NCBI RefSeq assembly: GCF_001685485.1
Contig: NZ_BDEL01000001.1
Location: 2,167,501-2,231,500 of the forward strand
Source of the DNA: Formosa haliotis
GTDB lineage: Bacteria > Bacteroidota > Bacteroidia > Flavobacteriales > Flavobacteriaceae
DNA: 64,000 nucleotides
Reading direction: 5' to 3'
A program made the translations under genes and the position numbers. Every line of letters begins with the position of its first letter. Position 1 is the stretch's first letter. Under the pieces are notes generated by a model. That model searched no databases, was not told the origin of the DNA, and was given only the letters and a program-made list of their open reading frames with translations. Shown here piece by piece: positions 1-64,000 of the stretch.

Positions 1-311
1 ATTTAACCACTGCTGTAACCTTAATAAATGCTCTTAGAACCCGTGCATTCGGAAATACTTCTGGTAATATCTCTACGGCTAACTTAGATCTAAATTTCGT
101 TTTAGACGAACGCTCTAGAGAGTTATATTGGGAAGGACAAAGACGTACAGATTTAATCCGTTACAACTATTTCACTTCAGATAGTTATGTATGGCCATTT
201 AAAGGAAATCAGCCAGATGGTACAGGGACAGATGCCTTTAGAACATTATTCCCTATACCTAACAATACCATTTTAATTAATCCGAACCTGGTTCAAAACC
301 CTGGATACTAA
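1..311 (+). CDS. SusD/RagB family outer-membrane nutrient-binding lipoprotein, 3' end only
   Basis: This is the last 102 codons of a gene that begins before the window. The stretch around residues 35-55 (ERSRELYWEGQRRTDLIRY) is the typical C-terminal SusD signature. SusD-family lipoproteins sit on the outer-membrane surface over a TonB-dependent SusC transporter and bind oligosaccharides. The stop is followed 17 bases later by a SusE/F-like lipoprotein and then by an alpha-amylase, so the substrate is probably starch or another alpha-glucan. A susC gene is expected just upstream but is not visible. The family call is secure; the substrate is inferred from neighbours. Confidence 0.93.
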   Translation, partial: LTTAVTLINALRTRAFGNTSGNISTANLDLNFVLDERSRELYWEGQRRTDLIRYNYFTSDSYVWPFKGNQPDGTGTDAFRTLFPIPNNTILINPNLVQNPGY

Positions 312-328
312 CATAAAAACACTCTAAT

Positions 329-1645
329 ATGAAAAATATAGTTTCAAAAATATTTAGTATAATGTTAGTTGTTTTGGCATTATACAGCTGTAGTACAGAC
401 GACACAGTCACTGTACTAAACCCTGCGGCTACTACACAGCTTTCCGCGTCAGACAGCGATATTGTTCTTCTTAAAGAAAACGAAGGAACTCCAGCATTAA
501 CCTTAACCTGGACAGATCCAGATTATGGTTATAATGCGATTCCAGAATATACTGTGTATATCGATGTTGCTGGAAATAATTTCCAAAATGCAGTTAAACG
601 CGAAGTAGGTAACTCTTTAGAATATGCACCATTAACAGAACAACTTAATACCGTATTACAAACTCTAGAAATAGAACCTGAAACCGAAACAGCCTTAGAC
701 ATTAAAGTAGAAGGTATTGTTGGTACGTTTGAAGTTGCTGCCGTATCTAACATTTCTACCATACAAGTTACTGGATATGCAAACGTTTTAGACTTATCGT
801 CAGATTGGGGATTAGTTGGTAGTGCCACCGTAAATGGCTGGGACGGTCCAGATATGCCGTTTTATAAAACGAGCGATGCTAATATTTATGCAGCATATGT
901 AACACTTACCGATGGTGAAATTAAAATTAGAAAAGACAATAGTTGGGATGTAAACTATGGTGATACAGGTGCCGATGGTACTTTAGAACCAGGTGGAGAT
1001 AATATTCTTGTTGATGCTGGTACTTACAAAGTAACTTTTAACGAAGGCACATTAACTTACAGCATAGAGCCTTACACATGGGGATTAGTAGGTAGTGCAA
1101 CCACAAACGGTTGGGATGGCCCAGATATGCCTCTTAGCTACGATCCTACATCAGATCAATGGCGTGCCATTGTTACGCTGACTGAAGGGGAAATGAAGTT
1201 TAGACAAAATAACGATTGGGCGTTTAATTACGGGGATACAGGTGCAGACGGGTCATTAGAAGATGGTGGAGACAACATCGCTGTTTCTGCTGGCAATTAT
1301 TTGGTAACCTTAAACCTAAACGATTTAACCTATACCCTAGAGCCTATTGAAAAATTATGGGGTCTTGTTGGAGATGCCACTCCTAATGGTTGGGACGGTC
1401 CAGACACCGTAATGAATTTAGATTATGCACAAGAAGGGGTTTGGTATTTAAACGATGTAACCCTTACTAACGGAGAAATGAAATTTAGAGCCAACAACGA
1501 CTGGGGTATTAATTATGGAGATGATGGTAACGATGGTACTCTTGAAGATGGTGGTGCCAACATTCCAATTACTGCGGGTAATTACAATATTGTTTTAAAC
1601 CTTTCAGACGCTAGTAACCCAACGTATACCCTTACTAAAAACTAA
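329..1645 (+). CDS. SusE/SusF-like surface lipoprotein with three tandem binding modules
   Basis: The 438-residue protein has a lipoprotein signal with the lipid Cys at residue 21 followed by STDD, an acidic stretch like the surface-export signal of flavobacterial lipoproteins. Residues about 35-150 form a SusE-type N-terminal domain. Three tandem repeats of about 90 residues follow, each starting with WGLVG(S/D)AT and containing NGWDGPD and NYGDxGxDG. Repeats of this sort in SusE/SusF are starch-binding modules that hold glucan at the cell surface. It lies in an operon between susD and the secreted amylase. The near-identical repeat cores suggest recent internal duplication. The family is clear; starch as ligand is inferred. 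Confidence 0.9.
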   Translation: MKNIVSKIFSIMLVVLALYSCSTDDTVTVLNPAATTQLSASDSDIVLLKENEGTPALTLTWTDPDYGYNAIPEYTVYIDVAGNNFQNAVKREVGNSLEYAPLTEQLNTVLQTLEIEPETETALDIKVEGIVGTFEVAAVSNISTIQVTGYANVLDLSSDWGLVGSATVNGWDGPDMPFYKTSDANIYAAYVTLTDGEIKIRKDNSWDVNYGDTGADGTLEPGGDNILVDAGTYKVTFNEGTLTYSIEPYTWGLVGSATTNGWDGPDMPLSYDPTSDQWRAIVTLTEGEMKFRQNNDWAFNYGDTGADGSLEDGGDNIAVSAGNYLVTLNLNDLTYTLEPIEKLWGLVGDATPNGWDGPDTVMNLDYAQEGVWYLNDVTLTNGEMKFRANNDWGINYGDDGNDGTLEDGGANIPITAGNYNIVLNLSDASNPTYTLTKN

Positions 1646-1651
1646 TTAGTT

Positions 1652-1810
1652 AAAAAGGGCTGTTTAAAAAGTTTTGTTTTCGTCAACCTGAGCTTCTGCT
1701 AGCCGAGAGGAACGGCAATTCTAGCTCTCATAAAATTGCTAATCAGAGCAATAAGATTCTGAACTAAATTCAGAACGACGGATTTAAATACTTTTCGGAC
1801 AGCCCTTTTT
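1652..1810. repeat. Inverted-repeat intergenic element, copy 1 (with terminator-like ends)
   Basis: A 159-base element begins AAAAAGGGCTGT and ends with the exact inverse ACAGCCCTTTTT, giving 12-base perfect terminal inverted repeats. Inside is a smaller palindrome (TTCTGAACTAAATTCAGAA). Related elements with GGCTGTC/GACAGCC ends are at 54720-54841 and 61429-61562. The outer stem followed by T-runs could terminate transcription between the SusE-like gene and the amylase. No coding sequence is visible inside. Confidence 0.75.
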
Positions 1811-1829
1811 CTTTTTAATCTTAATTCTT

Positions 1830-4681
1830 ATGAAAAAACTTTACTTACATTTTTAATCATAATAATAACGCACTTTGGTTATGCTCAAATAACCACCAAT
1901 CCAAGCGCATTTAACGCTACAGATGCGGTTACTATAACGGTAGACATTTCGTCCGCTACCGGGTGTAATTCACTAAGTAATCCAACAAAAGTTTATATGC
2001 ATTCTGGAATTGGAGACGACTCCAATCCTTGGGGATATAGCGTGATTGGCAATTGGGGCGAAGACGATGGGATTGGAGAAATGTCTAACCAAGGTAATGG
2101 TCTATGGAGCATTACCATAACACCAAAAACATATTACAATTTAAGCGACTCGCAAGCCAATACAGCAACCAAGATGGGGTTGGTCTTTAGAAATGCTGCT
2201 GGAAATCAAGAAATGAAAGCTTCTGGTTGTGCAGATTTCTATTTAAACGTGGGAAACTTTCAAGTGACTCTAAATTCGCCTAAAGCCAACAGTACAACCA
2301 TACTTGCTTCCGGAGAAAACCTTTCGATAACAGCTTCAAATAGTAATGGAAATGCAACTTACACCTTAACGAGTAATGGTGTAACTATCGACTCCCAAAC
2401 AAATATCACAAATTATGCTTTTACGCATTCAAATATAACAAGTAATCAGAATTATAACTTAACCGTTTCTCAAGGTTCAGAAAGCATTCAAAAATCATTT
2501 TCTGTTGTTGTAAATCCCGGTACGGTAATGCAAGCGATGCCTAGCGGATTGGAAAATGGAATTAATTATTCTGGAGATCTTACAAAAGCAACACTCGTTT
2601 TAGACGCGCCTTTAAAAGATTTCGTTTACGTAGCCGGAAGCTTTAACAATTGGAATCCGACCTCTGCCCATGCCATGAAAAAAGATCCGAGTACTGAAAA
2701 ATTCTGGTTAGAACTTACCGGATTAACAGCTCAAAAAATTGAAACCTACCAATATTGGGTGGTCGACGAAACCCCTATTACAGATTCTCCTGTAATGGTA
2801 AAAGCTGCCGATCCGTTTTCAACTTTAGTACTATCACCTTTTGACGATCCGTATATTCCTGCTTCTACTTACCCTAATTTACCAGCGTATCCTGACGGAC
2901 AGGAACGTGAAGTAACGGTGTTACAAACAGGTAAAACAGCTTACAATTGGCAAGTCCCTAATTTTGAAAAACCTAAAAAGGAGGACTTAGTAATTTACGA
3001 AGTCTTAATTCGTGATTTCGATACAGACCGTAATTTTCAAGATTTAATAGATCGTATCGACTATTTTAAAGATTTAAATATAAATGCCATTGAACTTATG
3101 CCTGTCATGGAATTCGAAGGCAACGAAAGCTGGGGCTATAATACAGCCTTCCATATGGCTTTAGACAAATTTTATGGTACCGAAGACAAGTTTAAAGAGT
3201 TTATCGATGTCTGTCACCAAAATGGTATTGCCGTTATTCTAGATTTAGCTTTAAATCACGCTTATGGCAGAAATCCGATGGTACGCATGTGGATGAATGA
3301 TCCCGATGGAGACGGTTGGGGAAGTCCAAGTAGCGAAAGTCCGTATTTTAACGAAGAAGCCAAACACAGTTACAGTGTAGGTATGGATTTTAATCATCAA
3401 CAACCAAGAACACAATATTACGTAGAGCGCGTGGTAAAACATTGGATTGAAGACTTTAACATCGATGGATTCCGTTGGGATTTAACTAAAGGATTTACTC
3501 AAAACTGTACACCTTCCGATGAAAATTGCACAAATACATACCAACAAGATCGTGTCGATATTTTAAAACAATACGCCGATTATTCTTGGAATTTAGATGA
3601 CTCACACTACGTTATTTTCGAACATTTAGGTCAAGACAATGAAGAACAACAATGGGCGAATTACAGAGTTGATGAAGGCAAAGGAATTATGATGTGGGGA
3701 AAAATGACAGATTCTTACAACCAATTAACTATGGGTTATGCCTCAAATTCGAACTTCAACAGAATGGGGAATGAAGCTCATGGCTTTACCGCTAAACGTT
3801 TATTGGGTTATGCTGAAAGTCATGACGAAGAACGCCTGATGTACAAAAATTTACAATACGGAGCAGCATCGGGTTCTTATAATGTAAAAGATCTAAATAC
3901 AGCTTTAGCAAGAATGGAAGCTTTAGGTGCCGTAACCTTAACCATTCCTGGACCTAAAATGGTTTGGCATTTTGGAGATTTAGGTATGGAAAATTCTATT
4001 TTCACATGTACAGATGGTAGTGTATCTTCAGACGATTCTTGTAAACTCAGCACAAAACCTCAACCACAATGGACCGAAAGCTGGTTAGGAAACACAAACC
4101 GAAATGCGATTTACAAAACCTGGTCACGCATAAATGCATTAAAAATAAATGAAGATGTTTTTGAAGGGGATTATACGATTACATCTGGAACTTTAACTCC
4201 AAATATAAGGGTATGGAATACAACATTGCCATCGTCTGAATTGACAGAAGTAGTGATTATTTCAAACTTCGATACGACTACAAAAACTGTAGATCCAGAT
4301 TTTCCAAGCAATGGCACATGGTACGATTTAATGGACGAAACAGGGTCTACAACCATTTCCGCAACCAATGCCATAACTTTAGCACCTGGAGCATTTAAAA
4401 TTTACGGAAATAATCTTCCTAAAAGTTTAAGTGTTGAAGACGATAGTTTAAAAAAGTCGTTTGCAATTTTTCCTAATCCATCGCAAAACAGTTTTAAAGT
4501 AAACCAAGCTGTTGAAACTGTTAATATATACGATATTACAGGAAAGTTAGTAAAACGTTTTTCGGGTAGTTTTAACGCCCAGCATCAATTCAATATTTCA
4601 AATTTACCCGCTAGTTTATACCTCGTAAATATTACTAATAATCAAGGCACAACACAAACAGCAAAGCTTATTAAGCTATAA
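1830..4681 (+). pseudogene. Secreted GH13 alpha-amylase with type IX sorting domain, frameshifted after the start codon
   Basis: The main open frame runs from 1997 and encodes 894 residues without a signal peptide. An ATG at 1830 starts a signal peptide in another frame and stops after eight codons. Adding one A to the six-A run at 1833-1838 restores a signal peptide (MKKTLLTF..FGYAQ) that reads straight into the main frame. Counting from the 1997 ATG, the domains are an N-terminal beta domain (1-90), a second Ig-like part, a CBM48-like domain (about 195-280) and a GH13 barrel (about 330-760) with DLALNH (D416), GFRWDLTK (nucleophile D495), FEHL (acid E542) and ESHD (D610). The C-terminal 80 residues are a T9SS type A sorting domain (FPNPSQNSF). 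All catalytic residues are kept, so the shift may be a sequencing error, a phase-variable tract or a recent mutation. Confidence 0.85.
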
Positions 4682-4707
4682 CAACCCATTTTTTTAATAG
4701 TATAAAG

Positions 4708-4738
4708 GCCCAACATTTTTATCGTGTTGGGCGTTTTT
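4708..4738 (+). terminator. Rho-independent terminator after the amylase
   Basis: GCCCAACA pairs with TGTTGGGC across an eight-base loop, and five T residues follow. It lies 27 bases after the amylase stop and closes the sus-like operon. Confidence 0.88.
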
Positions 4739-4925
4739 CTTATGAAAAACATGAAAATAGAAGCTAAAAGAAGTTCAATGTAACGATTTGTACCAAGTTA
4801 AAATTGTGCTGATTTTTTATAATCCACAAACTACTGCCTATTTGCTATTACCTTATTAAAACACCAAGATCAAAACTTCCACACTTCTTTTTAGATAATT
4901 TTAATGTGATAACCCTAGAAACCGA

Positions 4926-4933
4926 TAAATTTG
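4926..4933 (+). promoter_or_regulatory. Bacteroidota -7 promoter element for the lipoprotein gene at 4961
   Basis: TAAATTTG matches TAnnTTTG exactly and lies 27 bases before the ATG. No clear -33 TTG was seen at the usual spacing, so the call rests on the -7 element and its position. Confidence 0.5.
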
Positions 4934-4960
4934 TAAATTGCACAAAAAACAAGACTTTTT

Positions 4961-5359
4961 ATGAAAAAAATATTTTTTTTACTTGTAGTGGCTGTATGTT
5001 TTTCTTGTAACTCTGATGACGATGGAGGAAGAAACACTTCATTCCACTCCCCTTCTTGGATTCAAGGCACATGGTATGTTGCTGGTTCAGATTTAGCGGG
5101 TGTTAGATTTACTTCAGATGACTACTGTACTATAGCATCGGGTAATGAAACCTGTTATAAAAACATTATAGAACAATCTGATCTCGACATTAATATAGAA
5201 GGTGAAGTGAGTACAGATACCGATTATGAGTTTAATATAATTTATAGAGGAGAACCAGGTGTAGAGCGCGATGAATATTTACATTACAGAAAGATTTCTG
5301 AGACGCAAATGGTATCTATTGTAGACGGTTTAGAACGCCTAACTTATAACAAGCAATAA
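4961..5359 (+). CDS. Small surface-type lipoprotein (twin A), function unknown
   Basis: The 132-residue protein has a short signal peptide with the lipid Cys at residue 16, followed by NSDDDGG, which resembles the flavobacterial surface-export signal. The mature part contains PSWIQGTWY, a segment DDYCTIASGNETC and STDTDYEF. All three recur in the next gene, so the two are tandem paralogues. I do not recognise a named domain. The short lipocalin-like length and the WxxGTW motif fit a small beta-barrel or binding protein, but no function is claimed. Confidence 0.82.
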   Translation: MKKIFFLLVVAVCFSCNSDDDGGRNTSFHSPSWIQGTWYVAGSDLAGVRFTSDDYCTIASGNETCYKNIIEQSDLDINIEGEVSTDTDYEFNIIYRGEPGVERDEYLHYRKISETQMVSIVDGLERLTYNKQ

Positions 5360-5382
5360 CTCAAATACATATTTAACAACTT

Positions 5383-5414
5383 AAAAAGCTTCAGTGTAAA
5401 ACTGAAGCTTTTTT
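5383..5414 (+). terminator. Terminator between the twin lipoprotein genes
   Basis: AAAAAGCTTCAGT and ACTGAAGCTTTTTT form a 13-base stem with a five-base loop, ending in T residues. It shows that the two paralogous lipoprotein genes are separate transcripts or that the second depends on its own start. Confidence 0.85.
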
Positions 5415-5455
5415 GTTTGGTTATAAATTGTAAATTGCTTCCAAAAACTAAACTT

Positions 5456-5854
5456 ATGAAAAGATTAATTTTAATTTTCGTTATCACTTCCTTTTTTATT
5501 TCATGTTCTTCAGATGACGATAACGACGACCAAAATAAAGCAGCATTTAATCCGCCAGCTTGGATACAAGGCACATGGGAAGCCGACTTAATAGATGAGG
5601 TTGGTGTAGGTGTAAAATTTAAAGCCGATGATTACTGTAATATCGTAACTGGAAACGACGTTTGCTTTAAAACCGTCGTAGAAGAATCTTTGGGATTAAT
5701 CACTGTAGAGGATGAACAAAGTACAGATACCGAATATAAATTCACAATTAAAAGACCTTTAGAAACCACTAGCTTTCACTATAAAAAGAAATCAGATACT
5801 TCTATTGTTCTAGTGGTTCTGAATATAGACACGGTGGTTTATGATAAAAAGTAG
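5456..5854 (+). CDS. Small surface-type lipoprotein (twin B), paralogue of the gene at 4961
   Basis: The ATG at 5456 gives a normal lipoprotein signal (MKRLILIFVITSFFISC, lipid Cys 17, then SSDDDNDD). An earlier in-frame start at 5417 would put 13 extra residues before the signal peptide and is rejected. The 132-residue product shares PAWIQGTWE, DDYCNIVTGNDVC and STDTEYKF with its neighbour, in the same order and at the same length, so this is a tandem duplication. The function is unknown. The SDDD run after the Cys suggests display on the cell surface. Confidence 0.82.
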   Translation: MKRLILIFVITSFFISCSSDDDNDDQNKAAFNPPAWIQGTWEADLIDEVGVGVKFKADDYCNIVTGNDVCFKTVVEESLGLITVEDEQSTDTEYKFTIKRPLETTSFHYKKKSDTSIVLVVLNIDTVVYDKK

Positions 5855-5950
5855 AAAAACAAATCAGCTAAACAAAGACGCTTTGAGGTATTGTTTTTAA
5901 ATCGAATAAAAAGTGTCTCCAAGAATTCCTGAAGACTCTAAGCATACAAA

Positions 5951-5995
5951 TTTTATCCCGAATCTTAAGCTAAAGGCTAAAGGTTCGGAATAAAA
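5951..5995 (-). terminator. Possible terminator for the aldo/keto reductase gene
   Basis: On the minus strand TTTTATTCCGAA pairs with TTCGGGATAAAA (one G-T pair) around a 21-base loop that itself has short pairing. It lies just after the minus-strand stop at 5999. The T-run is short, so this is a weaker terminator. Confidence 0.5.
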
Positions 5996-5998
5996 CAT

Positions 5999-6967
5999 TT
6001 AACTTCTTTCATTCTGTTTATGCCCTGTAGCCAAAACTTGCTCTGGAGACAAGGCTGTTATTTCAGCTCTTAATTCTGATGTCATGTTTATATCTAATGC
6101 CGCCAAGGCCGGTTTAAGTTGCTCTAAATTACGAGCACCTATTAAAGGCGAGGTAATCGCATCATGCGATTTCACCCAAGCAATAGCAAGACTTACAGGG
6201 TTAAAATTATGTTTTTGTGCAAAAGAGACGTAAGCATCTACCGTTCTATCTGTAATTTCATCATCGTAACGTTTTTGGTACATGCTGCTTTCAGCAAATC
6301 GCCCTTCTTTTTTACCGGTTTTATATTTTCCGGTTAATAATCCGCCTCCCAAAGGACTATAAGGTGTAACTCCCAAACCTTCGCTAATCGCCATAGGCAA
6401 TAATTCAGACTCACATTGTCGTTTCACTAAGTTGTACATGGGTTGAATGACGCTTATTGGTGCAAAATGATTGTGTTGTGTAACAGCAATCGCTTTCATA
6501 ACCTGCCAAGCCGCAAAATTACTTAAACCGATATATCTAATTTTACCTTGTTTTACAAAATTATCTAAAGTATAAAGCGTTTCTTCTAATGGCGTTTCAG
6601 GATCAAAAGCATGAGCATAATACACATCTATATAATCGGTATCTAAACGTTTTAAGCTAGCATCTAATGCGTTGATTAAATGTCGTCTTCCTAATCCGCT
6701 ATCGTTAATATTATCGCTAGTTGGAAAATATGCCTTTGTTGTAATAACAACCTCGTTTCTATGCGGTTTTATTAATTTCCCTAAAATGCGTTCAGACGCT
6801 CCATCTGCATAAATATCGGCACAATCGAAAAAATTAACACCTTTATCTCGTGCTTCATTATAGATAGCTTCAGACATTTGTGCATCGGCTTCATTCCCAA
6901 AAGTCATGGTTCCCAAACATAATGTAGATACTTTTAATCCGGAATGTCCTAATGTTTTATAATCCAT
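5999..6967 (-). CDS. Aldo/keto reductase, NADP-dependent oxidoreductase
   Basis: The 322-residue protein has the full length of the AKR family. The catalytic tetrad is visible as D48 and Y53 (FFDCADIYADG), K78 (ITTKAY) and H119 (YYAHAF). The N-terminal GLKVSTLCLGTMTFG is the typical start of AKR11/12-like bacterial enzymes, and the C-terminal half has SPLGGGLLTGKY and PLIGARNLEQL, which bind the NADP cofactor. These enzymes reduce carbonyls in the cytoplasm. The natural substrate cannot be told from sequence. It stands alone between convergent and codirectional genes with its own likely terminator. Confidence 0.92.
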   Translation of the reverse strand: MDYKTLGHSGLKVSTLCLGTMTFGNEADAQMSEAIYNEARDKGVNFFDCADIYADGASERILGKLIKPHRNEVVITTKAYFPTSDNINDSGLGRRHLINALDASLKRLDTDYIDVYYAHAFDPETPLEETLYTLDNFVKQGKIRYIGLSNFAAWQVMKAIAVTQHNHFAPISVIQPMYNLVKRQCESELLPMAISEGLGVTPYSPLGGGLLTGKYKTGKKEGRFAESSMYQKRYDDEITDRTVDAYVSFAQKHNFNPVSLAIAWVKSHDAITSPLIGARNLEQLKPALAALDINMTSELRAEITALSPEQVLATGHKQNERS

Positions 6968-7145
6968 ATTAATTTAGTTTGTTATGTCTTTATCTTATCA
7001 ATTGAAATGGTTAAAATAAGAAACTGCGCTTGTTTCGATATACAAAATCAATCCAAAATGACTTAAAATGCACCTACTTCCTCTGTAAAATCAACATTAC
7101 TATTTCAGTACGTCAGGCAAACTTCACGATCTTTAACTGCCTAGC

Positions 7146-7649
7146 CTAAGCCAATTGGTATAAAGCTGAAACTTTATTTAAATTGGTTTGAGAATTGATT
7201 CTATAAAAATAGTCAATTTGCCATTCTTGCGCACGTTTTGCTTGCTTATTATCTGGCTCTACCCAATCTGGATACACACGAAATGCACGTTTCCCTGGAT
7301 TATTTTCTGAAGAAAGGACACGGTGTTTAAGCAAAACAGATTTTGGAAATACAAATTGCCCATACTGTTCTTGGTCTCTAACATTAACCACATAAAAATC
7401 GAAGCTATCATCCATACTAAAAGGAGTGGTTACTCCTTCAATATTTCGTTTCCAAAACGTAACAAACTGTCCCTTTTTCTTTGGGGTAATTTTAGCCTCT
7501 CGACATAAGATATGCCGTCCGCTTAATTCAAACAAACAAGCCTTATAAGCTTTACTTTCTTGCTCAAGTTCGAACTTAGAGATTTTTAAATTTAAAGGGT
7601 TATAAATCACTTTTATAATTTGAGCCAGCGATGTATTTGATTCATCCAT
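7146..7649 (-). CDS. MepB family protein, last gene of the HipA-like kinase set
   Basis: The 167-residue protein carries the MepB-family features: KACLFELSGRHILCREAKI, TPKKKGQFVTFWKR, YGQFVFPKS, GKRAFRVYPDW and KQAKRAQEWQ. The family is named after a gene of the staphylococcal mepRAB locus and has no established biochemical function. It has no signal peptide or membrane segment, so it is cytoplasmic. Its start lies four bases downstream of the stop of a DUF3037 gene, which itself overlaps a HipA-like kinase gene, so the three are almost certainly cotranscribed. The family match is strong; the role is unknown. Confidence 0.85.
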   Translation of the reverse strand: MDESNTSLAQIIKVIYNPLNLKISKFELEQESKAYKACLFELSGRHILCREAKITPKKKGQFVTFWKRNIEGVTTPFSMDDSFDFYVVNVRDQEQYGQFVFPKSVLLKHRVLSSENNPGKRAFRVYPDWVEPDNKQAKRAQEWQIDYFYRINSQTNLNKVSALYQLA

Positions 7650-7653
7650 TACC

Positions 7654-8049
7654 TTATAATACTAAATCTTCGAAAAGGCGCTGTGCTGTTTTATTTAAAT
7701 CGGCACACATACCTGGATGTGGTCTAGATGTTTGTATAGAAGAACTTCTTACGGCCGTTAACCAACGAAACCGCGATGGAATATCCATTAAAGCAATCGG
7801 ACCACCATCGGCGCTACCTGTTGCAATTTTTTGAAAAGCCTTCATGTTTTTTTGCAACTGATCTAAATCGAAATCTTCGCAAAAAAGTTTGATTTTTTCT
7901 GAAGGTATCGCATACAACACAGAAATAAATTTTTCATGCTTACTAAACAGAATAATTCCTATGTTAATAAACTCTTCGCGTTCTACTTTTGGTACAACAC
8001 GAATGATAGCATATTCGTATAATTTAAGATCTTGCATGTTCAATTTCAT
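7654..8049 (-). CDS. DUF3037 domain protein, paired with a HipA-like kinase
   Basis: The 131-residue protein starts with a DUF3037-type segment (YEYAIIRVVPKVEREEF, NIGIILFS) and ends with SSSIQTSRPHPG and LFEDLVL, conserved in this family. It overlaps the 3' end of the HipA-like kinase gene by 26 bases, indicating translational coupling. DUF3037 proteins are known as neighbours of HipA-like kinases in other phyla, but I know of no demonstrated activity. An alternative start four codons later (8037) is possible and would shorten the overlap. It could be a partner or substrate of the kinase; this is inference. Confidence 0.82.
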   Translation of the reverse strand: MKLNMQDLKLYEYAIIRVVPKVEREEFINIGIILFSKHEKFISVLYAIPSEKIKLFCEDFDLDQLQKNMKAFQKIATGSADGGPIALMDIPSRFRWLTAVRSSSIQTSRPHPGMCADLNKTAQRLFEDLVL

Positions 8050-8809
8050 TTACAAAATTTTCAGAATGAGCTAAGCGGGTGTTAAGGAAATTAAAATAGA
8101 CTTCTCGAATATCGTCCGGGCTCGCCTCTGTACCTTCCCATGCTAACCAGGCATCTGGTATGGTCGCTACAATATCTTTTAATAGCGCTGTAGACAATAA
8201 GGCTTTATATTCTGTATCCACTTGTCTTACTTGAGTGGCCTGAGGCAACAAAACATGATCTTTAATAAGTTTAAACGGACTTTTAGCAGCCTCTTCCCAA
8301 TTTTTCCAAGAATGATGAAAATATAAACATGCACCGTGATCTATTAACCACAATTCGTTGTGCCAAATAAGCATATTGGTATTTCTAAACGTACGATCTA
8401 CATTAGTAATAAAAGCATCTAACCATACAATTTTAGAAGCTAAGGTTTCATCGATTTTAGTTACAGTTGGATCGAAAGTGATGGCACCCGATAAAAAATG
8501 TAAAGCAAGATTTAACCCTTGACTGCCTTGTAATAAATCCTGAATTTCCTCATCGGCTTCGGTACGCCCAAACGCTTCATTTAAATGAGCAAACACCAAT
8601 TCTGGTAATTTTAAACCTAAAGCTTTCGCTATTTGTCCGCCAATAAGCTCTGCAATTAAAGCTTTTGTACCGTGTCCCGCACCCTTAAATTTTAAAACAT
8701 ATTTAAAATCGTCGTCGGCTTCTGCCAATGCTGGCAACGATCCGCCCTCACGCAATGGCATAATATACCGAGTCACGTTTACATGTCTCAATTCAAATTT
8801 ATTTGTCAT
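8024..8809 (-). CDS. HipA-like protein kinase
   Basis: I chose the ATG at 8809 (MTNKFELRH, 261 residues); a TTG ten codons upstream would only add an unsupported extension. A glycine-rich loop REGGSLP (20-26), the probable ATP-binding K40 (YVLKFKG), E54, the catalytic loop NVDRTFRN (D138, N143) and the metal-binding IDHG (D157) are the HipA/PI3K-like kinase set in order. The protein lacks the N-terminal HipA_N subdomain of the classic persistence toxin and there is no HipB-type antitoxin gene beside it. Instead it overlaps a DUF3037 gene and is followed by a MepB gene. Kinase activity is likely from the motifs; the target is unknown. Confidence 0.84.
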   Translation of the reverse strand: MTNKFELRHVNVTRYIMPLREGGSLPALAEADDDFKYVLKFKGAGHGTKALIAELIGGQIAKALGLKLPELVFAHLNEAFGRTEADEEIQDLLQGSQGLNLALHFLSGAITFDPTVTKIDETLASKIVWLDAFITNVDRTFRNTNMLIWHNELWLIDHGACLYFHHSWKNWEEAAKSPFKLIKDHVLLPQATQVRQVDTEYKALLSTALLKDIVATIPDAWLAWEGTEASPDDIREVYFNFLNTRLAHSENFVNEIEHARS

Positions 8810-8892
8810 ACTTGAAAAACTAGATTGTAAATTTAGCAATAAGTTACACGAAAAGGCAGATAGGTTTTAAATAAAATATAACGCCTAAAATA

Positions 8893-11196
8893 TTAAAACG
8901 GATAGCCTATAGCAAAGTTGAAGGTAGTTTCTTTATATTGGAAATCGAAACGCTCGCCTTTTTCTAAAGAAGGATCTTGAAGCGGTGCTGCAAAATCAAA
9001 TCGGATGACAAACCCTTGTACATCTACACGAAGTCCTGCCCCAACGCCAACACCTAATTCACTCATAAAATCTGACGTGAATTTTCCTCCTGGAGTTGCA
9101 TCGTTCTCTAGGGAGTTCCACACGTTACCAGCATCTGCGAAAACGGCACCTTTAAAAAAGGAATAAATAGGGAATCGATATTCTATATTAGCTTCTAACC
9201 TAATATTCCCTGTTTGGTCTATATACGTATTATTTTCCTCGTTATTTCCACCATCGTAACTTCCCGGTCCTAACGATCGGATTCTAAAAGCACGCACACT
9301 ATTTGGTCCTCCAGAAGCGTATTGTTTAATATACGGCATAAGCTCTGAGTTTCCGTAAGCCAATCCATACCCCGCAAATATTCTAGTGGCAATTTTTTGT
9401 TCTTTTTTGAAGTTGAAATGATATCGTAAATCAATATCGGCTTTAGCATACTGCGCATATTCTAAACCAAGAAAAGTTCTATTTCCTGCATCGTTTTTAG
9501 ATCCAAATAAACTCACAAAATTTCCAGCTATATCTAAAGTAACATTGGTATAAAACTGATGCTTTTTCTTAACATCAACCATATCATTATAAATAAAAGA
9601 ATAGTTTAATCCGGCTATAAATTTCTGTTCAAAACTACGGGCTAGAAAAGGATTATCTGCAAGAATTTCGTCAAACTCCGGCGTGGTTTTTAAAAGATTG
9701 TTATAGTTAATAGAAATCGGAGATAGCTCGTGTGTTGTAAATCTGTTTTCGTTCCACAAGTATCCAAATTGAGCTGTTCCCGAAACTATAGAATATAAAT
9801 CTGTTCGGTTTAAATAGTCTACCCCTAGGCTTGTTTTTGTTTTAGGAATGGAATATTTAAAGAAATCGTCGCTAATTTTTATTGGAAAAATAACCCTAGG
9901 AAATATTAATTCCGATTTAATACCTACAGTGGTATTACTATTTCTGTTATCTTTTCCGCCTCCCGATTGAAACTCGTATCCTAAATTAGAACTTAACCTA
10001 AAGGTTTCTCCACCGTTAAAAATATTTCGATTGCTATAGGTAATTTGAAAAGCCGGCCCCGAAAAGTCGTTAGATTTAGTTACTGCTTGAACTTCGGCTT
10101 TTATTGCCCGTTTGTTTAATGGCGACAGGAAAATATTAGCTGTTAACAACGCAACACGATCTGGCATAATACTATCCTGTTCTTCATACTGAATGTTAAC
10201 ATACTTATAGGTACCAATAGTAGACAGACGACGTGCGGTATTTCTAGACTCTATAGGGTCGTAAAAAAAGTCTTCTTGCAACGTAATAAACGGATCTAAA
10301 TGTTTGGTTTTAAAAAACTCTTCGTCTTGAAAATAACTCTTGTTATTAAATCGTGTTTCTTTCTGCTTAATACTATCGTTCTTAAGATCGTAATTGGTAT
10401 ACACGTTAATTTTTGCCACTTTGTAAGGCACAATAGATTTTTCTGGCACGGCACTTTTCAGCCTTAAATACAAATCGAATTTCCTATTATCGTAACGCGT
10501 TGTATCGGCTTCAAAAATCAAGAAATCGGAGTTAAAATTATAATATCCAGATTTTTTTAAATCGGTATCAATGCGTAAACGTTCGGTTTTTAAAAAGTCT
10601 AAATCGAACCGAATACCTGGCTTAAAACTGGTATTTCCTACACTTTCTTTAATTTCTCTAAAAATGGGCTCTGGTAAAGAATCTACTTGATAGGTGGCTA
10701 ATTTATATGGCTTTTTTACGTTAACGGTATAATTTACAGAGGCCTCTTTATTTTCTTCATCTTTTACAATTTCGGAAGACGCACTACTGTAAAAGAAACC
10801 GTGATTTTCTAAACGGTTAACAAGAATTTCTTCTACATTAAATGGTTTTACCGACGATTGATACACAGGTTCCTCGCCTATTTTTTTATAGATCCAGCGG
10901 TTTATAAATCCGGGATGTTCCTTTTGCATTTTATAGTAAAAGTACAAGCCAGGATAAATACCCAAGATTTTAGTATTCTCTTCAGGTCTTACGGTGGCTT
11001 CTAATTCAGATTTTAACTGCGATTCACCTTCAATTATGGTATCGGTTTCCATCTCTATATTAGCACCTGTATATAACAACTCATCTTCGGGAATGTGTTT
11101 GGTAATACTACAGGCTTGAAACAGTACAATGAGGAGACATACAAAACTTAAATTGTACCATTTAGACTGATGCGATATGTTAAAAATGTTCTTCAA
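8893..11196 (-). CDS. tamL: TamL, lipoprotein form of the TamA/BamA outer-membrane assembly protein
   Basis: The 767-residue protein has a lipoprotein signal with lipid Cys 29 (LFQACS), POTRA-like repeats over about 50-400, and a C-terminal BamA/Omp85-type barrel including a GPNSVRAFRIRSLGPG segment (the conserved VRG(F/Y)-type loop) and GAGLRVDVQGFVIRFDFA near the end. In Bacteroidota TamA is replaced by a lipidated version, TamL. The gene overlaps the 3' end of tamB by 17 bases and follows it in one operon. Together the two form the translocation and assembly module that links inner and outer membranes and helps fold outer-membrane proteins or move lipids. Family and context agree well. Confidence 0.9.
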   Translation of the reverse strand: MKNIFNISHQSKWYNLSFVCLLIVLFQACSITKHIPEDELLYTGANIEMETDTIIEGESQLKSELEATVRPEENTKILGIYPGLYFYYKMQKEHPGFINRWIYKKIGEEPVYQSSVKPFNVEEILVNRLENHGFFYSSASSEIVKDEENKEASVNYTVNVKKPYKLATYQVDSLPEPIFREIKESVGNTSFKPGIRFDLDFLKTERLRIDTDLKKSGYYNFNSDFLIFEADTTRYDNRKFDLYLRLKSAVPEKSIVPYKVAKINVYTNYDLKNDSIKQKETRFNNKSYFQDEEFFKTKHLDPFITLQEDFFYDPIESRNTARRLSTIGTYKYVNIQYEEQDSIMPDRVALLTANIFLSPLNKRAIKAEVQAVTKSNDFSGPAFQITYSNRNIFNGGETFRLSSNLGYEFQSGGGKDNRNSNTTVGIKSELIFPRVIFPIKISDDFFKYSIPKTKTSLGVDYLNRTDLYSIVSGTAQFGYLWNENRFTTHELSPISINYNNLLKTTPEFDEILADNPFLARSFEQKFIAGLNYSFIYNDMVDVKKKHQFYTNVTLDIAGNFVSLFGSKNDAGNRTFLGLEYAQYAKADIDLRYHFNFKKEQKIATRIFAGYGLAYGNSELMPYIKQYASGGPNSVRAFRIRSLGPGSYDGGNNEENNTYIDQTGNIRLEANIEYRFPIYSFFKGAVFADAGNVWNSLENDATPGGKFTSDFMSELGVGVGAGLRVDVQGFVIRFDFAAPLQDPSLEKGERFDFQYKETTFNFAIGYPF

Positions 11197-14100
11197 TGTA
11201 TTTATTTACGAGATTCCTTTTCTTTTTCTTTAATAGTTTCTTCTGCGCCTTTTCCTCTTCTTTTTCCTTTTGTAAAAGGCGTTTATTTTCAGCTTTTTCT
11301 TCATCGGAATGGAACATGGCTCTCCATAACTCTTTGAATTTATTAAATTCTTGAGTAAATATTAAAGCCAATCCACTCACTACGGTTTGCCCATCGATAA
11401 CCGATTCGAACTGGTTTTTCTGAAAGGCTTGCAATCTATATTTTCCGGTAGGTGTAATTAAATATTCTAAACTAACATCGCCAATAAAAGGTGTGTCTTG
11501 ACTAGAAGATCCGCTGCCCTCGATATCAACCTCGCTACCAACACGAACAATAACACGATCGTGAAATAATTTTTTCTGAGCAGCCACATTTAATTGTGTA
11601 CGTTGTTCTGGCGAGTCGCCTTGGTAATCTGTAAAACTATTTAAACCAAAATCTAACTCTAAACCTGTGCTTCCTAATAATTTATCTGAAAACATATTTA
11701 GCTGATCGGAAATGGCATCGTTTAAGTTATCTCTCGCCATAGAAACAAATCCACCGCTACTACCATCGCTTCCTGCTTCTGGATAAAAACGTCCCATAAC
11801 CAGAAGTGAAAACACCTGACGGTTAAGCTCTCCTTCTTCTTCATTCACTTGCTGAACTCGCCCATAAACTTGCCCCCCAATAGCTCCTTGGTCATCTTCA
11901 GGCATATCTAAATTAAAGGATATTTTTGGATGCATTAATTCGCCGTCTATATTTAAATACACTTCAAAAGGTAAGGTTTGTTTGTATTTACTTTTTACAG
12001 CCGGGTCTGATCCCGAAATTTGTGAAGCCATTAAAGGCAGAGAGGAAGCTTTAACATTATACAGAGCTTTTACATCTAAATCGGCATCAAATGGGTTACC
12101 AGACCAGGATACACGACTTCCAGAAACTAACTCAAATCGTCTTGTTACCAGTTCGTAAAGACTCATCTCATAATGCCCGCTAGATACCGTGTACACCCCA
12201 GAAAGGTTCATTCTTCCGTTAGGATCCATTCTGAAAACAAAATCACCTTCTCCAGAAGTTTCAAAATTATCCCCACTATTTTCGTCTAATATTAAAGTTA
12301 CTTTAGCCTCGTTAGAAATTGAAAAATTAGCTTTAACATCGAAGCCTGTAACTTCTGAAGCTTCTTCTTGATTTCTGGTTAAAATAGCATCTGGATTATC
12401 GCGATTTACAAAAATAACCACGCCATCTCGCTCTTCTATATTTACAGCTGCCGAAGGCATCACATAAGTTACATCTGTCTTTGGATTTACATCGGCATTA
12501 ATATCTATAACCGGAATATTTAAATCGCCTTTTATAGTCCCTTGTGCATTAAAAGATAGGAAACCATAAATGATGTCGTTTTCCTCTTTCGTAGCGTTTA
12601 GCACCTGAAAATCGTCTGCATTTATAGTTAAATCGAAAGTTGGATTTGCAAAATCTTCTGTCCCCACTAAACCATTTAGCACAAAAGTACTTTGGTCTTC
12701 ATCTCTTATGGTAAAATTATTAAGTCGAATTCCTGAGTTATCGATGGCAAGTGTTTCATCAGACAACGTAAAACCGCTATTTAGTTTTGTAGCCTTAAAT
12801 TTAGAGTCGTGGAACACCAACTCCCCATTATATTGCGGATCTGAAGGCGATCCTTTAATAATAAAGTGCCCGGTAAACGCCCCTGAAGCATCTGAAACTT
12901 CACCAAGCGAAAGCCCTTGTAAAGCTGTCATTTTAAACTCGTTTATAGTGAGTTCGGCTTCTATTCTTGGGTTGGTTTGCGATGCAAAATAATCACCATT
13001 CATATCTAAATCGACATCACCCTCTTTAGTGGCTAAATTAAAGGTGTATTTACTACTGCTTTCAGAATTTCCATTAAGGGTTAGTGTTCCAAAATTAGTA
13101 TCTAATATGTTAAAATTAGTGATGTTTAAATCTGCTAAATACCCAATATTTTCAAATGGGTTTTGCACAGTAAAATCCCCACTTAAATCACCTCTAGCTA
13201 ATTCTTTATCGGGGTTTAAATAGGCTAGGAATTCGTTCAGTTTAAAATTCTCAAAATCTAGAGTAATATTATCCTTCTTTGCTTGATCATCGCGGGAATT
13301 AGCAATGGCTATATGCTGTTCATTTTTACTGAAGTTGAAATTCTTAAACCCTAAAATATGTTTACTATAAGTAAATGCATTGTCGTCTGGAACTTGCCAG
13401 TTTTCTCGATTTACAATGAACTCTTCTGGCAGAATATGAAAGCGTACACCGCTTTCTTCTCCAGATATTTTAGATTTCATTTGCATTAAAACCTCATCGC
13501 CATCGTAAGCAACCATGGTTAGGTCCATTTCGTTGTCTAACTGATTACCAGAAATATTGGTTTTTTTAATAAGTATTGGTCCTGCTGAGATTTCTTTAAA
13601 CCCTAAATTAAATACGAATTTATCGGGATCGGTGTCTAACGAAAAAGCCAAACTATCTATTTCATTTCCACTATAATTAATTAGTGGTGCTACGATATTT
13701 GCATTTAAAATTTTATCTGATTCATTAAAATTTACTGCAATATCTACAGTATCTATATTTTTTAAATTAGGCAGAAACACATCGTTTAAAACTGGAGCCT
13801 CACTCAATTTACCTGTTAATTTTAACTGCACAGGTTTGGTAGGAATCACTTGGGTAGAATCTAAATAAAAATAACTTAATACATGGTTTTTTAATGCGGC
13901 ACTAAAGGTTTGTGGATTAGCGTTAGATTCTAACTTTAAACTCAATAATTTATTAGTAATATTTAATGCCGTGGTATCTTTAGTTACGTGTGCATCCGCA
14001 TTAATATCTCCCAGTAAATACGTATTTTTATTAAAAACTATAGTCCCATTATCTACAGTACTTGTTACATCAAAAGCATCTGCATTCCCCTTAAAATCGG

Positions 14101-16273
14101 CGTGTAATTTTAGACCAGCACGAATATCTTTTTGCACCACACCAAGGGCTTGTAAATCGACCCCAATAACATCTAAATCGGCAATAATTTCTGGTGCTAT
14201 ACTATCTAGAACAATATCCGATTGCAAGTCTACATTTATGTTTTTGTCTTTGTAAGTCGAAGATACATGACCTTTACCATTTACAAGTTCGCCGGTAATA
14301 GGTAAATCTACAATCTCGTAATTTTTCAATTTAAAACTTGAAATTACGGCATCTAAATTGGCATCTAAATCGTTCATGGTTTTTCCCGAACCATTGGCTT
14401 TTAAGGAAATGCTTATAGGTCCTAAACTTTCGTTCTGTAAAAATTCGTTCAGTTTAAAGTCCTTAATCTCAATATCAGATGTAAAATCCAGCCCGTTTTC
14501 ACCATTATAACTCCCCGTTAATTCGGCAACACCCTGAGAAGTTGTTAACTCGGCTTGAGTACTAATATTATTTAATGTGCCTTTTAATGTACCCGACAAG
14601 GCAATCTCTTCAGGAAGATTAACTCCCAAATCTTTTTCGTTTACAAAATGGAGCACATCTGCTTTTATCGATTGCGCCTTAATTGGATTGATATCTAGTG
14701 TAAGGTTATCAACATCGGTTGCATTTTTGATTAAACCTGAAGCCGAAATACTTGTGGTTTTCCCCCAATTTAAAGCCGTGTTTTTTACAGCTATCTCAGA
14801 TAAATAACCTGTTGCATGGAGATGCCCCGTTATTAATCTCTGACTTAAACTATCGACATACGGATTAGCTTTTAAGTCTGGTTGAAAACGAAACACATCG
14901 TTAATATCTAATTGTAGCACAGGAAAAGAAAGTTCTAATTTCGATGTTTCTGGCGATTTCGCCAAAGCTGAAATAGTTGAATAATCTAAACGCGTGTCTC
15001 CTTTTACATGGTTCTTATTTAAAGCAATATCTATTCCCGATAATTTTAAAAACTGGTCCGTAGCTTCAGCCGTAAACTCACCTTTACTTATGTTTAACCC
15101 CGAGCCTTCGTTAAAATGTAAAGTTTCTAAATGCAATCCTGCGGTTTTATCTTTTAAATAAAAATCATTGGCCTGCAAGGTAAAGTCGTCTAAAACTATA
15201 GCATCTCCATTAAATTTATTTTTAAGTGGTTTGGCATTATTTACCGTGTATTGAACAGCATTATTTTCGAAATCGATTTGATCGACTTTTAGCTGAATTT
15301 CTGGCCACTCTATTGATGATGATGATGATGAACTAGAAACTTGTTCTTCTTTAGCTTGGGTTGTTGATTGATATACAATTTCGGAATCTTTTAACCCAAT
15401 CTCTTCTATAGAAAAACTTGAATTTAAAACATCGAATTCACCATCTTCAGCATAAAAACTGGAAATGTTAGTTCTTAAATTTATGCCTAGTTCTGAGGAC
15501 GCATAATGTGCTTTTGTGTTTTCAATTATAAAATCGTCTACAGATATATAGGGTAAAGTTGTAGCCGTTGTATCTTTTGACGGTGGCACAGGAGTTTGAA
15601 TAAAACTGATATCGGAATCTATAATTTTAGCATCGGAAGCTCTAAAATTCATGGCATCCAAATCGAAAGTTTTCATATCCAATTCAAGCTCGCCAACTTT
15701 ATAATAACTTTCTATCCCTAATACAGCATCGTTAAACACCAAATCGATGTCTTTTAAATGAATATCGCCAATGTTTATTTTAAAAGGTTTGGCATCGGGT
15801 TCAGGAACTGTTTCGGTTTGTAGAGTGTCTGCCGAGGCAAAAGCGTCGATTAAAAATTGAAAATTATAGCCCGCAATTGAGTCCTTCCGAATAATATTGG
15901 CTCGTAAACCTTCCCAATCAAGATTATCTAAATCGAAACCAGACCCCGTAATTAAAGGCCAAAGCGGAATATCTGCTTTAACCGATTTGGAGTAGATTAA
16001 CGTATCGCCTTTAGTGTCTTCAAGGTAAAGTCCGTTTAACTTAATATCTCCCCCAAAGGTTACAAAAAGTTTTTCAATATCTACTGTTGTGTGGGTTTTA
16101 TTAGACACAAATGAAGTTGCATAATTTACTATTAAATTTTGCCCCCACGGACTTCTAATTACCAACACTAAAAGTAGGAACAGAACAAAAAGGACAATGA
16201 CTATATTTCTTAAGATTTTTAATACCTTAAGTTTTTTAGTTGGTTTATTTTTTAGCTCTTTTTTTTCTTCCAA
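11180..16273 (-). CDS. tamB: TamB, inner-membrane-anchored AsmA-like translocation and assembly protein
   Basis: The 1697-residue protein has a single N-terminal membrane helix (about 21-42, IVIVLFVLFLLLVLVI) and then a long, repetitive beta-rich body typical of AsmA-like bridge proteins. The last 450 residues hold the conserved TamB (DUF490) domain with YGRVQQV, FSLLVMGRF and a terminal beta-strand region. The lysine-rich tail ends at the TamL overlap. Such proteins span the periplasm and act with TamA/TamL in outer-membrane biogenesis and possibly phospholipid transfer. An eight-serine run encoded by a TCA/TCATCATC-type triplet repeat lies near residue 315 and could vary in length without breaking the frame. 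Confidence 0.92.
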   Translation of the reverse strand: MEEKKELKNKPTKKLKVLKILRNIVIVLFVLFLLLVLVIRSPWGQNLIVNYATSFVSNKTHTTVDIEKLFVTFGGDIKLNGLYLEDTKGDTLIYSKSVKADIPLWPLITGSGFDLDNLDWEGLRANIIRKDSIAGYNFQFLIDAFASADTLQTETVPEPDAKPFKINIGDIHLKDIDLVFNDAVLGIESYYKVGELELDMKTFDLDAMNFRASDAKIIDSDISFIQTPVPPSKDTTATTLPYISVDDFIIENTKAHYASSELGINLRTNISSFYAEDGEFDVLNSSFSIEEIGLKDSEIVYQSTTQAKEEQVSSSSSSSSIEWPEIQLKVDQIDFENNAVQYTVNNAKPLKNKFNGDAIVLDDFTLQANDFYLKDKTAGLHLETLHFNEGSGLNISKGEFTAEATDQFLKLSGIDIALNKNHVKGDTRLDYSTISALAKSPETSKLELSFPVLQLDINDVFRFQPDLKANPYVDSLSQRLITGHLHATGYLSEIAVKNTALNWGKTTSISASGLIKNATDVDNLTLDINPIKAQSIKADVLHFVNEKDLGVNLPEEIALSGTLKGTLNNISTQAELTTSQGVAELTGSYNGENGLDFTSDIEIKDFKLNEFLQNESLGPISISLKANGSGKTMNDLDANLDAVISSFKLKNYEIVDLPITGELVNGKGHVSSTYKDKNINVDLQSDIVLDSIAPEIIADLDVIGVDLQALGVVQKDIRAGLKLHADFKGNADAFDVTSTVDNGTIVFNKNTYLLGDINADAHVTKDTTALNITNKLLSLKLESNANPQTFSAALKNHVLSYFYLDSTQVIPTKPVQLKLTGKLSEAPVLNDVFLPNLKNIDTVDIAVNFNESDKILNANIVAPLINYSGNEIDSLAFSLDTDPDKFVFNLGFKEISAGPILIKKTNISGNQLDNEMDLTMVAYDGDEVLMQMKSKISGEESGVRFHILPEEFIVNRENWQVPDDNAFTYSKHILGFKNFNFSKNEQHIAIANSRDDQAKKDNITLDFENFKLNEFLAYLNPDKELARGDLSGDFTVQNPFENIGYLADLNITNFNILDTNFGTLTLNGNSESSSKYTFNLATKEGDVDLDMNGDYFASQTNPRIEAELTINEFKMTALQGLSLGEVSDASGAFTGHFIIKGSPSDPQYNGELVFHDSKFKATKLNSGFTLSDETLAIDNSGIRLNNFTIRDEDQSTFVLNGLVGTEDFANPTFDLTINADDFQVLNATKEENDIIYGFLSFNAQGTIKGDLNIPVIDINADVNPKTDVTYVMPSAAVNIEERDGVVIFVNRDNPDAILTRNQEEASEVTGFDVKANFSISNEAKVTLILDENSGDNFETSGEGDFVFRMDPNGRMNLSGVYTVSSGHYEMSLYELVTRRFELVSGSRVSWSGNPFDADLDVKALYNVKASSLPLMASQISGSDPAVKSKYKQTLPFEVYLNIDGELMHPKISFNLDMPEDDQGAIGGQVYGRVQQVNEEEGELNRQVFSLLVMGRFYPEAGSDGSSGGFVSMARDNLNDAISDQLNMFSDKLLGSTGLELDFGLNSFTDYQGDSPEQRTQLNVAAQKKLFHDRVIVRVGSEVDIEGSGSSSQDTPFIGDVSLEYLITPTGKYRLQAFQKNQFESVIDGQTVVSGLALIFTQEFNKFKELWRAMFHSDEEKAENKRLLQKEKEEEKAQKKLLKKKKRNLVNKYIEEHF

Positions 16274-16476
16274 AGTAATTCGTCTAGGAGTTTCAAAAAT
16301 ATCATATTTAATTTACTTAAATGGTGCTATTATTTTTTTTGGATAAAATGTGTTTAAAACCGATTTTCAAATATTTATCTTTCTTATGTTTTTGTTAATT
16401 GACAAAGGCTTACAACTGATTTTTAATACCTTAGTTAAGATTAAAAAAGTTTAATTAAACCATTAATATTAGCAAG

Positions 16477-16815
16477 ATGATTACAAACAATTTTTACAAA
16501 GACTTAGAGTATAACGACGAAAAACCGGCTGTTAGTGTCTTATTGCAAACTGCATTTAGTAAAGAAATTCGCATTCTTCTAAAAAAAGGCCAACTCATGA
16601 AAGAACACAAAGCACCAAATGCCATTGTGGTAGAGATTTTTGAGGGAGACATAGATTTTGGAGTTGAAGGAACAACCTATGCCTTAAAAAAGGGAGATAT
16701 CCTTACTTTAGAGGCTAACGTACCACATGATTTATTGGCGAAATCAGATAGTATCGTACGCTTAACACTGTCTCTTCAAGATACTGTAGAACGGGTTGAA
16801 AAAGTAATAGAATAA
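16477..16815 (+). CDS. Small single-domain cupin protein
   Basis: The 112-residue protein has a cupin fold: [19 protein letters not shown] forms the first motif region, and [18 protein letters not shown] the second, keeping the G-D and the P-H of cupin motif 2. The first motif lacks the usual paired His, so metal binding is doubtful. It has no signal peptide. It stands alone after a 200-base spacer downstream of divergent tamB, and its 3' end is four bases from that of the convergent DUF2490 gene. A stress or sensing role is common for such proteins, but the function here is unknown. Confidence 0.8.
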
Positions 16816-16818
16816 TTA

Positions 16819-17508
16819 TTAAAACGAATGTAACAAGCTAACCTGCAATTGATTTTTAGCATATCGCTCGGTATTTTGATGCATAAATCCGAGCACCCCT
16901 TTTAGGTGGTCAGAAATCACATACCCCAGCCCTACATAAGCCCTATTTCTATCAAAATAGTCCACTTGCACTGTATCGCTAATGGCTTTCTGACCATTAA
17001 TAAACACCTCATCATAAAGAGATACAAACCAAGTTTTCTTGATTATTAAGGTACTGTTTAAAGAGATATCAATTCCAAACGCGTAACGAATGCGTGTTCT
17101 AAAATTTTGTCGTTGCACGAAACGTTGTTCAAACCTTAGACGATGACTAAAATGAAACCGTTTTCCCACGATATGTGGAAATCGAACCTCTTGATATATT
17201 CTATTTTCGTGATTGCTGTAACTCCGAGAATCATAAGCACTAGAAAGTATATAAGCATAACCTAGTGTCAGTTTAAAACGGGTATTTTTTGGGGTATAAT
17301 GCACACCTCCTCGCAACAAAAGTTGTTCTAAATCGCTAGAAACATTCCAATTTCTATGCTGCACATCGCCCTGAAATCCCCAAAGACTATTGTTTAAGTC
17401 GGCATTAAAGGCATACACGTACCAACTTCCTATTTTCTTTTCATTTACTTGGGCCGATATTTTTTGGAAACTAAATATTAAGATCCCTAATAGTAATATT
17501 TGTCTCAT
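16819..17508 (-). CDS. DUF2490 family outer-membrane beta-barrel protein
   Basis: The ATG at 17508 gives a clean signal peptide (MRQILLLGILIFSF..ISAQ). An upstream TTG at 17544 would overlap the -7 promoter element at 17542-17549 and is rejected. The 229-residue product has alternating amphipathic strands and the DUF2490 features WGFQGDVQHRNW, LLLRGGVHY, HENRIYQEVRFP and HRLRFEQRF. It ends in an aromatic residue after a strand (LLHSF), as outer-membrane barrels do. The family has no assigned function. Its stop is four bases from the stop of the convergent cupin gene. Confidence 0.85.
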   Translation of the reverse strand: MRQILLLGILIFSFQKISAQVNEKKIGSWYVYAFNADLNNSLWGFQGDVQHRNWNVSSDLEQLLLRGGVHYTPKNTRFKLTLGYAYILSSAYDSRSYSNHENRIYQEVRFPHIVGKRFHFSHRLRFEQRFVQRQNFRTRIRYAFGIDISLNSTLIIKKTWFVSLYDEVFINGQKAISDTVQVDYFDRNRAYVGLGYVISDHLKGVLGFMHQNTERYAKNQLQVSLLHSF

Positions 17509-17541
17509 GAATAAAATGAATATAGAAGTATAAGTTTTGTT

Positions 17542-17549
17542 CAAAAATA
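17542..17549 (-). promoter_or_regulatory. -7 promoter element for the DUF2490 gene
   Basis: TATTTTTG on the minus strand fits TAnnTTTG and lies 33 bases upstream of the ATG at 17508. It decides between two possible starts for that gene. Confidence 0.5.
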
Positions 17550-17679
17550 TAAAAAGTTATTAAAACACTATTATTTTCAGGATTTTAGCGAGGATTACCT
17601 TTTGTTAAAAATAATTGATAGTTGGGGACGCAACCATTTCGTTTTTCTTTCATCTATAAATAAAGAATAACCAAAAACC

Positions 17680-18141
17680 ATGAAACGAATACTACTAATC
17701 ACTCTACTCGCTTTTGCTTTTATGGCGTGTAACGATGATGATGACAACGATAAAAATTGTGAAGACCAAAACCTGGCAACTACAAGTTTAGAAGACACCT
17801 ATGGCTGTGTAGATACTCCTTACCAGATGGACATAGATTTGACGGATACTTTTACTATTATCTCTACCACAGAAGAATTTGAAAGCAGAGTAACCGGAAG
17901 TTGTTATCCGGAAATTGATTTTGACAAATACGATTTAATTATTGGTAAACATCAATTAAACTCAGGAATAGATGCTATCGTTTACGATTTAATTGAAGAC
18001 TGTGAGACCCAAAAGCTAATTTTAAATGTTACATTTCTTTTAAATGCCGCTACTATTTCGCCAAATATCACCTATCATATACTAAGCTTAAAACAAGATA
18101 ACATAGCAAGCCTAACCGTAAACATTCAAGACGAAAATTAA
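17680..18141 (+). CDS. Lipoprotein of unknown function
   Basis: The 153-residue protein has a lipoprotein signal with lipid Cys 17 followed by NDDDDNDKN, an acidic stretch typical of flavobacterial surface lipoproteins. The mature part contains four further Cys residues (KNCED, YGCVD, GSCYPEID, EDCETQ), which could form two disulfides outside the cytoplasm. I do not recognise a named domain. It is a single gene with its own terminator. Confidence 0.78.
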   Translation: MKRILLITLLAFAFMACNDDDDNDKNCEDQNLATTSLEDTYGCVDTPYQMDIDLTDTFTIISTTEEFESRVTGSCYPEIDFDKYDLIIGKHQLNSGIDAIVYDLIEDCETQKLILNVTFLLNAATISPNITYHILSLKQDNIASLTVNIQDEN

Positions 18142-18180
18142 GTTCTAAACAAGCATACTTCTTTATTTAATTTTACTCCG

Positions 18181-18231
18181 AAACCTGTATTAATTTTATC
18201 TAATACCACAGATAGTTAATGCAGGTTTTTT
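18181..18231 (+). terminator. Terminator after the lipoprotein gene
   Basis: AAACCTGTATTAA pairs with TTAATGCAGGTTT (one G-T pair) around a 22-base loop, followed by more T residues. It separates the lipoprotein gene from the next operon. Confidence 0.75.
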
Positions 18232-18335
18232 AATTGGTCTAAAAATGGAAGTTCCGAATTTCAATTTTTATGTAATTTCTTCTATGATTTTAGCAGATAT
18301 TATATATTTTCGTTGCAAACCAATTTTACTCTAAA

Positions 18336-20051
18336 ATGAAAAAATCTCTAGTAGCAACTATCTGTTTTTTATTAACATGTGCTGTTTTTGCACAGGAAAA
18401 ACCCTCGGTAGATAACGCATACATTAAAAACTTAATTTCAAAATATAAAAAGGATGTTCGTGGTCCTTATCGGGATATTCGATGGTTTTGCGACGATGGC
18501 ACATTAAACATGCCTAAAGAACCTTGTGAAAACGGAGGTGTACAGCATGCTCGTTATAAAGACGAAGTGGTTGCATTAGGCGAAAAAAGCCATGTCTATT
18601 TAGGTCAGATTTTAGCCTCTACAGATCCTGAAGCGTTTTGGGATAAAGCCAACTACCATTCGCGTTTAAAGCAATATATTGTTGAAAAATATTTAAAATC
18701 TGTAGACGATGGTTGGATTAATAGACGGGCACAGTTTTACCGTGGCGCTTTTCAGGTAGAAGATGAAGAAGCTTGGGGAAAATCATTTTTTAAGTGGTTA
18801 TTACAAAATGAAGAATATATTACGAAACACTTCTATTTAATTCGCCAGGCCGTTAAAGACATTCCGCATTCTGAAGATGATAACGTTGCCCAACTGATGC
18901 GTAGTCAGTCTAAAGTTTTAGCCGAAGAGTACGATCCGTTTATGAATATTAGAATTAAAATTCACGGACAACCAGAACGTGCAGATATCGCTAAAGTTGA
19001 ACAGTTTAAAAAAGACCACGCTAGCAAATTAACTCCAGAATTAAACAAGGAGTTAGACGCCTTAATAAAAACCATGAACACGTATTTTGAGCCTGTACAA
19101 ATAGAAAGTTTATCGGCTTATTTACCTGAACTTACAAACTCCGATATAAAATCGAAATTAACCGATTTTATAGACGGTTATAAAAACATAAACGTTGCTA
19201 CTAAAATTGAAGGTTCTGCAGAAACCATGTGGTATATCCGCGAACATATTCTAGACGAAAAATCGGCTGCAGGACGTTTGGCTTTATTCGATTTATCTTT
19301 AAAATTAGAATTATTAATTACAAAACAAATTAACGAATACCCTGAAGCCACACTAAAAGATTTAATAAGTAAAATATGTTACTTAAGCAATGCTTCTGCG
19401 GCCTCTGGATATACAGAAATCTGGGAATGGCAAGAAGTTAAAGGGGCTTTATCTGTATCAGACGATCCTAAATTAACTTTAGAAACATTAAATAATATTT
19501 TAGAAGCAGCCCGCAAACAATTAGAATGGGGAACGGGCAAAAACAGTGCTATTTTTGGAGATGTCGTTACCCTTTACGAAGGGTTTGAACCTTTAGTTCA
19601 TAACTTTTTAGACGACAGAATTCGTGGTTCGGTAGCACTTCCGTTAGGGAATAGCATCGGAAAACTAGGAACCTTTATCACTTCAGAATCATCTCTAAAC
19701 AATCGTGTTTTAAATTTAGACAACCAGAGTCATATACACGGTTTAAACCCAGGATATGCTAAAGGAAAATTAATCGTTGTAGAAGGTTCTGGCGAAAATA
19801 TGGAAGTGAACCCAAATAACATTTATATTTTTGAAAGACCACCATCCGATTTAAAACCTATTGCTGGAATTTTAACTGTATCGGAAGGAAATTTAGTGTC
19901 TCACGTACAATTATTAGCACGAAATTTAGGAATTCCTAATGCCGCAATATCTTCGGATAATGTTCAAGAATTCAAAAAACATTCTGGTCAAGTTGTTTTC
20001 TATGCCGTATCTAACAAAGGAACGGTAATTATGAAAAGGAAAGCGACATGA
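18336..20051 (+). CDS. Exported protein with C-terminal phosphohistidine (PEP-utilising mobile) domain
   Basis: The 571-residue protein begins with a good signal peptide (MKKSLVATICFLL..AVFAQ). Residues about 25-450 are helical and unrecognised. Residues about 470-570 form a swivelling phosphohistidine domain: LNPGYAKGKLIVV, FERPPSDLKPIAGILTVS, then EGNLVSHVQLLARNLGIPN with the probable phospho-accepting H523. In PPDK and PEP synthase the ATP-grasp domain comes before the His domain. Here the His domain comes first and the ATP-grasp part is the next gene, an order known from plant glucan water dikinases. The SHV..ARN spacing also resembles those enzymes. The stop overlaps the next start (ATGA), so the two are translated as a pair. 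Export of only one half is odd. Confidence 0.78.
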   Translation: MKKSLVATICFLLTCAVFAQEKPSVDNAYIKNLISKYKKDVRGPYRDIRWFCDDGTLNMPKEPCENGGVQHARYKDEVVALGEKSHVYLGQILASTDPEAFWDKANYHSRLKQYIVEKYLKSVDDGWINRRAQFYRGAFQVEDEEAWGKSFFKWLLQNEEYITKHFYLIRQAVKDIPHSEDDNVAQLMRSQSKVLAEEYDPFMNIRIKIHGQPERADIAKVEQFKKDHASKLTPELNKELDALIKTMNTYFEPVQIESLSAYLPELTNSDIKSKLTDFIDGYKNINVATKIEGSAETMWYIREHILDEKSAAGRLALFDLSLKLELLITKQINEYPEATLKDLISKICYLSNASAASGYTEIWEWQEVKGALSVSDDPKLTLETLNNILEAARKQLEWGTGKNSAIFGDVVTLYEGFEPLVHNFLDDRIRGSVALPLGNSIGKLGTFITSESSLNNRVLNLDNQSHIHGLNPGYAKGKLIVVEGSGENMEVNPNNIYIFERPPSDLKPIAGILTVSEGNLVSHVQLLARNLGIPNAAISSDNVQEFKKHSGQVVFYAVSNKGTVIMKRKAT

Positions 20052-21226
20052 CAGCAGACGAGCAAAATCTATTTTCTAAAGCAGAACAAACACATGATAT
20101 GATAACTGTTCCTGTTGAAAAAATTAGATTAGACCGTACTACGATTCTAAATTTAAGAGAAGTTAACGCGAAATCGTCTGGTATTTATTGCGGACCAAAA
20201 GCAGCCAATCTAGGAGAGTTAAAAGAAAATTTCCCAGACCATGTTGTAGAAGGATTTGTTATTCCGTTTGGTATCTTTTTAAATCATATGAAGCAAACTA
20301 TTCCTAACGAAACCACCACGTATTGGGAATATTTAAACAGTATTTTTAATGATGCTAGACAAATGAAAAAGGACGGAAAATCTGCAAAAGATATTGAAAC
20401 CTTCCAACTAACAGAGTTAGGTAAACTGCGTAAATTAATTATAGACATGCCACTTTTAGATGGCTTTATTTCTGATTTGGAAGGCAATTTCGAATCGGTA
20501 TTAGGCACGAAATTGGGCGGTACTTCTGTGTTTTTAAGAAGTGACACCAATATGGAAGATTTAAAAAGTTTTACTGGTGCTGGTTTAAATTTAACCTTAT
20601 TCAATGTCTTAGAACGCAACAAAATTATAGAAGGTATCAAAACCGTTTGGGCTTCACCTTATACAGAACGTAGTTTTAAATGGCGCCAGAAATACCTAAC
20701 AAATCCAGAAAATGTATACCCATCTATCGTGGTTATTCCAGGGGTAAATAACGATTATTCTGGAGTTATGATTACTAAGGGAGTTTCTACCGGTAAAACC
20801 GATGAAATTACTGTTGCCTTTAGCCGCGGTGTTGGTGGTGCAGTAGATGGTCAAGCAGCAGAAACCTGGACCATAAAAAACAATGGCAACCATCATTTAA
20901 TTTCACCATCTCGCGAGCCGTACTATTTATCGTTACCAAGTACAGGAGGAACTAAACGAAACGTTACTACTTTTGAAACGCCAATAGTCAGTTCAAAAAA
21001 CATAAAAACAGTAAATGCGTTTAGTAAGGAACTCGCTAAAAAAATGGAGAAAAAAGGAATCCACGGGCCATACGATGTAGAACTTGGCTTTAAAGATGAC
21101 AAAATATGGTTATTCCAAGTACGTCCTTTTGTTGAAAATAAAAATGCAAAAAGTTCAACCTATTTAGAATCGATCACGCCTAAAGTAGACCTTAACAAAA
21201 CCATCTCTAACACCACATCATTATAA
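20048..21226 (+). CDS. PEP/pyruvate-binding (PPDK_N) ATP-grasp domain protein
   Basis: The 392-residue protein has the nucleotide-binding domain of dikinases: GPKAANLGEL (49-58), VFLRSDTNMEDLKSFTGAGL (161-180), WASPYTERSFKWR, PGVNNDYSGVMITKG, an AFSRGVGGAVDGQ loop, and the C-terminal DVELGFKDDKIWLFQVRPF that closes the ATP site. It has no His domain of its own and no obvious signal peptide. Its ATG overlaps the stop of the preceding phosphohistidine-domain gene by four bases, and together they make a complete two-part dikinase in His-then-ATP order. The acceptor (pyruvate, glucan or other) is not set by sequence. The gene ends two bases before a beta-lactamase-like gene. Confidence 0.82.
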   Translation: MTADEQNLFSKAEQTHDMITVPVEKIRLDRTTILNLREVNAKSSGIYCGPKAANLGELKENFPDHVVEGFVIPFGIFLNHMKQTIPNETTTYWEYLNSIFNDARQMKKDGKSAKDIETFQLTELGKLRKLIIDMPLLDGFISDLEGNFESVLGTKLGGTSVFLRSDTNMEDLKSFTGAGLNLTLFNVLERNKIIEGIKTVWASPYTERSFKWRQKYLTNPENVYPSIVVIPGVNNDYSGVMITKGVSTGKTDEITVAFSRGVGGAVDGQAAETWTIKNNGNHHLISPSREPYYLSLPSTGGTKRNVTTFETPIVSSKNIKTVNAFSKELAKKMEKKGIHGPYDVELGFKDDKIWLFQVRPFVENKNAKSSTYLESITPKVDLNKTISNTTSL

Positions 21227-21228
21227 TT

Positions 21229-22494
21229 ATGAAAAAAATAGTATTACTAATTGTCGTTTTAGCATCGTTTGGTTTTACAGCCAATTATTACTATCCAATC
21301 GATGGTTATGCTTTAACAGGAATTAAACGATTGGCCTATTTAGAACGTGTTAAAAGCGGCGAAATTAAAAGCCATAGAATTCCACCAGGAGCTTTTAGAC
21401 CTTTAGATTCTATTAAACTAAACTTAGTAGATAGACGCCATGAAGTTGGAGATGTTCCAGAAGTAGATCCTGAATTACAAGACCGTATAGAGGGTTTATT
21501 TAGAGGTTTAGATAAGAATTATTCTATGACGGTTTTAGACATGACTGAGGGAAGACCTTTACGTTATGCACAACACCGCGAAACGGCAGGCTACCAACCA
21601 GGAAGTGTTGGTAAACTGGTTGTATTAACAGCTTTTTTCAATCAATTGTGTCAAATTTTTCCGGAAGGCGATTTTGAAGTACGACGTGCTTTATTGAAGA
21701 AGAAAATTGTAAAAGCTGGAAACTGGGCATTACACGACCATCATACTGTACCTATTTACGATTTAGAAACCGAAAAACTTGTTAAAAGAACAATAAGAGC
21801 TACAGACGAGTTTACACTTTACGAATGGCTAGACCACATGGTTTCTGTGAGTAACAACGGAGCAGCAAGTGTGGTGTGGAGAGAAGCTGTACTGATGCAT
21901 GTTTTTCAAGGCCATTATCCTGATTTAACCTTTGAAGAAGGCGAGGAATATTTTAAAAACACGCCAAAAAGCGAACTGTCTAAAATGGCAATCGACTTGG
22001 TTAATGCGCCTTTAAGAGAGTTAGGAATTACTGAGGACGAATGGCGATTAGGAAAGTTTTTCACCACTGGAGCCGGAAATTACATTCCTGGTAGAGATGG
22101 AAGTATTGGAAGCCCGATAGGACTGATAAAATTTGTTATTGCACTTGAAAAAGGCGAGGTTGTCGATGAGAAATCGAGTTTAGAAATGAAACGTCTTTTG
22201 TATATGACCGATAGACGTATTCGTTATGCAGCTTCAAAATCTTTAGACAGCGCTGCGGTGTATTTTAAATCGGGTAGTTTATATTCTTGCGACAAAAACA
22301 AGCCAGGTCCTTGCGGTAAATACGCCGGTAATAAATGGAATTATATGAACTCAGTTGCCATTGTAGAACACCCGGACGGAACCCGTTATGCAGTTTGTTT
22401 AATGACCAACGTATTACATAAAAACTCTGCTTACGACCATTTAATGTTAGCATCAAAAATAGATGCGATTATGGATCCGAAAGACGAAGATTAA
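21229..22494 (+). CDS. Class A beta-lactamase-like serine hydrolase (copy 1)
   Basis: The 421-residue protein keeps the three active-site motifs of penicillin-recognising enzymes: SVGK (S126, K129), SNN (208-210) and KSG (347-349). An N-terminal hydrophobic segment (residues 1-18) is a signal peptide or anchor, so it acts in the periplasm. The protein is far longer than a true class A beta-lactamase (about 290), with an extra 100 N-terminal residues and insertions rich in charged residues. It is the third gene of the dikinase-like operon. A peptidoglycan or ester substrate is as likely as beta-lactams. Its stop overlaps that of the convergent transporter gene. Confidence 0.83.
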   Translation: MKKIVLLIVVLASFGFTANYYYPIDGYALTGIKRLAYLERVKSGEIKSHRIPPGAFRPLDSIKLNLVDRRHEVGDVPEVDPELQDRIEGLFRGLDKNYSMTVLDMTEGRPLRYAQHRETAGYQPGSVGKLVVLTAFFNQLCQIFPEGDFEVRRALLKKKIVKAGNWALHDHHTVPIYDLETEKLVKRTIRATDEFTLYEWLDHMVSVSNNGAASVVWREAVLMHVFQGHYPDLTFEEGEEYFKNTPKSELSKMAIDLVNAPLRELGITEDEWRLGKFFTTGAGNYIPGRDGSIGSPIGLIKFVIALEKGEVVDEKSSLEMKRLLYMTDRRIRYAASKSLDSAAVYFKSGSLYSCDKNKPGPCGKYAGNKWNYMNSVAIVEHPDGTRYAVCLMTNVLHKNSAYDHLMLASKIDAIMDPKDED

Positions 22495-25334
22495 GACGCT
22501 TTTTTCAACACTTCTAGTGTTTGCTGAGCTTGATTTCGAATACTTTCGCTATGATCGTTTAATACCATCTGAACCAACGGAATAAATGTTTTTCTGTTGG
22601 TTTTTTCTATTAAATACAATACGGCATGCTTAATTTTTATATCGTGACGTTGCAGTAATATTTTATAACATTCGGCTTCACTGTACACTTTTAGATTCAG
22701 TTTTTTAATAATCTCTTCAGAGATTTCATTGTTGTACAAGGCCGATTCTGCTATAGGTATTAATTCGCGCTTTAAATGATAATCTAGAATATTATCTAAA
22801 AACTCGATAGCATTTACTCGCTGTTCTTCTTCACCATTGATTATAATATCCAGAATAGGATCGATATCATTTGGAGGAAATTTAAGTCCTAAAAACTTAA
22901 AAATACGGTGTAACTGACGATCTAATCGTTGCTCTAAAATGTGCATTAATCCATTTCTAGCCTCGTCTTCCGCTTTCGAATTAACACGATCGCTCTTCTC
23001 TTTAAAATTAATAATAATTTGAGAGTGTATGGAGGACAACGTGCTTTGATAGACTTGGCATTCATCTAGAATTTTATCAACCACAAAACGGTCTTTTATT
23101 TTAAGATTTGGATGCGTCCATTTTAAATGTTTTAAACTCTCTATAGCCTCTATGGTTACAGAATGCTCTGTGGTATCTATAAGTTTAATTAAAGCGTGCA
23201 CAGCCTTTTGGGAGGCAAAAGTTTCTAAAACGGCAGGGATAACATGAGCATCATCTAAATCGTAATGCTCCTCCATAGTCTTTTGTGTGAGCTCATCAAT
23301 AATATGCTCGTCGTATTCATGAAGTGCTGCAATGGCATGTTGTCTAGTTTCCTTTTTAGATAACCAAGAAACAATATCATCTAAAAACATATGGTCTTTA
23401 GTTTTCGCCGCATTTTCTATGGCTACTTTCACAATTTCAATGTCCTTACTTTGTAATTGATTACTAATGATATAATAAAAGGATTTGGCGTGAATGTTAC
23501 CAATAGCCTCTAAAATGGTTTGTATTTTTATGGTTTTAAGCTCTGTATCTGTGGCCATACTCCATTCGTCTATCGCCATTTGCAACCATTTATTAAAGTT
23601 AAAGCGCTCTTGAATAATATGATTGTTTTTTAACTCTAAAGACAATCCAATAAGCGTGGCATTTCTAACAGACTCTTCCCCACTATTTAAATACGATTCA
23701 AAAAGATCTAAGGTATCCCGCTTTCGTTTATGAATAAGATATCGAAACGCACTAGTTGTTAAGTCTTGGTCGGGATCGTGGATTAAAGGCTCTATTTGAT
23801 CTGAAAGATCTTCGGTTTTTAAAAAATATAAATTTTCTATAGCCAAGGCTTTTACTTTAACCGAGTTGTGATTTAGCAGAGATTTGGTTGAAGCAAACAA
23901 ACGCTCGTCTGGAGCCTCGAGTGTTCTCCCTAACATATGTAATATCTGATTTTCGGAACCATGCTCGAACACATCTTTTATACTATTGATAATAGACGTA
24001 ACCGGACGTTCCTCCTTTTTAGGTTTATCGACACCTTTAGCAGCCGATGTGTCTAATAAATTTTTAAATGCATTAATATAGGCTATTCGAAGTTTAAAAA
24101 TATATCCTATCCAAATAACAATTAGAACGATGGTAATAATACTTACATAAATAGAATGAATATTAAGACCATTAATAAAGAATATAAGAATTAGTCCTGC
24201 TAGTCCCGTAGCAATACTATCTATCACCACATCGATAAACGTTTTGGTTTTTTTCTTTATATCTATAGGAATAGGAATAGAGAGTAATTCTGTAGCCGAT
24301 TTATTTACCGATTGTTTTAAACTCCCATCAACAATTTTTATAAATACAACCACTCCTAACTGAGGTACAAAAAGCAACACTATAGATCCTATTAAGATAC
24401 CTGTTGGTAACCATAACAACGATTTACCTACTCCAAAGGTTCCCACGATGCGCTTTGTTAAAAACAATTGAATAAGCAAGGACACCACACTTAAGGTTGA
24501 AAACCAAAACCCGAAGAAGGAGGTTAAATCTTCAGAATTTAAAATGAGCTCTGAAGCATAATGACTGTATTGATAATCTACCAATTTGGCCACCATTACA
24601 CTAATTCCAATAACAACCGCCATTAAGCTTAATAATTTAGATTGCTTAATTAGGGTAAACGGAGATTCTCCGCGATGTGCAATTTTATGTTTTCTTGGTA
24701 AAACACCGGTTTTAACAACATTTTTCTTCCAAATAAAACGTGTGATAGGAAGGCAGAAAAATAAAATAAAAGCAGCTACAAATAATAAATTTTCTGAATC
24801 TAAAAAACGTGTTAACAGCGAAGTTAAATATCCTCCAAAAATACCCCCAGCAATAGCTCCCGCACCTATAAACCCAAAAACACGCTTGGCTTCGCGAATG
24901 TTGTACACTAAGTTGGCTAAAATCCAGAATTGAGATGTGGTTAATAAGCCATAAATGGCAACCCAGATGTATGGAATGTAAAGTAAATAGCCTAAATCGA
25001 CATGAAGGTTTAGTGCAATTCCAAAAATTATAAGACATAACAGGCACCCTAAAATCGTGAGTTCTATAACTCGATTTAAGGGAAAGCGTTCTAAGAATCT
25101 ATCGTAAAAATAAGATCCAATTACGGCAGAAATAGCTGTTAATATATAAGCCAATGGTAAAGCATTGGCTGTAAGAGTAGATAGAAATAACGAATTTATT
25201 GTTGGTTTAACAACAAGTAAAGTAGTTATTAATAAAAATACATTAAGTTGTAATAATAATGTTTTCTGTAACTCATCCTCATTTAAGTCGAAAACATTTA
25301 ATAAGTAGGTTTTAACTGGTTGTATTAGTCGCAT
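22491..25334 (-). CDS. Nucleotide-transporter-like (NTT/MFS) membrane protein with C-terminal HEAT repeats
   Basis: The 947-residue protein has about 11-12 membrane helices in the first 420 residues with NTT/ADP-ATP-carrier-like features (LLVVKPTINSLFL, REAKRVFGFIGAGAIAGGIFGGYL, and a VDGSLKQSVNKSATELL segment). Residues about 430-945 are a soluble run of HEAT-type helical repeats (for example LLNHNSVKVKALAIENLYFL and VLNDHSESIRNQAQQTLEVL). Known NTT proteins exchange ATP and ADP or move nucleotides. Many free-living bacteria carry HEAT-fused relatives of unknown substrate. The start overlaps the end of the upstream beta-lactamase-like gene by 23 bases, so the two form one operon. Nucleotide transport is an inference. 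Confidence 0.75.
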   Translation of the reverse strand: MRLIQPVKTYLLNVFDLNEDELQKTLLLQLNVFLLITTLLVVKPTINSLFLSTLTANALPLAYILTAISAVIGSYFYDRFLERFPLNRVIELTILGCLLCLIIFGIALNLHVDLGYLLYIPYIWVAIYGLLTTSQFWILANLVYNIREAKRVFGFIGAGAIAGGIFGGYLTSLLTRFLDSENLLFVAAFILFFCLPITRFIWKKNVVKTGVLPRKHKIAHRGESPFTLIKQSKLLSLMAVVIGISVMVAKLVDYQYSHYASELILNSEDLTSFFGFWFSTLSVVSLLIQLFLTKRIVGTFGVGKSLLWLPTGILIGSIVLLFVPQLGVVVFIKIVDGSLKQSVNKSATELLSIPIPIDIKKKTKTFIDVVIDSIATGLAGLILIFFINGLNIHSIYVSIITIVLIVIWIGYIFKLRIAYINAFKNLLDTSAAKGVDKPKKEERPVTSIINSIKDVFEHGSENQILHMLGRTLEAPDERLFASTKSLLNHNSVKVKALAIENLYFLKTEDLSDQIEPLIHDPDQDLTTSAFRYLIHKRKRDTLDLFESYLNSGEESVRNATLIGLSLELKNNHIIQERFNFNKWLQMAIDEWSMATDTELKTIKIQTILEAIGNIHAKSFYYIISNQLQSKDIEIVKVAIENAAKTKDHMFLDDIVSWLSKKETRQHAIAALHEYDEHIIDELTQKTMEEHYDLDDAHVIPAVLETFASQKAVHALIKLIDTTEHSVTIEAIESLKHLKWTHPNLKIKDRFVVDKILDECQVYQSTLSSIHSQIIINFKEKSDRVNSKAEDEARNGLMHILEQRLDRQLHRIFKFLGLKFPPNDIDPILDIIINGEEEQRVNAIEFLDNILDYHLKRELIPIAESALYNNEISEEIIKKLNLKVYSEAECYKILLQRHDIKIKHAVLYLIEKTNRKTFIPLVQMVLNDHSESIRNQAQQTLEVLKKAS

Positions 25335-26331
25335 TAGGGGTTATATTTATAGCTTTCTCTATTGGAGATACCAAATTACGAATAATTTGTTCGCCATTCT
25401 CATTTTCTATTAAAGCTACTAATATATATTTTCTTTCTGCATCCCACACTAAAATAGAATCGGCATGCCAATTTTTCCATGAACCAGATTTTCTAAACAA
25501 TCTAGCGTTAGGCGCTAACTTCTCTAGTGTGTTCACAAATTTATGATGCAATTCAGGATTTTCCATCATGTCTAGCATATGCTTAGAACGTTTCGGACTT
25601 ACCAATCTTCCGTGAAGCATTAAATAATAAAACCTACAAACTTGTTCTGCAGTAGCTGCATGACTTAAATTTTTCAACGGCTCTCTATTCGTTGCACCAG
25701 AAGCCGCATAACGCTTTCCTACCCATAATCCACCGCCTTGCTCTTTATCGTACAAGTGATATTTATCTGAAGTTAAAACATCTTCAATTTTTTGAAACCC
25801 TACACGATCAATCATTCGAGTTGTAGCCTGATTGTTCGATTTACTAATCATGATCCGCATATCATTCTTAACATCAGAAGTTTCATTTAATTCTCCGCTT
25901 TCAATAGCATCCTCCGCAGCTAAAAGCACCGCTATTTTAGGTAAGCTAGCCGCATACATCATTTCATCCCCGTTAAGATTGGCAAATCTTGGAGCTTCAG
26001 GATCGTTTAAATCGACCACACCAATAGCCATCTTTTTATTTAGAATAAGATTTTTCCAGGTTTTATTTTTAAAAATCTCTTCCTTAAGATTAGCTGTAAA
26101 AGCATTGTTTTTATATAAATCTAAAGGTCTAAAATCTTCTTCGGGTGCAGTAAACGGCAGATTTGCATAATTATCATCGGCACTAAATGCTCCTGAATAT
26201 TCTAATTTTGAAGATAAGTTATTTGGGTTAACCTTATATTTTGCTAAAGTTTTTGTCCCTAAGATGGATGAAGTTAAAATCAGTGCTCCGAAAAACAAGG
26301 ATTTAAAATGTTTTTTACTGCCTTTTTTCAT
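25312..26331 (-). CDS. Class A beta-lactamase-like serine hydrolase (copy 2)
   Basis: The ATG at 26331 (MKKGSKKHFKSLFFGALIL) gives a membrane-targeting N terminus; a TTG three codons earlier is not needed. The 339-residue product has SLPK (S129, K132), SNN (165-167) and KSG (281-283), the full penicillin-recognising triad. Like copy 1 it has a long N-terminal extension and an FRPLD motif before the catalytic domain; copy 1 has a matching FRPLD. The two proteins therefore share architecture as well as fold. It precedes and overlaps the NTT-like transporter gene. A periplasmic cell-wall-related hydrolase is likely; resistance is not implied. Confidence 0.84.
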   Translation of the reverse strand: MKKGSKKHFKSLFFGALILTSSILGTKTLAKYKVNPNNLSSKLEYSGAFSADDNYANLPFTAPEEDFRPLDLYKNNAFTANLKEEIFKNKTWKNLILNKKMAIGVVDLNDPEAPRFANLNGDEMMYAASLPKIAVLLAAEDAIESGELNETSDVKNDMRIMISKSNNQATTRMIDRVGFQKIEDVLTSDKYHLYDKEQGGGLWVGKRYAASGATNREPLKNLSHAATAEQVCRFYYLMLHGRLVSPKRSKHMLDMMENPELHHKFVNTLEKLAPNARLFRKSGSWKNWHADSILVWDAERKYILVALIENENGEQIIRNLVSPIEKAINITPNATNTTS

Positions 26332-26661
26332 AGAATGCAATGCATTAAATACGAGTGTAATATTACTTTAAATTAGATTAATAAAATAAAAATTTAACTT
26401 ATTTTTTATAAAGCCGAATTAACTCATTGAAGCAAATTAATTTACGTCCTTACACTATCTTTATTTACGTTAAAAACGTTGAAACGGATGTTTTGGTATA
26501 TGAGTAACAATATTTTAGATGTTAAAATTTATTTTAACATCTAAAGATAAACAAGTCCACTTTAAACTGTTATAAGCCGATTTTTTATCGCAAATGTTAT
26601 GCCAAGGCTAATAAAAAATACAACTATTAGTGCTATTTAAAATTTGTCTCAATTAAACTTA
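26332..26661. other. Intergenic region with a 14-base perfect inverted repeat
   Basis: The spacer between two minus-strand genes is AT-rich and holds TTTAGATGTTAAAA (26514-26527) and its exact inverse TTTTAACATCTAAA (26532-26545) around a four-base loop. The stem could be a terminator for neither flanking gene in a standard way, since it lies over 180 bases upstream of the hydrolase start and about 420 bases upstream of no gene end on the plus strand. An operator or a small-RNA stem is possible. No open frame of note is present. Confidence 0.55.
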
Positions 26662-27096
26662 TTATTCCTGAGTTTTAGAATAACTTATCATCCAATTGAT
26701 ATTAAACTTATCTGTAAACATTCCGAAGTAGTCACCCCAAAACGTATCGTCCATTGGCATAGTTACTTTGCCTCCGGCAGAAAGCGATTCAAATAAAGCA
26801 TCGGCTTTAGCCTTACTTTCTACATTTAAAGATAAGCTAATATTGTTTCCAATAATGGTTTTTACACCCCAATCTCCTACGGTATCACTGCCCATTAAAA
26901 TTGTAGAATCATCTATTGGTAAACTCATATGCATGATTTTACTTTTATCGGCTTCAGACAGTTCAACACCTTCTTGGGGTGGCATGTCTCCAAACCGACC
27001 TAAATACGAAAATTCGCCTCCAAAAACAGATTTATAAAAATTGAAAGCTTCTTCACAATTCCCTAAAAATGTGAGATACGGATTTAATGCTGGCAT
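26662..27096 (-). CDS. VOC/PhnB-like glyoxalase-fold protein
   Basis: The 144-residue protein has the start NPYLTFLGNCEEAFNFYKSVFGG and the end DDTFWGDYFGMFTDKFNINWMI, which define the PhnB-like branch of the vicinal oxygen chelate superfamily. Members are small cytoplasmic dimers, and most have no known substrate. The older name 3-demethylubiquinone methyltransferase-like is not reliable for them. The gene stands alone, with a long upstream spacer. Confidence 0.88.
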   Translation of the reverse strand: MPALNPYLTFLGNCEEAFNFYKSVFGGEFSYLGRFGDMPPQEGVELSEADKSKIMHMSLPIDDSTILMGSDTVGDWGVKTIIGNNISLSLNVESKAKADALFESLSAGGKVTMPMDDTFWGDYFGMFTDKFNINWMISYSKTQE

Positions 27097-27550
27097 AATA
27101 ATATAATTTTTGGTTATCGATTGTTTGTAAGGTCTAATCTGTTAAAATTAATTTTTTTCGGAGTAAAACCATAATTTTTAGTGTTAATAATACTTATTTA
27201 CAAGGCTTTAAAACATTCTACATTTTCCAATTATAAAATATAAACCTTAGCTATAATTGCAGCAACTCAATAAAAAACAGCATACAGAAATCCCTAAATG
27301 TTAAAATTATATGTATTTCATCGATTTATACTGTATTTTACCTGTACGACATTTGGTTTTTACCAAATATTTAACATATATTAGCAGTGTAACTATTTAA
27401 TATAGTAACGATTAATCCATATATCGCTTCCCTCAAGATATTTTAGGTATAACCACATGTTGGACCCATAAAAGATTTTATTCTTTTTAAACTCTAGCAT
27501 GACTATTTAGAATTTTAACTAAACCTATATAACCTAAAAAAATTAACCTT
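27097..27550. other. 454-base intergenic region with a palindrome and a probable promoter for the 49-residue lipoprotein
   Basis: The region upstream of the small lipoprotein gene contains ATTTGGTTTTTACCAAAT (27351-27368), a seven-base inverted repeat, then a possible -7 region around 27382 and the tract CCCTCAAG near 27431. A similar order (TACGGTTTTACCGTA, a -7 element, CCCTCAAG) follows the response regulator gene at 30558-30640. The likely 5' leader of the lipoprotein gene is about 150 bases. The rest is AT-rich with no reading frame I can support. Confidence 0.45.
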
Positions 27551-27700
27551 ATGAAATCCCTAAAAATTACTGTAATTGCCCTTGTTTTATTCGGATCTTT
27601 AACTGCATGTGTAAACGAAGAATTAGACGACGATGTACTAGTTGCACCGGACGATGTTGAAGCTACTGTTTTCACCGGTGGAGGTGTTGATGAAAGGTAA
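27551..27700 (+). CDS. 49-residue lipoprotein upstream of a two-component system
   Basis: A short frame encodes MKSLKITVIALVLFGSLTAC, with the lipid Cys at residue 20, then VNEELDDDVLV and a short tail ending TGGGVDER. The signal peptide is typical and the acidic stretch after the Cys resembles a surface-export signal, so a 29-residue lipidated peptide would remain. It is preceded by a long leader with a palindrome and followed by a strong terminator, which supports a real transcript. It lies 108 bases upstream of a sensor kinase gene. I infer a possible signal or ligand role, without direct evidence. Confidence 0.72.
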   Translation: MKSLKITVIALVLFGSLTACVNEELDDDVLVAPDDVEATVFTGGGVDER

Positions 27701-27722
27701 CACATAATTAAAAATAGTGTTT

Positions 27723-27755
27723 AAGCCCATATCTAGTAAGATATGGGCTTTTCTT
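27723..27755 (+). terminator. Terminator after the small lipoprotein gene
   Basis: AAGCCCATATCT and AGATATGGGCTT form a perfect 12-base stem with a four-base loop, followed by TTCTT. It separates the lipoprotein transcript from the histidine kinase operon. Confidence 0.9.
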
Positions 27756-27780
27756 ATTTATTTAATTGAAAAATTATAAA

Positions 27781-27788
27781 TACATTTG
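27781..27788 (+). promoter_or_regulatory. -7 promoter element for the histidine kinase operon
   Basis: TACATTTG fits TAnnTTTG and lies 21 bases before the TTG start of the kinase. Transcription would begin about 14 bases before the start codon, so no earlier start codon is possible. Confidence 0.6.
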
Positions 27789-27808
27789 AGATTACTAAGA
27801 TTAGGCAC

Positions 27809-29824
27809 TTGAATTATTTTCATAAATTTTTATTAGTTTTTATTAGCTGTTTTAGCTTGCAATTATCTGCACAGGGTAATTCTATAGATTTTATTCACAA
27901 ACTCTTAGATAAAGCTTCCAACAGTCAAATTTATAATTATAATGATCGTATTGCATTCATTCAAAAAGCCCAAGAGTTGGCTCAAGAATTTAAAATTGAT
28001 TCTTTAGTTTTAAAAAGTAACTTACAAAAAGAAGCTTTATATGAAGAGTTCAGTTTGGATGATTTATTTTTAAAAACGAATCAGTCAAACCTTGAATTTG
28101 CAGAACATAATGGTGATTCTATTAGTCTTGCTAAAGTTTACGAAAACCGAGGTAATTATTATTACAAACGGTCTACTGATAGTGCCTACTACTATTATCA
28201 TAAAGCAGAAAAAATATATCGTGCTATTCAAGATTCTTTTAATACAGCATCAGCTCTTCTTAACATCGCTCTAATCCAAAAAAACGAAAAGGATTTTATA
28301 GGGAGTGAAGTCACATCGTTTGAGGGAGTAAAACTCTTAGATTCCCTGCCTTCCTTAGATAAAATTAACCAAAAAAAAGCATACTTATATAATAATTTGG
28401 GTCTAGTGTACGACCAGTTAGACCAATACGAAGATGCTATTAATTACCATAATAAAGCATTAAGCCTAAAACGAAATTTAAAAGGAAAAAATCTACAAAC
28501 TATAGACAATTCGGTTAATAATTTAGCTCTAGCTTATAAGAATTCTGGGAAATATGAAATTGCCTTAAAATACTATAACGACATCTTAAATAATTCAAAA
28601 CTAATTGAAGACCGACCTGATTTTTATGCTTTGGTATTAGATAATTACGCACACACCCTATATTTAACCAAGGACAAAACCCAGCTCCCAAACCTCTATT
28701 TAAAAGCCTTAAACATTTGTGATAGTATTGGTGCAACCTATAATTCCATCATAATAAATCAGCATTTATCTGAATTTTATTACGATAAAAAACAAACAGA
28801 TTCGGCTAAGTATTACGCCTATGCTGCTTACGATATTTCTAAAGCGTATCATAACGACGATTTACTAAAATCACTATTATTGCTCTCTAAAATTGAAAGC
28901 GATAGCGAAGCGGTAACCCATTACAAATCGTATATCCAACTTAACGATAGCCTTCAAAAAAGTGAACGTGCCGTAAGAAACAAATTTGCCAGAATTAGAT
29001 ATGAAACCAAGGAAATTGAATTAAAAAATCAACAAATTTCTAAAGAGCGCTTGCTGTTTATGTTACTTTCGTTAGGATTACTACTTACTTCCTTCTTGGT
29101 ATTCATTATCGTATCTCAACGCAATAAAAACAAATCCCTTCAATTTAAACAGCAGCAACAACAAACCAACGAGGAGATTTATAACCTCATGCTTTCTCAA
29201 CAAGATAAAATTGATGAAGCACGAACCTTAGAGAAGCGACGTATTTCGGAAGAACTACACGACGGTATTCTAGGGCGATTGTTTGGCACACGTCTAAGTT
29301 TAGATAGTTTAAATGCCAGCACGAGAGAAGAAGATATAGCAACTCGAAGTAATTATCTTGACGAATTAAAGGCTATAGAATTTGAGGTACGCAAGGTTTC
29401 TCACGATTTAAATGTAGACTTTGTATCGCACTCCGGTTATATAGACATCATAAAAACGCTATTAGACAAACAAACTTTGGCTTATAATTTAAAATGTCAT
29501 TTAAAACACGACGACACGATTAATTGGGATGCGGTTTCAAATAAAATAAAAATCCATTTTTATAGAATTATTCAAGAGGCGCTTCAAAACACCTATAAAC
29601 ATGCCGAAGCAGACGAGATTTATATCGAATTCTACACCAAAGAAAACGACATTTGTTTAGACATCGTAGATAATGGTGTAGGCTTTAATTTCACCAAATC
29701 TAAAAAAGGCATAGGTTTAAAAAACATGACCTCGAGAGTGAAAGAAATTAACGGGTTATTGGTTATTAATTCGGATAAAAATCAAGGCACCAAAATTACG
29801 ATTAGCACACCTATATATAATTAA
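27809..29824 (+). CDS. TPR-containing sensor histidine kinase (HisKA_3 type), TTG start
   Basis: The 671-residue protein starts with a signal peptide (NYFHKFLLVFISCFSLQLSAQ), which needs the TTG at 27809; an in-frame stop lies 11 codons upstream and there is no suitable ATG. Residues about 25-385 are periplasmic TPR repeats (for example NNLGLVYDQLDQYEDAINYH). One membrane helix spans 415-436. The kinase core has RRISEELHDG with the phosphoacceptor H484, then the HATPase_c motifs QEALQNTYKHA, DNGVGF and GIGLKNM. It is followed 11 bases later by its response regulator. The ligand is unknown; the neighbouring small lipoprotein is a candidate partner. Confidence 0.9.
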   Translation: MNYFHKFLLVFISCFSLQLSAQGNSIDFIHKLLDKASNSQIYNYNDRIAFIQKAQELAQEFKIDSLVLKSNLQKEALYEEFSLDDLFLKTNQSNLEFAEHNGDSISLAKVYENRGNYYYKRSTDSAYYYYHKAEKIYRAIQDSFNTASALLNIALIQKNEKDFIGSEVTSFEGVKLLDSLPSLDKINQKKAYLYNNLGLVYDQLDQYEDAINYHNKALSLKRNLKGKNLQTIDNSVNNLALAYKNSGKYEIALKYYNDILNNSKLIEDRPDFYALVLDNYAHTLYLTKDKTQLPNLYLKALNICDSIGATYNSIIINQHLSEFYYDKKQTDSAKYYAYAAYDISKAYHNDDLLKSLLLLSKIESDSEAVTHYKSYIQLNDSLQKSERAVRNKFARIRYETKEIELKNQQISKERLLFMLLSLGLLLTSFLVFIIVSQRNKNKSLQFKQQQQQTNEEIYNLMLSQQDKIDEARTLEKRRISEELHDGILGRLFGTRLSLDSLNASTREEDIATRSNYLDELKAIEFEVRKVSHDLNVDFVSHSGYIDIIKTLLDKQTLAYNLKCHLKHDDTINWDAVSNKIKIHFYRIIQEALQNTYKHAEADEIYIEFYTKENDICLDIVDNGVGFNFTKSKKGIGLKNMTSRVKEINGLLVINSDKNQGTKITISTPIYN

Positions 29825-29835
29825 AAAGAACTACC

Positions 29836-30510
29836 ATGAAAGAGACGATTAGAATTTTAATGACAGATGATCATCCTATGATTTTAGAAGGGTATCAAAA
29901 CACATTATTATCGACTAAGAAACCTCAGCAAGAATTGCATATCGACACGGCAAACAATTGCGACCAGTCTGTTGAAGCCATGTACAAAAGTATACATACC
30001 GAACAACCTTACGATGTGCTTTTTATAGATATTAAAATGCCCCCATCAGAAGATGGGAAATATACCAGCGGTGAAGATTTAGCTAGATTAGCACGTAAAA
30101 TATTACCCAAGGCAAAAATTGTTATCCTTACCATGTTTAACGAAACTTACCGTATACATAATATAGTAGAAGAATTTAAACCCGAAGGTTTTCTTATTAA
30201 AAGCGATTTAACGTCTCGTGAATTAGCAAGTGCTTTCCAAGCCATATTACATCATCCTCCGTTTTACAGCGGAAGTGTAAACAGGTATTTAAAACAAACC
30301 ATTATTAGTGATATTTATTTAGACGATAAAAATCGTAGAATTCTCTATTTACTCTCACAAGGTATAAAAACAAAAAACTTAGCAGAACATGTCGATCTAT
30401 CTTTAAGTGGTGTTGAAAAACGAAAAAAACAACTAAAAATGTTATTCGCCATTGAAGACGGACAAGATGAAACCTTAATTGAAGAAGCAAGAAAACTAGG
30501 ATTCATTTAG
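29836..30510 (+). CDS. Response regulator with C-terminal helix-turn-helix
   Basis: The 224-residue protein has a receiver domain with acidic DD (11-12), phosphoacceptor D65 (VLFIDIKMP) and K122 (GFLIKSD). A C-terminal region (about 155-205, RRILYLLSQGIKTKNLAEHVDLSLSGVEKRKKQL in outline) is a NarL/LuxR-like DNA-binding domain, although the usual E-I-A-x-x-L-x-x-S pattern is altered. It is cotranscribed with the upstream TPR kinase. Palindromes with a GGTTTT(T)ACC core before the small lipoprotein and after this gene are candidate binding sites. Confidence 0.9.
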   Translation: MKETIRILMTDDHPMILEGYQNTLLSTKKPQQELHIDTANNCDQSVEAMYKSIHTEQPYDVLFIDIKMPPSEDGKYTSGEDLARLARKILPKAKIVILTMFNETYRIHNIVEEFKPEGFLIKSDLTSRELASAFQAILHHPPFYSGSVNRYLKQTIISDIYLDDKNRRILYLLSQGIKTKNLAEHVDLSLSGVEKRKKQLKMLFAIEDGQDETLIEEARKLGFI

Positions 30511-30557
30511 TGAATTCCCTAAAAAAAGTTGAAAAAACTCCAAAAAAATGAGAAAAG

Positions 30558-30572
30558 TACGGTTTTACCGTA
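30558..30572. promoter_or_regulatory. Palindrome with GGTTTTACC core, candidate operator
   Basis: TACGGTTTTACCGTA is a six-base inverted repeat with a three-base centre. It lies 22 bases upstream of a -7 element at 30595. The palindrome upstream of the small lipoprotein (27351-27368) has a closely similar core. A shared regulator, perhaps the neighbouring response regulator, is an inference. Confidence 0.45.
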
Positions 30573-30594
30573 AGTAAAATATATTTATACCTAT

Positions 30595-30712
30595 TATCTT
30601 TGTAACAGTATCAACTACTACATAATTAATTAATCCCTCAAGTAATTAATTGTTTGATAATAGCAAATTACAACTAAGCCTTATAGATCCCCTCTATAAG
30701 GTTTTCTTTTTT
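30595..30712 (+). ncRNA. Candidate small RNA with own promoter and terminator
   Basis: A -7 element TATCTTTG at 30595-30602 is followed about 75 bases later by a strong terminator hairpin, CCTTATAGA with TCTATAAGG (30679-30701), and a T-rich tail to 30712. The segment between has no ATG. A transcript of about 100 bases starting near 30609 is predicted. It shares the tract CCCTCAAG with the leader of the lipoprotein gene at 27551. It could also be the remnant of a lost gene copy. Only sequence features support it. Confidence 0.4.
30679..30712 (+). terminator. Terminator downstream of the response regulator region
   Basis: CCTTATAGA pairs with TCTATAAGG around a five-base loop, and a TTTTCTTTTTT tail follows. 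It ends next to the stop of the convergent DUF456 gene. Confidence 0.85.
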
Positions 30713-31220
30713 AAAACGGATTGAAGCCTTCTTTATACTTCCAAAACAACCGAATAAAAAGTCCAAAATACACCATAGCAACTATAAACTTTAATAAGGT
30801 CCCTGTAAGAAAGCCTAAAAACGATCCAAAAGCTGCTTTAGCCGCTGTTTTATGATTGGCCTTATAAATCATTTCTCCTACAAATGCCCCTATAAATGGC
30901 CAAACAATGATTCCTATAAATCCTAGTATAGGAAACAGAATAGACACCACTAACCCGACCGTGGTTCCTATAACTCCAGATCTGGTTCCTCCAAATTTCT
31001 TCGTTCCCATTACAGGTATTGCATAATCCAAAAGCACAATACCTATAGCAATAACAAGTGTAATACCTAAAACGGTCCAGTTATTAGGTATGGTCTTGGT
31101 TAAATATAATAACAACAACCCTAACCAACTTATTGGTGGCCCTGGTAAAACAGGTAAAAAACTACCTAGTATGCCAACTATCATACATATAAAACCCAGA
31201 ATAATTAATGCTATATCCAT
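30711..31220 (-). CDS. DUF456 family membrane protein
   Basis: The 169-residue protein has about four to five hydrophobic helices and the DUF456 features GSFLPVLPGPPISWLGLLLL near the N terminus, a central KKFGGTRSGVIGTTVGLVVS, and a C-terminal AFGSFLGFLTGTLLKF. The family is widespread in the inner membrane and has no defined role. It is divergent from the BlaI gene, and the three BlaI-type operator dyads lie in the shared upstream region, so it might come under the same control. Confidence 0.87.
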   Translation of the reverse strand: MDIALIILGFICMIVGILGSFLPVLPGPPISWLGLLLLYLTKTIPNNWTVLGITLVIAIGIVLLDYAIPVMGTKKFGGTRSGVIGTTVGLVVSILFPILGFIGIIVWPFIGAFVGEMIYKANHKTAAKAAFGSFLGFLTGTLLKFIVAMVYFGLFIRLFWKYKEGFNPF

Positions 31221-31273
31221 AGTTTAAATTTAAGTGAATAGCGAAGTTACATATTTTATTTTCAGTTTTTACG

Positions 31274-31340
31274 ACTAAAAAATTAGTTTAAACTAAAAAT
31301 TTAGTTATATTTGAATTAAGATAAAACTAAAAACTTAGTT
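31274..31340 (+). promoter_or_regulatory. Three BlaI-type operator dyads around a promoter
   Basis: Three inverted repeats with the same half-site lie in 67 bases: ACTAA-N4-TTAGT at 31274-31287, AACTAA-N4-TTAGTT at 31291-31306 and AACTAA-N4-TTAGTT at 31325-31340. The -7 element TATATTTG (31306-31313) is just after the second dyad, and the third ends two bases before the BlaI start codon at 31343. The arrangement fits repression by the BlaI protein of its own operon, with sites upstream of, at and downstream of the promoter. Confidence 0.82.
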
Positions 31341-31342
31341 GA

Positions 31343-31702
31343 ATGAAATCATTAACAAAAGCAGAAGAAGAAATCATGCAAGTACTTTGGCAACTAGAAC
31401 ACGCCAATGTAAAAGCCATTATAGAAGAATTACCAGACCCAAAACCAGCCTATAATACGGTATCTACTATTGTTAGAATATTAGAGAGTAAAGGCTTTGT
31501 AGATTATGAGAAACAAGGAAAAGGTCACTTTTATTTTCCTTTAATCTCAAAACAAGATTATAGCAACCAGTCCTTAAACACTTTGGTTGATAATTATTTT
31601 CAAGGTTCCTTTAAAAGTTTAGTATCCTTTTTTGTTAAAAAGAATGATATGAGCTTAAAAGAATTAGAAGCTGTAATGAAGGAAATCGAAAAAAACAAGT
31701 AA
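31343..31702 (+). CDS. BlaI/MecI/CopY family transcriptional repressor
   Basis: The 119-residue protein is a winged-helix repressor: KAEEEIMQVLWQLEHANVK opens the DNA-binding domain, and PAYNTVSTIVRILESKGFV is the recognition helix and wing region of the BlaI family, followed by a C-terminal dimerisation helix. In known systems BlaI is inactivated when a BlaR1 membrane metalloprotease senses a signal. Here the gene is directly followed (2 bases) by a BlaR1-like gene and preceded by three dyads that fit its family. It very probably represses its own operon. Confidence 0.93.
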   Translation: MKSLTKAEEEIMQVLWQLEHANVKAIIEELPDPKPAYNTVSTIVRILESKGFVDYEKQGKGHFYFPLISKQDYSNQSLNTLVDNYFQGSFKSLVSFFVKKNDMSLKELEAVMKEIEKNK

Positions 31703-32522
31703 TTATGCTACACTATATTTTACAAACCATAGCGTTCCAGTTTTTCTTTTTATTGGTTTTCGATTTATTTTTAAAACGCGAAACCTTCTTTAATTGGAAC
31801 CGATTTTACTTGTTGTTCACCCCTATCGCTTCATTAATTTTACCCGTAATTAAGATAAATTCTTTTAAACAACTAGTTCCTCCATCGTATGTTATCCAAT
31901 TGCCCGAAGTTATTTTAAATCCCGATGCAAATACCTTACAAACGCAATTATTGCCCACTGTTTATCTTAAAAACAGCACTTCGTTTTGGTCCTGGGAAAC
32001 TATACTTTATTTAGGTATTGTTATGGCGGCAATCATCTTTTTGGTTAAAATATTAAGACTTATAAAAACCATTGTAAACGGCAATAAAAATAAAGAGCAC
32101 GGACTCACCCTTGTAACGATTAAAAACAGTACAGCCGCGTTTTCATTCTTTAATTATGTGTTTTTAGGAGACTGCATTCCAAAAGACACTTATGCTACAA
32201 TTTTATCTCACGAAAGTGTACATATAAAACAAAAACACAGCTTCGATTTACTGTTTTTCGAACTACTTCGAATCGTGTTTTGGTTTAATCCGTTAGTGTA
32301 TATGTACCAAAACCGTATGGTAACGCTTCACGAATATATTGCCGATGCTTTGGTGGTAAAACATCAAGATAAAACAACTTATTACGAAAACTTATTAAGT
32401 CAGGTTTTCGAAGTCAATGCTATTTCATTCATCAATCCATTTTTTAAACAATCATTAATCAAAAAACGAATCATTATGTTAACAAAATCGAAATCAAAAC
32501 AAATTCATTTATTAAAGTATGC
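31693..32522 (+). repeat. Long direct repeat, copy 1 (BlaR1-like membrane and protease part)
   Basis: About 830 bases from 12 bases before the start of the first BlaR1-like gene to its codon 272 recur at an offset of 1439 bases with only scattered, mostly silent differences. Homology ends sharply at the codons for HLLKYAL. It is a recent tandem duplication or a product of gene conversion. Confidence 0.92.
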
Positions 32523-33111
32523 TTTAATTATTCCTTTAATTACAATAATGCTCTTTTACACCTCTAACACAGGGTATTCACAAACTATAGAATCAGCGCC
32601 TGCAGAACCTCAAAATCTAACAGAGAAGGAAGTCATTTTAAATTCGGAAGCAACAAAAATACATGTTTCAGGAACAACTGAAAATTCAGTAAAAACGATT
32701 GTTGCTGTTAATACAAAGCCCCAAGTAGATCAAATAGAACAAAATGATTTAGTTGAGGTTCCTTTTAGTGTCGTAGACAAAATTCCGTCATATCCTGAAT
32801 GCGAAGACCTAGAAAGAGAAGAGCAGATGAAATGTGTGTCTAACAAAATATCAAGTTTTGTTACTCAAAACTTCGACACCAATTTGGCTAAGAAAGAAGG
32901 ATTAACGGGACTTCAACGAGTTAACGTCATATTTAAAATTGATAAAAAAGGTAATATTACAAGTATTGCAACACGATCAAAATCAGAAACATTAGAGCAT
33001 GAAGCTAAACGTGTTATAGCAATGATACCAAACATGATACCAGGTGAACAAAAAGGAAAAAAAGTAGTTGTCCCTTATTCACTACCCATAATATTTAGTG
33101 TTTCAAAATAA
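31705..33111 (+). CDS. BlaR1-like M56 membrane metalloprotease sensor with TonB-C-like domain (copy 1)
   Basis: The 468-residue protein has helices near 5-22, 35-50 and 98-118, then a cytoplasmic M56 protease domain with the zinc motif HESVH (H169, E170, H173) and LHEYIADA (E210). A fourth helix is near 270-287. The periplasmic part ends in a domain of about 115 residues (about 350-468) that begins EVPFSVVDKIP and ends VVVPYSLPIIFSV. It resembles the TonB C-terminal domain but carries a conserved YPECE..MKCV Cys pair. It replaces the penicillin-sensing domain of BlaR1, so the signal is probably something other than a beta-lactam. Confidence 0.88.
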   Translation: MLHYILQTIAFQFFFLLVFDLFLKRETFFNWNRFYLLFTPIASLILPVIKINSFKQLVPPSYVIQLPEVILNPDANTLQTQLLPTVYLKNSTSFWSWETILYLGIVMAAIIFLVKILRLIKTIVNGNKNKEHGLTLVTIKNSTAAFSFFNYVFLGDCIPKDTYATILSHESVHIKQKHSFDLLFFELLRIVFWFNPLVYMYQNRMVTLHEYIADALVVKHQDKTTYYENLLSQVFEVNAISFINPFFKQSLIKKRIIMLTKSKSKQIHLLKYALIIPLITIMLFYTSNTGYSQTIESAPAEPQNLTEKEVILNSEATKIHVSGTTENSVKTIVAVNTKPQVDQIEQNDLVEVPFSVVDKIPSYPECEDLEREEQMKCVSNKISSFVTQNFDTNLAKKEGLTGLQRVNVIFKIDKKGNITSIATRSKSETLEHEAKRVIAMIPNMIPGEQKGKKVVVPYSLPIIFSVSK

Positions 33112-33131
33112 CAATTTGAATATTAACCGTA

Positions 33132-33961
33132 AAACAAGTAATTATGTTACACTACATTTTACAAACCATAGCGTTCCAGTTGTTCTTTTTATTGGTTTTC
33201 GATTTATTTTTAAAACGCGAAACCTTCTTTAATTGGAACCGATTTTACTTGTTATTTACCCCTATCGCTTCATTAATTCTGCCTGTAATTAAGATAAATT
33301 CTTTTAAACAACTGGTCCCAGAATCGTATGTCATTCAATTGCCCGAAGTTATCTTAAATCCCGATGCAAATACCTTACAAACGCAATTATTGCCAACTGT
33401 TTATCTTAAAAACAGCACTTCGTTTTGGTCCTGGGAAACTATACTTTATTTAGGTATTGTTATGGCGGCAATCATCTTTTTGATAAAAATATCCAGACTT
33501 ATAAAAACCATTATAAACGGCAATAAAAATAAAGAGCACGGACTCACCCTTGTAACGATTAAAAACAGTACAGCCGCGTTTTCATTCTTTAATTATGTGT
33601 TTTTAGGAGACTGCATTCCAAAAGACACTTATGCTACAATTTTATCTCACGAGAGTGTTCATATAAAACAAAAACACAGCTTCGATTTACTGTTTTTCGA
33701 ACTACTTCGAATCTTGTTTTGGTTTAATCCGTTAGTGTATATGTACCAAAACCGCATGGTAACGCTTCACGAATATATCGCCGATGCATTGGTGGTAAAA
33801 CATCAAGATAAAACAACTTATTACGAAAACTTATTAAGTCAGGTTTTCGAAGTCAATGCTATTTCATTCATCAATCCATTTTTTAAACAATCATTAATCA
33901 AAAAACGAATCATTATGTTAACAAAATCAAAATCAAAACAAATTCATTTATTAAAGTATGC
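33132..33961 (+). repeat. Long direct repeat, copy 2
   Basis: This is the second copy of the 830-base repeat at 31693-32522, covering the membrane and protease part of the second BlaR1-like gene. The sequences that follow the two copies are only distantly related. Confidence 0.92.
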
Positions 33962-34598
33962 GCTATTAATTCCTATGGTGTCTAGCATGTTATTGTATAC
34001 ATCTTGTAACAACGATAGTGCTATTTCAGAAACGTCAATAGAAAACAATGCAGACCGCACAGATGTTTTACAAAATATTGAAATCTTAAAAGAATCTATC
34101 GAAGCAAAAGGTGAAGTTTCTAAAGAAGAACAAGAGGCCATAATATCTATACTAGCCACAAGTTATTCTTTAAGCAACCCTGAACAAAAAAAAGCAACAA
34201 GCACGGAATCAGATTTAGAAGGGGAAATTAGAAACGACGTAGAAGTGCCGTATAGCGTTGTTGAACAACCACCTGTATTTCCAGGTTGCGAAAATTTAAC
34301 TAGCGATGAACAACGAAAATGTATGGCTACTAAAATCTCTCAATTTGTCGGAAAGAATTACAATACTAATTTAGCAACAGAAATAGGAGCTACAGGCAGA
34401 CAACGTATTATTGTAATGTTTAAAATTGATAATCAAGGAAATATTATAGGCGCAAAAGCAAGAGCCTCTGAAGAGCCTTTAGCCAGAGAAGCTGAACGAG
34501 TAGTAAATTTGCTACCCAAAATGATACCAGGAAAACAAAAAGGAAAAGACGTAACTGTAGCCTACTCCTTACCAATTGTATTTCAGATCGCAGAATAA
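33144..34598 (+). CDS. BlaR1-like M56 membrane metalloprotease sensor with TonB-C-like domain (copy 2)
   Basis: The 484-residue protein matches copy 1 nearly residue for residue over the first 272 positions, including HESVH and LHEYIADA. Beyond the last membrane helix it differs: the segment has LLYTSCNNDSAISETS, then an acidic linker, then a TonB-C-like domain (about 365-484) starting EVPYSVVEQPPVFPGCE. The domain keeps the Cys pair and the ending VAYSLPIVFQI. The gene begins 32 bases after copy 1 ends and is followed by a strong terminator. Equal protease parts with different outer domains suggest two inputs to one BlaI repressor. Confidence 0.88.
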   Translation: MLHYILQTIAFQLFFLLVFDLFLKRETFFNWNRFYLLFTPIASLILPVIKINSFKQLVPESYVIQLPEVILNPDANTLQTQLLPTVYLKNSTSFWSWETILYLGIVMAAIIFLIKISRLIKTIINGNKNKEHGLTLVTIKNSTAAFSFFNYVFLGDCIPKDTYATILSHESVHIKQKHSFDLLFFELLRILFWFNPLVYMYQNRMVTLHEYIADALVVKHQDKTTYYENLLSQVFEVNAISFINPFFKQSLIKKRIIMLTKSKSKQIHLLKYALLIPMVSSMLLYTSCNNDSAISETSIENNADRTDVLQNIEILKESIEAKGEVSKEEQEAIISILATSYSLSNPEQKKATSTESDLEGEIRNDVEVPYSVVEQPPVFPGCENLTSDEQRKCMATKISQFVGKNYNTNLATEIGATGRQRIIVMFKIDNQGNIIGAKARASEEPLAREAERVVNLLPKMIPGKQKGKDVTVAYSLPIVFQIAE

Positions 34599-34614
34599 TA
34601 AAAGTAAAACAGTT

Positions 34615-34644
34615 AAAAAACCGAGGCCTAAGTCTCGGTTTTTT
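34615..34644 (+). terminator. Terminator after the BlaI/BlaR1 operon
   Basis: AAAAAACCGAG and CTCGGTTTTTT form an 11-base stem around an eight-base loop, ending in T residues. It lies 17 bases after the second BlaR1-like stop. Confidence 0.88.
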
Positions 34645-34754
34645 GGTTTTATAAACTTCTAAAAGCAAAAGACTTTAAGCTTTTCGGTTAAGAATTGATT
34701 CGGAAAAAGTGTTAAATACCAAAAATATTGTATTTTCGAGTTTCATCTTAAACT

Positions 34755-35231
34755 ATGAAGCATTTCGTATTTATTCTTGTATTGCTGTTAATCTGTGCGT
34801 GCGACGATTTAAAGGTGAAAAAAACATCTACAGAAGCTATTTTAAATGAAGAATTACAGTCGTTTAAATGGAATGAAGTCGATGAATACCCTACCTTTTC
34901 TTCCTGTGAAACCTCGAATAGCCAACAGGACAGAAAAGTATGTTTTGAACAAACATTAGCTACCGTTATTTTAAATCATTTAGAAGCCGAACGCATCATT
35001 GTAAACCATGATGTATTAGACACTATTAAGATTCAATTTAAAATCTCTGATACTGGAGAACTAAGCTTGCATGATTTTAAAGTCGACTCTACAACCCAAG
35101 CAGAAATTCCAAACATAAAACTTTTAATTACTTCTAGTTTAGATAGTCTTCCCCGAATAGAACCGGCAATAAAGCGTGGACAAAAAGTAAATAGCGAGTT
35201 CACGCTACCTATTATTATTAAAGTAAATTAA
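34755..35231 (+). CDS. Lipoprotein with a diverged TonB-C-like domain
   Basis: The 158-residue protein has a lipoprotein signal with lipid Cys 16 (LLICAC, then DDLK). The mature part (about 40-158) aligns in outline with the outer domains of the two BlaR1-like proteins just upstream: EVDEYPTFSSCE..DRKVCFEQTLATVI, a central IKIQFKISDTGEL and an ending SEFTLPIIIKV. It retains the Cys pair. It lies beyond the BlaR1 operon terminator and so is a separate transcript. A free copy of a sensor domain near its receptor genes could be a partner or a decoy; this is inference. Confidence 0.77.
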   Translation: MKHFVFILVLLLICACDDLKVKKTSTEAILNEELQSFKWNEVDEYPTFSSCETSNSQQDRKVCFEQTLATVILNHLEAERIIVNHDVLDTIKIQFKISDTGELSLHDFKVDSTTQAEIPNIKLLITSSLDSLPRIEPAIKRGQKVNSEFTLPIIIKVN

Positions 35232-35240
35232 ATCTTTTTC

Positions 35241-35288
35241 AGTAGACCTAAAAGTCAGAAACATAGTCATTGGTTCTACTTAAAAAAC
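35241..35288. terminator. Possible bidirectional terminator between convergent genes
   Basis: AGTAGACC (35241-35248) pairs with GGTTCTACT (35272-35280, one bulged base), and runs of A and T flank both sides (CTTTTTC before, TAAAAAA after). The loop is long. It lies between the lipoprotein gene and the convergent glycosyltransferase gene. Confidence 0.4.
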
Positions 35289-35302
35289 AATTAATCCATT
35301 CA

Positions 35303-36430
35303 TTATTTAGAAAATGCGCGATCCTTCCATTTATAGGTCGTAAATACCGAGCTTACCGCCACAAATGTGCAAAATATAGGATACAAAATAGCCGCGAATG
35401 GATACCAAATTAATGTTCCTTTCTGGTTAAAAAATTGTGCACTTTTATATATTAGGCCAAAATCCATACCACATTTCACCAGAGCAATTCCTAAGAAGTA
35501 AAGCGGTGAAAAATCGCCAAAACACATCAAAATAAAAAGAGATAGTAACAAGGCATTCATACTAAAAACCAAAAGCCCTGTTAGTTGGCTAAATGTATTT
35601 TTATAAGCTTTGGTTTTCGATGCCCAACGTTTACGCTGATTCAGTAAACCCTGTAAAGAAGATTGGGAGTGCGTATAAACTACAGCATCTTGAGCTTTTA
35701 AATAGTGAACCGATTCGGGATAGGTATCACTAATTTTTTCTAGTAAAAAAATATCATCTCCGCTAGCAATACTATCGTTTTCTTGAAATCCGTTTACCCC
35801 ATTAAAGGCTTGTTTGGTGTATGCCAAATTCGCGCCATTACATAAAAAGGGTTTATTAATTCCGAAACCTCCTAAAGTTGCCCCTTGCAGACTCATAAAA
35901 TCAAACCACTGAAAAATATTCAAAAAACGAGATGTGGTAAAATAGGTTACGGGTGCAATGATAAACTGACAAGGATTATGCTGAATAAAACTATTAAAAC
36001 AACGTAACCACGTTTTTGGAAGCTTACAATCGGCATCTGTAGTTAGAATCCAGTCGAATTTAGCTTGAGAAATAGCCAAACTTATGGCATCCTTTTTTGG
36101 TGAATTTGAAACTCGTTTATTTTGAAGTAACCTTACTTGGAGTTGAGAATGTGTCTTAATAAAATCATGAACTAAAGCTTCAGACTCATCCGTAGAGCCA
36201 TCATTAATCAGTAACACTTCAAACCTATTATCATCGTAATCTAAGGCTGCTATAGATTGTAATAACTCTGGTAAATAATCCGCTTCATTTCTAAACGGAA
36301 TAACTCCAGAAAATCCTGTTGCATACACCTCTCTTTTCGTTTTAAAATCAGGAACTTTTAAAAATCCGAAATAAAAACATCCAATTAAAACCGTATAAAA
36401 CATTAAAAGAGTTACGCTCAACACCATCAT
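35303..36430 (-). CDS. Family 2 glycosyltransferase, membrane-bound
   Basis: The 375-residue protein has an N-terminal membrane helix, a GT2 domain with the motifs INDGSTDES, TTDADCK (DxD), SGDD and QRKRWASK (QxxRW), and two to three C-terminal helices. The layout fits a processive or lipid-linked glycosyltransferase in the inner membrane. The upstream gene, three bases away, encodes a flippase-like membrane protein, so the pair may make and move a glycolipid or polyprenol-linked sugar. The sugar and acceptor are unknown. Confidence 0.88.
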   Translation of the reverse strand: MMVLSVTLLMFYTVLIGCFYFGFLKVPDFKTKREVYATGFSGVIPFRNEADYLPELLQSIAALDYDDNRFEVLLINDGSTDESEALVHDFIKTHSQLQVRLLQNKRVSNSPKKDAISLAISQAKFDWILTTDADCKLPKTWLRCFNSFIQHNPCQFIIAPVTYFTTSRFLNIFQWFDFMSLQGATLGGFGINKPFLCNGANLAYTKQAFNGVNGFQENDSIASGDDIFLLEKISDTYPESVHYLKAQDAVVYTHSQSSLQGLLNQRKRWASKTKAYKNTFSQLTGLLVFSMNALLLSLFILMCFGDFSPLYFLGIALVKCGMDFGLIYKSAQFFNQKGTLIWYPFAAILYPIFCTFVAVSSVFTTYKWKDRAFSK

Positions 36431-36433
36431 ATA

Positions 36434-37393
36434 TTAGGCCTTTGGAAGTTTAAAATTCAGCACAAAATAACTTCCTATTACACTTGGAAGAACCGTATTT
36501 AAAATCCACATAAGTAAAATACAACTCAGTACAACCACTTCATTAATATTGAAAAATGAAAACAAATACACCGCAATACTGCCCTTTAAGACAACATCGA
36601 AAATAAAAATACTAGGTAAAATGGATGCTAACACATACATACTAGAAATAAGCATCATAGCCTTTAAATACGTTATATCGACTTGAAACATCTGTAACAA
36701 AACATAAAACTGAAACGAGAAAATAACATAGCGTATAAACGAGAGTAATAAGGTTATTCCAAACAATTTTAGGCTCATACTTTTAAAAAAATTCTTAATT
36801 TTTGGCATCCATCTTTCTGGCTTCAAATACATTTTCATCAGGATAAATAAGCCCAAAATTAATACGCTTAATACAACATAATTCGACCAATGCAACACTC
36901 TAAAACTTATATTCAAGGGAAATTCCGAAGTAAAAAACAGCAAGCCTAAGCAGCCAAAAAACGTGGTTATTAGCATTTGCGCCACATTTCCAACACCATT
37001 TAAGCCCAAAATTCGAGTTCTATAGGGCTTAGTAAAATACAAGGCTTTTGCACCATAATCGCCAATACGATTTGGAGTAAAAAGGGAAGCGGTATGGGCG
37101 CCTAAAATTTGCTTAGCTGCAGTAGTTAATGTGATTTCACAGACTGTATTTACAAGGGTTTTCCATTTTAAAATCTCGAAAAACCAGTTTAAAATAGTTA
37201 ATAAAACTAAGCCAAAAACAACGTTAAAGGTCGTCGTACTAGATGCCAAAAGCGCACTAAAATCTATAAGCGACAACCCATCTGTTTGCGACAGTTTATA
37301 ATAGATGAAATAAAAACTACTGCCAATTATCGATAACTTAAGCAGATAAGTTAAGAATTGATTAGATTTGTAAGTAAGTGCCTTGGCGTACAT
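36434..37393 (-). CDS. Lysylphosphatidylglycerol synthase-type (UPF0104) membrane protein
   Basis: The 319-residue protein has about eight hydrophobic helices and the features of the LPG synthase transmembrane/flippase-like family: ASLFTPNRIGDYGAKALYF and GLNGVGNVAQMLITTFFGCLGL, with a C-terminal VLPSVIGSYFVLNF. The soluble aminoacyl-transfer domain of MprF is missing, so a flippase or transport role is likelier than lipid aminoacylation. It forms an operon with the GT2 gene downstream. Its start is 27 bases from the divergent outer-membrane protein gene. Confidence 0.82.
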   Translation of the reverse strand: MYAKALTYKSNQFLTYLLKLSIIGSSFYFIYYKLSQTDGLSLIDFSALLASSTTTFNVVFGLVLLTILNWFFEILKWKTLVNTVCEITLTTAAKQILGAHTASLFTPNRIGDYGAKALYFTKPYRTRILGLNGVGNVAQMLITTFFGCLGLLFFTSEFPLNISFRVLHWSNYVVLSVLILGLFILMKMYLKPERWMPKIKNFFKSMSLKLFGITLLLSFIRYVIFSFQFYVLLQMFQVDITYLKAMMLISSMYVLASILPSIFIFDVVLKGSIAVYLFSFFNINEVVVLSCILLMWILNTVLPSVIGSYFVLNFKLPKA

Positions 37394-37420
37394 AGTGCAA
37401 ATTAAACCTTTTATTGTAAG

Positions 37421-38089
37421 ATGTCTTCTAAATTAAACAAACAAAAATACATAACCGGTCTGCTCATCTTTTTATTCTTAATTTCTGTAAAAGGATATGC
37501 TCAAAAAGATGAAGATGTATTACGCATCGAATTGAGTTTTGGTGGAAACCATGCTTTTACTAGTGGATTTGCACAAATTTATGCTTCCGAAGATCCTAAA
37601 ACCGAAGGCCGCGGATTTAATTTGCCAACCCTAAATTTTGGTGGTCAATACATGTTTTCCGAAACCTTAGGAGCGAAATTAGATATAGGTTTTAGTCGAA
37701 TTTTCAGCGCTAATGATTCACCCGAATTTAAAATTAACTACACGCGTATTAATGCTCAAGTGGTTTACGACTATTCTCGCTTTATAGGTTTTATTCCGGA
37801 AGAAGTTACCCTATTAGCACATGCCGGACCTGGATTTTCGGCCGTGAGACCTTTAGGAACCATAAACGATAACGACCAAAATTATTTAAACGCCATACTT
37901 GGCACACAGATTCTTTATATGTTTAGCAGGAATACGAGCGTCTTTTTCGATGCTTCCTACATTCATGGTTTTTCTAATCCGGACACCTATGCGCCACCTT
38001 CAGAAGGTTTGGGTGCTTTTAATGGTAGTATGCTAACATTTACCGTTGGGGTTTCCTTATCTTTGAGCGGATGTTATTTTTGTAATTAA
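37421..38089 (+). CDS. Outer-membrane beta-barrel protein, first gene of the ruvC-hemW operon
   Basis: The 222-residue protein has a signal peptide (cleavage near KGYAQ, residue 28) and amphipathic strands typical of a small OmpA/OmpX-like barrel (LSFGGNHAFTSGFAQIY, NFGGQYMFSETLGAKLDIGF, GSMLTFTVGVSLSLS). The ending CYFCN is unusual for a barrel. The stop shares one base with the ruvC start, so translation is coupled to a DNA-repair gene with no obvious link in function. No named family was recognised. Confidence 0.78.
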   Translation: MSSKLNKQKYITGLLIFLFLISVKGYAQKDEDVLRIELSFGGNHAFTSGFAQIYASEDPKTEGRGFNLPTLNFGGQYMFSETLGAKLDIGFSRIFSANDSPEFKINYTRINAQVVYDYSRFIGFIPEEVTLLAHAGPGFSAVRPLGTINDNDQNYLNAILGTQILYMFSRNTSVFFDASYIHGFSNPDTYAPPSEGLGAFNGSMLTFTVGVSLSLSGCYFCN

Positions 38090-38694
38090 TGAGTAAAGAA
38101 CGTATTATTTTAGGGATTGACCCCGGAACCACAATCATGGGGTTCGGACTAATTAAAGTTGTAGGAAAAACCATGACTTTTTTACAATTAAATGAATTAG
38201 ATTTAAAAAAATACGACGATCATTATTTAAAACTGAAACTCATTTTTGAACGTACTATCGAGCTCATAGAAACCCATCATCCGGACGAAATTGCTATTGA
38301 AGCGCCTTTCTTCGGAAAAAACGTTCAGAGTATGCTTAAACTTGGTCGTGCCCAAGGTGTTGCCATGGCTGCCGGTTTATCGCGTGAAGTTCCCATAACC
38401 GAATATTCACCGAAAAAAATTAAAATGGCCATTACCGGAAACGGTAATGCTAGTAAAGAGCAAGTTGCCAAAATGCTTCAAAGTTTGTTACAACTAAAAA
38501 CCTTGCCTAAAAACCTAGATGCCACCGATGGACTGGCCGCAGCGGTATGTCATTTTTATAACGAAGGCCGCGTAGAAATAGGTAAAAGTTATTCGGGGTG
38601 GTCTAGTTTTGTAAAGCAAAACGAAGCTCGAGTTACCACTACAACGGTAAAAAAAACAAGCATTAAAACAGGTGTAAAACAAATTAAAAAATGA
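38089..38694 (+). CDS. ruvC: Crossover junction endodeoxyribonuclease RuvC
   Basis: The 201-residue protein has the four catalytic acidic residues of the RuvC nuclease fold: D11 (LGIDPGTTIMGFG), E71 (IAIEAPFFGKNVQS) and D144/D147 (LDATDGLAAA). It cuts Holliday junctions made by RuvAB in homologous recombination. The last 40 residues, with a Thr/Lys-rich tail, go beyond the usual length. Its ATG overlaps the preceding stop by one base, and its stop overlaps the hemW start (ATGA). Confidence 0.95.
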   Translation: MSKERIILGIDPGTTIMGFGLIKVVGKTMTFLQLNELDLKKYDDHYLKLKLIFERTIELIETHHPDEIAIEAPFFGKNVQSMLKLGRAQGVAMAAGLSREVPITEYSPKKIKMAITGNGNASKEQVAKMLQSLLQLKTLPKNLDATDGLAAAVCHFYNEGRVEIGKSYSGWSSFVKQNEARVTTTTVKKTSIKTGVKQIKK

Positions 38695-39851
38695 CCTTAA
38701 ACATCCATCCCAAAGAAACGAGTACTGGTGTTGGCATTTATATTCATATCCCGTTTTGTAAACAAGCCTGTTTTTATTGCGACTTTCATTTTTCGACCTC
38801 ATTAAAAAAGAAAAACGAAGTCATTGAAGCACTAATTACTGAATTAGAGTTAAGAAAAAATGAATTTGAAAACGATACGGTAGCGACCATATATTTTGGT
38901 GGAGGAACGCCAAGCGTTTTGTCTTTAGAAGAAATTAATAGTATTCTAAATGCCGTGTATTCTAATTACAAGGTGATTAAAGATCCGGAAATCACACTCG
39001 AAGCCAACCCTGATGATTTATCGGAAGCGAAAATTATAGAACTATCAAAAAGTAAAATTAACAGGCTAAGTATTGGAGTACAATCTTTTTTCGAAGCCGA
39101 TTTAAAACTTATGAATCGTGCCCATAATGCTGTAGAGGCCAAAACCTGCTTAGCGCTTGCAACTCAGTATTTCAATAATATTTCTGTCGATTTAATTTAT
39201 GGGATTCCTGGTGCTACAGATCAGCAATGGCTCGAAAATATTCAAACTGTTCTAGATTTCAATATTCCACATATCTCGAGCTATGCCTTAACAGTAGAAC
39301 CTAAAACAGCTTTAGACGCCTTAATAAAAAAAGGAAAAATTGAGGATGTCAATGAAGCCCAAGCGGAGAGGCAGTTTCATATATTAATCGAGACCTTAAC
39401 CACTGCCGGGTTCCAGCATTACGAATTGTCAAATTTCAGTAAACCCGGATACTACAGCAAAAATAATTCGGCGTATTGGCAAGGAAAAAGATATATAGGT
39501 ATTGGGCCATCGGCACATTCTTACTCGGGCGAGTCTCGCAGTTGGAATATTGCAAACAACACAAAATACGTAAAAAGCCTTCGGCAACATATTTTACCTA
39601 GTGAGGTTGAAATTCTAACTATTAAAGATAAATACAACGAATATATTATGACCGGTCTTCGAACCGTTTGGGGGGTGTCTTTAACCTATTTAGAAACCGA
39701 ATTTGGCTCAGAATATAAAAGCTATCTTTTAGCACAATCTGATAAATATTTAAAGGAAGAATTGTTGTATATTGATGGTGAAAATCTAAAAGTAACCCCA
39801 AAAGGCAAATTTTTAAGCGATGGCATTGCATCCCATTTGTTTAAGATTTAA
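38691..39851 (+). CDS. hemW: Radical SAM heme chaperone HemW
   Basis: The 386-residue protein has the radical SAM cluster motif CKQACFYC (C23, C27, C30) after YIHIPF, then YFGGGTPS, LEANPDDL, RLSIGVQSF, DLIYGIPGAT and YELSNFSKPG. The C-terminal domain is of HemW type (IGIGPSAHSY). HemW delivers heme to respiratory enzymes. It is often misnamed as oxygen-independent coproporphyrinogen oxidase HemN, but the aromatic residue spacing after the third Cys (CDF) points to HemW. It overlaps ruvC by four bases. Confidence 0.93.
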   Translation: MTLNIHPKETSTGVGIYIHIPFCKQACFYCDFHFSTSLKKKNEVIEALITELELRKNEFENDTVATIYFGGGTPSVLSLEEINSILNAVYSNYKVIKDPEITLEANPDDLSEAKIIELSKSKINRLSIGVQSFFEADLKLMNRAHNAVEAKTCLALATQYFNNISVDLIYGIPGATDQQWLENIQTVLDFNIPHISSYALTVEPKTALDALIKKGKIEDVNEAQAERQFHILIETLTTAGFQHYELSNFSKPGYYSKNNSAYWQGKRYIGIGPSAHSYSGESRSWNIANNTKYVKSLRQHILPSEVEILTIKDKYNEYIMTGLRTVWGVSLTYLETEFGSEYKSYLLAQSDKYLKEELLYIDGENLKVTPKGKFLSDGIASHLFKI

Positions 39852-39866
39852 AATATTAGTTTTATT

Positions 39867-40622
39867 ATGATTGCAACCATTCAAACAAATTCAAAAAAGT
39901 ATAAAATAGATTTCACACAGCCCTTAGATATTTCTATCCCCTTAAGTGCTTCATCAACAAATGTTACGGCTTGGTATGTAGATCCTCCAAAAATAGAACC
40001 TGTTGTAGACGACGAAGGTTCTGTTGCACGAGTATCGGAAGGTGCTTCAATAAACTTTAATAATATTTCTTTCAATCCGCATTCTCACGGGACGCATACC
40101 GAATGTGTTGGGCATATTACAGAAGACGTACATTCCGTAAATCAAAATCTAAAAGAATATTTCTTTTTAGCAGAAGTTATTACTGTTGTGGTAGAAAAAT
40201 TTGGAGATGACCTGGTCATTTCTAAAAAACAGTTGCAGTTTGCTTTAGGAAACAAAAAGCGGAAAGCAGTAATTATTAGAACCATTCCTAACACTTTAGA
40301 AAAGTTAAGTAAACAATATTCGCATACCAACCCGCCCTATTTGCAAGAAGATGCAGCGGTGTATTTAAGAGAAAAAGGTGTAGATCATTTATTAGTCGAT
40401 TTGCCTAGTATCGACAAGGAAAAAGACGACGGACAGTGGTTGGCGCATCATGCGTTCTGGGATACTAAAGGCGAGCTTAGAAAACATGCTACAGTAACAG
40501 AATTTGTGTATGTACATAATTATATTCAAGACGGCACCTATTTTTTAAATCTGCAAATTGCACCGATTGAAAATGATGCCACACCAAGTAAACCCATTTT
40601 ATATCAAGTGCTTACAGATTGA
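39867..40622 (+). CDS. Cyclase family protein (kynurenine formamidase-like)
   Basis: The 251-residue protein has the metal-binding motif HSHGTHTECVGHI near residues 72-84, a variant of HxGTHxDxPxH, in which Glu and Val replace the usual Asp and Pro, together with DLPSIDKEKDDGQWLAHHAFW further on. The family includes arylformamidases of tryptophan breakdown and other metal-dependent hydrolases. With the changed motif and no tryptophan genes nearby, the substrate is open. It follows hemW after 15 bases. Confidence 0.82.
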   Translation: MIATIQTNSKKYKIDFTQPLDISIPLSASSTNVTAWYVDPPKIEPVVDDEGSVARVSEGASINFNNISFNPHSHGTHTECVGHITEDVHSVNQNLKEYFFLAEVITVVVEKFGDDLVISKKQLQFALGNKKRKAVIIRTIPNTLEKLSKQYSHTNPPYLQEDAAVYLREKGVDHLLVDLPSIDKEKDDGQWLAHHAFWDTKGELRKHATVTEFVYVHNYIQDGTYFLNLQIAPIENDATPSKPILYQVLTD

Positions 40623-40669
40623 TTTTGTAACTTTATATTTTCTGAAGAACTTTTTAAATTAAAACCTTA

Positions 40670-41032
40670 ATGAAGACGCTGTTAAAGTTAGAAGAAGTAG
40701 GCATGCTCCTACTCGCTATCTATCTATTTAGTCAATTATCCTTTGCCTGGTGGTGGTATTTAGCTTTATTCTTTTTACCAGATGCCGGATTTGTAGGCTA
40801 TGTTTTTAGCAATAAAATAGGAGCGTTTCTATATAATATTTTACATCATAAAGGGGTTGCAATTGTGCTCTATATCGCTGGAACGTTTTGGCATATTGAA
40901 ATATTACAATTAGCCGGATTGGTTATGTTTGGTCATGCAGCTTTCGACCGCCTTTTTGGATACGGATTGAAATACAACGACAGTTTTCATAATACACATT
41001 TAGGATACATAGGAAAATCTAAAGCCTCATGA
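40670..41032 (+). CDS. DUF4260 family membrane protein
   Basis: The 120-residue protein has four hydrophobic segments and the DUF4260 signature LPDAGFVGYVF, LHHKGVAIVL and GHAAFDRLFGYGLKY, ending with FHNTHLGYIG. The family has no known function and is common as a single small inner-membrane protein. Its stop overlaps the start of the next gene (ATGATG), so the two are coupled. Confidence 0.87.
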   Translation: MKTLLKLEEVGMLLLAIYLFSQLSFAWWWYLALFFLPDAGFVGYVFSNKIGAFLYNILHHKGVAIVLYIAGTFWHIEILQLAGLVMFGHAAFDRLFGYGLKYNDSFHNTHLGYIGKSKAS

Positions 41033-41391
41033 TGAACATTGAACAACTTTACGAGTATTGCCTTAAAAAGAAAGGTGTTACAGAAACCTTTCCTTTCGAT
41101 AAAGACACCCTTGTTTTAAAAGTTTTTGGAAAGATGTTTTTACTGACCTCTTTAAAAGGTTGGGAAGAAGGCACGCCTTCAATAAATTTAAAATGCGATC
41201 CTGAAAAAGCTGAAAATTTAAGAGCAAATTACAATAGTATAATTCCTGGCTACCACATGAGTAAAAAACACTGGAACACCTTAAAACTCAATCAAGGTGA
41301 CTTACAAATCCCCTTTGTTTTAGAACTTATAGACCATTCCTACGATTTGGTGGTGCAAGGTTTACCAAAAAAATTACGAGATACATTATAA
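41029..41391 (+). CDS. MmcQ/YjbR family protein
   Basis: The 120-residue protein has the MmcQ/YjbR layout: YEYCLKKKGVTETFPFD, VLKVFGKMFLL, a central INLKCDPEKAENLR, GYHMSKKHWNTL and IDHSYDLVVQGLPKKL. The family has a double-wing fold like some DNA-binding proteins, but DNA binding has not been shown for most members. Two adjacent ATG codons (41029, 41032) are possible starts. It is coupled to the DUF4260 gene. Confidence 0.9.
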   Translation: MMNIEQLYEYCLKKKGVTETFPFDKDTLVLKVFGKMFLLTSLKGWEEGTPSINLKCDPEKAENLRANYNSIIPGYHMSKKHWNTLKLNQGDLQIPFVLELIDHSYDLVVQGLPKKLRDTL

Positions 41392-41557
41392 AAATGATAA
41401 GTATTTGTTAATCAGTAGGCTGATATTTATTTTTTTGGTAATTTGTAGTTTAAATTCCTCCCTATAAGAATTTGAAATTAATAGATATTTTTTAAGCCTT
41501 TACGTCATGTAAAGCGGTTTACACGTGTACTGTTATTAATTTTAAATCTTATCAATC

Positions 41558-42388
41558 ATGAAATCATTTCTCAATCTAAGTCGTATTCTTCTCTTTATTT
41601 GCATCTGTTCTTTTAGTACCTATGCCCAAAACCTAAGAGTTGGATCGCCCAAATATGTTACTGTCACTTATTATCATTGGGACAAGCATGGTTCAGATTT
41701 AGACTTGAACGCTTGGAAAATGGGAGAACAAGAATATTTCGACAAAGTAACTAGCAAAAATGAATTTATCAGATCGTCTACCTATTATTTACATCGCTTT
41801 TCCGATGATAGTAGCGAAATTCTTATGGTACAGTCCTTTAATTCTTGGGAAGATATCGACAAATCTGCCAACAGAAATACCGAATTAGAACGCGAAGCCT
41901 GGCCCAACGAAAACGAAAGACACGCCTTTATAAAGAAATTAGCGTCTTTTTATCAATTATATCATTCTGACGAAATTTACGCTTCTCTCCCACAAATAAA
42001 ACCGCTAACAGAATTTGCAACACCAGACAAAGAGTTGTTATTATATGTAAGACGCAGTCACTTTTCGAAAGACGGAAACGGCCCAGACAAAGAATTTCAA
42101 TCGCTACAAAAACTATATCTTGATAAAGTTTTTAAAAAGAACGATTATATAAAAGGCTATTATGCTAACATTCATGCTTGGGGTTCAGATAAAACAGAAT
42201 TTATAGAGGCCTTTTACGTGCGATCGTACTCCGATTTAGAGAAGATGTTTGTTAAAAATGAAGAATTACTAGCTAAGGCCTGGGAAAACGAATCGGATAA
42301 AAAACGTATGGACCAGCGTTATAGCAGTTACTTTACCGGAGTTCATGGCGACTATATTTATGTAGCCGTACCGGAATTTTCTAAATAA
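41558..42388 (+). CDS. Secreted protein with two internal repeats, function unknown
   Basis: The 276-residue protein has a signal peptide (cleavage near STYAQ, residue 23). The rest is two related halves: residues about 60-150 (EYFDKVTSKNEFIRSSTYY .. WEDIDKSANRNTELEREAW .. EIYASLP) align with about 190-275 (LYLDKVFKKNDYIKGYYAN .. YSDLEKMFVKNEELLAKAW .. YIYVAVP). Each half could form one ferredoxin-like or dimeric alpha-beta-barrel unit. No named family was recognised. It is a single gene, convergent with the AraC regulator gene. Confidence 0.78.
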   Translation: MKSFLNLSRILLFICICSFSTYAQNLRVGSPKYVTVTYYHWDKHGSDLDLNAWKMGEQEYFDKVTSKNEFIRSSTYYLHRFSDDSSEILMVQSFNSWEDIDKSANRNTELEREAWPNENERHAFIKKLASFYQLYHSDEIYASLPQIKPLTEFATPDKELLLYVRRSHFSKDGNGPDKEFQSLQKLYLDKVFKKNDYIKGYYANIHAWGSDKTEFIEAFYVRSYSDLEKMFVKNEELLAKAWENESDKKRMDQRYSSYFTGVHGDYIYVAVPEFSK

Positions 42389-42398
42389 ACGACACGAA

Positions 42399-43241
42399 TT
42401 ATACCTGTTTTTTATAAGCCGATGGAATACAATGTTTCACGGCTTTAAACTGTCGGTTAAAATTTGATATGTTTTTAAACCCCGATTGGTAAGCTATTTC
42501 AGAAATCGATAAATCATTTTCCTTTAAAATAAGCTTGCACGCCTGCTCTATACGTAGCTCATTTAAAAACTGAAAATAGGTTTTATTGGTTCGCTTTTTA
42601 AAATATTTACAAAAGGCATTTTTGGTCATTACTGCAATTTCAGAAATTGTTTCTAAAGATATCTCTTCACTATAATGGGTCATTGTAAATTCGAAAACAT
42701 CACGCATGCGTTTACCTTCATTATCCGTATATTTTTTATCATAAATAAACGATGACAAACTCTCGTAAGACACCTTCGATGTTAACTTAAGTAATTCTAA
42801 CAAAATAATAAACCGCTCTAATTTCGTGGCCTCTTTCAGTTTAAAAAACAAGGCTTTTATATCTGCTGTCTGCGATGTAGGCTTAAACCCCTGCTCTACC
42901 CGTTTAAAAAAAGGCGCTAATTCCTGTAATTCAACCAAATCAAAAAAGTGAGTCCCAAAAGCATTTTCAGTAAAAAACAAGGTTAGCATATGCGATGGCC
43001 CACTTCCATGTTCATCACTTTTAAAAACATGAGGTAAATTACTACCTATTATCAAAACATCTCCGGTTTTATATTGGTGTATGGTATCACCCACAATTAA
43101 AGCCCCTTCGCCAGATACAATTACACTTAACTGTATTTCTTCATGCTGATGTAGTTTATCATAAAACACATCCTCTAAATCCTCTTGAAACACCAACGCA
43201 TCCTGCTGAGGTTTCGGAATTTTAAATGGTAAAACTTTCAT
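42399..43241 (-). CDS. AraC family transcriptional regulator of the hydroxyproline operon
   Basis: The 280-residue protein has an N-terminal cupin-type sensing domain (HQHEEIQLSVIVSGEGALIVGD, KTGDVLIIGSNLPHVF) and a C-terminal AraC DNA-binding domain (about 180-280) with two helix-turn-helix units (SLETISEIAVMTKNAFCKYFKK and LSISEIAYQSGFKNISNFNRQF). It is divergent from the hydroxyproline catabolic operon. The spacer carries direct repeats at one- and two-turn spacing, as AraC proteins usually bind. The effector is probably hydroxyproline or a breakdown product; this is inference from position. Confidence 0.9.
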   Translation of the reverse strand: MKVLPFKIPKPQQDALVFQEDLEDVFYDKLHQHEEIQLSVIVSGEGALIVGDTIHQYKTGDVLIIGSNLPHVFKSDEHGSGPSHMLTLFFTENAFGTHFFDLVELQELAPFFKRVEQGFKPTSQTADIKALFFKLKEATKLERFIILLELLKLTSKVSYESLSSFIYDKKYTDNEGKRMRDVFEFTMTHYSEEISLETISEIAVMTKNAFCKYFKKRTNKTYFQFLNELRIEQACKLILKENDLSISEIAYQSGFKNISNFNRQFKAVKHCIPSAYKKQV

Positions 43242-43266
43242 TTCTGCCGTATTAATTGTTCAAAAT

Positions 43267-43335
43267 TACGCAAATAATACGCTATAAAGTCAATAAAATG
43301 AAATTACTGGATAACATTATATCAAAAACGGATAA
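43267..43335 (+). promoter_or_regulatory. Direct repeats upstream of the hydroxyproline operon, candidate AraC sites
   Basis: TACGC occurs at 43267 and 43278 (11 bases apart), and GGATAA at 43309 and 43330 (21 bases apart, two helical turns). The second pair ends 31 bases before the -7 element at 43367. The spacing fits activation by an AraC-type protein. The half-sites are short and the call is tentative. Confidence 0.4.
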
Positions 43336-43366
43336 TACCTATGTATTTCAAATTGCCGTTCTCCTA

Positions 43367-43374
43367 TAGCTTTG
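43367..43374 (+). promoter_or_regulatory. -7 promoter element of the hydroxyproline operon
   Basis: TAGCTTTG fits TAnnTTTG and lies 20 bases before the ATG at 43395. It rules out the in-frame ATG at 43341 as the start, since that would lie upstream of the promoter. Confidence 0.6.
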
Positions 43375-43394
43375 TAAAAACTAAAATCACGATT

Positions 43395-44321
43395 ATGAGT
43401 ATTCAATGGAAAGGCATTATGCCAGCAGTAACCACAAAATTCACAAAAAACGATGAATTAGATTTTAAAATGTTCGAAACAAACATTAAAGCGCAACTCG
43501 ATGCTGGGGTACATGGCATCGTACTGGGTGGGACTTTAGGAGAGGCAAGCACTTTAATCGATGAAGAAAAACGAGCTTTAACCACCACTACTGTCGATAT
43601 CGTAAAAGGGCAAGTCCCTGTATTTATAAATATTGCCGAGCAAAGCACAAAGCAAGCCATTTTAGCCGCACAAAAAGCAGAAATCGATGGTGCCAAAGGC
43701 CTCATGATGTTACCTCCTATGCGCTATAAATCTGGCGATGCAGAAACTGTGGCTTATTTTAAAGCTGTGGCCAACAATACGTCCTTACCCATTATGGTTT
43801 ACAACAATCCGGTAGACTATAAAATTGAAGTCACTCACGATATGTTCGAAGAGATCCTAGTTTGCGACAACATTCAAGCAGTTAAAGAATCTACCCGAGA
43901 CACCACAAATATAACCCGCATAAAAAACCGTTTTGGCAACCGTTTAAAAATCATGACCGGTGTAGACACCATTGCTTTAGAAAGTTTATTATTAGGCGCC
44001 GAGGGCTGGGTCGCTGGACTCGTTTGCGCATTTCCAAAAGAAACTGTCGCCATTTACGAACTTCAAAAAGCTGGCCGCATACAAGAAGCGCTAGACATTT
44101 ACCGCTGGTTTATGCCGTTGCTAGAGTTAGATATTAGCCCTAAATTAGTACAAAACATTAAGCTGGCAGAAGTTGCAACCGGTATTGGCACAGAACACGT
44201 GCGTTTGCCTCGAATCCCTTTACAAGGCACAGAACGCACCCATGTTTTAAACGTTATAGAGCAAGCCTTAAAACACCGACCAACCTTGCCAGATTATAAA
44301 AATTTAAGTGTTTTAGTGTAG
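43395..44321 (+). CDS. Dihydrodipicolinate synthase family deaminase (pyrroline-4-hydroxy-2-carboxylate deaminase-like)
   Basis: From the ATG at 43395 the protein has 308 residues. Y136 (VYNNP) and the Schiff-base lysine K164 (AVKESTRD) are the catalytic pair of the DHDPS/N-acetylneuraminate lyase family, and GGTLGEAST replaces the GTTGE loop. In hydroxyproline breakdown an enzyme of this family converts 1-pyrroline-4-hydroxy-2-carboxylate to 2-oxoglutarate semialdehyde. The genes that follow supply the enzymes before and after this step, which makes the assignment likely. It is separated from the next gene by a repeat element. Confidence 0.87.
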   Translation: MSIQWKGIMPAVTTKFTKNDELDFKMFETNIKAQLDAGVHGIVLGGTLGEASTLIDEEKRALTTTTVDIVKGQVPVFINIAEQSTKQAILAAQKAEIDGAKGLMMLPPMRYKSGDAETVAYFKAVANNTSLPIMVYNNPVDYKIEVTHDMFEEILVCDNIQAVKESTRDTTNITRIKNRFGNRLKIMTGVDTIALESLLLGAEGWVAGLVCAFPKETVAIYELQKAGRIQEALDIYRWFMPLLELDISPKLVQNIKLAEVATGIGTEHVRLPRIPLQGTERTHVLNVIEQALKHRPTLPDYKNLSVLV

Positions 44322-44323
44322 TA

Positions 44324-44421
44324 TTTGGGTGTTCCCCTGCGGGTCAGGCTTTCGGCACTCGCTTTTTTTAGGTCTACAAAGCCCTAAAAAAGAGCTCAAA
44401 CAAAGCCTCAATCCTTAACAC
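44324..44421 (-). repeat. Structured intergenic element, copy C (possible ncRNA)
   Basis: Read on the minus strand the element starts GTGTTAAGGATTG and ends GACCCGCAGGGGAACACCCAAA. GTGTT pairs with AACAC. In the two copies at 58551 and 61263 the ends are GCGTT and AACGC, so the stem is kept by a paired change (C to T and G to A). The copy is shorter (98 bases) than those two (about 150). It lies between the first and second genes of the hydroxyproline operon, antisense to their transcript. It may belong to a flavobacterial RNA family such as the Flavo-1 motif; that name is from memory and unverified. Confidence 0.6.
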
Positions 44422-44475
44422 AAAAAACATTAAGATTAACATCGTCATAGTCGGAACGTAAAAAAAAAACTAAAA

Positions 44476-46056
44476 ATGATTACAGGAAAAAATTATGTTG
44501 GTTTCACACCTTCAGCCAAAGGATCAAAAACTTATAAAACCTTCAATCCGCAGTTAAACGCAGAAAATGAAGACGTATTTACAGAAGCTACTTCCGAAGA
44601 AATTAATGAAGCCGTGGCTTTAGCTTCCAAAGCTTTTAGAACATATTCTAAAATATCTGGAACAGAGAAAGCCCTGTTCCTAAATACTATCGCCGAAGAG
44701 ATTTTAGCGCTAGACACACTCATAGAAACCTATTGTAAAGAATCTGGCCTACCTGAAGGTCGCGCACAAGGAGAACGCAATCGAACTATCGGACAGTTAC
44801 GTGCCTTTGCAGAATTAGTAGCAGAAGGGTCTTGGGTAGAGGCATCTATCGATACCGCTCAACCGGAGCGACAGCCCGTACCAAAACCCGATGTTCGTAA
44901 ACTGAATATTGGTTTAGGTCCTGTAGTTGTTTTCGGCGCTAGTAATTTTCCTTTAGCCTATTCCACTGCTGGTGGAGATACCGCAGCTGCACTCGCTGCC
45001 GGTTGTCCTGTAATTGTAAAGTCTCACCCCATGCATGCCGGCACGGGAGCTTTGGTAGCATCTGCAGTTGTTAAAGCTGCGAAAAAAACGAACATGCCAG
45101 ACGGCGTATTTTCAAATTTAAATAGTAGCGGAATTGAAGTTGGTCAAACTTTAGTAAAACATCCTGCGGTAAAGGCCGTTGGTTTTACGGGGAGTATTCG
45201 TGCAGGTCGTGCGCTTTACAATTTAGCTTCCGAACGTGAAGAACCTATTCCTGTTTTTGCAGAAATGGGCAGTATAAATCCCGTAGTCATGTTACCAAAA
45301 GCTCTTGCCGAAACAGGAAGCTCTTGGGCAAAAACGTACGCCAACTCAATAACTTTAGGAACAGGACAATTTTGCACCAATCCTGGTTTACTTTTCGGTG
45401 TAAAAGGAGACGATTTAACGCAATTTATAAATGTACTTGCCAAAGAAATTGTAAACATAGAACCGACATGCATGTTACACCCTAATATAAAATCGGCTTA
45501 CCAAAAAAATAAAGACCGGGCTTTAAATCAAGACCATATTTCTATAGTTGCCAATTACGATAAGGAGGTACAAATTAATTATGCCAAACAAGCTGTAATT
45601 ACTGTAGAGGGCACTACCTTTTTAGAAAACACGACCTTACACCAGGAGGTATTCGGACCATTCTCTATGGTTGTACAATGCGAAAATTTAGAGCAATTAA
45701 AAACCATAATTTATAAATTAGAAGGCCAATTAACAGGAACTATTTTGGCCTCCGATGGCGAACTAGAAGCGCATTTAGATGTGATGAATGCCGTCCAAAA
45801 TCGAGTAGGCAGATTAATCTTTAACGGCGTACCCACAGGTGTAGAGGTTTGTCCGTCTATGGTGCATGGAGGACCTTATCCGGCCTCTTCAGATAGCCGA
45901 TTTACAGCAGTAGGCACACAATCTATAAAACGCTGGGTAAGACCCTTTTGTTTTCAAGATTGGCCATTAAAACTATTACCTCTAGAGTTACAAAATGAAA
46001 ATCCGCTTGGTATACTTCGACTTGTAAACAACAAGCAAACTTCAGCTAAAATTTAG
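44476..46056 (+). CDS. Aldehyde dehydrogenase, probable 2-oxoglutarate semialdehyde dehydrogenase
   Basis: The 526-residue protein is a full-length ALDH: N157 (FGASNFPLAYS), K182 (VKSHP), catalytic base E263 (FAEMGSINPV) and catalytic C300 (GTGQFCTNPG). The long form with AEMGSxNPV is typical of the NADP-linked semialdehyde dehydrogenases of sugar-acid and hydroxyproline pathways. In this operon the reaction should be oxidation of 2-oxoglutarate semialdehyde to 2-oxoglutarate. It starts a tight five-gene run with spacers of one to three bases. Confidence 0.88.
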   Translation: MITGKNYVGFTPSAKGSKTYKTFNPQLNAENEDVFTEATSEEINEAVALASKAFRTYSKISGTEKALFLNTIAEEILALDTLIETYCKESGLPEGRAQGERNRTIGQLRAFAELVAEGSWVEASIDTAQPERQPVPKPDVRKLNIGLGPVVVFGASNFPLAYSTAGGDTAAALAAGCPVIVKSHPMHAGTGALVASAVVKAAKKTNMPDGVFSNLNSSGIEVGQTLVKHPAVKAVGFTGSIRAGRALYNLASEREEPIPVFAEMGSINPVVMLPKALAETGSSWAKTYANSITLGTGQFCTNPGLLFGVKGDDLTQFINVLAKEIVNIEPTCMLHPNIKSAYQKNKDRALNQDHISIVANYDKEVQINYAKQAVITVEGTTFLENTTLHQEVFGPFSMVVQCENLEQLKTIIYKLEGQLTGTILASDGELEAHLDVMNAVQNRVGRLIFNGVPTGVEVCPSMVHGGPYPASSDSRFTAVGTQSIKRWVRPFCFQDWPLKLLPLELQNENPLGILRLVNNKQTSAKI

Positions 46057-46059
46057 CCT

Positions 46060-47070
46060 ATGGCAAGAAAATCTTTCTTTTGTGTCGATGCCCATACCTG
46101 CGGTAACCCCGTACGTGTTGTGGCTGGTGGCGGACCGCTTTTAACGGGAAATTCTATAAGCGAAAAACGTCAGCATTTTCTAAAAGAATACGACTGGATT
46201 CGCAGAGGATTAATGTTCGAACCTCGGGGTCATGATATGATGAGTGGTAGTATTTTATTACCGCCTCAAAATCCTGAAAACGATTTGGCTATTCTATTTA
46301 TAGAAACCTCAGGTTGCTTACCCATGTGCGGTCATGGCACCATTGGCAGTATAACTATCGCTATAGAAGAAGGCTTAATTACACCTAAAATACCTGGCAA
46401 AATTTTAATGGAAGCCCCAGCTGGATTGGTAAAAGTAGAATATCAACAAACCGGAAAGAAAGTAGATTGGGTACGCATAACCAATGTAAAAAGTTATTTA
46501 GCAGCCGAAGGTTTAACCGTAAATTGCCCTGAATTGGGTGATATTACCTTCGATGTGGCCTATGGCGGAAATTACTATGCGATTATAGATCCGCAAGCAC
46601 ATTTTTCTGGTATTCATAACTTTTCGGCAAGTACCATTATTCAATATTCACAAATTATAAGGCAGCGCATTAACGAGATATACCCTAATCAATTTATTCA
46701 TCCAGAGCACGAAGCCATTCGCGATGTATCGCATATCCTATGGACAGGCAATCCTATAGACCCAAACTCGTCGGGAAGAAATGCAGTGTTTTATGGCGAT
46801 AAGGCCATAGATCGTTCGCCCTGCGGCACAGGAACCTCAGCAAGAATGGCTCAATTACATGCTAAAGGAAAATTGAAAATCGGTGAAACCTTTATTCATG
46901 AAAGCTTTATTGGGAGTAAATTTATTGGTCGTATTGTGGAAGAAACAAGTTTAAACGGAAAACCTGCTATAATTCCAAGTATTCAAGGTTGGGCCAAAGT
47001 TTTTGGATATAACACCATCATTATCGACGATGAAGACGATCCATACGCACACGGATTTCAAGTGATTTAA
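46060..47070 (+). CDS. 4-hydroxyproline 2-epimerase (proline racemase family)
   Basis: The 336-residue protein has both catalytic cysteines of an epimerase: C90 (PMCGHGTIG) and C255 (SPCGTGTSARMA). Dehydratases of the family carry Thr at the second place, so this is an epimerase or racemase. The VDAHTCGNP start and GHDMMSG are family features. It turns trans-4-hydroxy-L-proline into cis-4-hydroxy-D-proline, the first step of the pathway. It lies three bases after the ALDH gene and one base before the D-amino-acid oxidase gene, which takes the next step. Confidence 0.93.
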   Translation: MARKSFFCVDAHTCGNPVRVVAGGGPLLTGNSISEKRQHFLKEYDWIRRGLMFEPRGHDMMSGSILLPPQNPENDLAILFIETSGCLPMCGHGTIGSITIAIEEGLITPKIPGKILMEAPAGLVKVEYQQTGKKVDWVRITNVKSYLAAEGLTVNCPELGDITFDVAYGGNYYAIIDPQAHFSGIHNFSASTIIQYSQIIRQRINEIYPNQFIHPEHEAIRDVSHILWTGNPIDPNSSGRNAVFYGDKAIDRSPCGTGTSARMAQLHAKGKLKIGETFIHESFIGSKFIGRIVEETSLNGKPAIIPSIQGWAKVFGYNTIIIDDEDDPYAHGFQVI

Positions 47071-47071
47071 T

Positions 47072-48319
47072 ATGGGAAAAAACATTGTAATTATTGGTGG
47101 TGGAATTATCGGACTCTGTTCTGCTTACTACCTTTTAAAAGATGGGCATCAGGTTACGGTTATCGATAAATCAGATATCTCCAAAGGGGCATCATTTGTA
47201 AATGCGGGCTATATTACACCAAGTCATATTATTCCGTTAGCGGCTCCGGGAATGATTTCAAAAGGTATTAAATGGATGCTTAACGCTTCTAGTCCGTTTT
47301 ATGTAAAACCCCGATTAGACAAAGAGTTTTTGCAATGGGGTTGGGCTTTTAACAAATCCGCTTCTGCTTCAAAAGTGGCACGTGCCATTCCTATAATTAA
47401 ATCAATTAACTGCTTCGGAAGAGATTTATACGAAGATTTAAAAGCGGCAAACCATTTCAATTTTCATTACGAACGGAAAGGGCTTTTAATGTATTACAAA
47501 ACCGATAAAGCTGGTGAAGAAGAATGGAAAATAGGTCAACGGGCCATGACCGAGGGTTTACATGTAAAACATCTAAGCCAAAACGACGTCATAAAGTACG
47601 AACCCCATATAGCATTAAATATAAAAGGTGCCGTATATTATGATAGTGATGCCCATACAACTCCTAGTGCATTTATGCGTGAAATACTGAAGTATTTAAA
47701 ACAAAATGGCGTTAAATTTTACACTCACGAAACGGTTGAAGATATTACCCTAAACCATGGCGCCATTAAACACATTAAAACCAACAACCGGCAATTACCT
47801 TGCGACGAAGTGGTTTTAGCCGCTGGATCTTGGAGTCCGCTATTAACTAAAACATTTGGATTAAAAATTCCTATCCAAGCCGGAAAAGGCTATTGTATAA
47901 ACGTTAAGCGGCCAACTAAAATTCAAACACCAGCCATTTTGGTAGAAGCGAAAGTTGCTGTAACTCCTATGCAAGGATTTACTAGATTTGCAGGAACTAT
48001 GGAACTTAGCGGAATTAATCATAACATCAATCCTAAACGTATACAAGCCATTGCCGATGCTGCTGCCTCGTATTATGAAGGTTTAAAAATTACCACCGCA
48101 GAACAAGCTCAAGCCGATTGTGGTTTACGCCCCTGTTCTCCAGACGGACTACCTTATATTGGTAAATCTAAGCGCTGTAAAAATTTAACCATTGCCACCG
48201 GCCATGCGATGATGGGTTGGAGTTTAGGACCGGCGACAGGGAAACTAGTTTCAGAAGTTATTGCTAACAAAAAAACAACAATAGATCTGGAGGCTTTCCA
48301 TCCAGATAGAACTTTTTAA
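47072..48319 (+). CDS. FAD-dependent D-amino acid oxidoreductase, probable D-hydroxyproline dehydrogenase
   Basis: The 415-residue protein has an N-terminal FAD-binding fold (VIIGGGIIGLCSAYYLL, then VTVIDKS) and the DadA-like C-terminal part (GTMELSG, CGLRPCSPDGLPYIGKS, TGHAMMGWSLGPATGKLVSE). In the hydroxyproline pathway such an enzyme oxidises cis-4-hydroxy-D-proline to 1-pyrroline-4-hydroxy-2-carboxylate, the substrate of the deaminase at 43395. Electrons go to the quinone pool or oxygen; sequence does not tell which. It is one base from both neighbours. Confidence 0.9.
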   Translation: MGKNIVIIGGGIIGLCSAYYLLKDGHQVTVIDKSDISKGASFVNAGYITPSHIIPLAAPGMISKGIKWMLNASSPFYVKPRLDKEFLQWGWAFNKSASASKVARAIPIIKSINCFGRDLYEDLKAANHFNFHYERKGLLMYYKTDKAGEEEWKIGQRAMTEGLHVKHLSQNDVIKYEPHIALNIKGAVYYDSDAHTTPSAFMREILKYLKQNGVKFYTHETVEDITLNHGAIKHIKTNNRQLPCDEVVLAAGSWSPLLTKTFGLKIPIQAGKGYCINVKRPTKIQTPAILVEAKVAVTPMQGFTRFAGTMELSGINHNINPKRIQAIADAAASYYEGLKITTAEQAQADCGLRPCSPDGLPYIGKSKRCKNLTIATGHAMMGWSLGPATGKLVSEVIANKKTTIDLEAFHPDRTF

Positions 48320-48320
48320 T

Positions 48321-49616
48321 ATGAGATACAATCAAATATCAAATCAACTATTTATAAAAAACAGAGCACGTTTTACGGCTAAAATGGTATCAAATACTAT
48401 GGCTATTTTAACCTCGAACGATGTAAAACATAATAATGCAGATGATGTAATGGGCTTTTCCCAAAACAACGATTTGTTTTATTTAAGCGGTATAGACCAG
48501 GATGAAACAATCTTGGTTTTATTTCCTGAAGCACAGAAGCCGGAAAACCGAGCCATCCTCTTTATTACTGAAACTAACGAACAAATGAGGATTTGGGACG
48601 GCGAAAAATTAACCAAAGCACAAGCCTCAGAAATCTCAGGGGTGTCTCGTGTAGAATGGGTTCACGATTTCGAAAAAATATTACAACTCATGGCATTCGA
48701 AGCCGATGGGTTTTACTTAGGTCACAACGAACATATAAAGCGAGTAACCCACAATCAACAAACCCGACAAGACCGCATGATTTTGTGGGTTAAAGAAAAA
48801 TATCCTTTACACAATTTACACCGTGTGGCAAAAATAACAAGAGATTTACGTCCGGTTAAATCGGCAGAAGAATTGGCTTTAATGCAACAAGCCGCCGATA
48901 TTAGTGTAGAGAGTTTTAAAATGGCTTTACAAGCGGCTAAACCCAATATAAAAGAGTACGTTATCGAAGCCGAATTAATTTACAATTTAACCCGATCGGG
49001 TGCTTTACGCCATGCGTTTAAACCTATCGTGGCTTCCGGAAAAAATGCCTGTGCCTTACACTACAACACCAATGATGACATGTGTAAAGATGGCGAGATG
49101 ATTCTTATGGATTTTGGGGTATGCTATGCCAATTATAATAGCGATACTACCCGTTGTTTTCCCGTAAACGGAAAGTTTTCAGAACGTCAAAAAGCAGTGT
49201 ATAATGCTGTTTTAAGATGTTTAAAAGCAGGAAGCAAATTGCTAAAACCTGGTGTAATTCCTTCAGAATACGAAACAAAAATGGCCAAATTAGTAGAAGC
49301 TGAATTGATTAATTTAGGATTATTTACTGCTGAAGATGTTGCAAATCAAGATGAAGACAAACCACTTTATAAGAAATATTATATGCATGGCTCGGCGCAT
49401 TATATTGGTTTAGATGTTCATGATGTTGGTTTATATACTCGTCCGTTAGAAGTTGGTATGGTTTTAACTTGCGAACCTGGAATTTACATTTCGGAAGAAG
49501 GTATTGGCTGTCGTTTAGAGAATGATTATATAATTACCGAGGATGGAAATAGAAATATGACAGCTGCGATGCCCATAGAAGTTGAAGATATTGAAGCATT
49601 AATGCAGAAAAAATAA
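48321..49616 (+). CDS. Aminopeptidase P family M24 metallopeptidase
   Basis: The 431-residue protein has an N-terminal creatinase-like domain and a C-terminal pita-bread domain with the metal ligands in order: LMDFGV, NSDTTRCF, HGSAHYIGLDVHD, TCEPGIYI and RLENDYIITEDG. The family releases an N-terminal residue from Xaa-Pro bonds. Its place in the hydroxyproline operon suggests that it acts on Xaa-Pro or Xaa-Hyp peptides in the cytoplasm to feed the pathway. It has no signal peptide. It is followed three bases later by a second M24 gene. Confidence 0.92.
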   Translation: MRYNQISNQLFIKNRARFTAKMVSNTMAILTSNDVKHNNADDVMGFSQNNDLFYLSGIDQDETILVLFPEAQKPENRAILFITETNEQMRIWDGEKLTKAQASEISGVSRVEWVHDFEKILQLMAFEADGFYLGHNEHIKRVTHNQQTRQDRMILWVKEKYPLHNLHRVAKITRDLRPVKSAEELALMQQAADISVESFKMALQAAKPNIKEYVIEAELIYNLTRSGALRHAFKPIVASGKNACALHYNTNDDMCKDGEMILMDFGVCYANYNSDTTRCFPVNGKFSERQKAVYNAVLRCLKAGSKLLKPGVIPSEYETKMAKLVEAELINLGLFTAEDVANQDEDKPLYKKYYMHGSAHYIGLDVHDVGLYTRPLEVGMVLTCEPGIYISEEGIGCRLENDYIITEDGNRNMTAAMPIEVEDIEALMQKK

Positions 49617-49619
49617 AAG

Positions 49620-50840
49620 ATGAAAACAATAGGAATAGGAGGCTCTACCATTGAAGCCGAATTAGCAGCGATAACACCTAAGGCACAGGTGGTACAACCC
49701 ATACAAAAATCGGAATTCCCTAAACGCATTTCAAAAGCTTTAGAGCTTATGAAAACAGCCGATTTAAAAGCGATGTATTTACATGCTGGCACAAATCTGT
49801 ATTATTTTACAGGCACAAAATGGCATGCTAGCGAGCGCATGGTAGGCGCATTAATTTTAGCAGACGGAAGTGTTCACTATATAGCTCCTCAATTTGAGGA
49901 AGGCACAATTTTAGACTTTATGGGTGTTAAAGGCGTAATTCACGGATGGGAAGAACATGAAAGTCCGTTTGCGTTACTAGTTTCTGTTTTAAAGGAAAAC
50001 GGTATAACATCTGGAAACATTGGGATTGATGAAGCCACGCCGTTTTTCATTGTCGATGGCATTTTAAAAAGTCAATCGGAATACACTTTAGTGAATGCCA
50101 AATCGGTAACTGCCGGTTGTCGAATGATAAAATCGGAAGCAGAAATAGCCATCATGCAAGCGGCTATGGATATTACGATGGAAGTTCATAAAGCAGTTGC
50201 TAGAATTTTGAAACCTGGTATTGCAGCTAAAACAGTAGAAGAATTTATAAATGAAGCCCATAAACGCTACGGTATTCCTACTGGTTCTTATTTCTGTATC
50301 GTGTTGTTTGGGGTAGATTCTTCATTTCCGCATGGTGTAAAATCTCCTAAAAATTTAGAAGACAACGAAGTCGTATTGGTTGATACCGGTTGTATGCTTC
50401 ACGATTACATTTCAGACATAACAAGAACCTATGTTTTTGGTGACATTACCGATGAACACCGTAAAATTTGGAATTTAAAACGCGAAGCGCAATTTTCAGC
50501 ATTTAAAGCTGCACAATTGGGTAACACCTGCGGATCTATAGATGTTGATGTTCGAAATACTTTAGAAGAAAACGGTTTAGGTCCGGACTATAAAGTTCCA
50601 GGATTGCCACATAGAACAGGTCATGGTATTGGTTTAGATATTCATGAATGGCCATATTTGGTACGCACAGATACTACCATCTTAGAAGCGGGAATGTGTT
50701 TTAGTAACGAACCTATGTTGGTTATTCCTAACAAATTTGGTATCCGTTTAGAAGATCATATTTATATGACTGAGGATGGCCCAAAATGGTTCACAGAACC
50801 TGCACATAGCATAGAAGATCCGTTTGGAATCTCAAAATAA
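49620..50840 (+). CDS. M24 family Xaa-Pro peptidase (prolidase-like)
   Basis: The 406-residue protein has the M24 ligand set: LVDTGCMLHDYISDITRTY, PHRTGHGIGLDIHEWP, CFSNEPMLVIP and RLEDHIYMTEDG. It differs strongly from the preceding peptidase and is closer to Xaa-Pro dipeptidases. Together the two could break collagen-derived oligopeptides and dipeptides to free hydroxyproline. It is the last gene of the operon, before a strong terminator. The exact peptide preference is not shown by sequence. Confidence 0.91.
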   Translation: MKTIGIGGSTIEAELAAITPKAQVVQPIQKSEFPKRISKALELMKTADLKAMYLHAGTNLYYFTGTKWHASERMVGALILADGSVHYIAPQFEEGTILDFMGVKGVIHGWEEHESPFALLVSVLKENGITSGNIGIDEATPFFIVDGILKSQSEYTLVNAKSVTAGCRMIKSEAEIAIMQAAMDITMEVHKAVARILKPGIAAKTVEEFINEAHKRYGIPTGSYFCIVLFGVDSSFPHGVKSPKNLEDNEVVLVDTGCMLHDYISDITRTYVFGDITDEHRKIWNLKREAQFSAFKAAQLGNTCGSIDVDVRNTLEENGLGPDYKVPGLPHRTGHGIGLDIHEWPYLVRTDTTILEAGMCFSNEPMLVIPNKFGIRLEDHIYMTEDGPKWFTEPAHSIEDPFGISK

Positions 50841-50862
50841 AAGTTGATTATAGTAAGTGTAT

Positions 50863-50899
50863 AAAAGGCGTTAGAGGTGTGAAACTAACGCCTTTTTTT
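50863..50899. terminator. Terminator between the hydroxyproline operon and the convergent fusion gene
   Basis: AAAAGGCGTTAG and CTAACGCCTTTT make a perfect 12-base stem with a ten-base loop, followed by seven T in all on the plus strand. The opposite strand ends in four T, so it may also serve the convergent gene at 50905. Confidence 0.9.
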
Positions 50900-50904
50900 A
50901 TGAA

Positions 50905-53900
50905 TTAATAGTGCTTCATAAAATCTTCGGCAAGGATACGTTCTAAATAAAACAGAAGCTCTTTTGCATGTTCTTTACTAAAAACAAGAGGCGGTTTTAT
51001 TTTTAAAACATTATGGTCTGGGCCATCAATACTCATTAAAATACTATGATCCTTCATGCGGTTGGCAAGATAATCGGTATGCTTGGCGAGCGGTTTCAGA
51101 TTAGCATCTACCAGTTCTATGCCTAAAAACAATCCTTGTCCTCTTACATCACCAATTATAGGATATTTAACAGCTAAAGCCTTTAGTTCTGCCTTTAAAA
51201 ATTCACCTACAGTTAATGCATTTTTTTGAAGTTGTTCTCGTTTTATTATTTGCAAAACCTCCGTCCCAATGGCACAGGACACCGGATTTCCTCCAAATGT
51301 GTTAAAATATTCCATACCATTTGCAAAGGTGTCGGCAACTTCTCGAGTACACGCTACGGCCGCCAAAGGATGTCCATTACCAAGTGGTTTTCCTATGGTC
51401 ACGATATCTGGAATAACATCATGGAGTTGAAATCCCCAAAAGGTTTTTCCCATACGGCCACATCCGGTTTGCACTTCATCAGAAATACAAAGTCCGCCAG
51501 CAGCTCTTACTTTTTGATATGCTAATTTTAAAAACCCTTCAGGCAGTTCAATTTGGCCACCACAACTAATAATTGGTTCTATAATAAAAGCTGCAAGACC
51601 TCGATTTTTATGTTGAATACGGTCAATTTGTTTATCAATATTTTCGGCATATAATTTACCCGTATCTTTTCCTCTATATGTTCCGCGGAAGGCATCGGGA
51701 ATTGGGATAATATGTGTGTACTCGGGAGCGCCTTGTCCGCCTTTGCCTTCAAATTTATACGATGAGATATCAATGCACATGTTACTATTTCCGTGATAGC
51801 CCATTTCTGACGCTATAATATCGCGTTCGCCCGTAACCGTTTTTGCCATTCGAATGGCTAACTCGTTAGCTTCACTTCCCGAGTTTACAAAATGTAACAC
51901 ACTCAATTCCGGTGGTAAAGTTTCTAATAAGGCTTCCGTTAACTTATTGATGTTCGGATGCAAATAGCGCGTGTTGGTATTAATTAAAGCCATTTGGTAT
52001 TGTCCTGCTTTTACCACTTCAAAATGTTCATGCCCCACATGCGCTACATTGTTTACGGTATCTAAATATTTGGCACCATTTTCATCCATTAAATAGACGC
52101 CGGCCCCTCTAACCATTTTTATAGGCGTGTTGTATTGTAAACTTAAACCTTTGCCTAAATGCTGTTTTCTATAAGCTATTAAGTCAGCATTTGATGGTTG
52201 ACGGACTTCTAAATTTTTATCTAATTTGAAAAATGCATTTGGATTTGGGCAAATACTTTTCCAAACTGAAAGTTCTTTATAATAGGTAACCCCTCTAAAA
52301 TCGGCAGTATAATTGAGCATGGAAAGCATGACTTGAAAATGTAAATGCGGCGCCCAATTCCCGTTTTCTTTCGAAGTTCCTAAACATCCGATGCATTCCC
52401 CTTGTTTTATAATATCGCCAACCTTTTTGGACAAGGCGCTCTCTATAGACAAATGTCCATACAACGTATAAAAATGGTTGTTCTCGAATTGATGTTTTAA
52501 AATAATGAGTCCGCCATAGTTTTTATCACCTTCGGCATTTACTGCAACGATAACTTCGCCATCGCATAATGCGTGAATTGGCATTTGTGCAGGGAGCCAA
52601 TAATCGACTCCCAAATGAATCGTTCTACTCGTTCTGCCACTGTTACCAATAGTATCGTAATCGGTAGAGGTATACAACGGGCGAGGTTCTAAATAGCCGC
52701 CAGCGATAATCTTGGAAGGCTGCTGCTTTTGTAATGTATTAAGTTTAAACTGAAATACATCGAGATCGTTAAATTCCTCTTGATGCCCAATCCAAGCACT
52801 CGACACACTTAAATCTAAAGGTGCGATATCTTGTTTTTTAATCGTTGGAAAAAGTTGTGTAAGACTAAAATTCTGATGTTCTATCCATTTATAAAATGCC
52901 TTTTCGTTTGGATGAGCATTAAAACCACAGGCCGCTCTAAAGCTATACTGTGCAAATTCTGGCGAAATCGCTCTCCATTTTTTTAGTAATTCCCAAGCTG
53001 GTTTTTCGCTAATTAAAAGATAGGTGTTTTCGGGCTCCTCAATTTTATTTATAGCCGATTTAGTAACCGAAATTACCAATCGCATAGCAATAGCATGATA
53101 TAAGTGCTCGAGTTCAAGCTCTTGAAGAGGATAACTTTTATGATACCCTTTTACTAAGGGTAAGGCAGCTTCTAACGGATTTTGATGATGCATAATCGCA
53201 TATGCACAAGCTATGGCCACATCATTTATAATTTGGGTATACACAGCATCGCCATAATCTATAACGGCAATCACTTTGGGCTGAATTAATGCTGAACTTA
53301 CAATGACATTATTATCATTCGCATCATTATGAACAATACTTTTTCTTAGCGTATTGTAAACTTCAAAAGTAGCTTCGAAGCCTGAAATAAAATGTTTAAG
53401 AATTTGTTTCTCTTCCGAAGAAAATAAATGCAACTGCTGTTTTGTCCATAAACTTTGAGCCACATCCCAATCAAATACCTTATGCGCTTCTGGGTGATTA
53501 AAACCATTTAAAGCCGAGGTTACCCGTCCGCATTGTTCGCCGAGGCTAAAACGCAAATCGTCTAATTGCGGATTTACACGACTCCATAACCTACCAGAAA
53601 TCCAAGTAAGCACACGTACAAAACGAACCTGATTGGAAGCATCTGTAAATGATGAAATAAGATTCCCCTTGTTATCCGGAACCGCTTTTGGAGTGCAAAT
53701 CTCCATGGTACTATGTTCAAGATGTTGCAATAATTCCTGCTGAAATTCAAGTTGTTTTTTACTTTCACCTGGACGAGAAACTTTTAAGATATAAGACAGT
53801 CCCTCGGCTGTTTTTATCTTAAAATTATAATCAACTTCTCCAGGAAGCGGGGTTACAAACCCTGAAATTCCATATAAATCTGAAGCTATATTTTTCGCGT

Positions 53901-53934
53901 GGTCTACAGTTAATGCAAGAGTATTCTGTTCCAT
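50905..53934 (-). CDS. Three-part fusion: APH-type kinase, M23 peptidase domain, class III PLP enzyme
   Basis: The 1009-residue protein joins three domains. Residues 1-350 are an aminoglycoside-phosphotransferase-type kinase (VHNDANDNN with H202, D204, N209; IDYGD with D226). Residues about 400-560 are an M23/LytM peptidase domain with its zinc ligands H440, D444, H530 and H532 intact. Residues about 590-1009 are a class III aminotransferase fold (NSGSEAN, ISDEVQTGCGRMG, and the PLP lysine K849 in IGKPLGNGHP). In vertebrates, hydroxylysine kinase is of the first type, and phosphohydroxylysine and phosphoethanolamine phospho-lyases are of the third. The gene converges on a hydroxyproline operon, so hydroxylysine from collagen is a fitting substrate. 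There is no signal peptide, which makes the M23 part puzzling. Confidence 0.85.
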   Translation of the reverse strand: MEQNTLALTVDHAKNIASDLYGISGFVTPLPGEVDYNFKIKTAEGLSYILKVSRPGESKKQLEFQQELLQHLEHSTMEICTPKAVPDNKGNLISSFTDASNQVRFVRVLTWISGRLWSRVNPQLDDLRFSLGEQCGRVTSALNGFNHPEAHKVFDWDVAQSLWTKQQLHLFSSEEKQILKHFISGFEATFEVYNTLRKSIVHNDANDNNVIVSSALIQPKVIAVIDYGDAVYTQIINDVAIACAYAIMHHQNPLEAALPLVKGYHKSYPLQELELEHLYHAIAMRLVISVTKSAINKIEEPENTYLLISEKPAWELLKKWRAISPEFAQYSFRAACGFNAHPNEKAFYKWIEHQNFSLTQLFPTIKKQDIAPLDLSVSSAWIGHQEEFNDLDVFQFKLNTLQKQQPSKIIAGGYLEPRPLYTSTDYDTIGNSGRTSRTIHLGVDYWLPAQMPIHALCDGEVIVAVNAEGDKNYGGLIILKHQFENNHFYTLYGHLSIESALSKKVGDIIKQGECIGCLGTSKENGNWAPHLHFQVMLSMLNYTADFRGVTYYKELSVWKSICPNPNAFFKLDKNLEVRQPSNADLIAYRKQHLGKGLSLQYNTPIKMVRGAGVYLMDENGAKYLDTVNNVAHVGHEHFEVVKAGQYQMALINTNTRYLHPNINKLTEALLETLPPELSVLHFVNSGSEANELAIRMAKTVTGERDIIASEMGYHGNSNMCIDISSYKFEGKGGQGAPEYTHIIPIPDAFRGTYRGKDTGKLYAENIDKQIDRIQHKNRGLAAFIIEPIISCGGQIELPEGFLKLAYQKVRAAGGLCISDEVQTGCGRMGKTFWGFQLHDVIPDIVTIGKPLGNGHPLAAVACTREVADTFANGMEYFNTFGGNPVSCAIGTEVLQIIKREQLQKNALTVGEFLKAELKALAVKYPIIGDVRGQGLFLGIELVDANLKPLAKHTDYLANRMKDHSILMSIDGPDHNVLKIKPPLVFSKEHAKELLFYLERILAEDFMKHY

Positions 53935-54054
53935 GAAAATAGAAGTATTTAATCATTTAAAAGTACTATTTTAATATGAAATAGGGAGACCACAACCCGA
54001 GAATAAGCCGTTAATTTTATGAGATAATTTAGATTAAAACCCTTGTTAAAATCG

Positions 54055-54062
54055 TACTTTTG
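54055..54062 (+). promoter_or_regulatory. -7 promoter element for phnA
   Basis: TACTTTTG fits TAnnTTTG and lies 21 bases before the ATG at 54084. Confidence 0.5.
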
Positions 54063-54083
54063 CAGCATAAAAATTTTTAGAAA

Positions 54084-54662
54084 ATGAGTGTATTACAAAC
54101 CTTAGAAAGCAGAAGTAACAAAAGTTGTGAACTTTGCGGATCTTCAGATCAATTAAAACAATATGTTATTCCACCATCCTTAAACGAAAATGTAGATAAT
54201 AGCGTATTGGTATGTAATACCTGCTTACAACAAATTGAAGGCAACGATGAAATGGATGTTAACCACTGGCGTTGTTTAAACGATAGTATGTGGAACGAAA
54301 ATGTGGCGGTGCAAATTATGTCTTGGCGTATGCTGCAACGCTTACGTGGTGAAGGTTGGCCTAAAGATTTGTTAGATATGATGTATTTAGACGATGATGC
54401 TTTGGCTTTAGCTCGCGCTACTGGCGAAGATCAGGACGAGAGTTCTAAAATTATTCATAGAGATTCTAATGGTGTTATTCTAGAAACTGGCGACAATGTA
54501 GTGTTGGTAAAAGATTTAAAAGTGAAGGGGTCTAGTATGGTTGCCAAACAAGGAACCGCTGTTAGAAACATCCGTTTAGATCATGAAAATGCCGAATATA
54601 TAGAAGGAAAGGTTGACGGGCAACAAATTGTAATCATCACAAAATACGTGAAGAAATTATAA
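54084..54662 (+). CDS. PhnA (YjdM) domain protein
   Basis: The 192-residue protein has an N-terminal zinc-ribbon-like part (CELCGSSDQLKQY .. VCNTCLQQIEG, four Cys) and a C-terminal PhnA domain (TGDNVVLVKDLKVKGSS, GTAVRNIRLDHENAEYIEGKVDGQQIVI). Despite its name the family is not a proven phosphonate enzyme, and its role is unclear. The gene is single, divergent from the fusion gene, and followed by a repeat element. Confidence 0.9.
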   Translation: MSVLQTLESRSNKSCELCGSSDQLKQYVIPPSLNENVDNSVLVCNTCLQQIEGNDEMDVNHWRCLNDSMWNENVAVQIMSWRMLQRLRGEGWPKDLLDMMYLDDDALALARATGEDQDESSKIIHRDSNGVILETGDNVVLVKDLKVKGSSMVAKQGTAVRNIRLDHENAEYIEGKVDGQQIVIITKYVKKL

Positions 54663-55151
54663 ACGTTCATTAGTTAATTTAAGAATGAAGTTCTCGAACT
54701 AAGAACAAAATATTTTATAAAGAGGCTGTCCAAAACGTTGAAACCTCCTTAAACTGAACTCCTGTCGTCTGCCAGACACTGTGATTCAGAGTCTGAAATA
54801 AATTCAGAATGAGGATTTCATAGGTTTCGGACAGTTTTTTTATCTGTTCTAAAATTATAAAGCAGACTGACAAGATCTTTTCTACCCATAAACTTCCCTA
54901 TAAACCTATTCTCTAAACCTAGTATCTGGGGATTTCTCATAGCCAAAAATCCGGGTATTCTACCTTTAAAACCTCATATTATAACGTTTATTACACACCT
55001 ACATTGCAGCACCTTATCACACTATATGTCAATCAACTAAGGTTCGTTTCCGTTTGACGATTATATTTAATTTTTTGAAAAATAAAGTGCATCTTTAAGT
55101 AGATATGATTATTAGCGCTGTAGAGTATAAATCTTTTAAAATTAGATAAAT
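54663..55151. other. 489-base intergenic region with one repeat element
   Basis: The region between phnA and the first STAS gene holds the inverted-repeat element at 54720-54841. The rest is AT-rich, with no reading frame, hairpin or promoter motif I can support well. Confidence 0.6.
54720..54841. repeat. Inverted-repeat intergenic element, copy 2
   Basis: The left end is AAGAGGCTGTCC and the right end GGACAGTTTTTTT; the CTGTCC/GGACAG part is a perfect inverse, but the right arm has lost the CCTC seen in the copy at 61429. The inside has GATTCAGAGTCTGAAATAAA and an ATTCAGAATGA segment similar to the other copies. It probably also acts as a terminator for phnA. Confidence 0.68.
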
Positions 55152-55433
55152 ATGGCACTAGAAATTTTACAAAACAATGAAGCTTTTGTTATTGATGGCG
55201 ATTTAAATCACACAAATGTTTCAAAGTTTCATGCATCTTTCGAGAATGCATTTACAGACACCAACCAATTGGTGATTAATATTGACAAACTAAAAAGTGC
55301 AGATGTTGCAGGTGTTTCGGCTTTCGAGTCCTTATACCAACAAGCTGTAAAGCACAAAAAGCGATTGGTCCTTGTAGGATATGGTAGTCGCGATTTGTAC
55401 AACCATTTTGAAACTACTTTTACCCGCAATTAG
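55152..55433 (+). CDS. STAS domain protein (copy 1)
   Basis: The 93-residue protein is a single STAS domain of the anti-sigma-antagonist fold: GDLNHTNVSKFHASFENAF, LVINIDKLKSADVAGVSAF, KRLVLVGYG. The phospho-accepting Ser of SpoIIAA-type proteins (DSSG) is not at its place (SADVAG), so regulation by phosphorylation as in Bacillus is doubtful. It is followed 49 bases later by a second STAS gene. No partner kinase or phosphatase gene is nearby. Confidence 0.83.
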   Translation: MALEILQNNEAFVIDGDLNHTNVSKFHASFENAFTDTNQLVINIDKLKSADVAGVSAFESLYQQAVKHKKRLVLVGYGSRDLYNHFETTFTRN

Positions 55434-55482
55434 GGTAAAAGATGCCTTATTTAAACAAATTTAACCTTAAAACCCAACGCTT

Positions 55483-55770
55483 ATGGAACTAACAATTACG
55501 CATTACAACAACTATTTTAAAATTAAAGGAATTCTAACAAAACATAACTTAGATGTTTTTTACAATTACTTTCAAGATGTTTTTGATGACCGAGATCGGA
55601 TTACCATAAATTTATCCGGTTTAGATGTTGTCGATCAATTTGGAGTTCAAGCTTTAGAACAATTACAAAAAGAAGCAAAACGATTAGCTATTCCGTTATC
55701 TATTATCGGTTCTGGTCAAACTGCAATCTACGATCATTTTAAAACTGAAGCTCTTACCTCATCCTCGTAA
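55483..55770 (+). CDS. STAS domain protein (copy 2)
   Basis: The 95-residue protein is a paralogue of the preceding one: KGILTKHNLDVFYNYFQDVF, ITINLSGLDVVDQFGVQAL, LSIIGSGQTAIYDHFK. At the phosphorylation site it has DQFG in place of DSSG, so it lacks the Ser as well. The shared ending (Y(N/D)HF) shows the common origin. The two probably form one operon that ends at a terminator 29 bases further on. Confidence 0.82.
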   Translation: MELTITHYNNYFKIKGILTKHNLDVFYNYFQDVFDDRDRITINLSGLDVVDQFGVQALEQLQKEAKRLAIPLSIIGSGQTAIYDHFKTEALTSSS

Positions 55771-55798
55771 AAATTTAATCTGTTTTTTTTATATCCCT

Positions 55799-55834
55799 AA
55801 TCGCCCTTAGTCATCACGCTAAGGGCGATTTTAT
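55799..55834 (+). terminator. Terminator after the STAS gene pair
   Basis: AATCGCCCTTAG and CTAAGGGCGATT form a perfect 12-base stem around an eight-base loop, followed by TTATTT. It also ends next to the stop of the convergent DUF4407 gene. Confidence 0.87.
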
Positions 55835-55845
55835 TTAGGTCATTT

Positions 55846-56946
55846 TCACAAAAACGTCTTTTGTTTTTGGTGAAATGCATCGGCCTGAAGTTGCATTAAT
55901 TCGCGAGCCTTTTTCTTTTTGTATTGATAAAGTTCATCCTCTTCTGCAATATCTGTATACACCTTATTGTTAAGTGTAGCATCTGTAGTAATTATTAATT
56001 TACGCTCACTTACTTTTTGATGAACCCAAGATTTTATAGCCGTGTCTTCATCTTCCAATTTATAATCGTATTCGCCTTTTGGAGTTATTAGTTTAGACAA
56101 AATAGGGGCAGTCTCTATAGCCAAAAACAGCAGGAAAATAAAAAATGAAGGCAACCAAGGCAAGGTCCCTAAAGCCGTTACTCGAGCCATAAGACCACCA
56201 AAATTATCTATTATAGGCTGAGAGCTGTTAACTTGAGTCTGATAATCTGATTTTAATTGAGAAATCTCATTTTCTAAAGTTTTAATTTTAATTGCATTTT
56301 CGGTTTTTAACGTTTGTAACTCTCCTAACGCAGCATCATGTTTGTCTCGTTTTTCTTTGTAAACAGGACCTTTTCCTAGTTTTTTAGTCCCCGATGTTCC
56401 CTCGGCTTCAGAAATATAAATAGCATAAAGCGCATCAACTTCTGCTGTTTTAGTGTCTATTTCAGTTTTTAGGCTTTCTATTTCATGTTCTTTAGCTTCA
56501 ATATTTGGATGAAATTGATTGGCTATCTGATTTTGGTTTGCTAAGGTTAAATCGTTTTTCTGCTCTAATAACACCTGATTGATTTCCTTTTCAAAAATCT
56601 TTAATTCTAAGGGTTTAGAAATCACTACAGCTATAATAACTGCTAAAAATAATCTGGGAATGACTTGAAGAAATTCATCTAGAAAAGCATTCCGTTTTTT
56701 TAAAGTCGATACAATAAAGCGATCTAAATTAAAAATAAGCAAACCCCAAATTACTCCAAAAACAAGGGCAAGCATAACACTATCGAAAACCATGTGAAGT
56801 GCAAAACCTGAAGCTATACTAGCCATAAGGGCGGTAAAAAAAACGGTAGCACCAATACCTGCATATTTATTTTGTTCGCCATTAGAGCAGGTTTTTAAAA
56901 TGGTTTGATCTGCTCCAGAACACAGAATGAAGAATTGTTTTAACAT
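55846..56946 (-). CDS. DUF4407 membrane protein with coiled coil
   Basis: The 366-residue protein has four hydrophobic segments (about 30-50, 55-75, 90-110 and 255-275) and a long charged coiled-coil region between about 115 and 240 (KEHEIESLKTEIDTKTAEVDA in part). IWGLLIFNLDRFIVSTLKK is a mark of the DUF4407 family. The coiled coil lies between membrane segments three and four and so projects on one side. The function is unknown. It is a single gene, convergent with the STAS pair. Confidence 0.88.
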   Translation of the reverse strand: MLKQFFILCSGADQTILKTCSNGEQNKYAGIGATVFFTALMASIASGFALHMVFDSVMLALVFGVIWGLLIFNLDRFIVSTLKKRNAFLDEFLQVIPRLFLAVIIAVVISKPLELKIFEKEINQVLLEQKNDLTLANQNQIANQFHPNIEAKEHEIESLKTEIDTKTAEVDALYAIYISEAEGTSGTKKLGKGPVYKEKRDKHDAALGELQTLKTENAIKIKTLENEISQLKSDYQTQVNSSQPIIDNFGGLMARVTALGTLPWLPSFFIFLLFLAIETAPILSKLITPKGEYDYKLEDEDTAIKSWVHQKVSERKLIITTDATLNNKVYTDIAEEDELYQYKKKKARELMQLQADAFHQKQKTFL

Positions 56947-57106
56947 AACGATTGATTTGATTGATGATTACTATAAGAACGCAGTTTCGGGTTAAATGTT
57001 ACACTTTATTTTATAAATAATTATAAATAAGCGCATTAAAAATAACTCAATATTTCTTTTTGTGGTCTTTTAGTAAGAATCTCGACATTTACTTTTTTAA
57101 ATCTGT

Positions 57107-57114
57107 TATATTTG
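57107..57114 (+). promoter_or_regulatory. -7 promoter element for the M28 peptidase gene
   Basis: TATATTTG fits TAnnTTTG and lies 24 bases before the ATG at 57139. Confidence 0.58.
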
Positions 57115-57138
57115 ATTTTGTAAAACCATCCTAATGTC

Positions 57139-58506
57139 ATGAATAAGTTTAGCCTAAGTATATTTTGTAGTCTCTTTAGCCTTATTTTTTGCTACAGTCA
57201 AACGGTTTCCGACATTATAAACGCCGTAAATTTAGACTCCCTATCGTTAACCGTAAAAGAATTTTCTGGAGAACAACCTACTATTGTAAACGGAAATACT
57301 GTTACTATTTTAAATAGAAAACAAGCCAATAATAATTTAGCGGCCGAGTATTTGTTTGAGAAATTGGACCGATTAGATAATCTATCTGTTGCCTATCAAA
57401 TCATGAATGATGATGACCAACGCCGGAATGTTATAGCCACCCAATTAGGCACCACACACCCTGAAAATGTATATATAATTTGCGCACACTACGATAGTGT
57501 TACCGATTATTGCGCCGACGACAATGCCAGTGGTGTAGCTGCAGTTATAGAAGTTGCTAGGGTATTATCGGGGCAATGTTTAGAAAACACCATAATTTAT
57601 GCCTTATGGGATGAAGAGGAAATTGGTTTAATTGGCTCTAAATATTATGCCGAATTAGAGAAAACCAATGGCGAGCCTATTTTAGGCGTTTATAATTTAG
57701 ATATGATTGGTTACGATGGCGATAACGACCAAAGTTTCGATATTGATGTTAAAAAAGATGATGCAGGATCTCAAGGCATGAGCGATGACATTGTTGCTGT
57801 TTTAAATTCCTATCCATTTAAACTGAATGCCAATATAATAATTCCGGGCACAGAATACAGCGATCATTCTAGTTTTTGGAATCGTGGTTATCCAGCTGTA
57901 TTAATTGGTGAAGCTTGGTCTGAAAATGATGAAAATCCAGAATACCACAGCAGTAACGACCGATTTGAATTGTTTAACACCCAGTTTTTTCATGAGATTT
58001 CTAAATTATCGGCAGGTTTTATGGCTACAAAAGCGGTGCTAACTGGAGTCGATAATTCTGTATCTGTAAGTGCTAAAAGCCTAAAAGCAAATCAAGATTC
58101 GGCGGTTTACCAATGGTATAATTGTACTACCGGATTACCTATATCGGGCGAAACGGCTCAAGTATTTGAACCTACTGAAAACGGAGACTATCAAGTAGAA
58201 ATTACTTCTGGAGATTGTTCGGAATTTAGTGCTTGTTACACTTTTGAAACTTTAGGATTACCCACATTTACTGATGCCGAAATTACGCTATATCCTAATC
58301 CTGTAAAAACCAATTTACAGCTTGAAATTCTGCAACACGGCACCGTAGATTTAGATTTGTTTGATAGTTTAGGAAAATTAGTGTTACACACGACAACTTC
58401 GGGAAGGGACATTACTTTAAGTCTATCAAATTTACCTAGCGGGGTATATTATCTAACTATAGAAAATTCTAAAAAACGTGGTAGTTATAAAATTATTAAA
58501 GACTAG
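57139..58506 (+). CDS. Secreted M28 family aminopeptidase with type IX sorting domain
   Basis: The 455-residue protein has a signal peptide (cleavage near FCYSQ, residue 21) and an M28 zinc-peptidase domain with its ligands in order: AHYDS, DDNASG, DEEEIG, NLDMIGYD and YHSSNDR. A linker domain of about 70 residues with an Ig-like look (VYQWYNCTTGLP) follows, then a T9SS type A sorting domain (ITLYPNPVKTNLQLEI .. LPSGVYYLTI). It is therefore exported through the outer membrane to release amino acids from peptides outside the cell. It could supply amino acids together with the peptide-degrading operon at 48-51 kb, though that is not shown. Confidence 0.92.
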   Translation: MNKFSLSIFCSLFSLIFCYSQTVSDIINAVNLDSLSLTVKEFSGEQPTIVNGNTVTILNRKQANNNLAAEYLFEKLDRLDNLSVAYQIMNDDDQRRNVIATQLGTTHPENVYIICAHYDSVTDYCADDNASGVAAVIEVARVLSGQCLENTIIYALWDEEEIGLIGSKYYAELEKTNGEPILGVYNLDMIGYDGDNDQSFDIDVKKDDAGSQGMSDDIVAVLNSYPFKLNANIIIPGTEYSDHSSFWNRGYPAVLIGEAWSENDENPEYHSSNDRFELFNTQFFHEISKLSAGFMATKAVLTGVDNSVSVSAKSLKANQDSAVYQWYNCTTGLPISGETAQVFEPTENGDYQVEITSGDCSEFSACYTFETLGLPTFTDAEITLYPNPVKTNLQLEILQHGTVDLDLFDSLGKLVLHTTTSGRDITLSLSNLPSGVYYLTIENSKKRGSYKIIKD

Positions 58507-58821
58507 AAATCTTGAATTAAAAACAAAAATGATTGATATTCTATAGGTTTGCGTTAGCGATTGTAGTGGCATCCTTTTTATGAGATTATAGTACGGCGTA
58601 TAAGCTGAAGCGAATCTTTATTTGGCAATACGAGTCTAAAGAAAGAGAATATGTAATAAAAAGATATAACGAAAAGCGCGACCTTTAGGGAACGCTCAAA
58701 TAATATTACAATTATTCCATTTGAAATTGTACCAATCGACTTTTATAGTTCTTGTTTGATTTTAGATTATGTACAGATACTCCAATCTATATCAAATCAA
58801 GTGGAATCGACATGGTGGAAT
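58507..58821. other. 315-base intergenic region with one structured repeat
   Basis: The spacer between the M28 peptidase gene and the sigma-linked membrane protein gene is mainly the structured repeat at 58551-58700. The remaining 120 bases before the convergent stop show no frame or clear hairpin. Confidence 0.6.
58551..58700 (+). repeat. Structured intergenic element, copy A (possible ncRNA)
   Basis: The element begins GCGTTAGCGATTGTAGTGG and ends GACCTTTAGGGAACGCTCAAA in outline, with GCGTT pairing to AACGC. It is nearly identical over 150 bases to the copy at 61263-61413 (about six differences, all small) and shares both ends with a shorter copy on the minus strand at 44324-44421. Copies A and B are direct repeats that flank the ECF sigma operon. 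Confidence 0.7.
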
Positions 58822-60591
58822 TTAAAAATTAAGATTTAGTTTCTCGATTTCCGATTTTAGCTCTTGTACGTTTATTTCTCTAAAATCGAATTCTATTTTA
58901 GGGTTTTCTTCCGTTTTTGTTTCTAAACTTCCTAAATACCATTTGTCTTGATCTTTTTTAATAGCTATGAGCACTACATTTTCATCTTTCGGAACACCTT
59001 TAAAATGGAAGGTATCTCCAAGTCGGCTACTTGGTATTACGGACTTAATAGATTTAAAAACCATAGTCACTCTAATGTCGTCGCCAGCATTTTTAATTTT
59101 AAATTTAAAAGGTATGTTGGCTCTACGAATAAACCGATCGCAATTAATCCAGCCTAATTTCGAAGTTCTTAGAATATAAGCATTTAGTTCGTAGGCCTTA
59201 ACGCTTGCGGAGTTCTCGATTAATTTATCTTCAAACTTTTTATTTACAATGGAATCTCGTCTTAGAGTTTCTTTTCGAGGCGTGCTTCCTGTAAGAGCAG
59301 ATAGTTGATTGCTTTCGGCCTGAAAAACAATGGGCAAAGAGTAGGGGACGATTACCGTTTTTCCTCTTTGTTTCCCGGGTGTCATTTTAGGCAATAAGGC
59401 TATAACTCTGTTCGCTTCAATTTCTAATTCCGGTTCAGATGCTCTAGACGTGATAGATACAGGTCTGCCTTCTTGATTAATTTTAAAAATTGTATTAATT
59501 CTTTGTCTTCCTGTTAATCCCAAGTTCATGGCGATTTCAGTGTTAAAGTTTGCCATTACAAATTTACTAATGGCGACACTAGTGCATTTTTTGCTCGCCG
59601 AAGGTTCAAGATGTTCGCAACCAGGATATGCTGGAGGAATTTCAACAATCGAAAAGGGAACTTCTACTTGCTCTTCTTGAACGGCCACCTTTTCATTTTC
59701 CGCTTCTTCTGCAGACTCATCTTGAAGTTTCCAGTTGATCTGTTCATGGTCCCATGTACCAGTAAAAAGTTGCATTCCTTCCTTTTTACTAGTGGTAGGA
59801 AACAAAATTTCAATAGTGGTATTTGGAGCCAAGTGTAAAGGCTCGTTGTTCTGGTACGCTTTAATGTTTAGCATACCTCCCGTTTCTAAAAGTGTTCCGT
59901 TAGATTGGGTAGATAAATTGGCTAATATCATGTCTGAAAGAGTGTAGTATTCTGTGACTTCTAAATCGATATTACCCGTAATAATGTTCTTGTTTTTATC
60001 TAAAAAAGAGCTTTTTTTCATTATTAGTTTAGTGCCTTCTTTACAAACAAGAGTGGTGTCTTTCTCTGAATTACAGGTAAATGTTTGAAAAGGTTTCTTC
60101 GGAATTTTAATATCTTCCTCTTCAATTTTTGTAGTAACTTCTGATTTTACAGCAGCTGTATTTGTTTGTTTTTGTGTTTCTTTTATAACTTCTTTTTCCA
60201 CAACTGTATCTGTGGTTGGTTTAAAAGATGTTAGCGTATCTTTTGAAACGGGCCGAGTAACGACTTCTATAGCGTTGTTGTCTTTTTTTATAATTTCTGA
60301 ATTGTTGTCATCAGTAAAAACAAATACAGAAGCAATAATTAACAATGCTAGAGTAGTAAAACCTAAATATTTTAACCATTTGTGTCTGGTGTATATTTTT
60401 TTGCCCGAAATAATTTCAGCTTTTAATTGTTGCCTTTTTATACCTTCTAAAATAGCGATGTGTTCTTCAAACAAACTTCTGAATTCGAAATCTATTTTTA
60501 ATCGTTCTTCAAAATAGGTTGTTTCACTTTTAGAAAGTGACTTATTTAAATACCTGTTGATTAACTCTATGTCTTTTATATGATTTTCCAT
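58822..60591 (-). CDS. Membrane protein partner of the ECF sigma factor, with TonB-C-like domain
   Basis: The 589-residue protein starts with a cytoplasmic part (1-70, ELINRYLNKSLSKSETTYFEE, like the small helical start of anti-sigma factors) and one membrane helix (73-93). The periplasmic side has a Ser/Thr-rich linker, a beta domain (about 165-290, GNIDLEVTEYY and ETGGMLNIKAY), a TonB-C-like domain (309-425, EVPFSIVEIPPAYPGCE to VIVPYSLPIVF) and a further 160-residue part. The TonB-C-like domain is closely related to those of the BlaR1-like proteins at 31-35 kb. The gene follows an ECF sigma gene after 11 bases, so an anti-sigma or sensing role is likely. Confidence 0.78.
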   Translation of the reverse strand: MENHIKDIELINRYLNKSLSKSETTYFEERLKIDFEFRSLFEEHIAILEGIKRQQLKAEIISGKKIYTRHKWLKYLGFTTLALLIIASVFVFTDDNNSEIIKKDNNAIEVVTRPVSKDTLTSFKPTTDTVVEKEVIKETQKQTNTAAVKSEVTTKIEEEDIKIPKKPFQTFTCNSEKDTTLVCKEGTKLIMKKSSFLDKNKNIITGNIDLEVTEYYTLSDMILANLSTQSNGTLLETGGMLNIKAYQNNEPLHLAPNTTIEILFPTTSKKEGMQLFTGTWDHEQINWKLQDESAEEAENEKVAVQEEQVEVPFSIVEIPPAYPGCEHLEPSASKKCTSVAISKFVMANFNTEIAMNLGLTGRQRINTIFKINQEGRPVSITSRASEPELEIEANRVIALLPKMTPGKQRGKTVIVPYSLPIVFQAESNQLSALTGSTPRKETLRRDSIVNKKFEDKLIENSASVKAYELNAYILRTSKLGWINCDRFIRRANIPFKFKIKNAGDDIRVTMVFKSIKSVIPSSRLGDTFHFKGVPKDENVVLIAIKKDQDKWYLGSLETKTEENPKIEFDFREINVQELKSEIEKLNLNF

Positions 60592-60602
60592 GATGTCTCG
60601 AA

Positions 60603-61142
60603 TTAAGATTGAGGAGATTGACTAGTTCTGTAGATGTCTTTGGCTTTGGTTAAGCACTTATACTTCTGGTTTTTTGCAATTTTTTCTGATTTAAATTGCA
60701 TAACATGAGCAATCTCTTTAAAAGACATGGCTTTGTTGTAAAACAGTTGTAAAAGTTGTTGACATCGTTCCCCTAATTCGAGGAATGCACGCTCGGCGCA
60801 TTGGTATTTTTGTTCTTCTAAAACACTATGAGCAAGTTCTAGTTCGGCTGTATTAAAATTTTGTAAAGTGTTTTTAGTTAATTTTTTCTGGGTGTCTTTC
60901 CAAATAAAACGAGAGACAGAGTATAAATAGGTATAAAAAGAAGATGTAAGTTTAAAATCTGACTTTTCGAGATTTCGGTTTAAGATAATGAGTGCTTCTT
61001 GAAACACATCGGAAGCGTCTTGTTTCTGACCGCCTTTAGATAGAATTAAAGCCTCTATTTTTGGGTATAACCCATATAACTTGCTAAAGGCTTTTTCTCG
61101 CTGACCGGTTTTAAAAAGTTCTAATATGTGCTTGTCGTTCAT
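60603..61142 (-). CDS. ECF-type RNA polymerase sigma factor
   Basis: The 179-residue protein has a sigma-70 region 2 (FSKLYGLYPKIEALIL, DASDVFQEALIILNRNL, SSFYTYLYSVSRFIWKD) and a region 4 with a helix-turn-helix (CQQLLQLFYNKAMSFKEIAHVMQFKSEKIAKNQKYKC in outline). ECF factors direct RNA polymerase to stress or envelope genes and are held by membrane anti-sigma factors. The membrane gene directly downstream is a likely partner. The pair is flanked by direct copies of a structured repeat. Confidence 0.9.
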   Translation of the reverse strand: MNDKHILELFKTGQREKAFSKLYGLYPKIEALILSKGGQKQDASDVFQEALIILNRNLEKSDFKLTSSFYTYLYSVSRFIWKDTQKKLTKNTLQNFNTAELELAHSVLEEQKYQCAERAFLELGERCQQLLQLFYNKAMSFKEIAHVMQFKSEKIAKNQKYKCLTKAKDIYRTSQSPQS

Positions 61143-61262
61143 AAAACTAATTTATTACTTAATGGTCTAAACGCTAAAAGGTCTCCCGTAAAAGTTGAAG
61201 TAATTTACAAAAACAAACACGATTATTGAATTTGATCTATATTTTAAAGGCTTAACGGATTT

Positions 61263-61413
61263 GCGTTAGCGATTGTAGTGGCATCCTTTTTATGAGATTA
61301 TAGTACTGCGTATAAACTGAAGCCGAATCTTTATTTGGCTATAAGAGTCTAAAGAAAGAGAATATGTAATAAAAAGATATAACGAAAAGCGCGACCTTTA
61401 GGGAACGCCCAAA
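61263..61413 (+). repeat. Structured intergenic element, copy B (possible ncRNA)
   Basis: It begins GCGTTAGCGATTG and ends GGGAACGCCCAAAA in outline, with GCGTT/AACGC ends that can pair. It is nearly identical to copy A at 58551-58700 in the same direction. The differences are few and scattered, so the copies are recent or kept alike. Confidence 0.7.
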
Positions 61414-61428
61414 ATGAAAAACATAAAA

Positions 61429-61562
61429 AAGAGGCTGTCGTAAAAGTGTTAAAACCCGTCATTCTGAATTCATTTCAGAATCTCATTATATTGATAACCA
61501 AACATGTGAGAACCTGAATCAAGTTCGGGTTGACGAAAAATCAACTTTTTAGACAGCCTCTT
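61429..61562. repeat. Inverted-repeat intergenic element, copy 3
   Basis: AAGAGGCTGTC and GACAGCCTCTT are perfect 11-base terminal inverted repeats around 134 bases. The inside has CGTCATTCTGAATTCATTTC, similar to internal parts of copies 1 and 2, and GAACCTGAATCAAGTTCGGG, a second palindrome. The element ends 20 bases after the stop of the minus-strand dipeptidase gene and may act as its terminator. Confidence 0.78.
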
Positions 61563-61581
61563 ATTGTATAAGAACTTTCTA

Positions 61582-62970
61582 CTACTTAGATAATTCTGTA
61601 AAATATTTAAAGAATTGTGGAATAGTCTCGATACCTTTTAGGTAATTCCAAATTCCGAAATGTTCGTTTGGCGAGTGGATTGCATCACTATCTAAACCAA
61701 AGCCCATTAAAATGGTTTTACTTTGTAATTCTTGCTCGAAAAGCGACACTATTGGAATACTACCACCGCTACGTTGTGGGACTGGTTTTTTACCAAAAGT
61801 TTCGGTATAGGCTTTAGAGGCCGCCTGATACCCAATACTATCGATTGGCGTTACATAACCTTGTCCGCCATGATGTGGTTTTACTTTTACGGTAACTGCT
61901 TCTGGAGCGATACTTTCGAAATGCTTTTGGAATAATTCTGTAATTTCTTTCCAATCTTGATTTGGCACTAAGCGCATCGATATTTTGGCAAATGCCTTAC
62001 TCGCAATAACTGTTTTTGCACCTTCGCCAATGTACCCGCCCCAAATTCCGTTTACATCTAAAGTTGGACGTATAGAGTTACGCTCGTTTGTGGTGTATCC
62101 CGCTTCTCCATAAACCGCATCTATATCTAAAGATTTTTTATAATCTTCTAAATTAAATGGTGCTTTTGCCATTTCGGCACGTTCGGCTTGAGAAAGTTCT
62201 TCGACTTTATCGTAAAAGCCCGGAATGGTAATATGGTTATTTTCGTCGTGAAGTGAGGCAATCATTTTTGTTAAAACATTAATAGGATTGGCCACTGCAC
62301 CCCCGTAAAGTCCAGAGTGCAAATCGCGATTTGGGCCAGTAACCTCAACCTCTACATAACTCAATCCGCGTAATCCTGTAGTAATTGAAGGCACATCTTT
62401 AGCAATCATTCCAGTGTCTGAAATAAGAATTACATCATTTTTTAATTTCTCGTGATTATTTTTTACAAAAGATGAAAGGTTTACACTACCTACTTCCTCT
62501 TCGCCCTCTATCATGAATTTTACATTACATGGTAGTTGGTTTGTGCGTGTCATAAACTCTAAAGCTTTTACATGCATGTACATTTGCCCTTTATCGTCGC
62601 ACGCACCACGAGCAAAAATAGCTCCGTCTGGATGTTTTTCGGTGTTTTTTATAACCGGTTCGAAGGGTGGAGAGGTCCAAAGTTCGATAGGATCTGCGGG
62701 TTGCACATCGTAATGTCCATAAACGAGGACTGTTGGAAGTGATTTATCGATTATTTTTTCGCCATAAACAATTGGGTGACCTTCGGTTTTACAAATTTCA
62801 ACATGCTCGCATCCGGCCTCTTCTAATCTTGTTTTTACAACTTCGGCTGTTTTTAAAACATCGTTTTTGTAGGCAGAGTCGGCACTTACAGAAGGTATCT
62901 TTAAAAGCTCTATAAGCTCGTTTAGGAATCGTTCTTTATTTTCTTGAATATATTGTGTTGTATTTTTCAT
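61582..62970 (-). CDS. M20 family metallodipeptidase
   Basis: From the ATG at 62970 (MKNTTQYIQENKERF) the protein has 462 residues. An upstream ATG at 63009 lies before the -7 element at 62991-62998 and is rejected. The two-zinc site is visible as VYGHYDVQP, RGACDDKGQMY, IEGEEEVGS, DTGM and a C-terminal HSPNEHF. A dimerisation domain is inserted in the middle. The family includes carnosine-type and broad dipeptidases of the cytoplasm. The gene stands alone. Confidence 0.92.
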   Translation of the reverse strand: MKNTTQYIQENKERFLNELIELLKIPSVSADSAYKNDVLKTAEVVKTRLEEAGCEHVEICKTEGHPIVYGEKIIDKSLPTVLVYGHYDVQPADPIELWTSPPFEPVIKNTEKHPDGAIFARGACDDKGQMYMHVKALEFMTRTNQLPCNVKFMIEGEEEVGSVNLSSFVKNNHEKLKNDVILISDTGMIAKDVPSITTGLRGLSYVEVEVTGPNRDLHSGLYGGAVANPINVLTKMIASLHDENNHITIPGFYDKVEELSQAERAEMAKAPFNLEDYKKSLDIDAVYGEAGYTTNERNSIRPTLDVNGIWGGYIGEGAKTVIASKAFAKISMRLVPNQDWKEITELFQKHFESIAPEAVTVKVKPHHGGQGYVTPIDSIGYQAASKAYTETFGKKPVPQRSGGSIPIVSLFEQELQSKTILMGFGLDSDAIHSPNEHFGIWNYLKGIETIPQFFKYFTELSK

Positions 62971-62990
62971 GAGAAATATAGTGTTTGACA

Positions 62991-62998
62991 CAAAAATA
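62991..62998 (-). promoter_or_regulatory. -7 promoter element for the M20 dipeptidase gene
   Basis: TATTTTTG on the minus strand fits TAnnTTTG and lies 20 bases before the ATG at 62970. It sets that codon as the start. Confidence 0.55.
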
Positions 62999-63030
62999 CA
63001 AAACAACATGAATTTTTTCTTAAAAGTTGA

Positions 63031-63060
63031 TTTGATTATTAAAACTAATTTTTATATTTG
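63031..63060 (+). promoter_or_regulatory. Promoter of tRNA-Leu
   Basis: TTTG at 63031-63034 and TATATTTG at 63053-63060 are separated by 18 bases, a full match to the Bacteroidota -33/-7 promoter. The tRNA begins 11 bases after the -7 element. Confidence 0.8.
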
Positions 63061-63071
63061 CACACCCTATT

Positions 63072-63153
63072 GCGGGCGTGGTGGAATTGGTAGACACGCT
63101 AGACTTAGGATCTAGTGCCGCAAGGTGTGGGAGTTCGAGTCTCCCCGCCCGCA
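63072..63153 (+). tRNA. tRNA-Leu (anticodon UAG)
   Basis: The 82-base gene has a perfect acceptor stem, GCGGGCG with CGCCCGC, and discriminator A. The D-loop region GGTGGAATTGGTAGACACGC is of Leu type. The anticodon stem CTAGA/TCTAG holds the loop CTTAGGA with anticodon TAG. A variable arm (TGCCGCAAGGTG) and the T-arm GGGAG TTCGAGT CTCCC follow. The 3' CCA is not encoded, as in many Bacteroidota. It is flanked by a good promoter and a terminator. Confidence 0.97.
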
Positions 63154-63161
63154 CAACATGC

Positions 63162-63192
63162 AAAAGCCGACTTTTTTAAGTCGGCTTTTTTA
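63162..63192 (+). terminator. Terminator of tRNA-Leu
   Basis: AAAAGCCGACTT and AAGTCGGCTTTT make a perfect 12-base stem with a four-base T loop, then more T. It starts eight bases after the tRNA. Confidence 0.9.
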
Positions 63193-63612
63193 TTTGGGGT
63201 AACACATAGTTTTCTTTTCGTTTTCTCGCAGTTATAGATACTACTTATCTTCTAGCCTATGCCCTTACACGATTAAAAAGTTAGGATAGAATTTATTTGT
63301 TGTAAGAAATACTACGGGACTAATTTTAGAGCGTATTGCAACGCTATTGTTAACAGCACACATTAATAGGTCATAAATTTGAACTGAAAAACAACTCTAA
63401 ACTTCAATGATTTTGAAGATTTTTACCTCAGTAGTTTCCTTTAATCTAAAGCTAATAACTTTAACATTATTTTCACTAAACCTACTGAAAGTAAACAGAT
63501 TAAATACCGACCAATAATAGACTTCCGATCTTTAGAGATAGAGAAAGGTTAGTTTTTAATGGTTAGTTGGTTTTTTTGAAGCCGGATTAGTTTCTAATCC
63601 GGCTTCATTATT
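63193..63612. other. 420-base intergenic region with a 13-base perfect hairpin
   Basis: Between the tRNA terminator and the tyrS stop there is AT-rich DNA with no supported gene. A short frame from 63407 encodes 36 residues without any supporting signal. GAAGCCGGATTAG (63578-63590) and its inverse CTAATCCGGCTTC (63594-63606) form a 13-base hairpin just after the tyrS stop. It may stop tyrS transcription, although on that strand A residues, not T, follow the stem. Confidence 0.5.
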
Positions 63613-64000
63613 TTAAACCACCTTTACAATATAGGTGTTGCGTTTTCCTTTATTTATAATAATATAACGCTCGTTAATTAAATCGTCGGCGCTAATTTTA
63701 TAATCTTCTTTTACTTTTTCTTTATTTACAGCAACTGCATTCTCTTTTAATGCGCGTCTAGCCTCACTGTTAGATGCTAAAAAGTTTGTTTTAGCTGCAA
63801 GTACAGCAATCATATCTATATCTTCCAAATCGGCCTTAGAAATTTCTGCCATTGGCACGCCTTCAAAAACATCTAAAAACGTTTTCTCGTCAAGTGTTTT
63901 AATATCATTTTTAAAAGATTTAGAAAACAAAATATTTGACGCTTTCTCAGCATTTTCAAATTCTTCTTTAGAATGTACAAAAGTTGTTAACTCTTCTGCC
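63613..64000 (-). CDS. tyrS: Tyrosyl-tRNA synthetase, C-terminal part
   Basis: The frame stays open to the window edge, and the 128 visible residues are the C-terminal end of TyrS. LTTFVHSKEEFENAEKAS and VFEGVPMAEIS precede the S4-type RNA-binding domain, with LASNSEARRALKENAVAVNK and an ending IINKGKRNTYIVKV. The catalytic part lies beyond 64000. TyrS charges tRNA-Tyr with tyrosine in the cytoplasm. Confidence 0.94.
   Translation of the reverse strand, partial: AEELTTFVHSKEEFENAEKASNILFSKSFKNDIKTLDEKTFLDVFEGVPMAEISKADLEDIDMIAVLAAKTNFLASNSEARRALKENAVAVNKEKVKEDYKISADDLINERYIIINKGKRNTYIVKVV

What the first reader, a model, noticed from the sequence alone, without database searches (positions are those of the whole stretch)
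50905..53934. Kinase-M23-PLP fusion as a possible hydroxylysine-degrading enzyme
Kinase and PLP parts belong to the families of vertebrate hydroxylysine kinase and 5-phosphohydroxylysine phospho-lyase, which act in sequence. The gene lies convergent to a hydroxyproline operon, and collagen is the main source of both amino acids. An M23 domain with all zinc ligands between them, in a protein without a signal peptide, is unexplained and could be a structural or regulatory part.
Basis: inference. Interest (0 to 1): 0.72.

Follow-up and report, generated by a model that had tools for sequence, protein, structure and literature searches.

The report
Bacterial collagen hydroxylysine-degrading fusion enzyme
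A bacterium carries one large enzyme that probably breaks down hydroxylysine, an amino acid typical of collagen; relatives of the gene often sit beside genes that would strip collagen's sugars or eat its other unusual amino acids, and a peptidase-like third active site in its middle is kept intact for reasons not yet tested.

Summary
In detail: window 50905-53934(-) encodes a 1009-aa protein with an APH kinase, an M23 domain with complete zinc site and a class III PLP domain. It belongs to a database family without assigned function (NF004799/PRK06148, 1136.8 against cut-off 1128). The PLP part is closest to human ethanolamine-phosphate phospho-lyase. Genome context favours hydroxylysine. In the window's family 16 of 33 full-length genes lie within 20 kb of a 4-hydroxyproline epimerase, and 14 of the 15 genomes with a YgjK-like GH63 hydrolase have it within 20 kb of the gene; the M23-less paralogues give 0 of 21 for each. 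Some relatives neighbour beta-galactosidases, galactose genes, 3-hydroxyproline-type genes or P6C dehydrogenase, in unrelated arrangements; 68 of 80 distant loci show no such marker. Together these would dismantle collagen's Glc-Gal-hydroxylysine. The M23 active site is intact in 145 of 163 rows and mostly decayed or absent otherwise (the sampling favours three-domain proteins), so it is probably catalytic; its substrate is unknown. That kinase-lyase fusions point to hydroxylysine breakdown is probably already in print (2012 vertebrate work, not read). No activity was tested.

The parts
50905..53934 (-). kinase-M23-PLP fusion gene (1009 aa), called KMP here
   Evidence: ORF; NF004799/PRK06148 1136.8 against cut-off 1128
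53179..53850 (-). APH-type kinase domain, residues 29-252; catalytic D204 and D226
   Evidence: Pfam PF01636, 80.8 bits; both Asp in 118 of 118 M23-type proteins of 985 aa or more; their catalytic role is recalled from the APH family
52327..52620 (-). Peptidase_M23 domain, residues 439-536, active-site residues H440, D444, H494, H530, H532
   Evidence: Pfam PF01551, 62.6 bits; HDHHH in 145 of 163 family rows; nearest solved chains LytM and lysostaphin. Which of these bind zinc is recalled from M23 structures
50932..52131 (-). class III PLP domain, residues 602-1001; PLP lysine K849
   Evidence: Pfam PF00202; 6tor human ethanolamine-phosphate phospho-lyase is the best PDB match, TMt 0.94, 49%
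50864..50895 (.). 11-bp inverted repeat, likely two-way terminator between the convergent operon and KMP
   Evidence: read; the scan reports 8 pairs of it as a + strand terminator-like site, in a region where shuffles give as many such sites by chance
43341..44321 (+). DHDPS-family enzyme, likely pyrroline-4-hydroxy-2-carboxylate deaminase
   Evidence: PF00701; role from operon context
44476..46056 (+). aldehyde dehydrogenase, likely alpha-ketoglutarate semialdehyde dehydrogenase
   Evidence: PF00171; best NCBIfam match 2,5-dioxovalerate dehydrogenase, far below cut-off
46060..47070 (+). 4-hydroxyproline epimerase
   Evidence: NF010578 581 against cut-off 376
47072..48319 (+). DAO-family oxidoreductase, likely D-hydroxyproline dehydrogenase
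   Evidence: PF01266; role from operon context
48321..49616 (+). aminopeptidase P-type M24 peptidase
   Evidence: PF00557 and PF05195
49620..50840 (+). prolidase-type M24 peptidase
   Evidence: PF00557 and PF01321
42399..43241 (-). divergent gene, called AraC-type regulator here
   Evidence: ORF; the label is mine, no profile was run on it; homologues recur beside the hydroxyproline genes

Best explanation
KMP is a cytosolic enzyme of hydroxylysine breakdown, most likely serving collagen. Inferred steps: (1) 5-hydroxylysine, freed of its Glc-alpha1,2-Gal sugar by glycosidases encoded beside the gene in a number of relatives, enters the cell free or in small peptides; (2) the kinase phosphorylates its hydroxyl; (3) the PLP domain eliminates phosphate and ammonia, giving 2-aminoadipate 6-semialdehyde / P6C; (4) P6C dehydrogenase, encoded elsewhere in this genome, oxidises it. 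The M23 domain is most likely an active zinc hydrolase that frees the substrate from peptides (about 0.35), as PepP/PepQ would do for the hydroxyproline branch. Shown: domains, residues, predicted fold, context. Inferred: every reaction.
For: Domains and residues; PLP fold nearest ethanolamine-phosphate phospho-lyase and A1RDF1 phospholyase. Within 20 kb of 4-Hyp epimerase: 16 of 33 full genes, 0 of 21 M23-less paralogues; of the YgjK-like GH63 hydrolase: 14 of 33, i.e. 14 of the 15 genomes counted as having it, 0 of 21; of a 3-Hyp-dehydratase-like gene: 7 of 33, 0 of 21. L044: GH63 + two GH2 beta-galactosidases + KMP + sodium symporter + galactokinase + GalT in a row; GH63 plus a beta-galactosidase-type gene in 11 of 32 flavobacterial M23-type loci. 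Other arrangements: HypD-epimerase-DAO-KMP on one strand in L181, L183, L184, L199 and epimerase-DAO-KMP in L200; MGH1/GH63-clan hydrolase + GH42 or GH1 in Alphaproteobacteria, L079, L088, L089, L091, L092, L158; SusD + GH63 + GH42 + M23-less kinase-lyase in L194; galactokinase in L172 (272 against cut-off 226.65). P6C dehydrogenase beside KMP in L059 (816.9 against 730), L117 (780.3) and L105 (tblastn only); the only two of 149 genomes with a second copy at E<=1e-120, G006 and G021, have one within about 12 kb of KMP. The window genome has one copy, G000:C1:2491053-2492477. Collagen's Glc-alpha1,2-Gal-Hyl: PMC8626586 passages. Amino-acid ABC binding proteins neighbour KMP in L092 and L111 (best match the Lys/Arg/ornithine model TIGR01096, below its cut-off).
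Against: No activity data. 8 of 32 flavobacterial M23-type loci, 68 of 80 distant loci and 15 of 27 other Bacteroidota M23-type loci show none of the marker genes in the DNA held, though some contigs are short. The window genome has no GH63 at E<=1e-20. The M23-less paralogues also co-occur with the epimerase in whole genomes (17 of 21), so co-occurrence alone is weak; proximity is the better signal. Contexts are partly inherited, and the Fisher tests ignore phylogeny. P6C dehydrogenase is in 138 of 149 genomes, so its mere presence says little. The YgjK-like neighbour scores below the alpha-glucosidase cut-off (326.5 against 625), as does the 3-Hyp-dehydratase-like one (364.3 against 540), and the rhizobial hydrolase is annotated amylo-alpha-1,6-glucosidase: their substrates are guesses. 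An M23-less kinase-lyase also sits with GH63 + GH42 (L194), so M23 is not needed everywhere. The nearest solved lyase acts on ethanolamine phosphate.
Confidence: 0.75

Rival explanations
1. The kinase-lyase acts on ethanolamine or 1-amino-2-propanol, giving acetaldehyde or propionaldehyde, as in old work on Pseudomonas and Erwinia (recalled).
For: [quoted passage not shown] human ETNPPL falls inside the bacterial family, with three M23-less fusions (SH-aLRT 93, not starred).
Against: Neighbours, where informative, are hydroxyproline, sugar hydrolase, galactose and P6C dehydrogenase genes; P6C dehydrogenase has no use for acetaldehyde. No search for ethanolamine genes near KMP was run.
Confidence: 0.13
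2. The loci serve plant hydroxyproline-rich glycoproteins rather than collagen, and KMP handles some other amino alcohol met there.
For: Hyp and galactosidases also fit plant wall proteins; S. meliloti and other rhizobia carry KMP.
Against: 3-Hyp-type genes, a YgjK-like hydrolase and P6C dehydrogenase fit collagen's 3-Hyp and Glc-Gal-Hyl better; hydroxyproline itself has no primary amine for this chemistry (recalled chemistry).
Confidence: 0.08
3. The M23 domain is a folded spacer that holds kinase and lyase together; zinc is only structural (this concerns M23 alone and is compatible with the hydroxylysine reading).
For: M23-less kinase-lyases exist, one beside GH63 and GH42 (L194), and so does a two-gene form (L191). 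PRK06149-type proteins keep a decayed stretch of similar length. No signal peptide.
Against: All five active-site residues, not just metal ligands, are intact in 145 of 163 rows; in the four PRK06149-like rows most go together.
Confidence: 0.35

Closest known systems
NF004799 / PRK06148 (database family, 'hypothetical protein'; NCBI products read 'aminotransferase class III-fold pyridoxal phosphate-dependent enzyme')
   Same: Same three-domain architecture over the full length, score above cut-off
   Different: The family has no assigned function; this report adds context and residue conservation
Vertebrate hydroxylysine kinase (AGPHD1/HYKK) and 5-phosphohydroxylysine phospho-lyase (AGXT2L2/PHYKPL), Veiga-da-Cunha 2012 (recalled; paper not held)
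   Same: Proposed to catalyse the same two consecutive reactions; same broad fold classes
   Different: Separate proteins without M23 (recalled). Their sequences were not compared here
Ethanolamine-phosphate phospho-lyase, human ETNPPL (PDB 6tor) and A. aurescens A1RDF1 (5g4i)
   Same: PLP domain 49% and 39% identical, TMt 0.94 and 0.92
   Different: Chains of 499 and 446 residues without kinase or M23
M23 glycyl-glycine endopeptidases LytM and lysostaphin (2b44, 5nmy)
   Same: Same HxxxD...HxH pattern, about 41 bits
   Different: Those act on the cell wall (recalled); this domain sits in a protein without signal peptide; the similarity is too weak to carry specificity
NF004800 / PRK06149
   Same: Kinase and PLP parts, similar length, encoded next to KMP in L121, L127, L129
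   Different: M23 active site lost; L129 scores 1553.2 against cut-off 973 and has no M23 match in Pfam
PGGHG, the vertebrate GH65 glucosidase for Glc-Gal-Hyl
   Same: Would do the same job as the GH63-type neighbour (passages of PMC8626586)
   Different: Different glycoside hydrolase family; specificity of the bacterial neighbour untested

Membership tests
NF004799/PRK06148 | Full-length profile score above the curated cut-off | tested here: met
   1136.8 against 1128, residues 5-1004
Class III PLP phospho-lyases | Class III fold with PLP lysine, nearest kin a phospho-lyase rather than a transaminase | tested here: met
   K849 in 118 of 118; 6tor and 5g4i lead both the sequence and the fold list
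Class III PLP phospho-lyases | Phosphate and ammonia elimination from a phosphorylated amino alcohol | not testable with these tools
   needs enzyme assay
Hydroxylysine kinase (HYKK) | APH-type kinase with catalytic Asp pair | tested here: met
   PF01636 80.8 bits; D204 and D226 in 118 of 118
Hydroxylysine kinase (HYKK) | Closer to HYKK than to other APH kinases | not tested
   no HYKK sequence fetched; no PDB hit for the kinase part
Peptidase family M23 | HxxxD and HxH site in an M23 fold | tested here: met
   PF01551 62.6 bits; HDHHH
Peptidase family M23 | Export to the cell wall space, usual for the family though not strictly defining (recalled) | tested here: not met
   no signal-like start, by eye only
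Peptidase family M23 | Peptide bond hydrolysis | not testable with these tools
   needs enzyme assay
Collagen amino-acid utilisation locus | Repeated physical link to hydroxyproline and Glc-Gal glycosidase genes | tested here: met
   24 of 33 full genes in the family sample within 20 kb of at least one of three markers; the window itself is linked to Hyp genes only; 12 of 80 distant loci have a marker

The most novel reading that the evidence does not exclude
KMP is a three-step enzyme: its M23 domain is a working cytosolic zinc peptidase that cuts collagen-derived hydroxylysyl (glycyl) peptides and hands hydroxylysine to the kinase and then the lyase. It is the hub of a widespread bacterial system that dismantles collagen's Glc-Gal-hydroxylysine, built repeatedly from unrelated glycosidases, and the vertebrate hydroxylysine enzymes descend from this bacterial fusion family.
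Probability: 0.25. Interest if true: 0.8.

Novelty: new variant of a known kind. Interest (0 to 1): 0.62.

Why it matters
Microbial use of hydroxylysine, and of its Glc-Gal glycoside, looks like a gap in collagen turnover: the titles and abstract openings listed by paper searches here (several lists were cut) showed no bacterial route. The gene gives a marker for one and testable gene sets in ordinary bacteria, including S. meliloti, where the gene (probably SMb20973) is labelled a 4-aminobutyrate transaminase (passage of PMC12542648). The intact M23 site is a sharp open question: a third, unassigned active site in a metabolic enzyme, kept in members from many phyla.

Tried and rejected
Considered and dropped: (a) SMb20931 as the S. 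meliloti sugar-binding neighbour, induced by raffinose, melibiose and lactose (PMC3333776 passage): my guess of the locus tag was wrong, since recalled exo gene numbering puts it on the far side of the exo genes; SMb20973 fits by recalled gene order and by its label (PMC12542648 passage), but the 1021 record carries no annotation here. (b) The neighbouring hydrolase as a GH65 PGGHG homologue: Pfam shows an MGH1/GH63 type instead. (c) Presence of P6C dehydrogenase as a test: useless, 138 of 149 genomes have it; only second copies inform. (d) M23-less proteins as a pure non-collagen control: L194 breaks that. (e) Foldseek against viral models gave nothing I could use. (f) The galactokinase-like plus DHDPS-family neighbours in L165, L169, L171-L173 and L176 were not explained further; the galactokinase call rests on L172 alone.

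Limits and dropped rows: marker thresholds were set by hand and include galactokinase- and DAO-like genes; loci reach about 8.5-9 kb either side. In one search matches of 55% identity or more were taken as 4-Hyp epimerase (83 genomes) and the 30-36% ones as 3-Hyp-dehydratase-like (19 genomes); only the L060 member was run against profiles, and it is below the cut-off. High-GC ORF calls contain shadow ORFs, so tblastn was used for marker counts. The GH1 set (6 loci) rests on one Pfam-checked member plus tblastn. Of the places, all 32 further full copies but only 8 of 21 M23-less ones were fetched; of 47 places, 35 were fetched; of 630 plasmid records with a match (87 covering at least 80% of the protein), 6 were looked at around the gene. 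One search counted only proteins of 985 aa or more. Searches left out rows under 700 aa and two overlapping ORFs (L178, L129), and one search also a wrong-frame ORF of L104; L161 and L181 are identical rows. The tree is a quick one, rooted on a long branch (A1RDF1). One search counts two cut-off copies (G033, G037) as KMP, one search does not; fragments in G079 and G062 are in neither; G112's weak GH63 hit was left out of both.
Full report
What is there. The minus-strand ORF 50905-53934 codes for 1009 residues without a break. Pfam finds an APH kinase (29-252), an M23 peptidase domain (439-536) and a class III PLP domain (602-1001), each above its cut-off. The protein scores 1136.8 bits against NF004799 (PRK06148), cut-off 1128, a family that bears the name 'hypothetical protein'; source names in the protein search read 'aminotransferase class III-fold pyridoxal phosphate-dependent enzyme' or 'peptidase M23'. 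The architecture is therefore in the databases already and common; its function is not assigned. An AlphaFold2 model from 42 aligned relatives is confident nearly throughout (pLDDT 90.7, pTM 0.90), with a loose hinge at 574-578. The best solved fold is human O-phosphoethanolamine phospho-lyase (6tor, TMt 0.94, 49% identity), then the A. aurescens phospholyase. The kinase part has no PDB sequence relative at E<=1.

Neighbourhood in the window. Ending 64 bases away, on the opposite strand, is an operon with the enzyme families of the 4-hydroxyproline route and two M24 peptidases. An 11-bp inverted repeat at 50864-50895 followed by T's lies between them, so the two are probably separate transcripts. 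P6C dehydrogenase, which would take the product onward, is elsewhere in the genome at G000:C1:2491053-2492477.

Linkage in the same family. Among 149 genomes of the window's family, 33 have the full gene, 2 more have cut-off copies, and 21 have a paralogue of about 755 residues with kinase and PLP parts but no M23. Within 20 kb of the 4-hydroxyproline epimerase lie 16 of the 33 and 0 of the 21 (17 of these 21 genomes have the epimerase, on another contig or far away). A YgjK-like GH63 hydrolase is found in 15 genomes (a sixteenth, weak hit was left out); in 14 of them it lies within 20 kb of the full gene (13 within 8 kb), and the 15th carries only the M23-less paralogue, elsewhere. A gene resembling 3-hydroxyproline dehydratase lies within 20 kb in 7 of 33. 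In all, 24 of 33 have at least one of the three markers within 20 kb. Presence and absence point the same way: GH63 in 14 of 35 genomes with the gene and 1 of 114 without (Fisher p 1.8e-9), 3-Hyp type 15 of 35 and 4 of 114, epimerase 29 of 35 and 54 of 114; these tests ignore shared descent, and the epimerase is also enriched with the M23-less type (17 of 21). The window's congener G014 has no match for KMP, epimerase or P6C dehydrogenase at the limits used.

What the neighbours do. In L044 the order is regulator-like gene, aldose-epimerase-like gene, GH63, GH2 beta-galactosidase, KMP, second GH2, sodium symporter, galactokinase, galactose-1-phosphate uridylyltransferase. In L060 KMP is preceded, on its own strand, by a pyrroline-2-carboxylate reductase (379.5 against 322), a racemase-family 3-Hyp-dehydratase-like protein (364.3, below the 540 cut-off) and the GH63 gene, with 4-Hyp genes on the other side. 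The GH63 protein is MGH1/GH63-clan by Pfam and scores 326.5 against the E. coli YgjK-type alpha-glucosidase model, below its cut-off of 625. Lipoprotein-like starts, by eye, suggest export of the L060 GH63 and the L047 GH2. Collagen's hydroxylysine carries Glc-alpha1,2-Gal (PMC8626586, passages), so an alpha-glucosidase, a beta-galactosidase, galactose enzymes, 3-Hyp and 4-Hyp enzymes, Xaa-Pro peptidases and a hydroxylysine enzyme would together cover collagen's unusual parts. That E. coli YgjK accepts Glc-alpha1,2-Gal is recalled and comes from no call.

Independent arrangements. A Bacteroidota sample has matches in 44 of 345 genomes. In another family of it HypD, epimerase, DAO and KMP run on one strand (L181, which has the same protein as L161; L183, L184, L199; L200 with epimerase and DAO). 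In S. meliloti the gene follows amino-acid transport genes and an SDR gene, and precedes a sugar ABC transporter, an MGH1/GH63-clan hydrolase annotated amylo-alpha-1,6-glucosidase, a regulator-like gene and a beta-galactosidase (GH42 is inferred from similarity to the Pfam-checked L194 protein). In L088, L089, L091 and L092 (Tabrizicola, Stagnihabitans and two Pseudomonadota MAGs) the same clan of hydrolase is joined by a GH1. In L194 SusD, GH63, GH42 and an M23-less kinase-lyase stand in a row. L172 has a galactokinase two genes upstream. Different glycosidase families for the same predicted pair of jobs argue for function rather than inheritance alone. In L059 the next gene is a P6C dehydrogenase (816.9 against 730); one is also beside KMP in L117 (780.3) and L105 (tblastn). 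Only two of 149 genomes hold a second P6C dehydrogenase at E<=1e-120, G006 and G021, and in each one copy lies within about 12 kb of KMP. That product line fits hydroxylysine and not ethanolamine.

Results against. With the thresholds, at least one marker gene appears in 24 of 32 flavobacterial M23-type loci, 0 of 8 M23-less ones, 12 of 80 genome-contig loci, 12 of 27 other Bacteroidota M23-type loci, 1 of 6 plasmid loci and 1 of 8 M23-less, degenerate or split loci. So most distant members show no collagen link in the DNA held. In one search one sequence cluster, found in 29 of the distant loci, has 27 members on the strand opposite to KMP, some directly beside it; such a gene is annotated Lrp/AsnC regulator in L080, L081 and L083. 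Amino-acid ABC genes also recur. These suggest an amino-acid substrate without naming it.

The M23 domain. In 118 proteins of 985 residues or more H440, D444, H530 and H532 are invariant and H494 is kept in 117, on a par with kinase D204, D226 and PLP K849. In the larger set HDHHH holds in 145 of 163 rows; 13 lack the domain, 4 PRK06149-like rows have lost most of the site, and one differs at a single position. Caution: the 80 genome-contig loci were found through PLP patterns but kept by score against a three-domain query, and the genome searches used a three-domain profile, so the share of proteins with M23 is inflated; the exact active-site residues were not required by either. On the PLP tree the intact state is spread over the whole family, absence arises in at least two places, and human ETNPPL groups with three M23-less fusions (SH-aLRT 93, not starred). 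This argues for a working metal site. The nearest solved domains are LytM and lysostaphin, glycyl-glycine endopeptidases, at only about 41 bits. A cytosolic peptidase that frees hydroxylysine from collagen peptides is the most economical guess, parallel to PepP and PepQ in the hydroxyproline operon; L194 shows that the route may exist without it.

What is known. The library does not hold Veiga-da-Cunha 2012. [quoted passage not shown] that the sentence carries this citation is inferred from the order of references. It agrees with my recollection that bacterial kinase-lyase fusions were a clue in that work. The fusion idea is therefore probably not new. The glycosidase, P6C and M23 evidence was not seen in the listings of searches of the open library, which lacks most subscription papers.

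Verdict. A new variant of a known kind: most likely a bacterial hydroxylysine kinase/phospho-lyase for collagen (0.75), carrying a probably active third domain of unknown substrate.

Noticed in passing
L059:11748-17340: Beside KMP: P6C dehydrogenase, 3-oxoadipyl-CoA thiolase (650.7 against cut-off 597), a HemL-like class III enzyme below cut-off, and both CoA-transferase subunits: looks like an unusual lysine/aminoadipate route through 3-oxoadipate.
   Followed up: no
L121, L127, L129 (about 13240-16180): PRK06149-type paralogue with decayed M23 site encoded next to an intact KMP, on the opposite strand (profile run on L129 only).
   Followed up: partly
L134:8989-12048: Full three-domain protein in a contig titled MAG: Candidatus Thorarchaeota archaeon.
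   Followed up: no
L191:8303-10659: Kinase and PLP parts as two adjacent separate genes without M23.
   Followed up: no
L194-L196 and human ETNPPL: Human ethanolamine-phosphate phospho-lyase groups with three M23-less bacterial fusions (SH-aLRT 93, not starred), hinting that the animal enzymes come from this family.
   Followed up: partly
L195:15819-17819: A brxL-type BREX gene lies about 4 kb from an M23-less kinase-lyase.
   Followed up: no
window 55846-56946: Conserved 366-aa protein, membrane-type by eye, also near KMP in 13 of 32 flavobacterial loci; may only reflect shared gene order.
   Followed up: no
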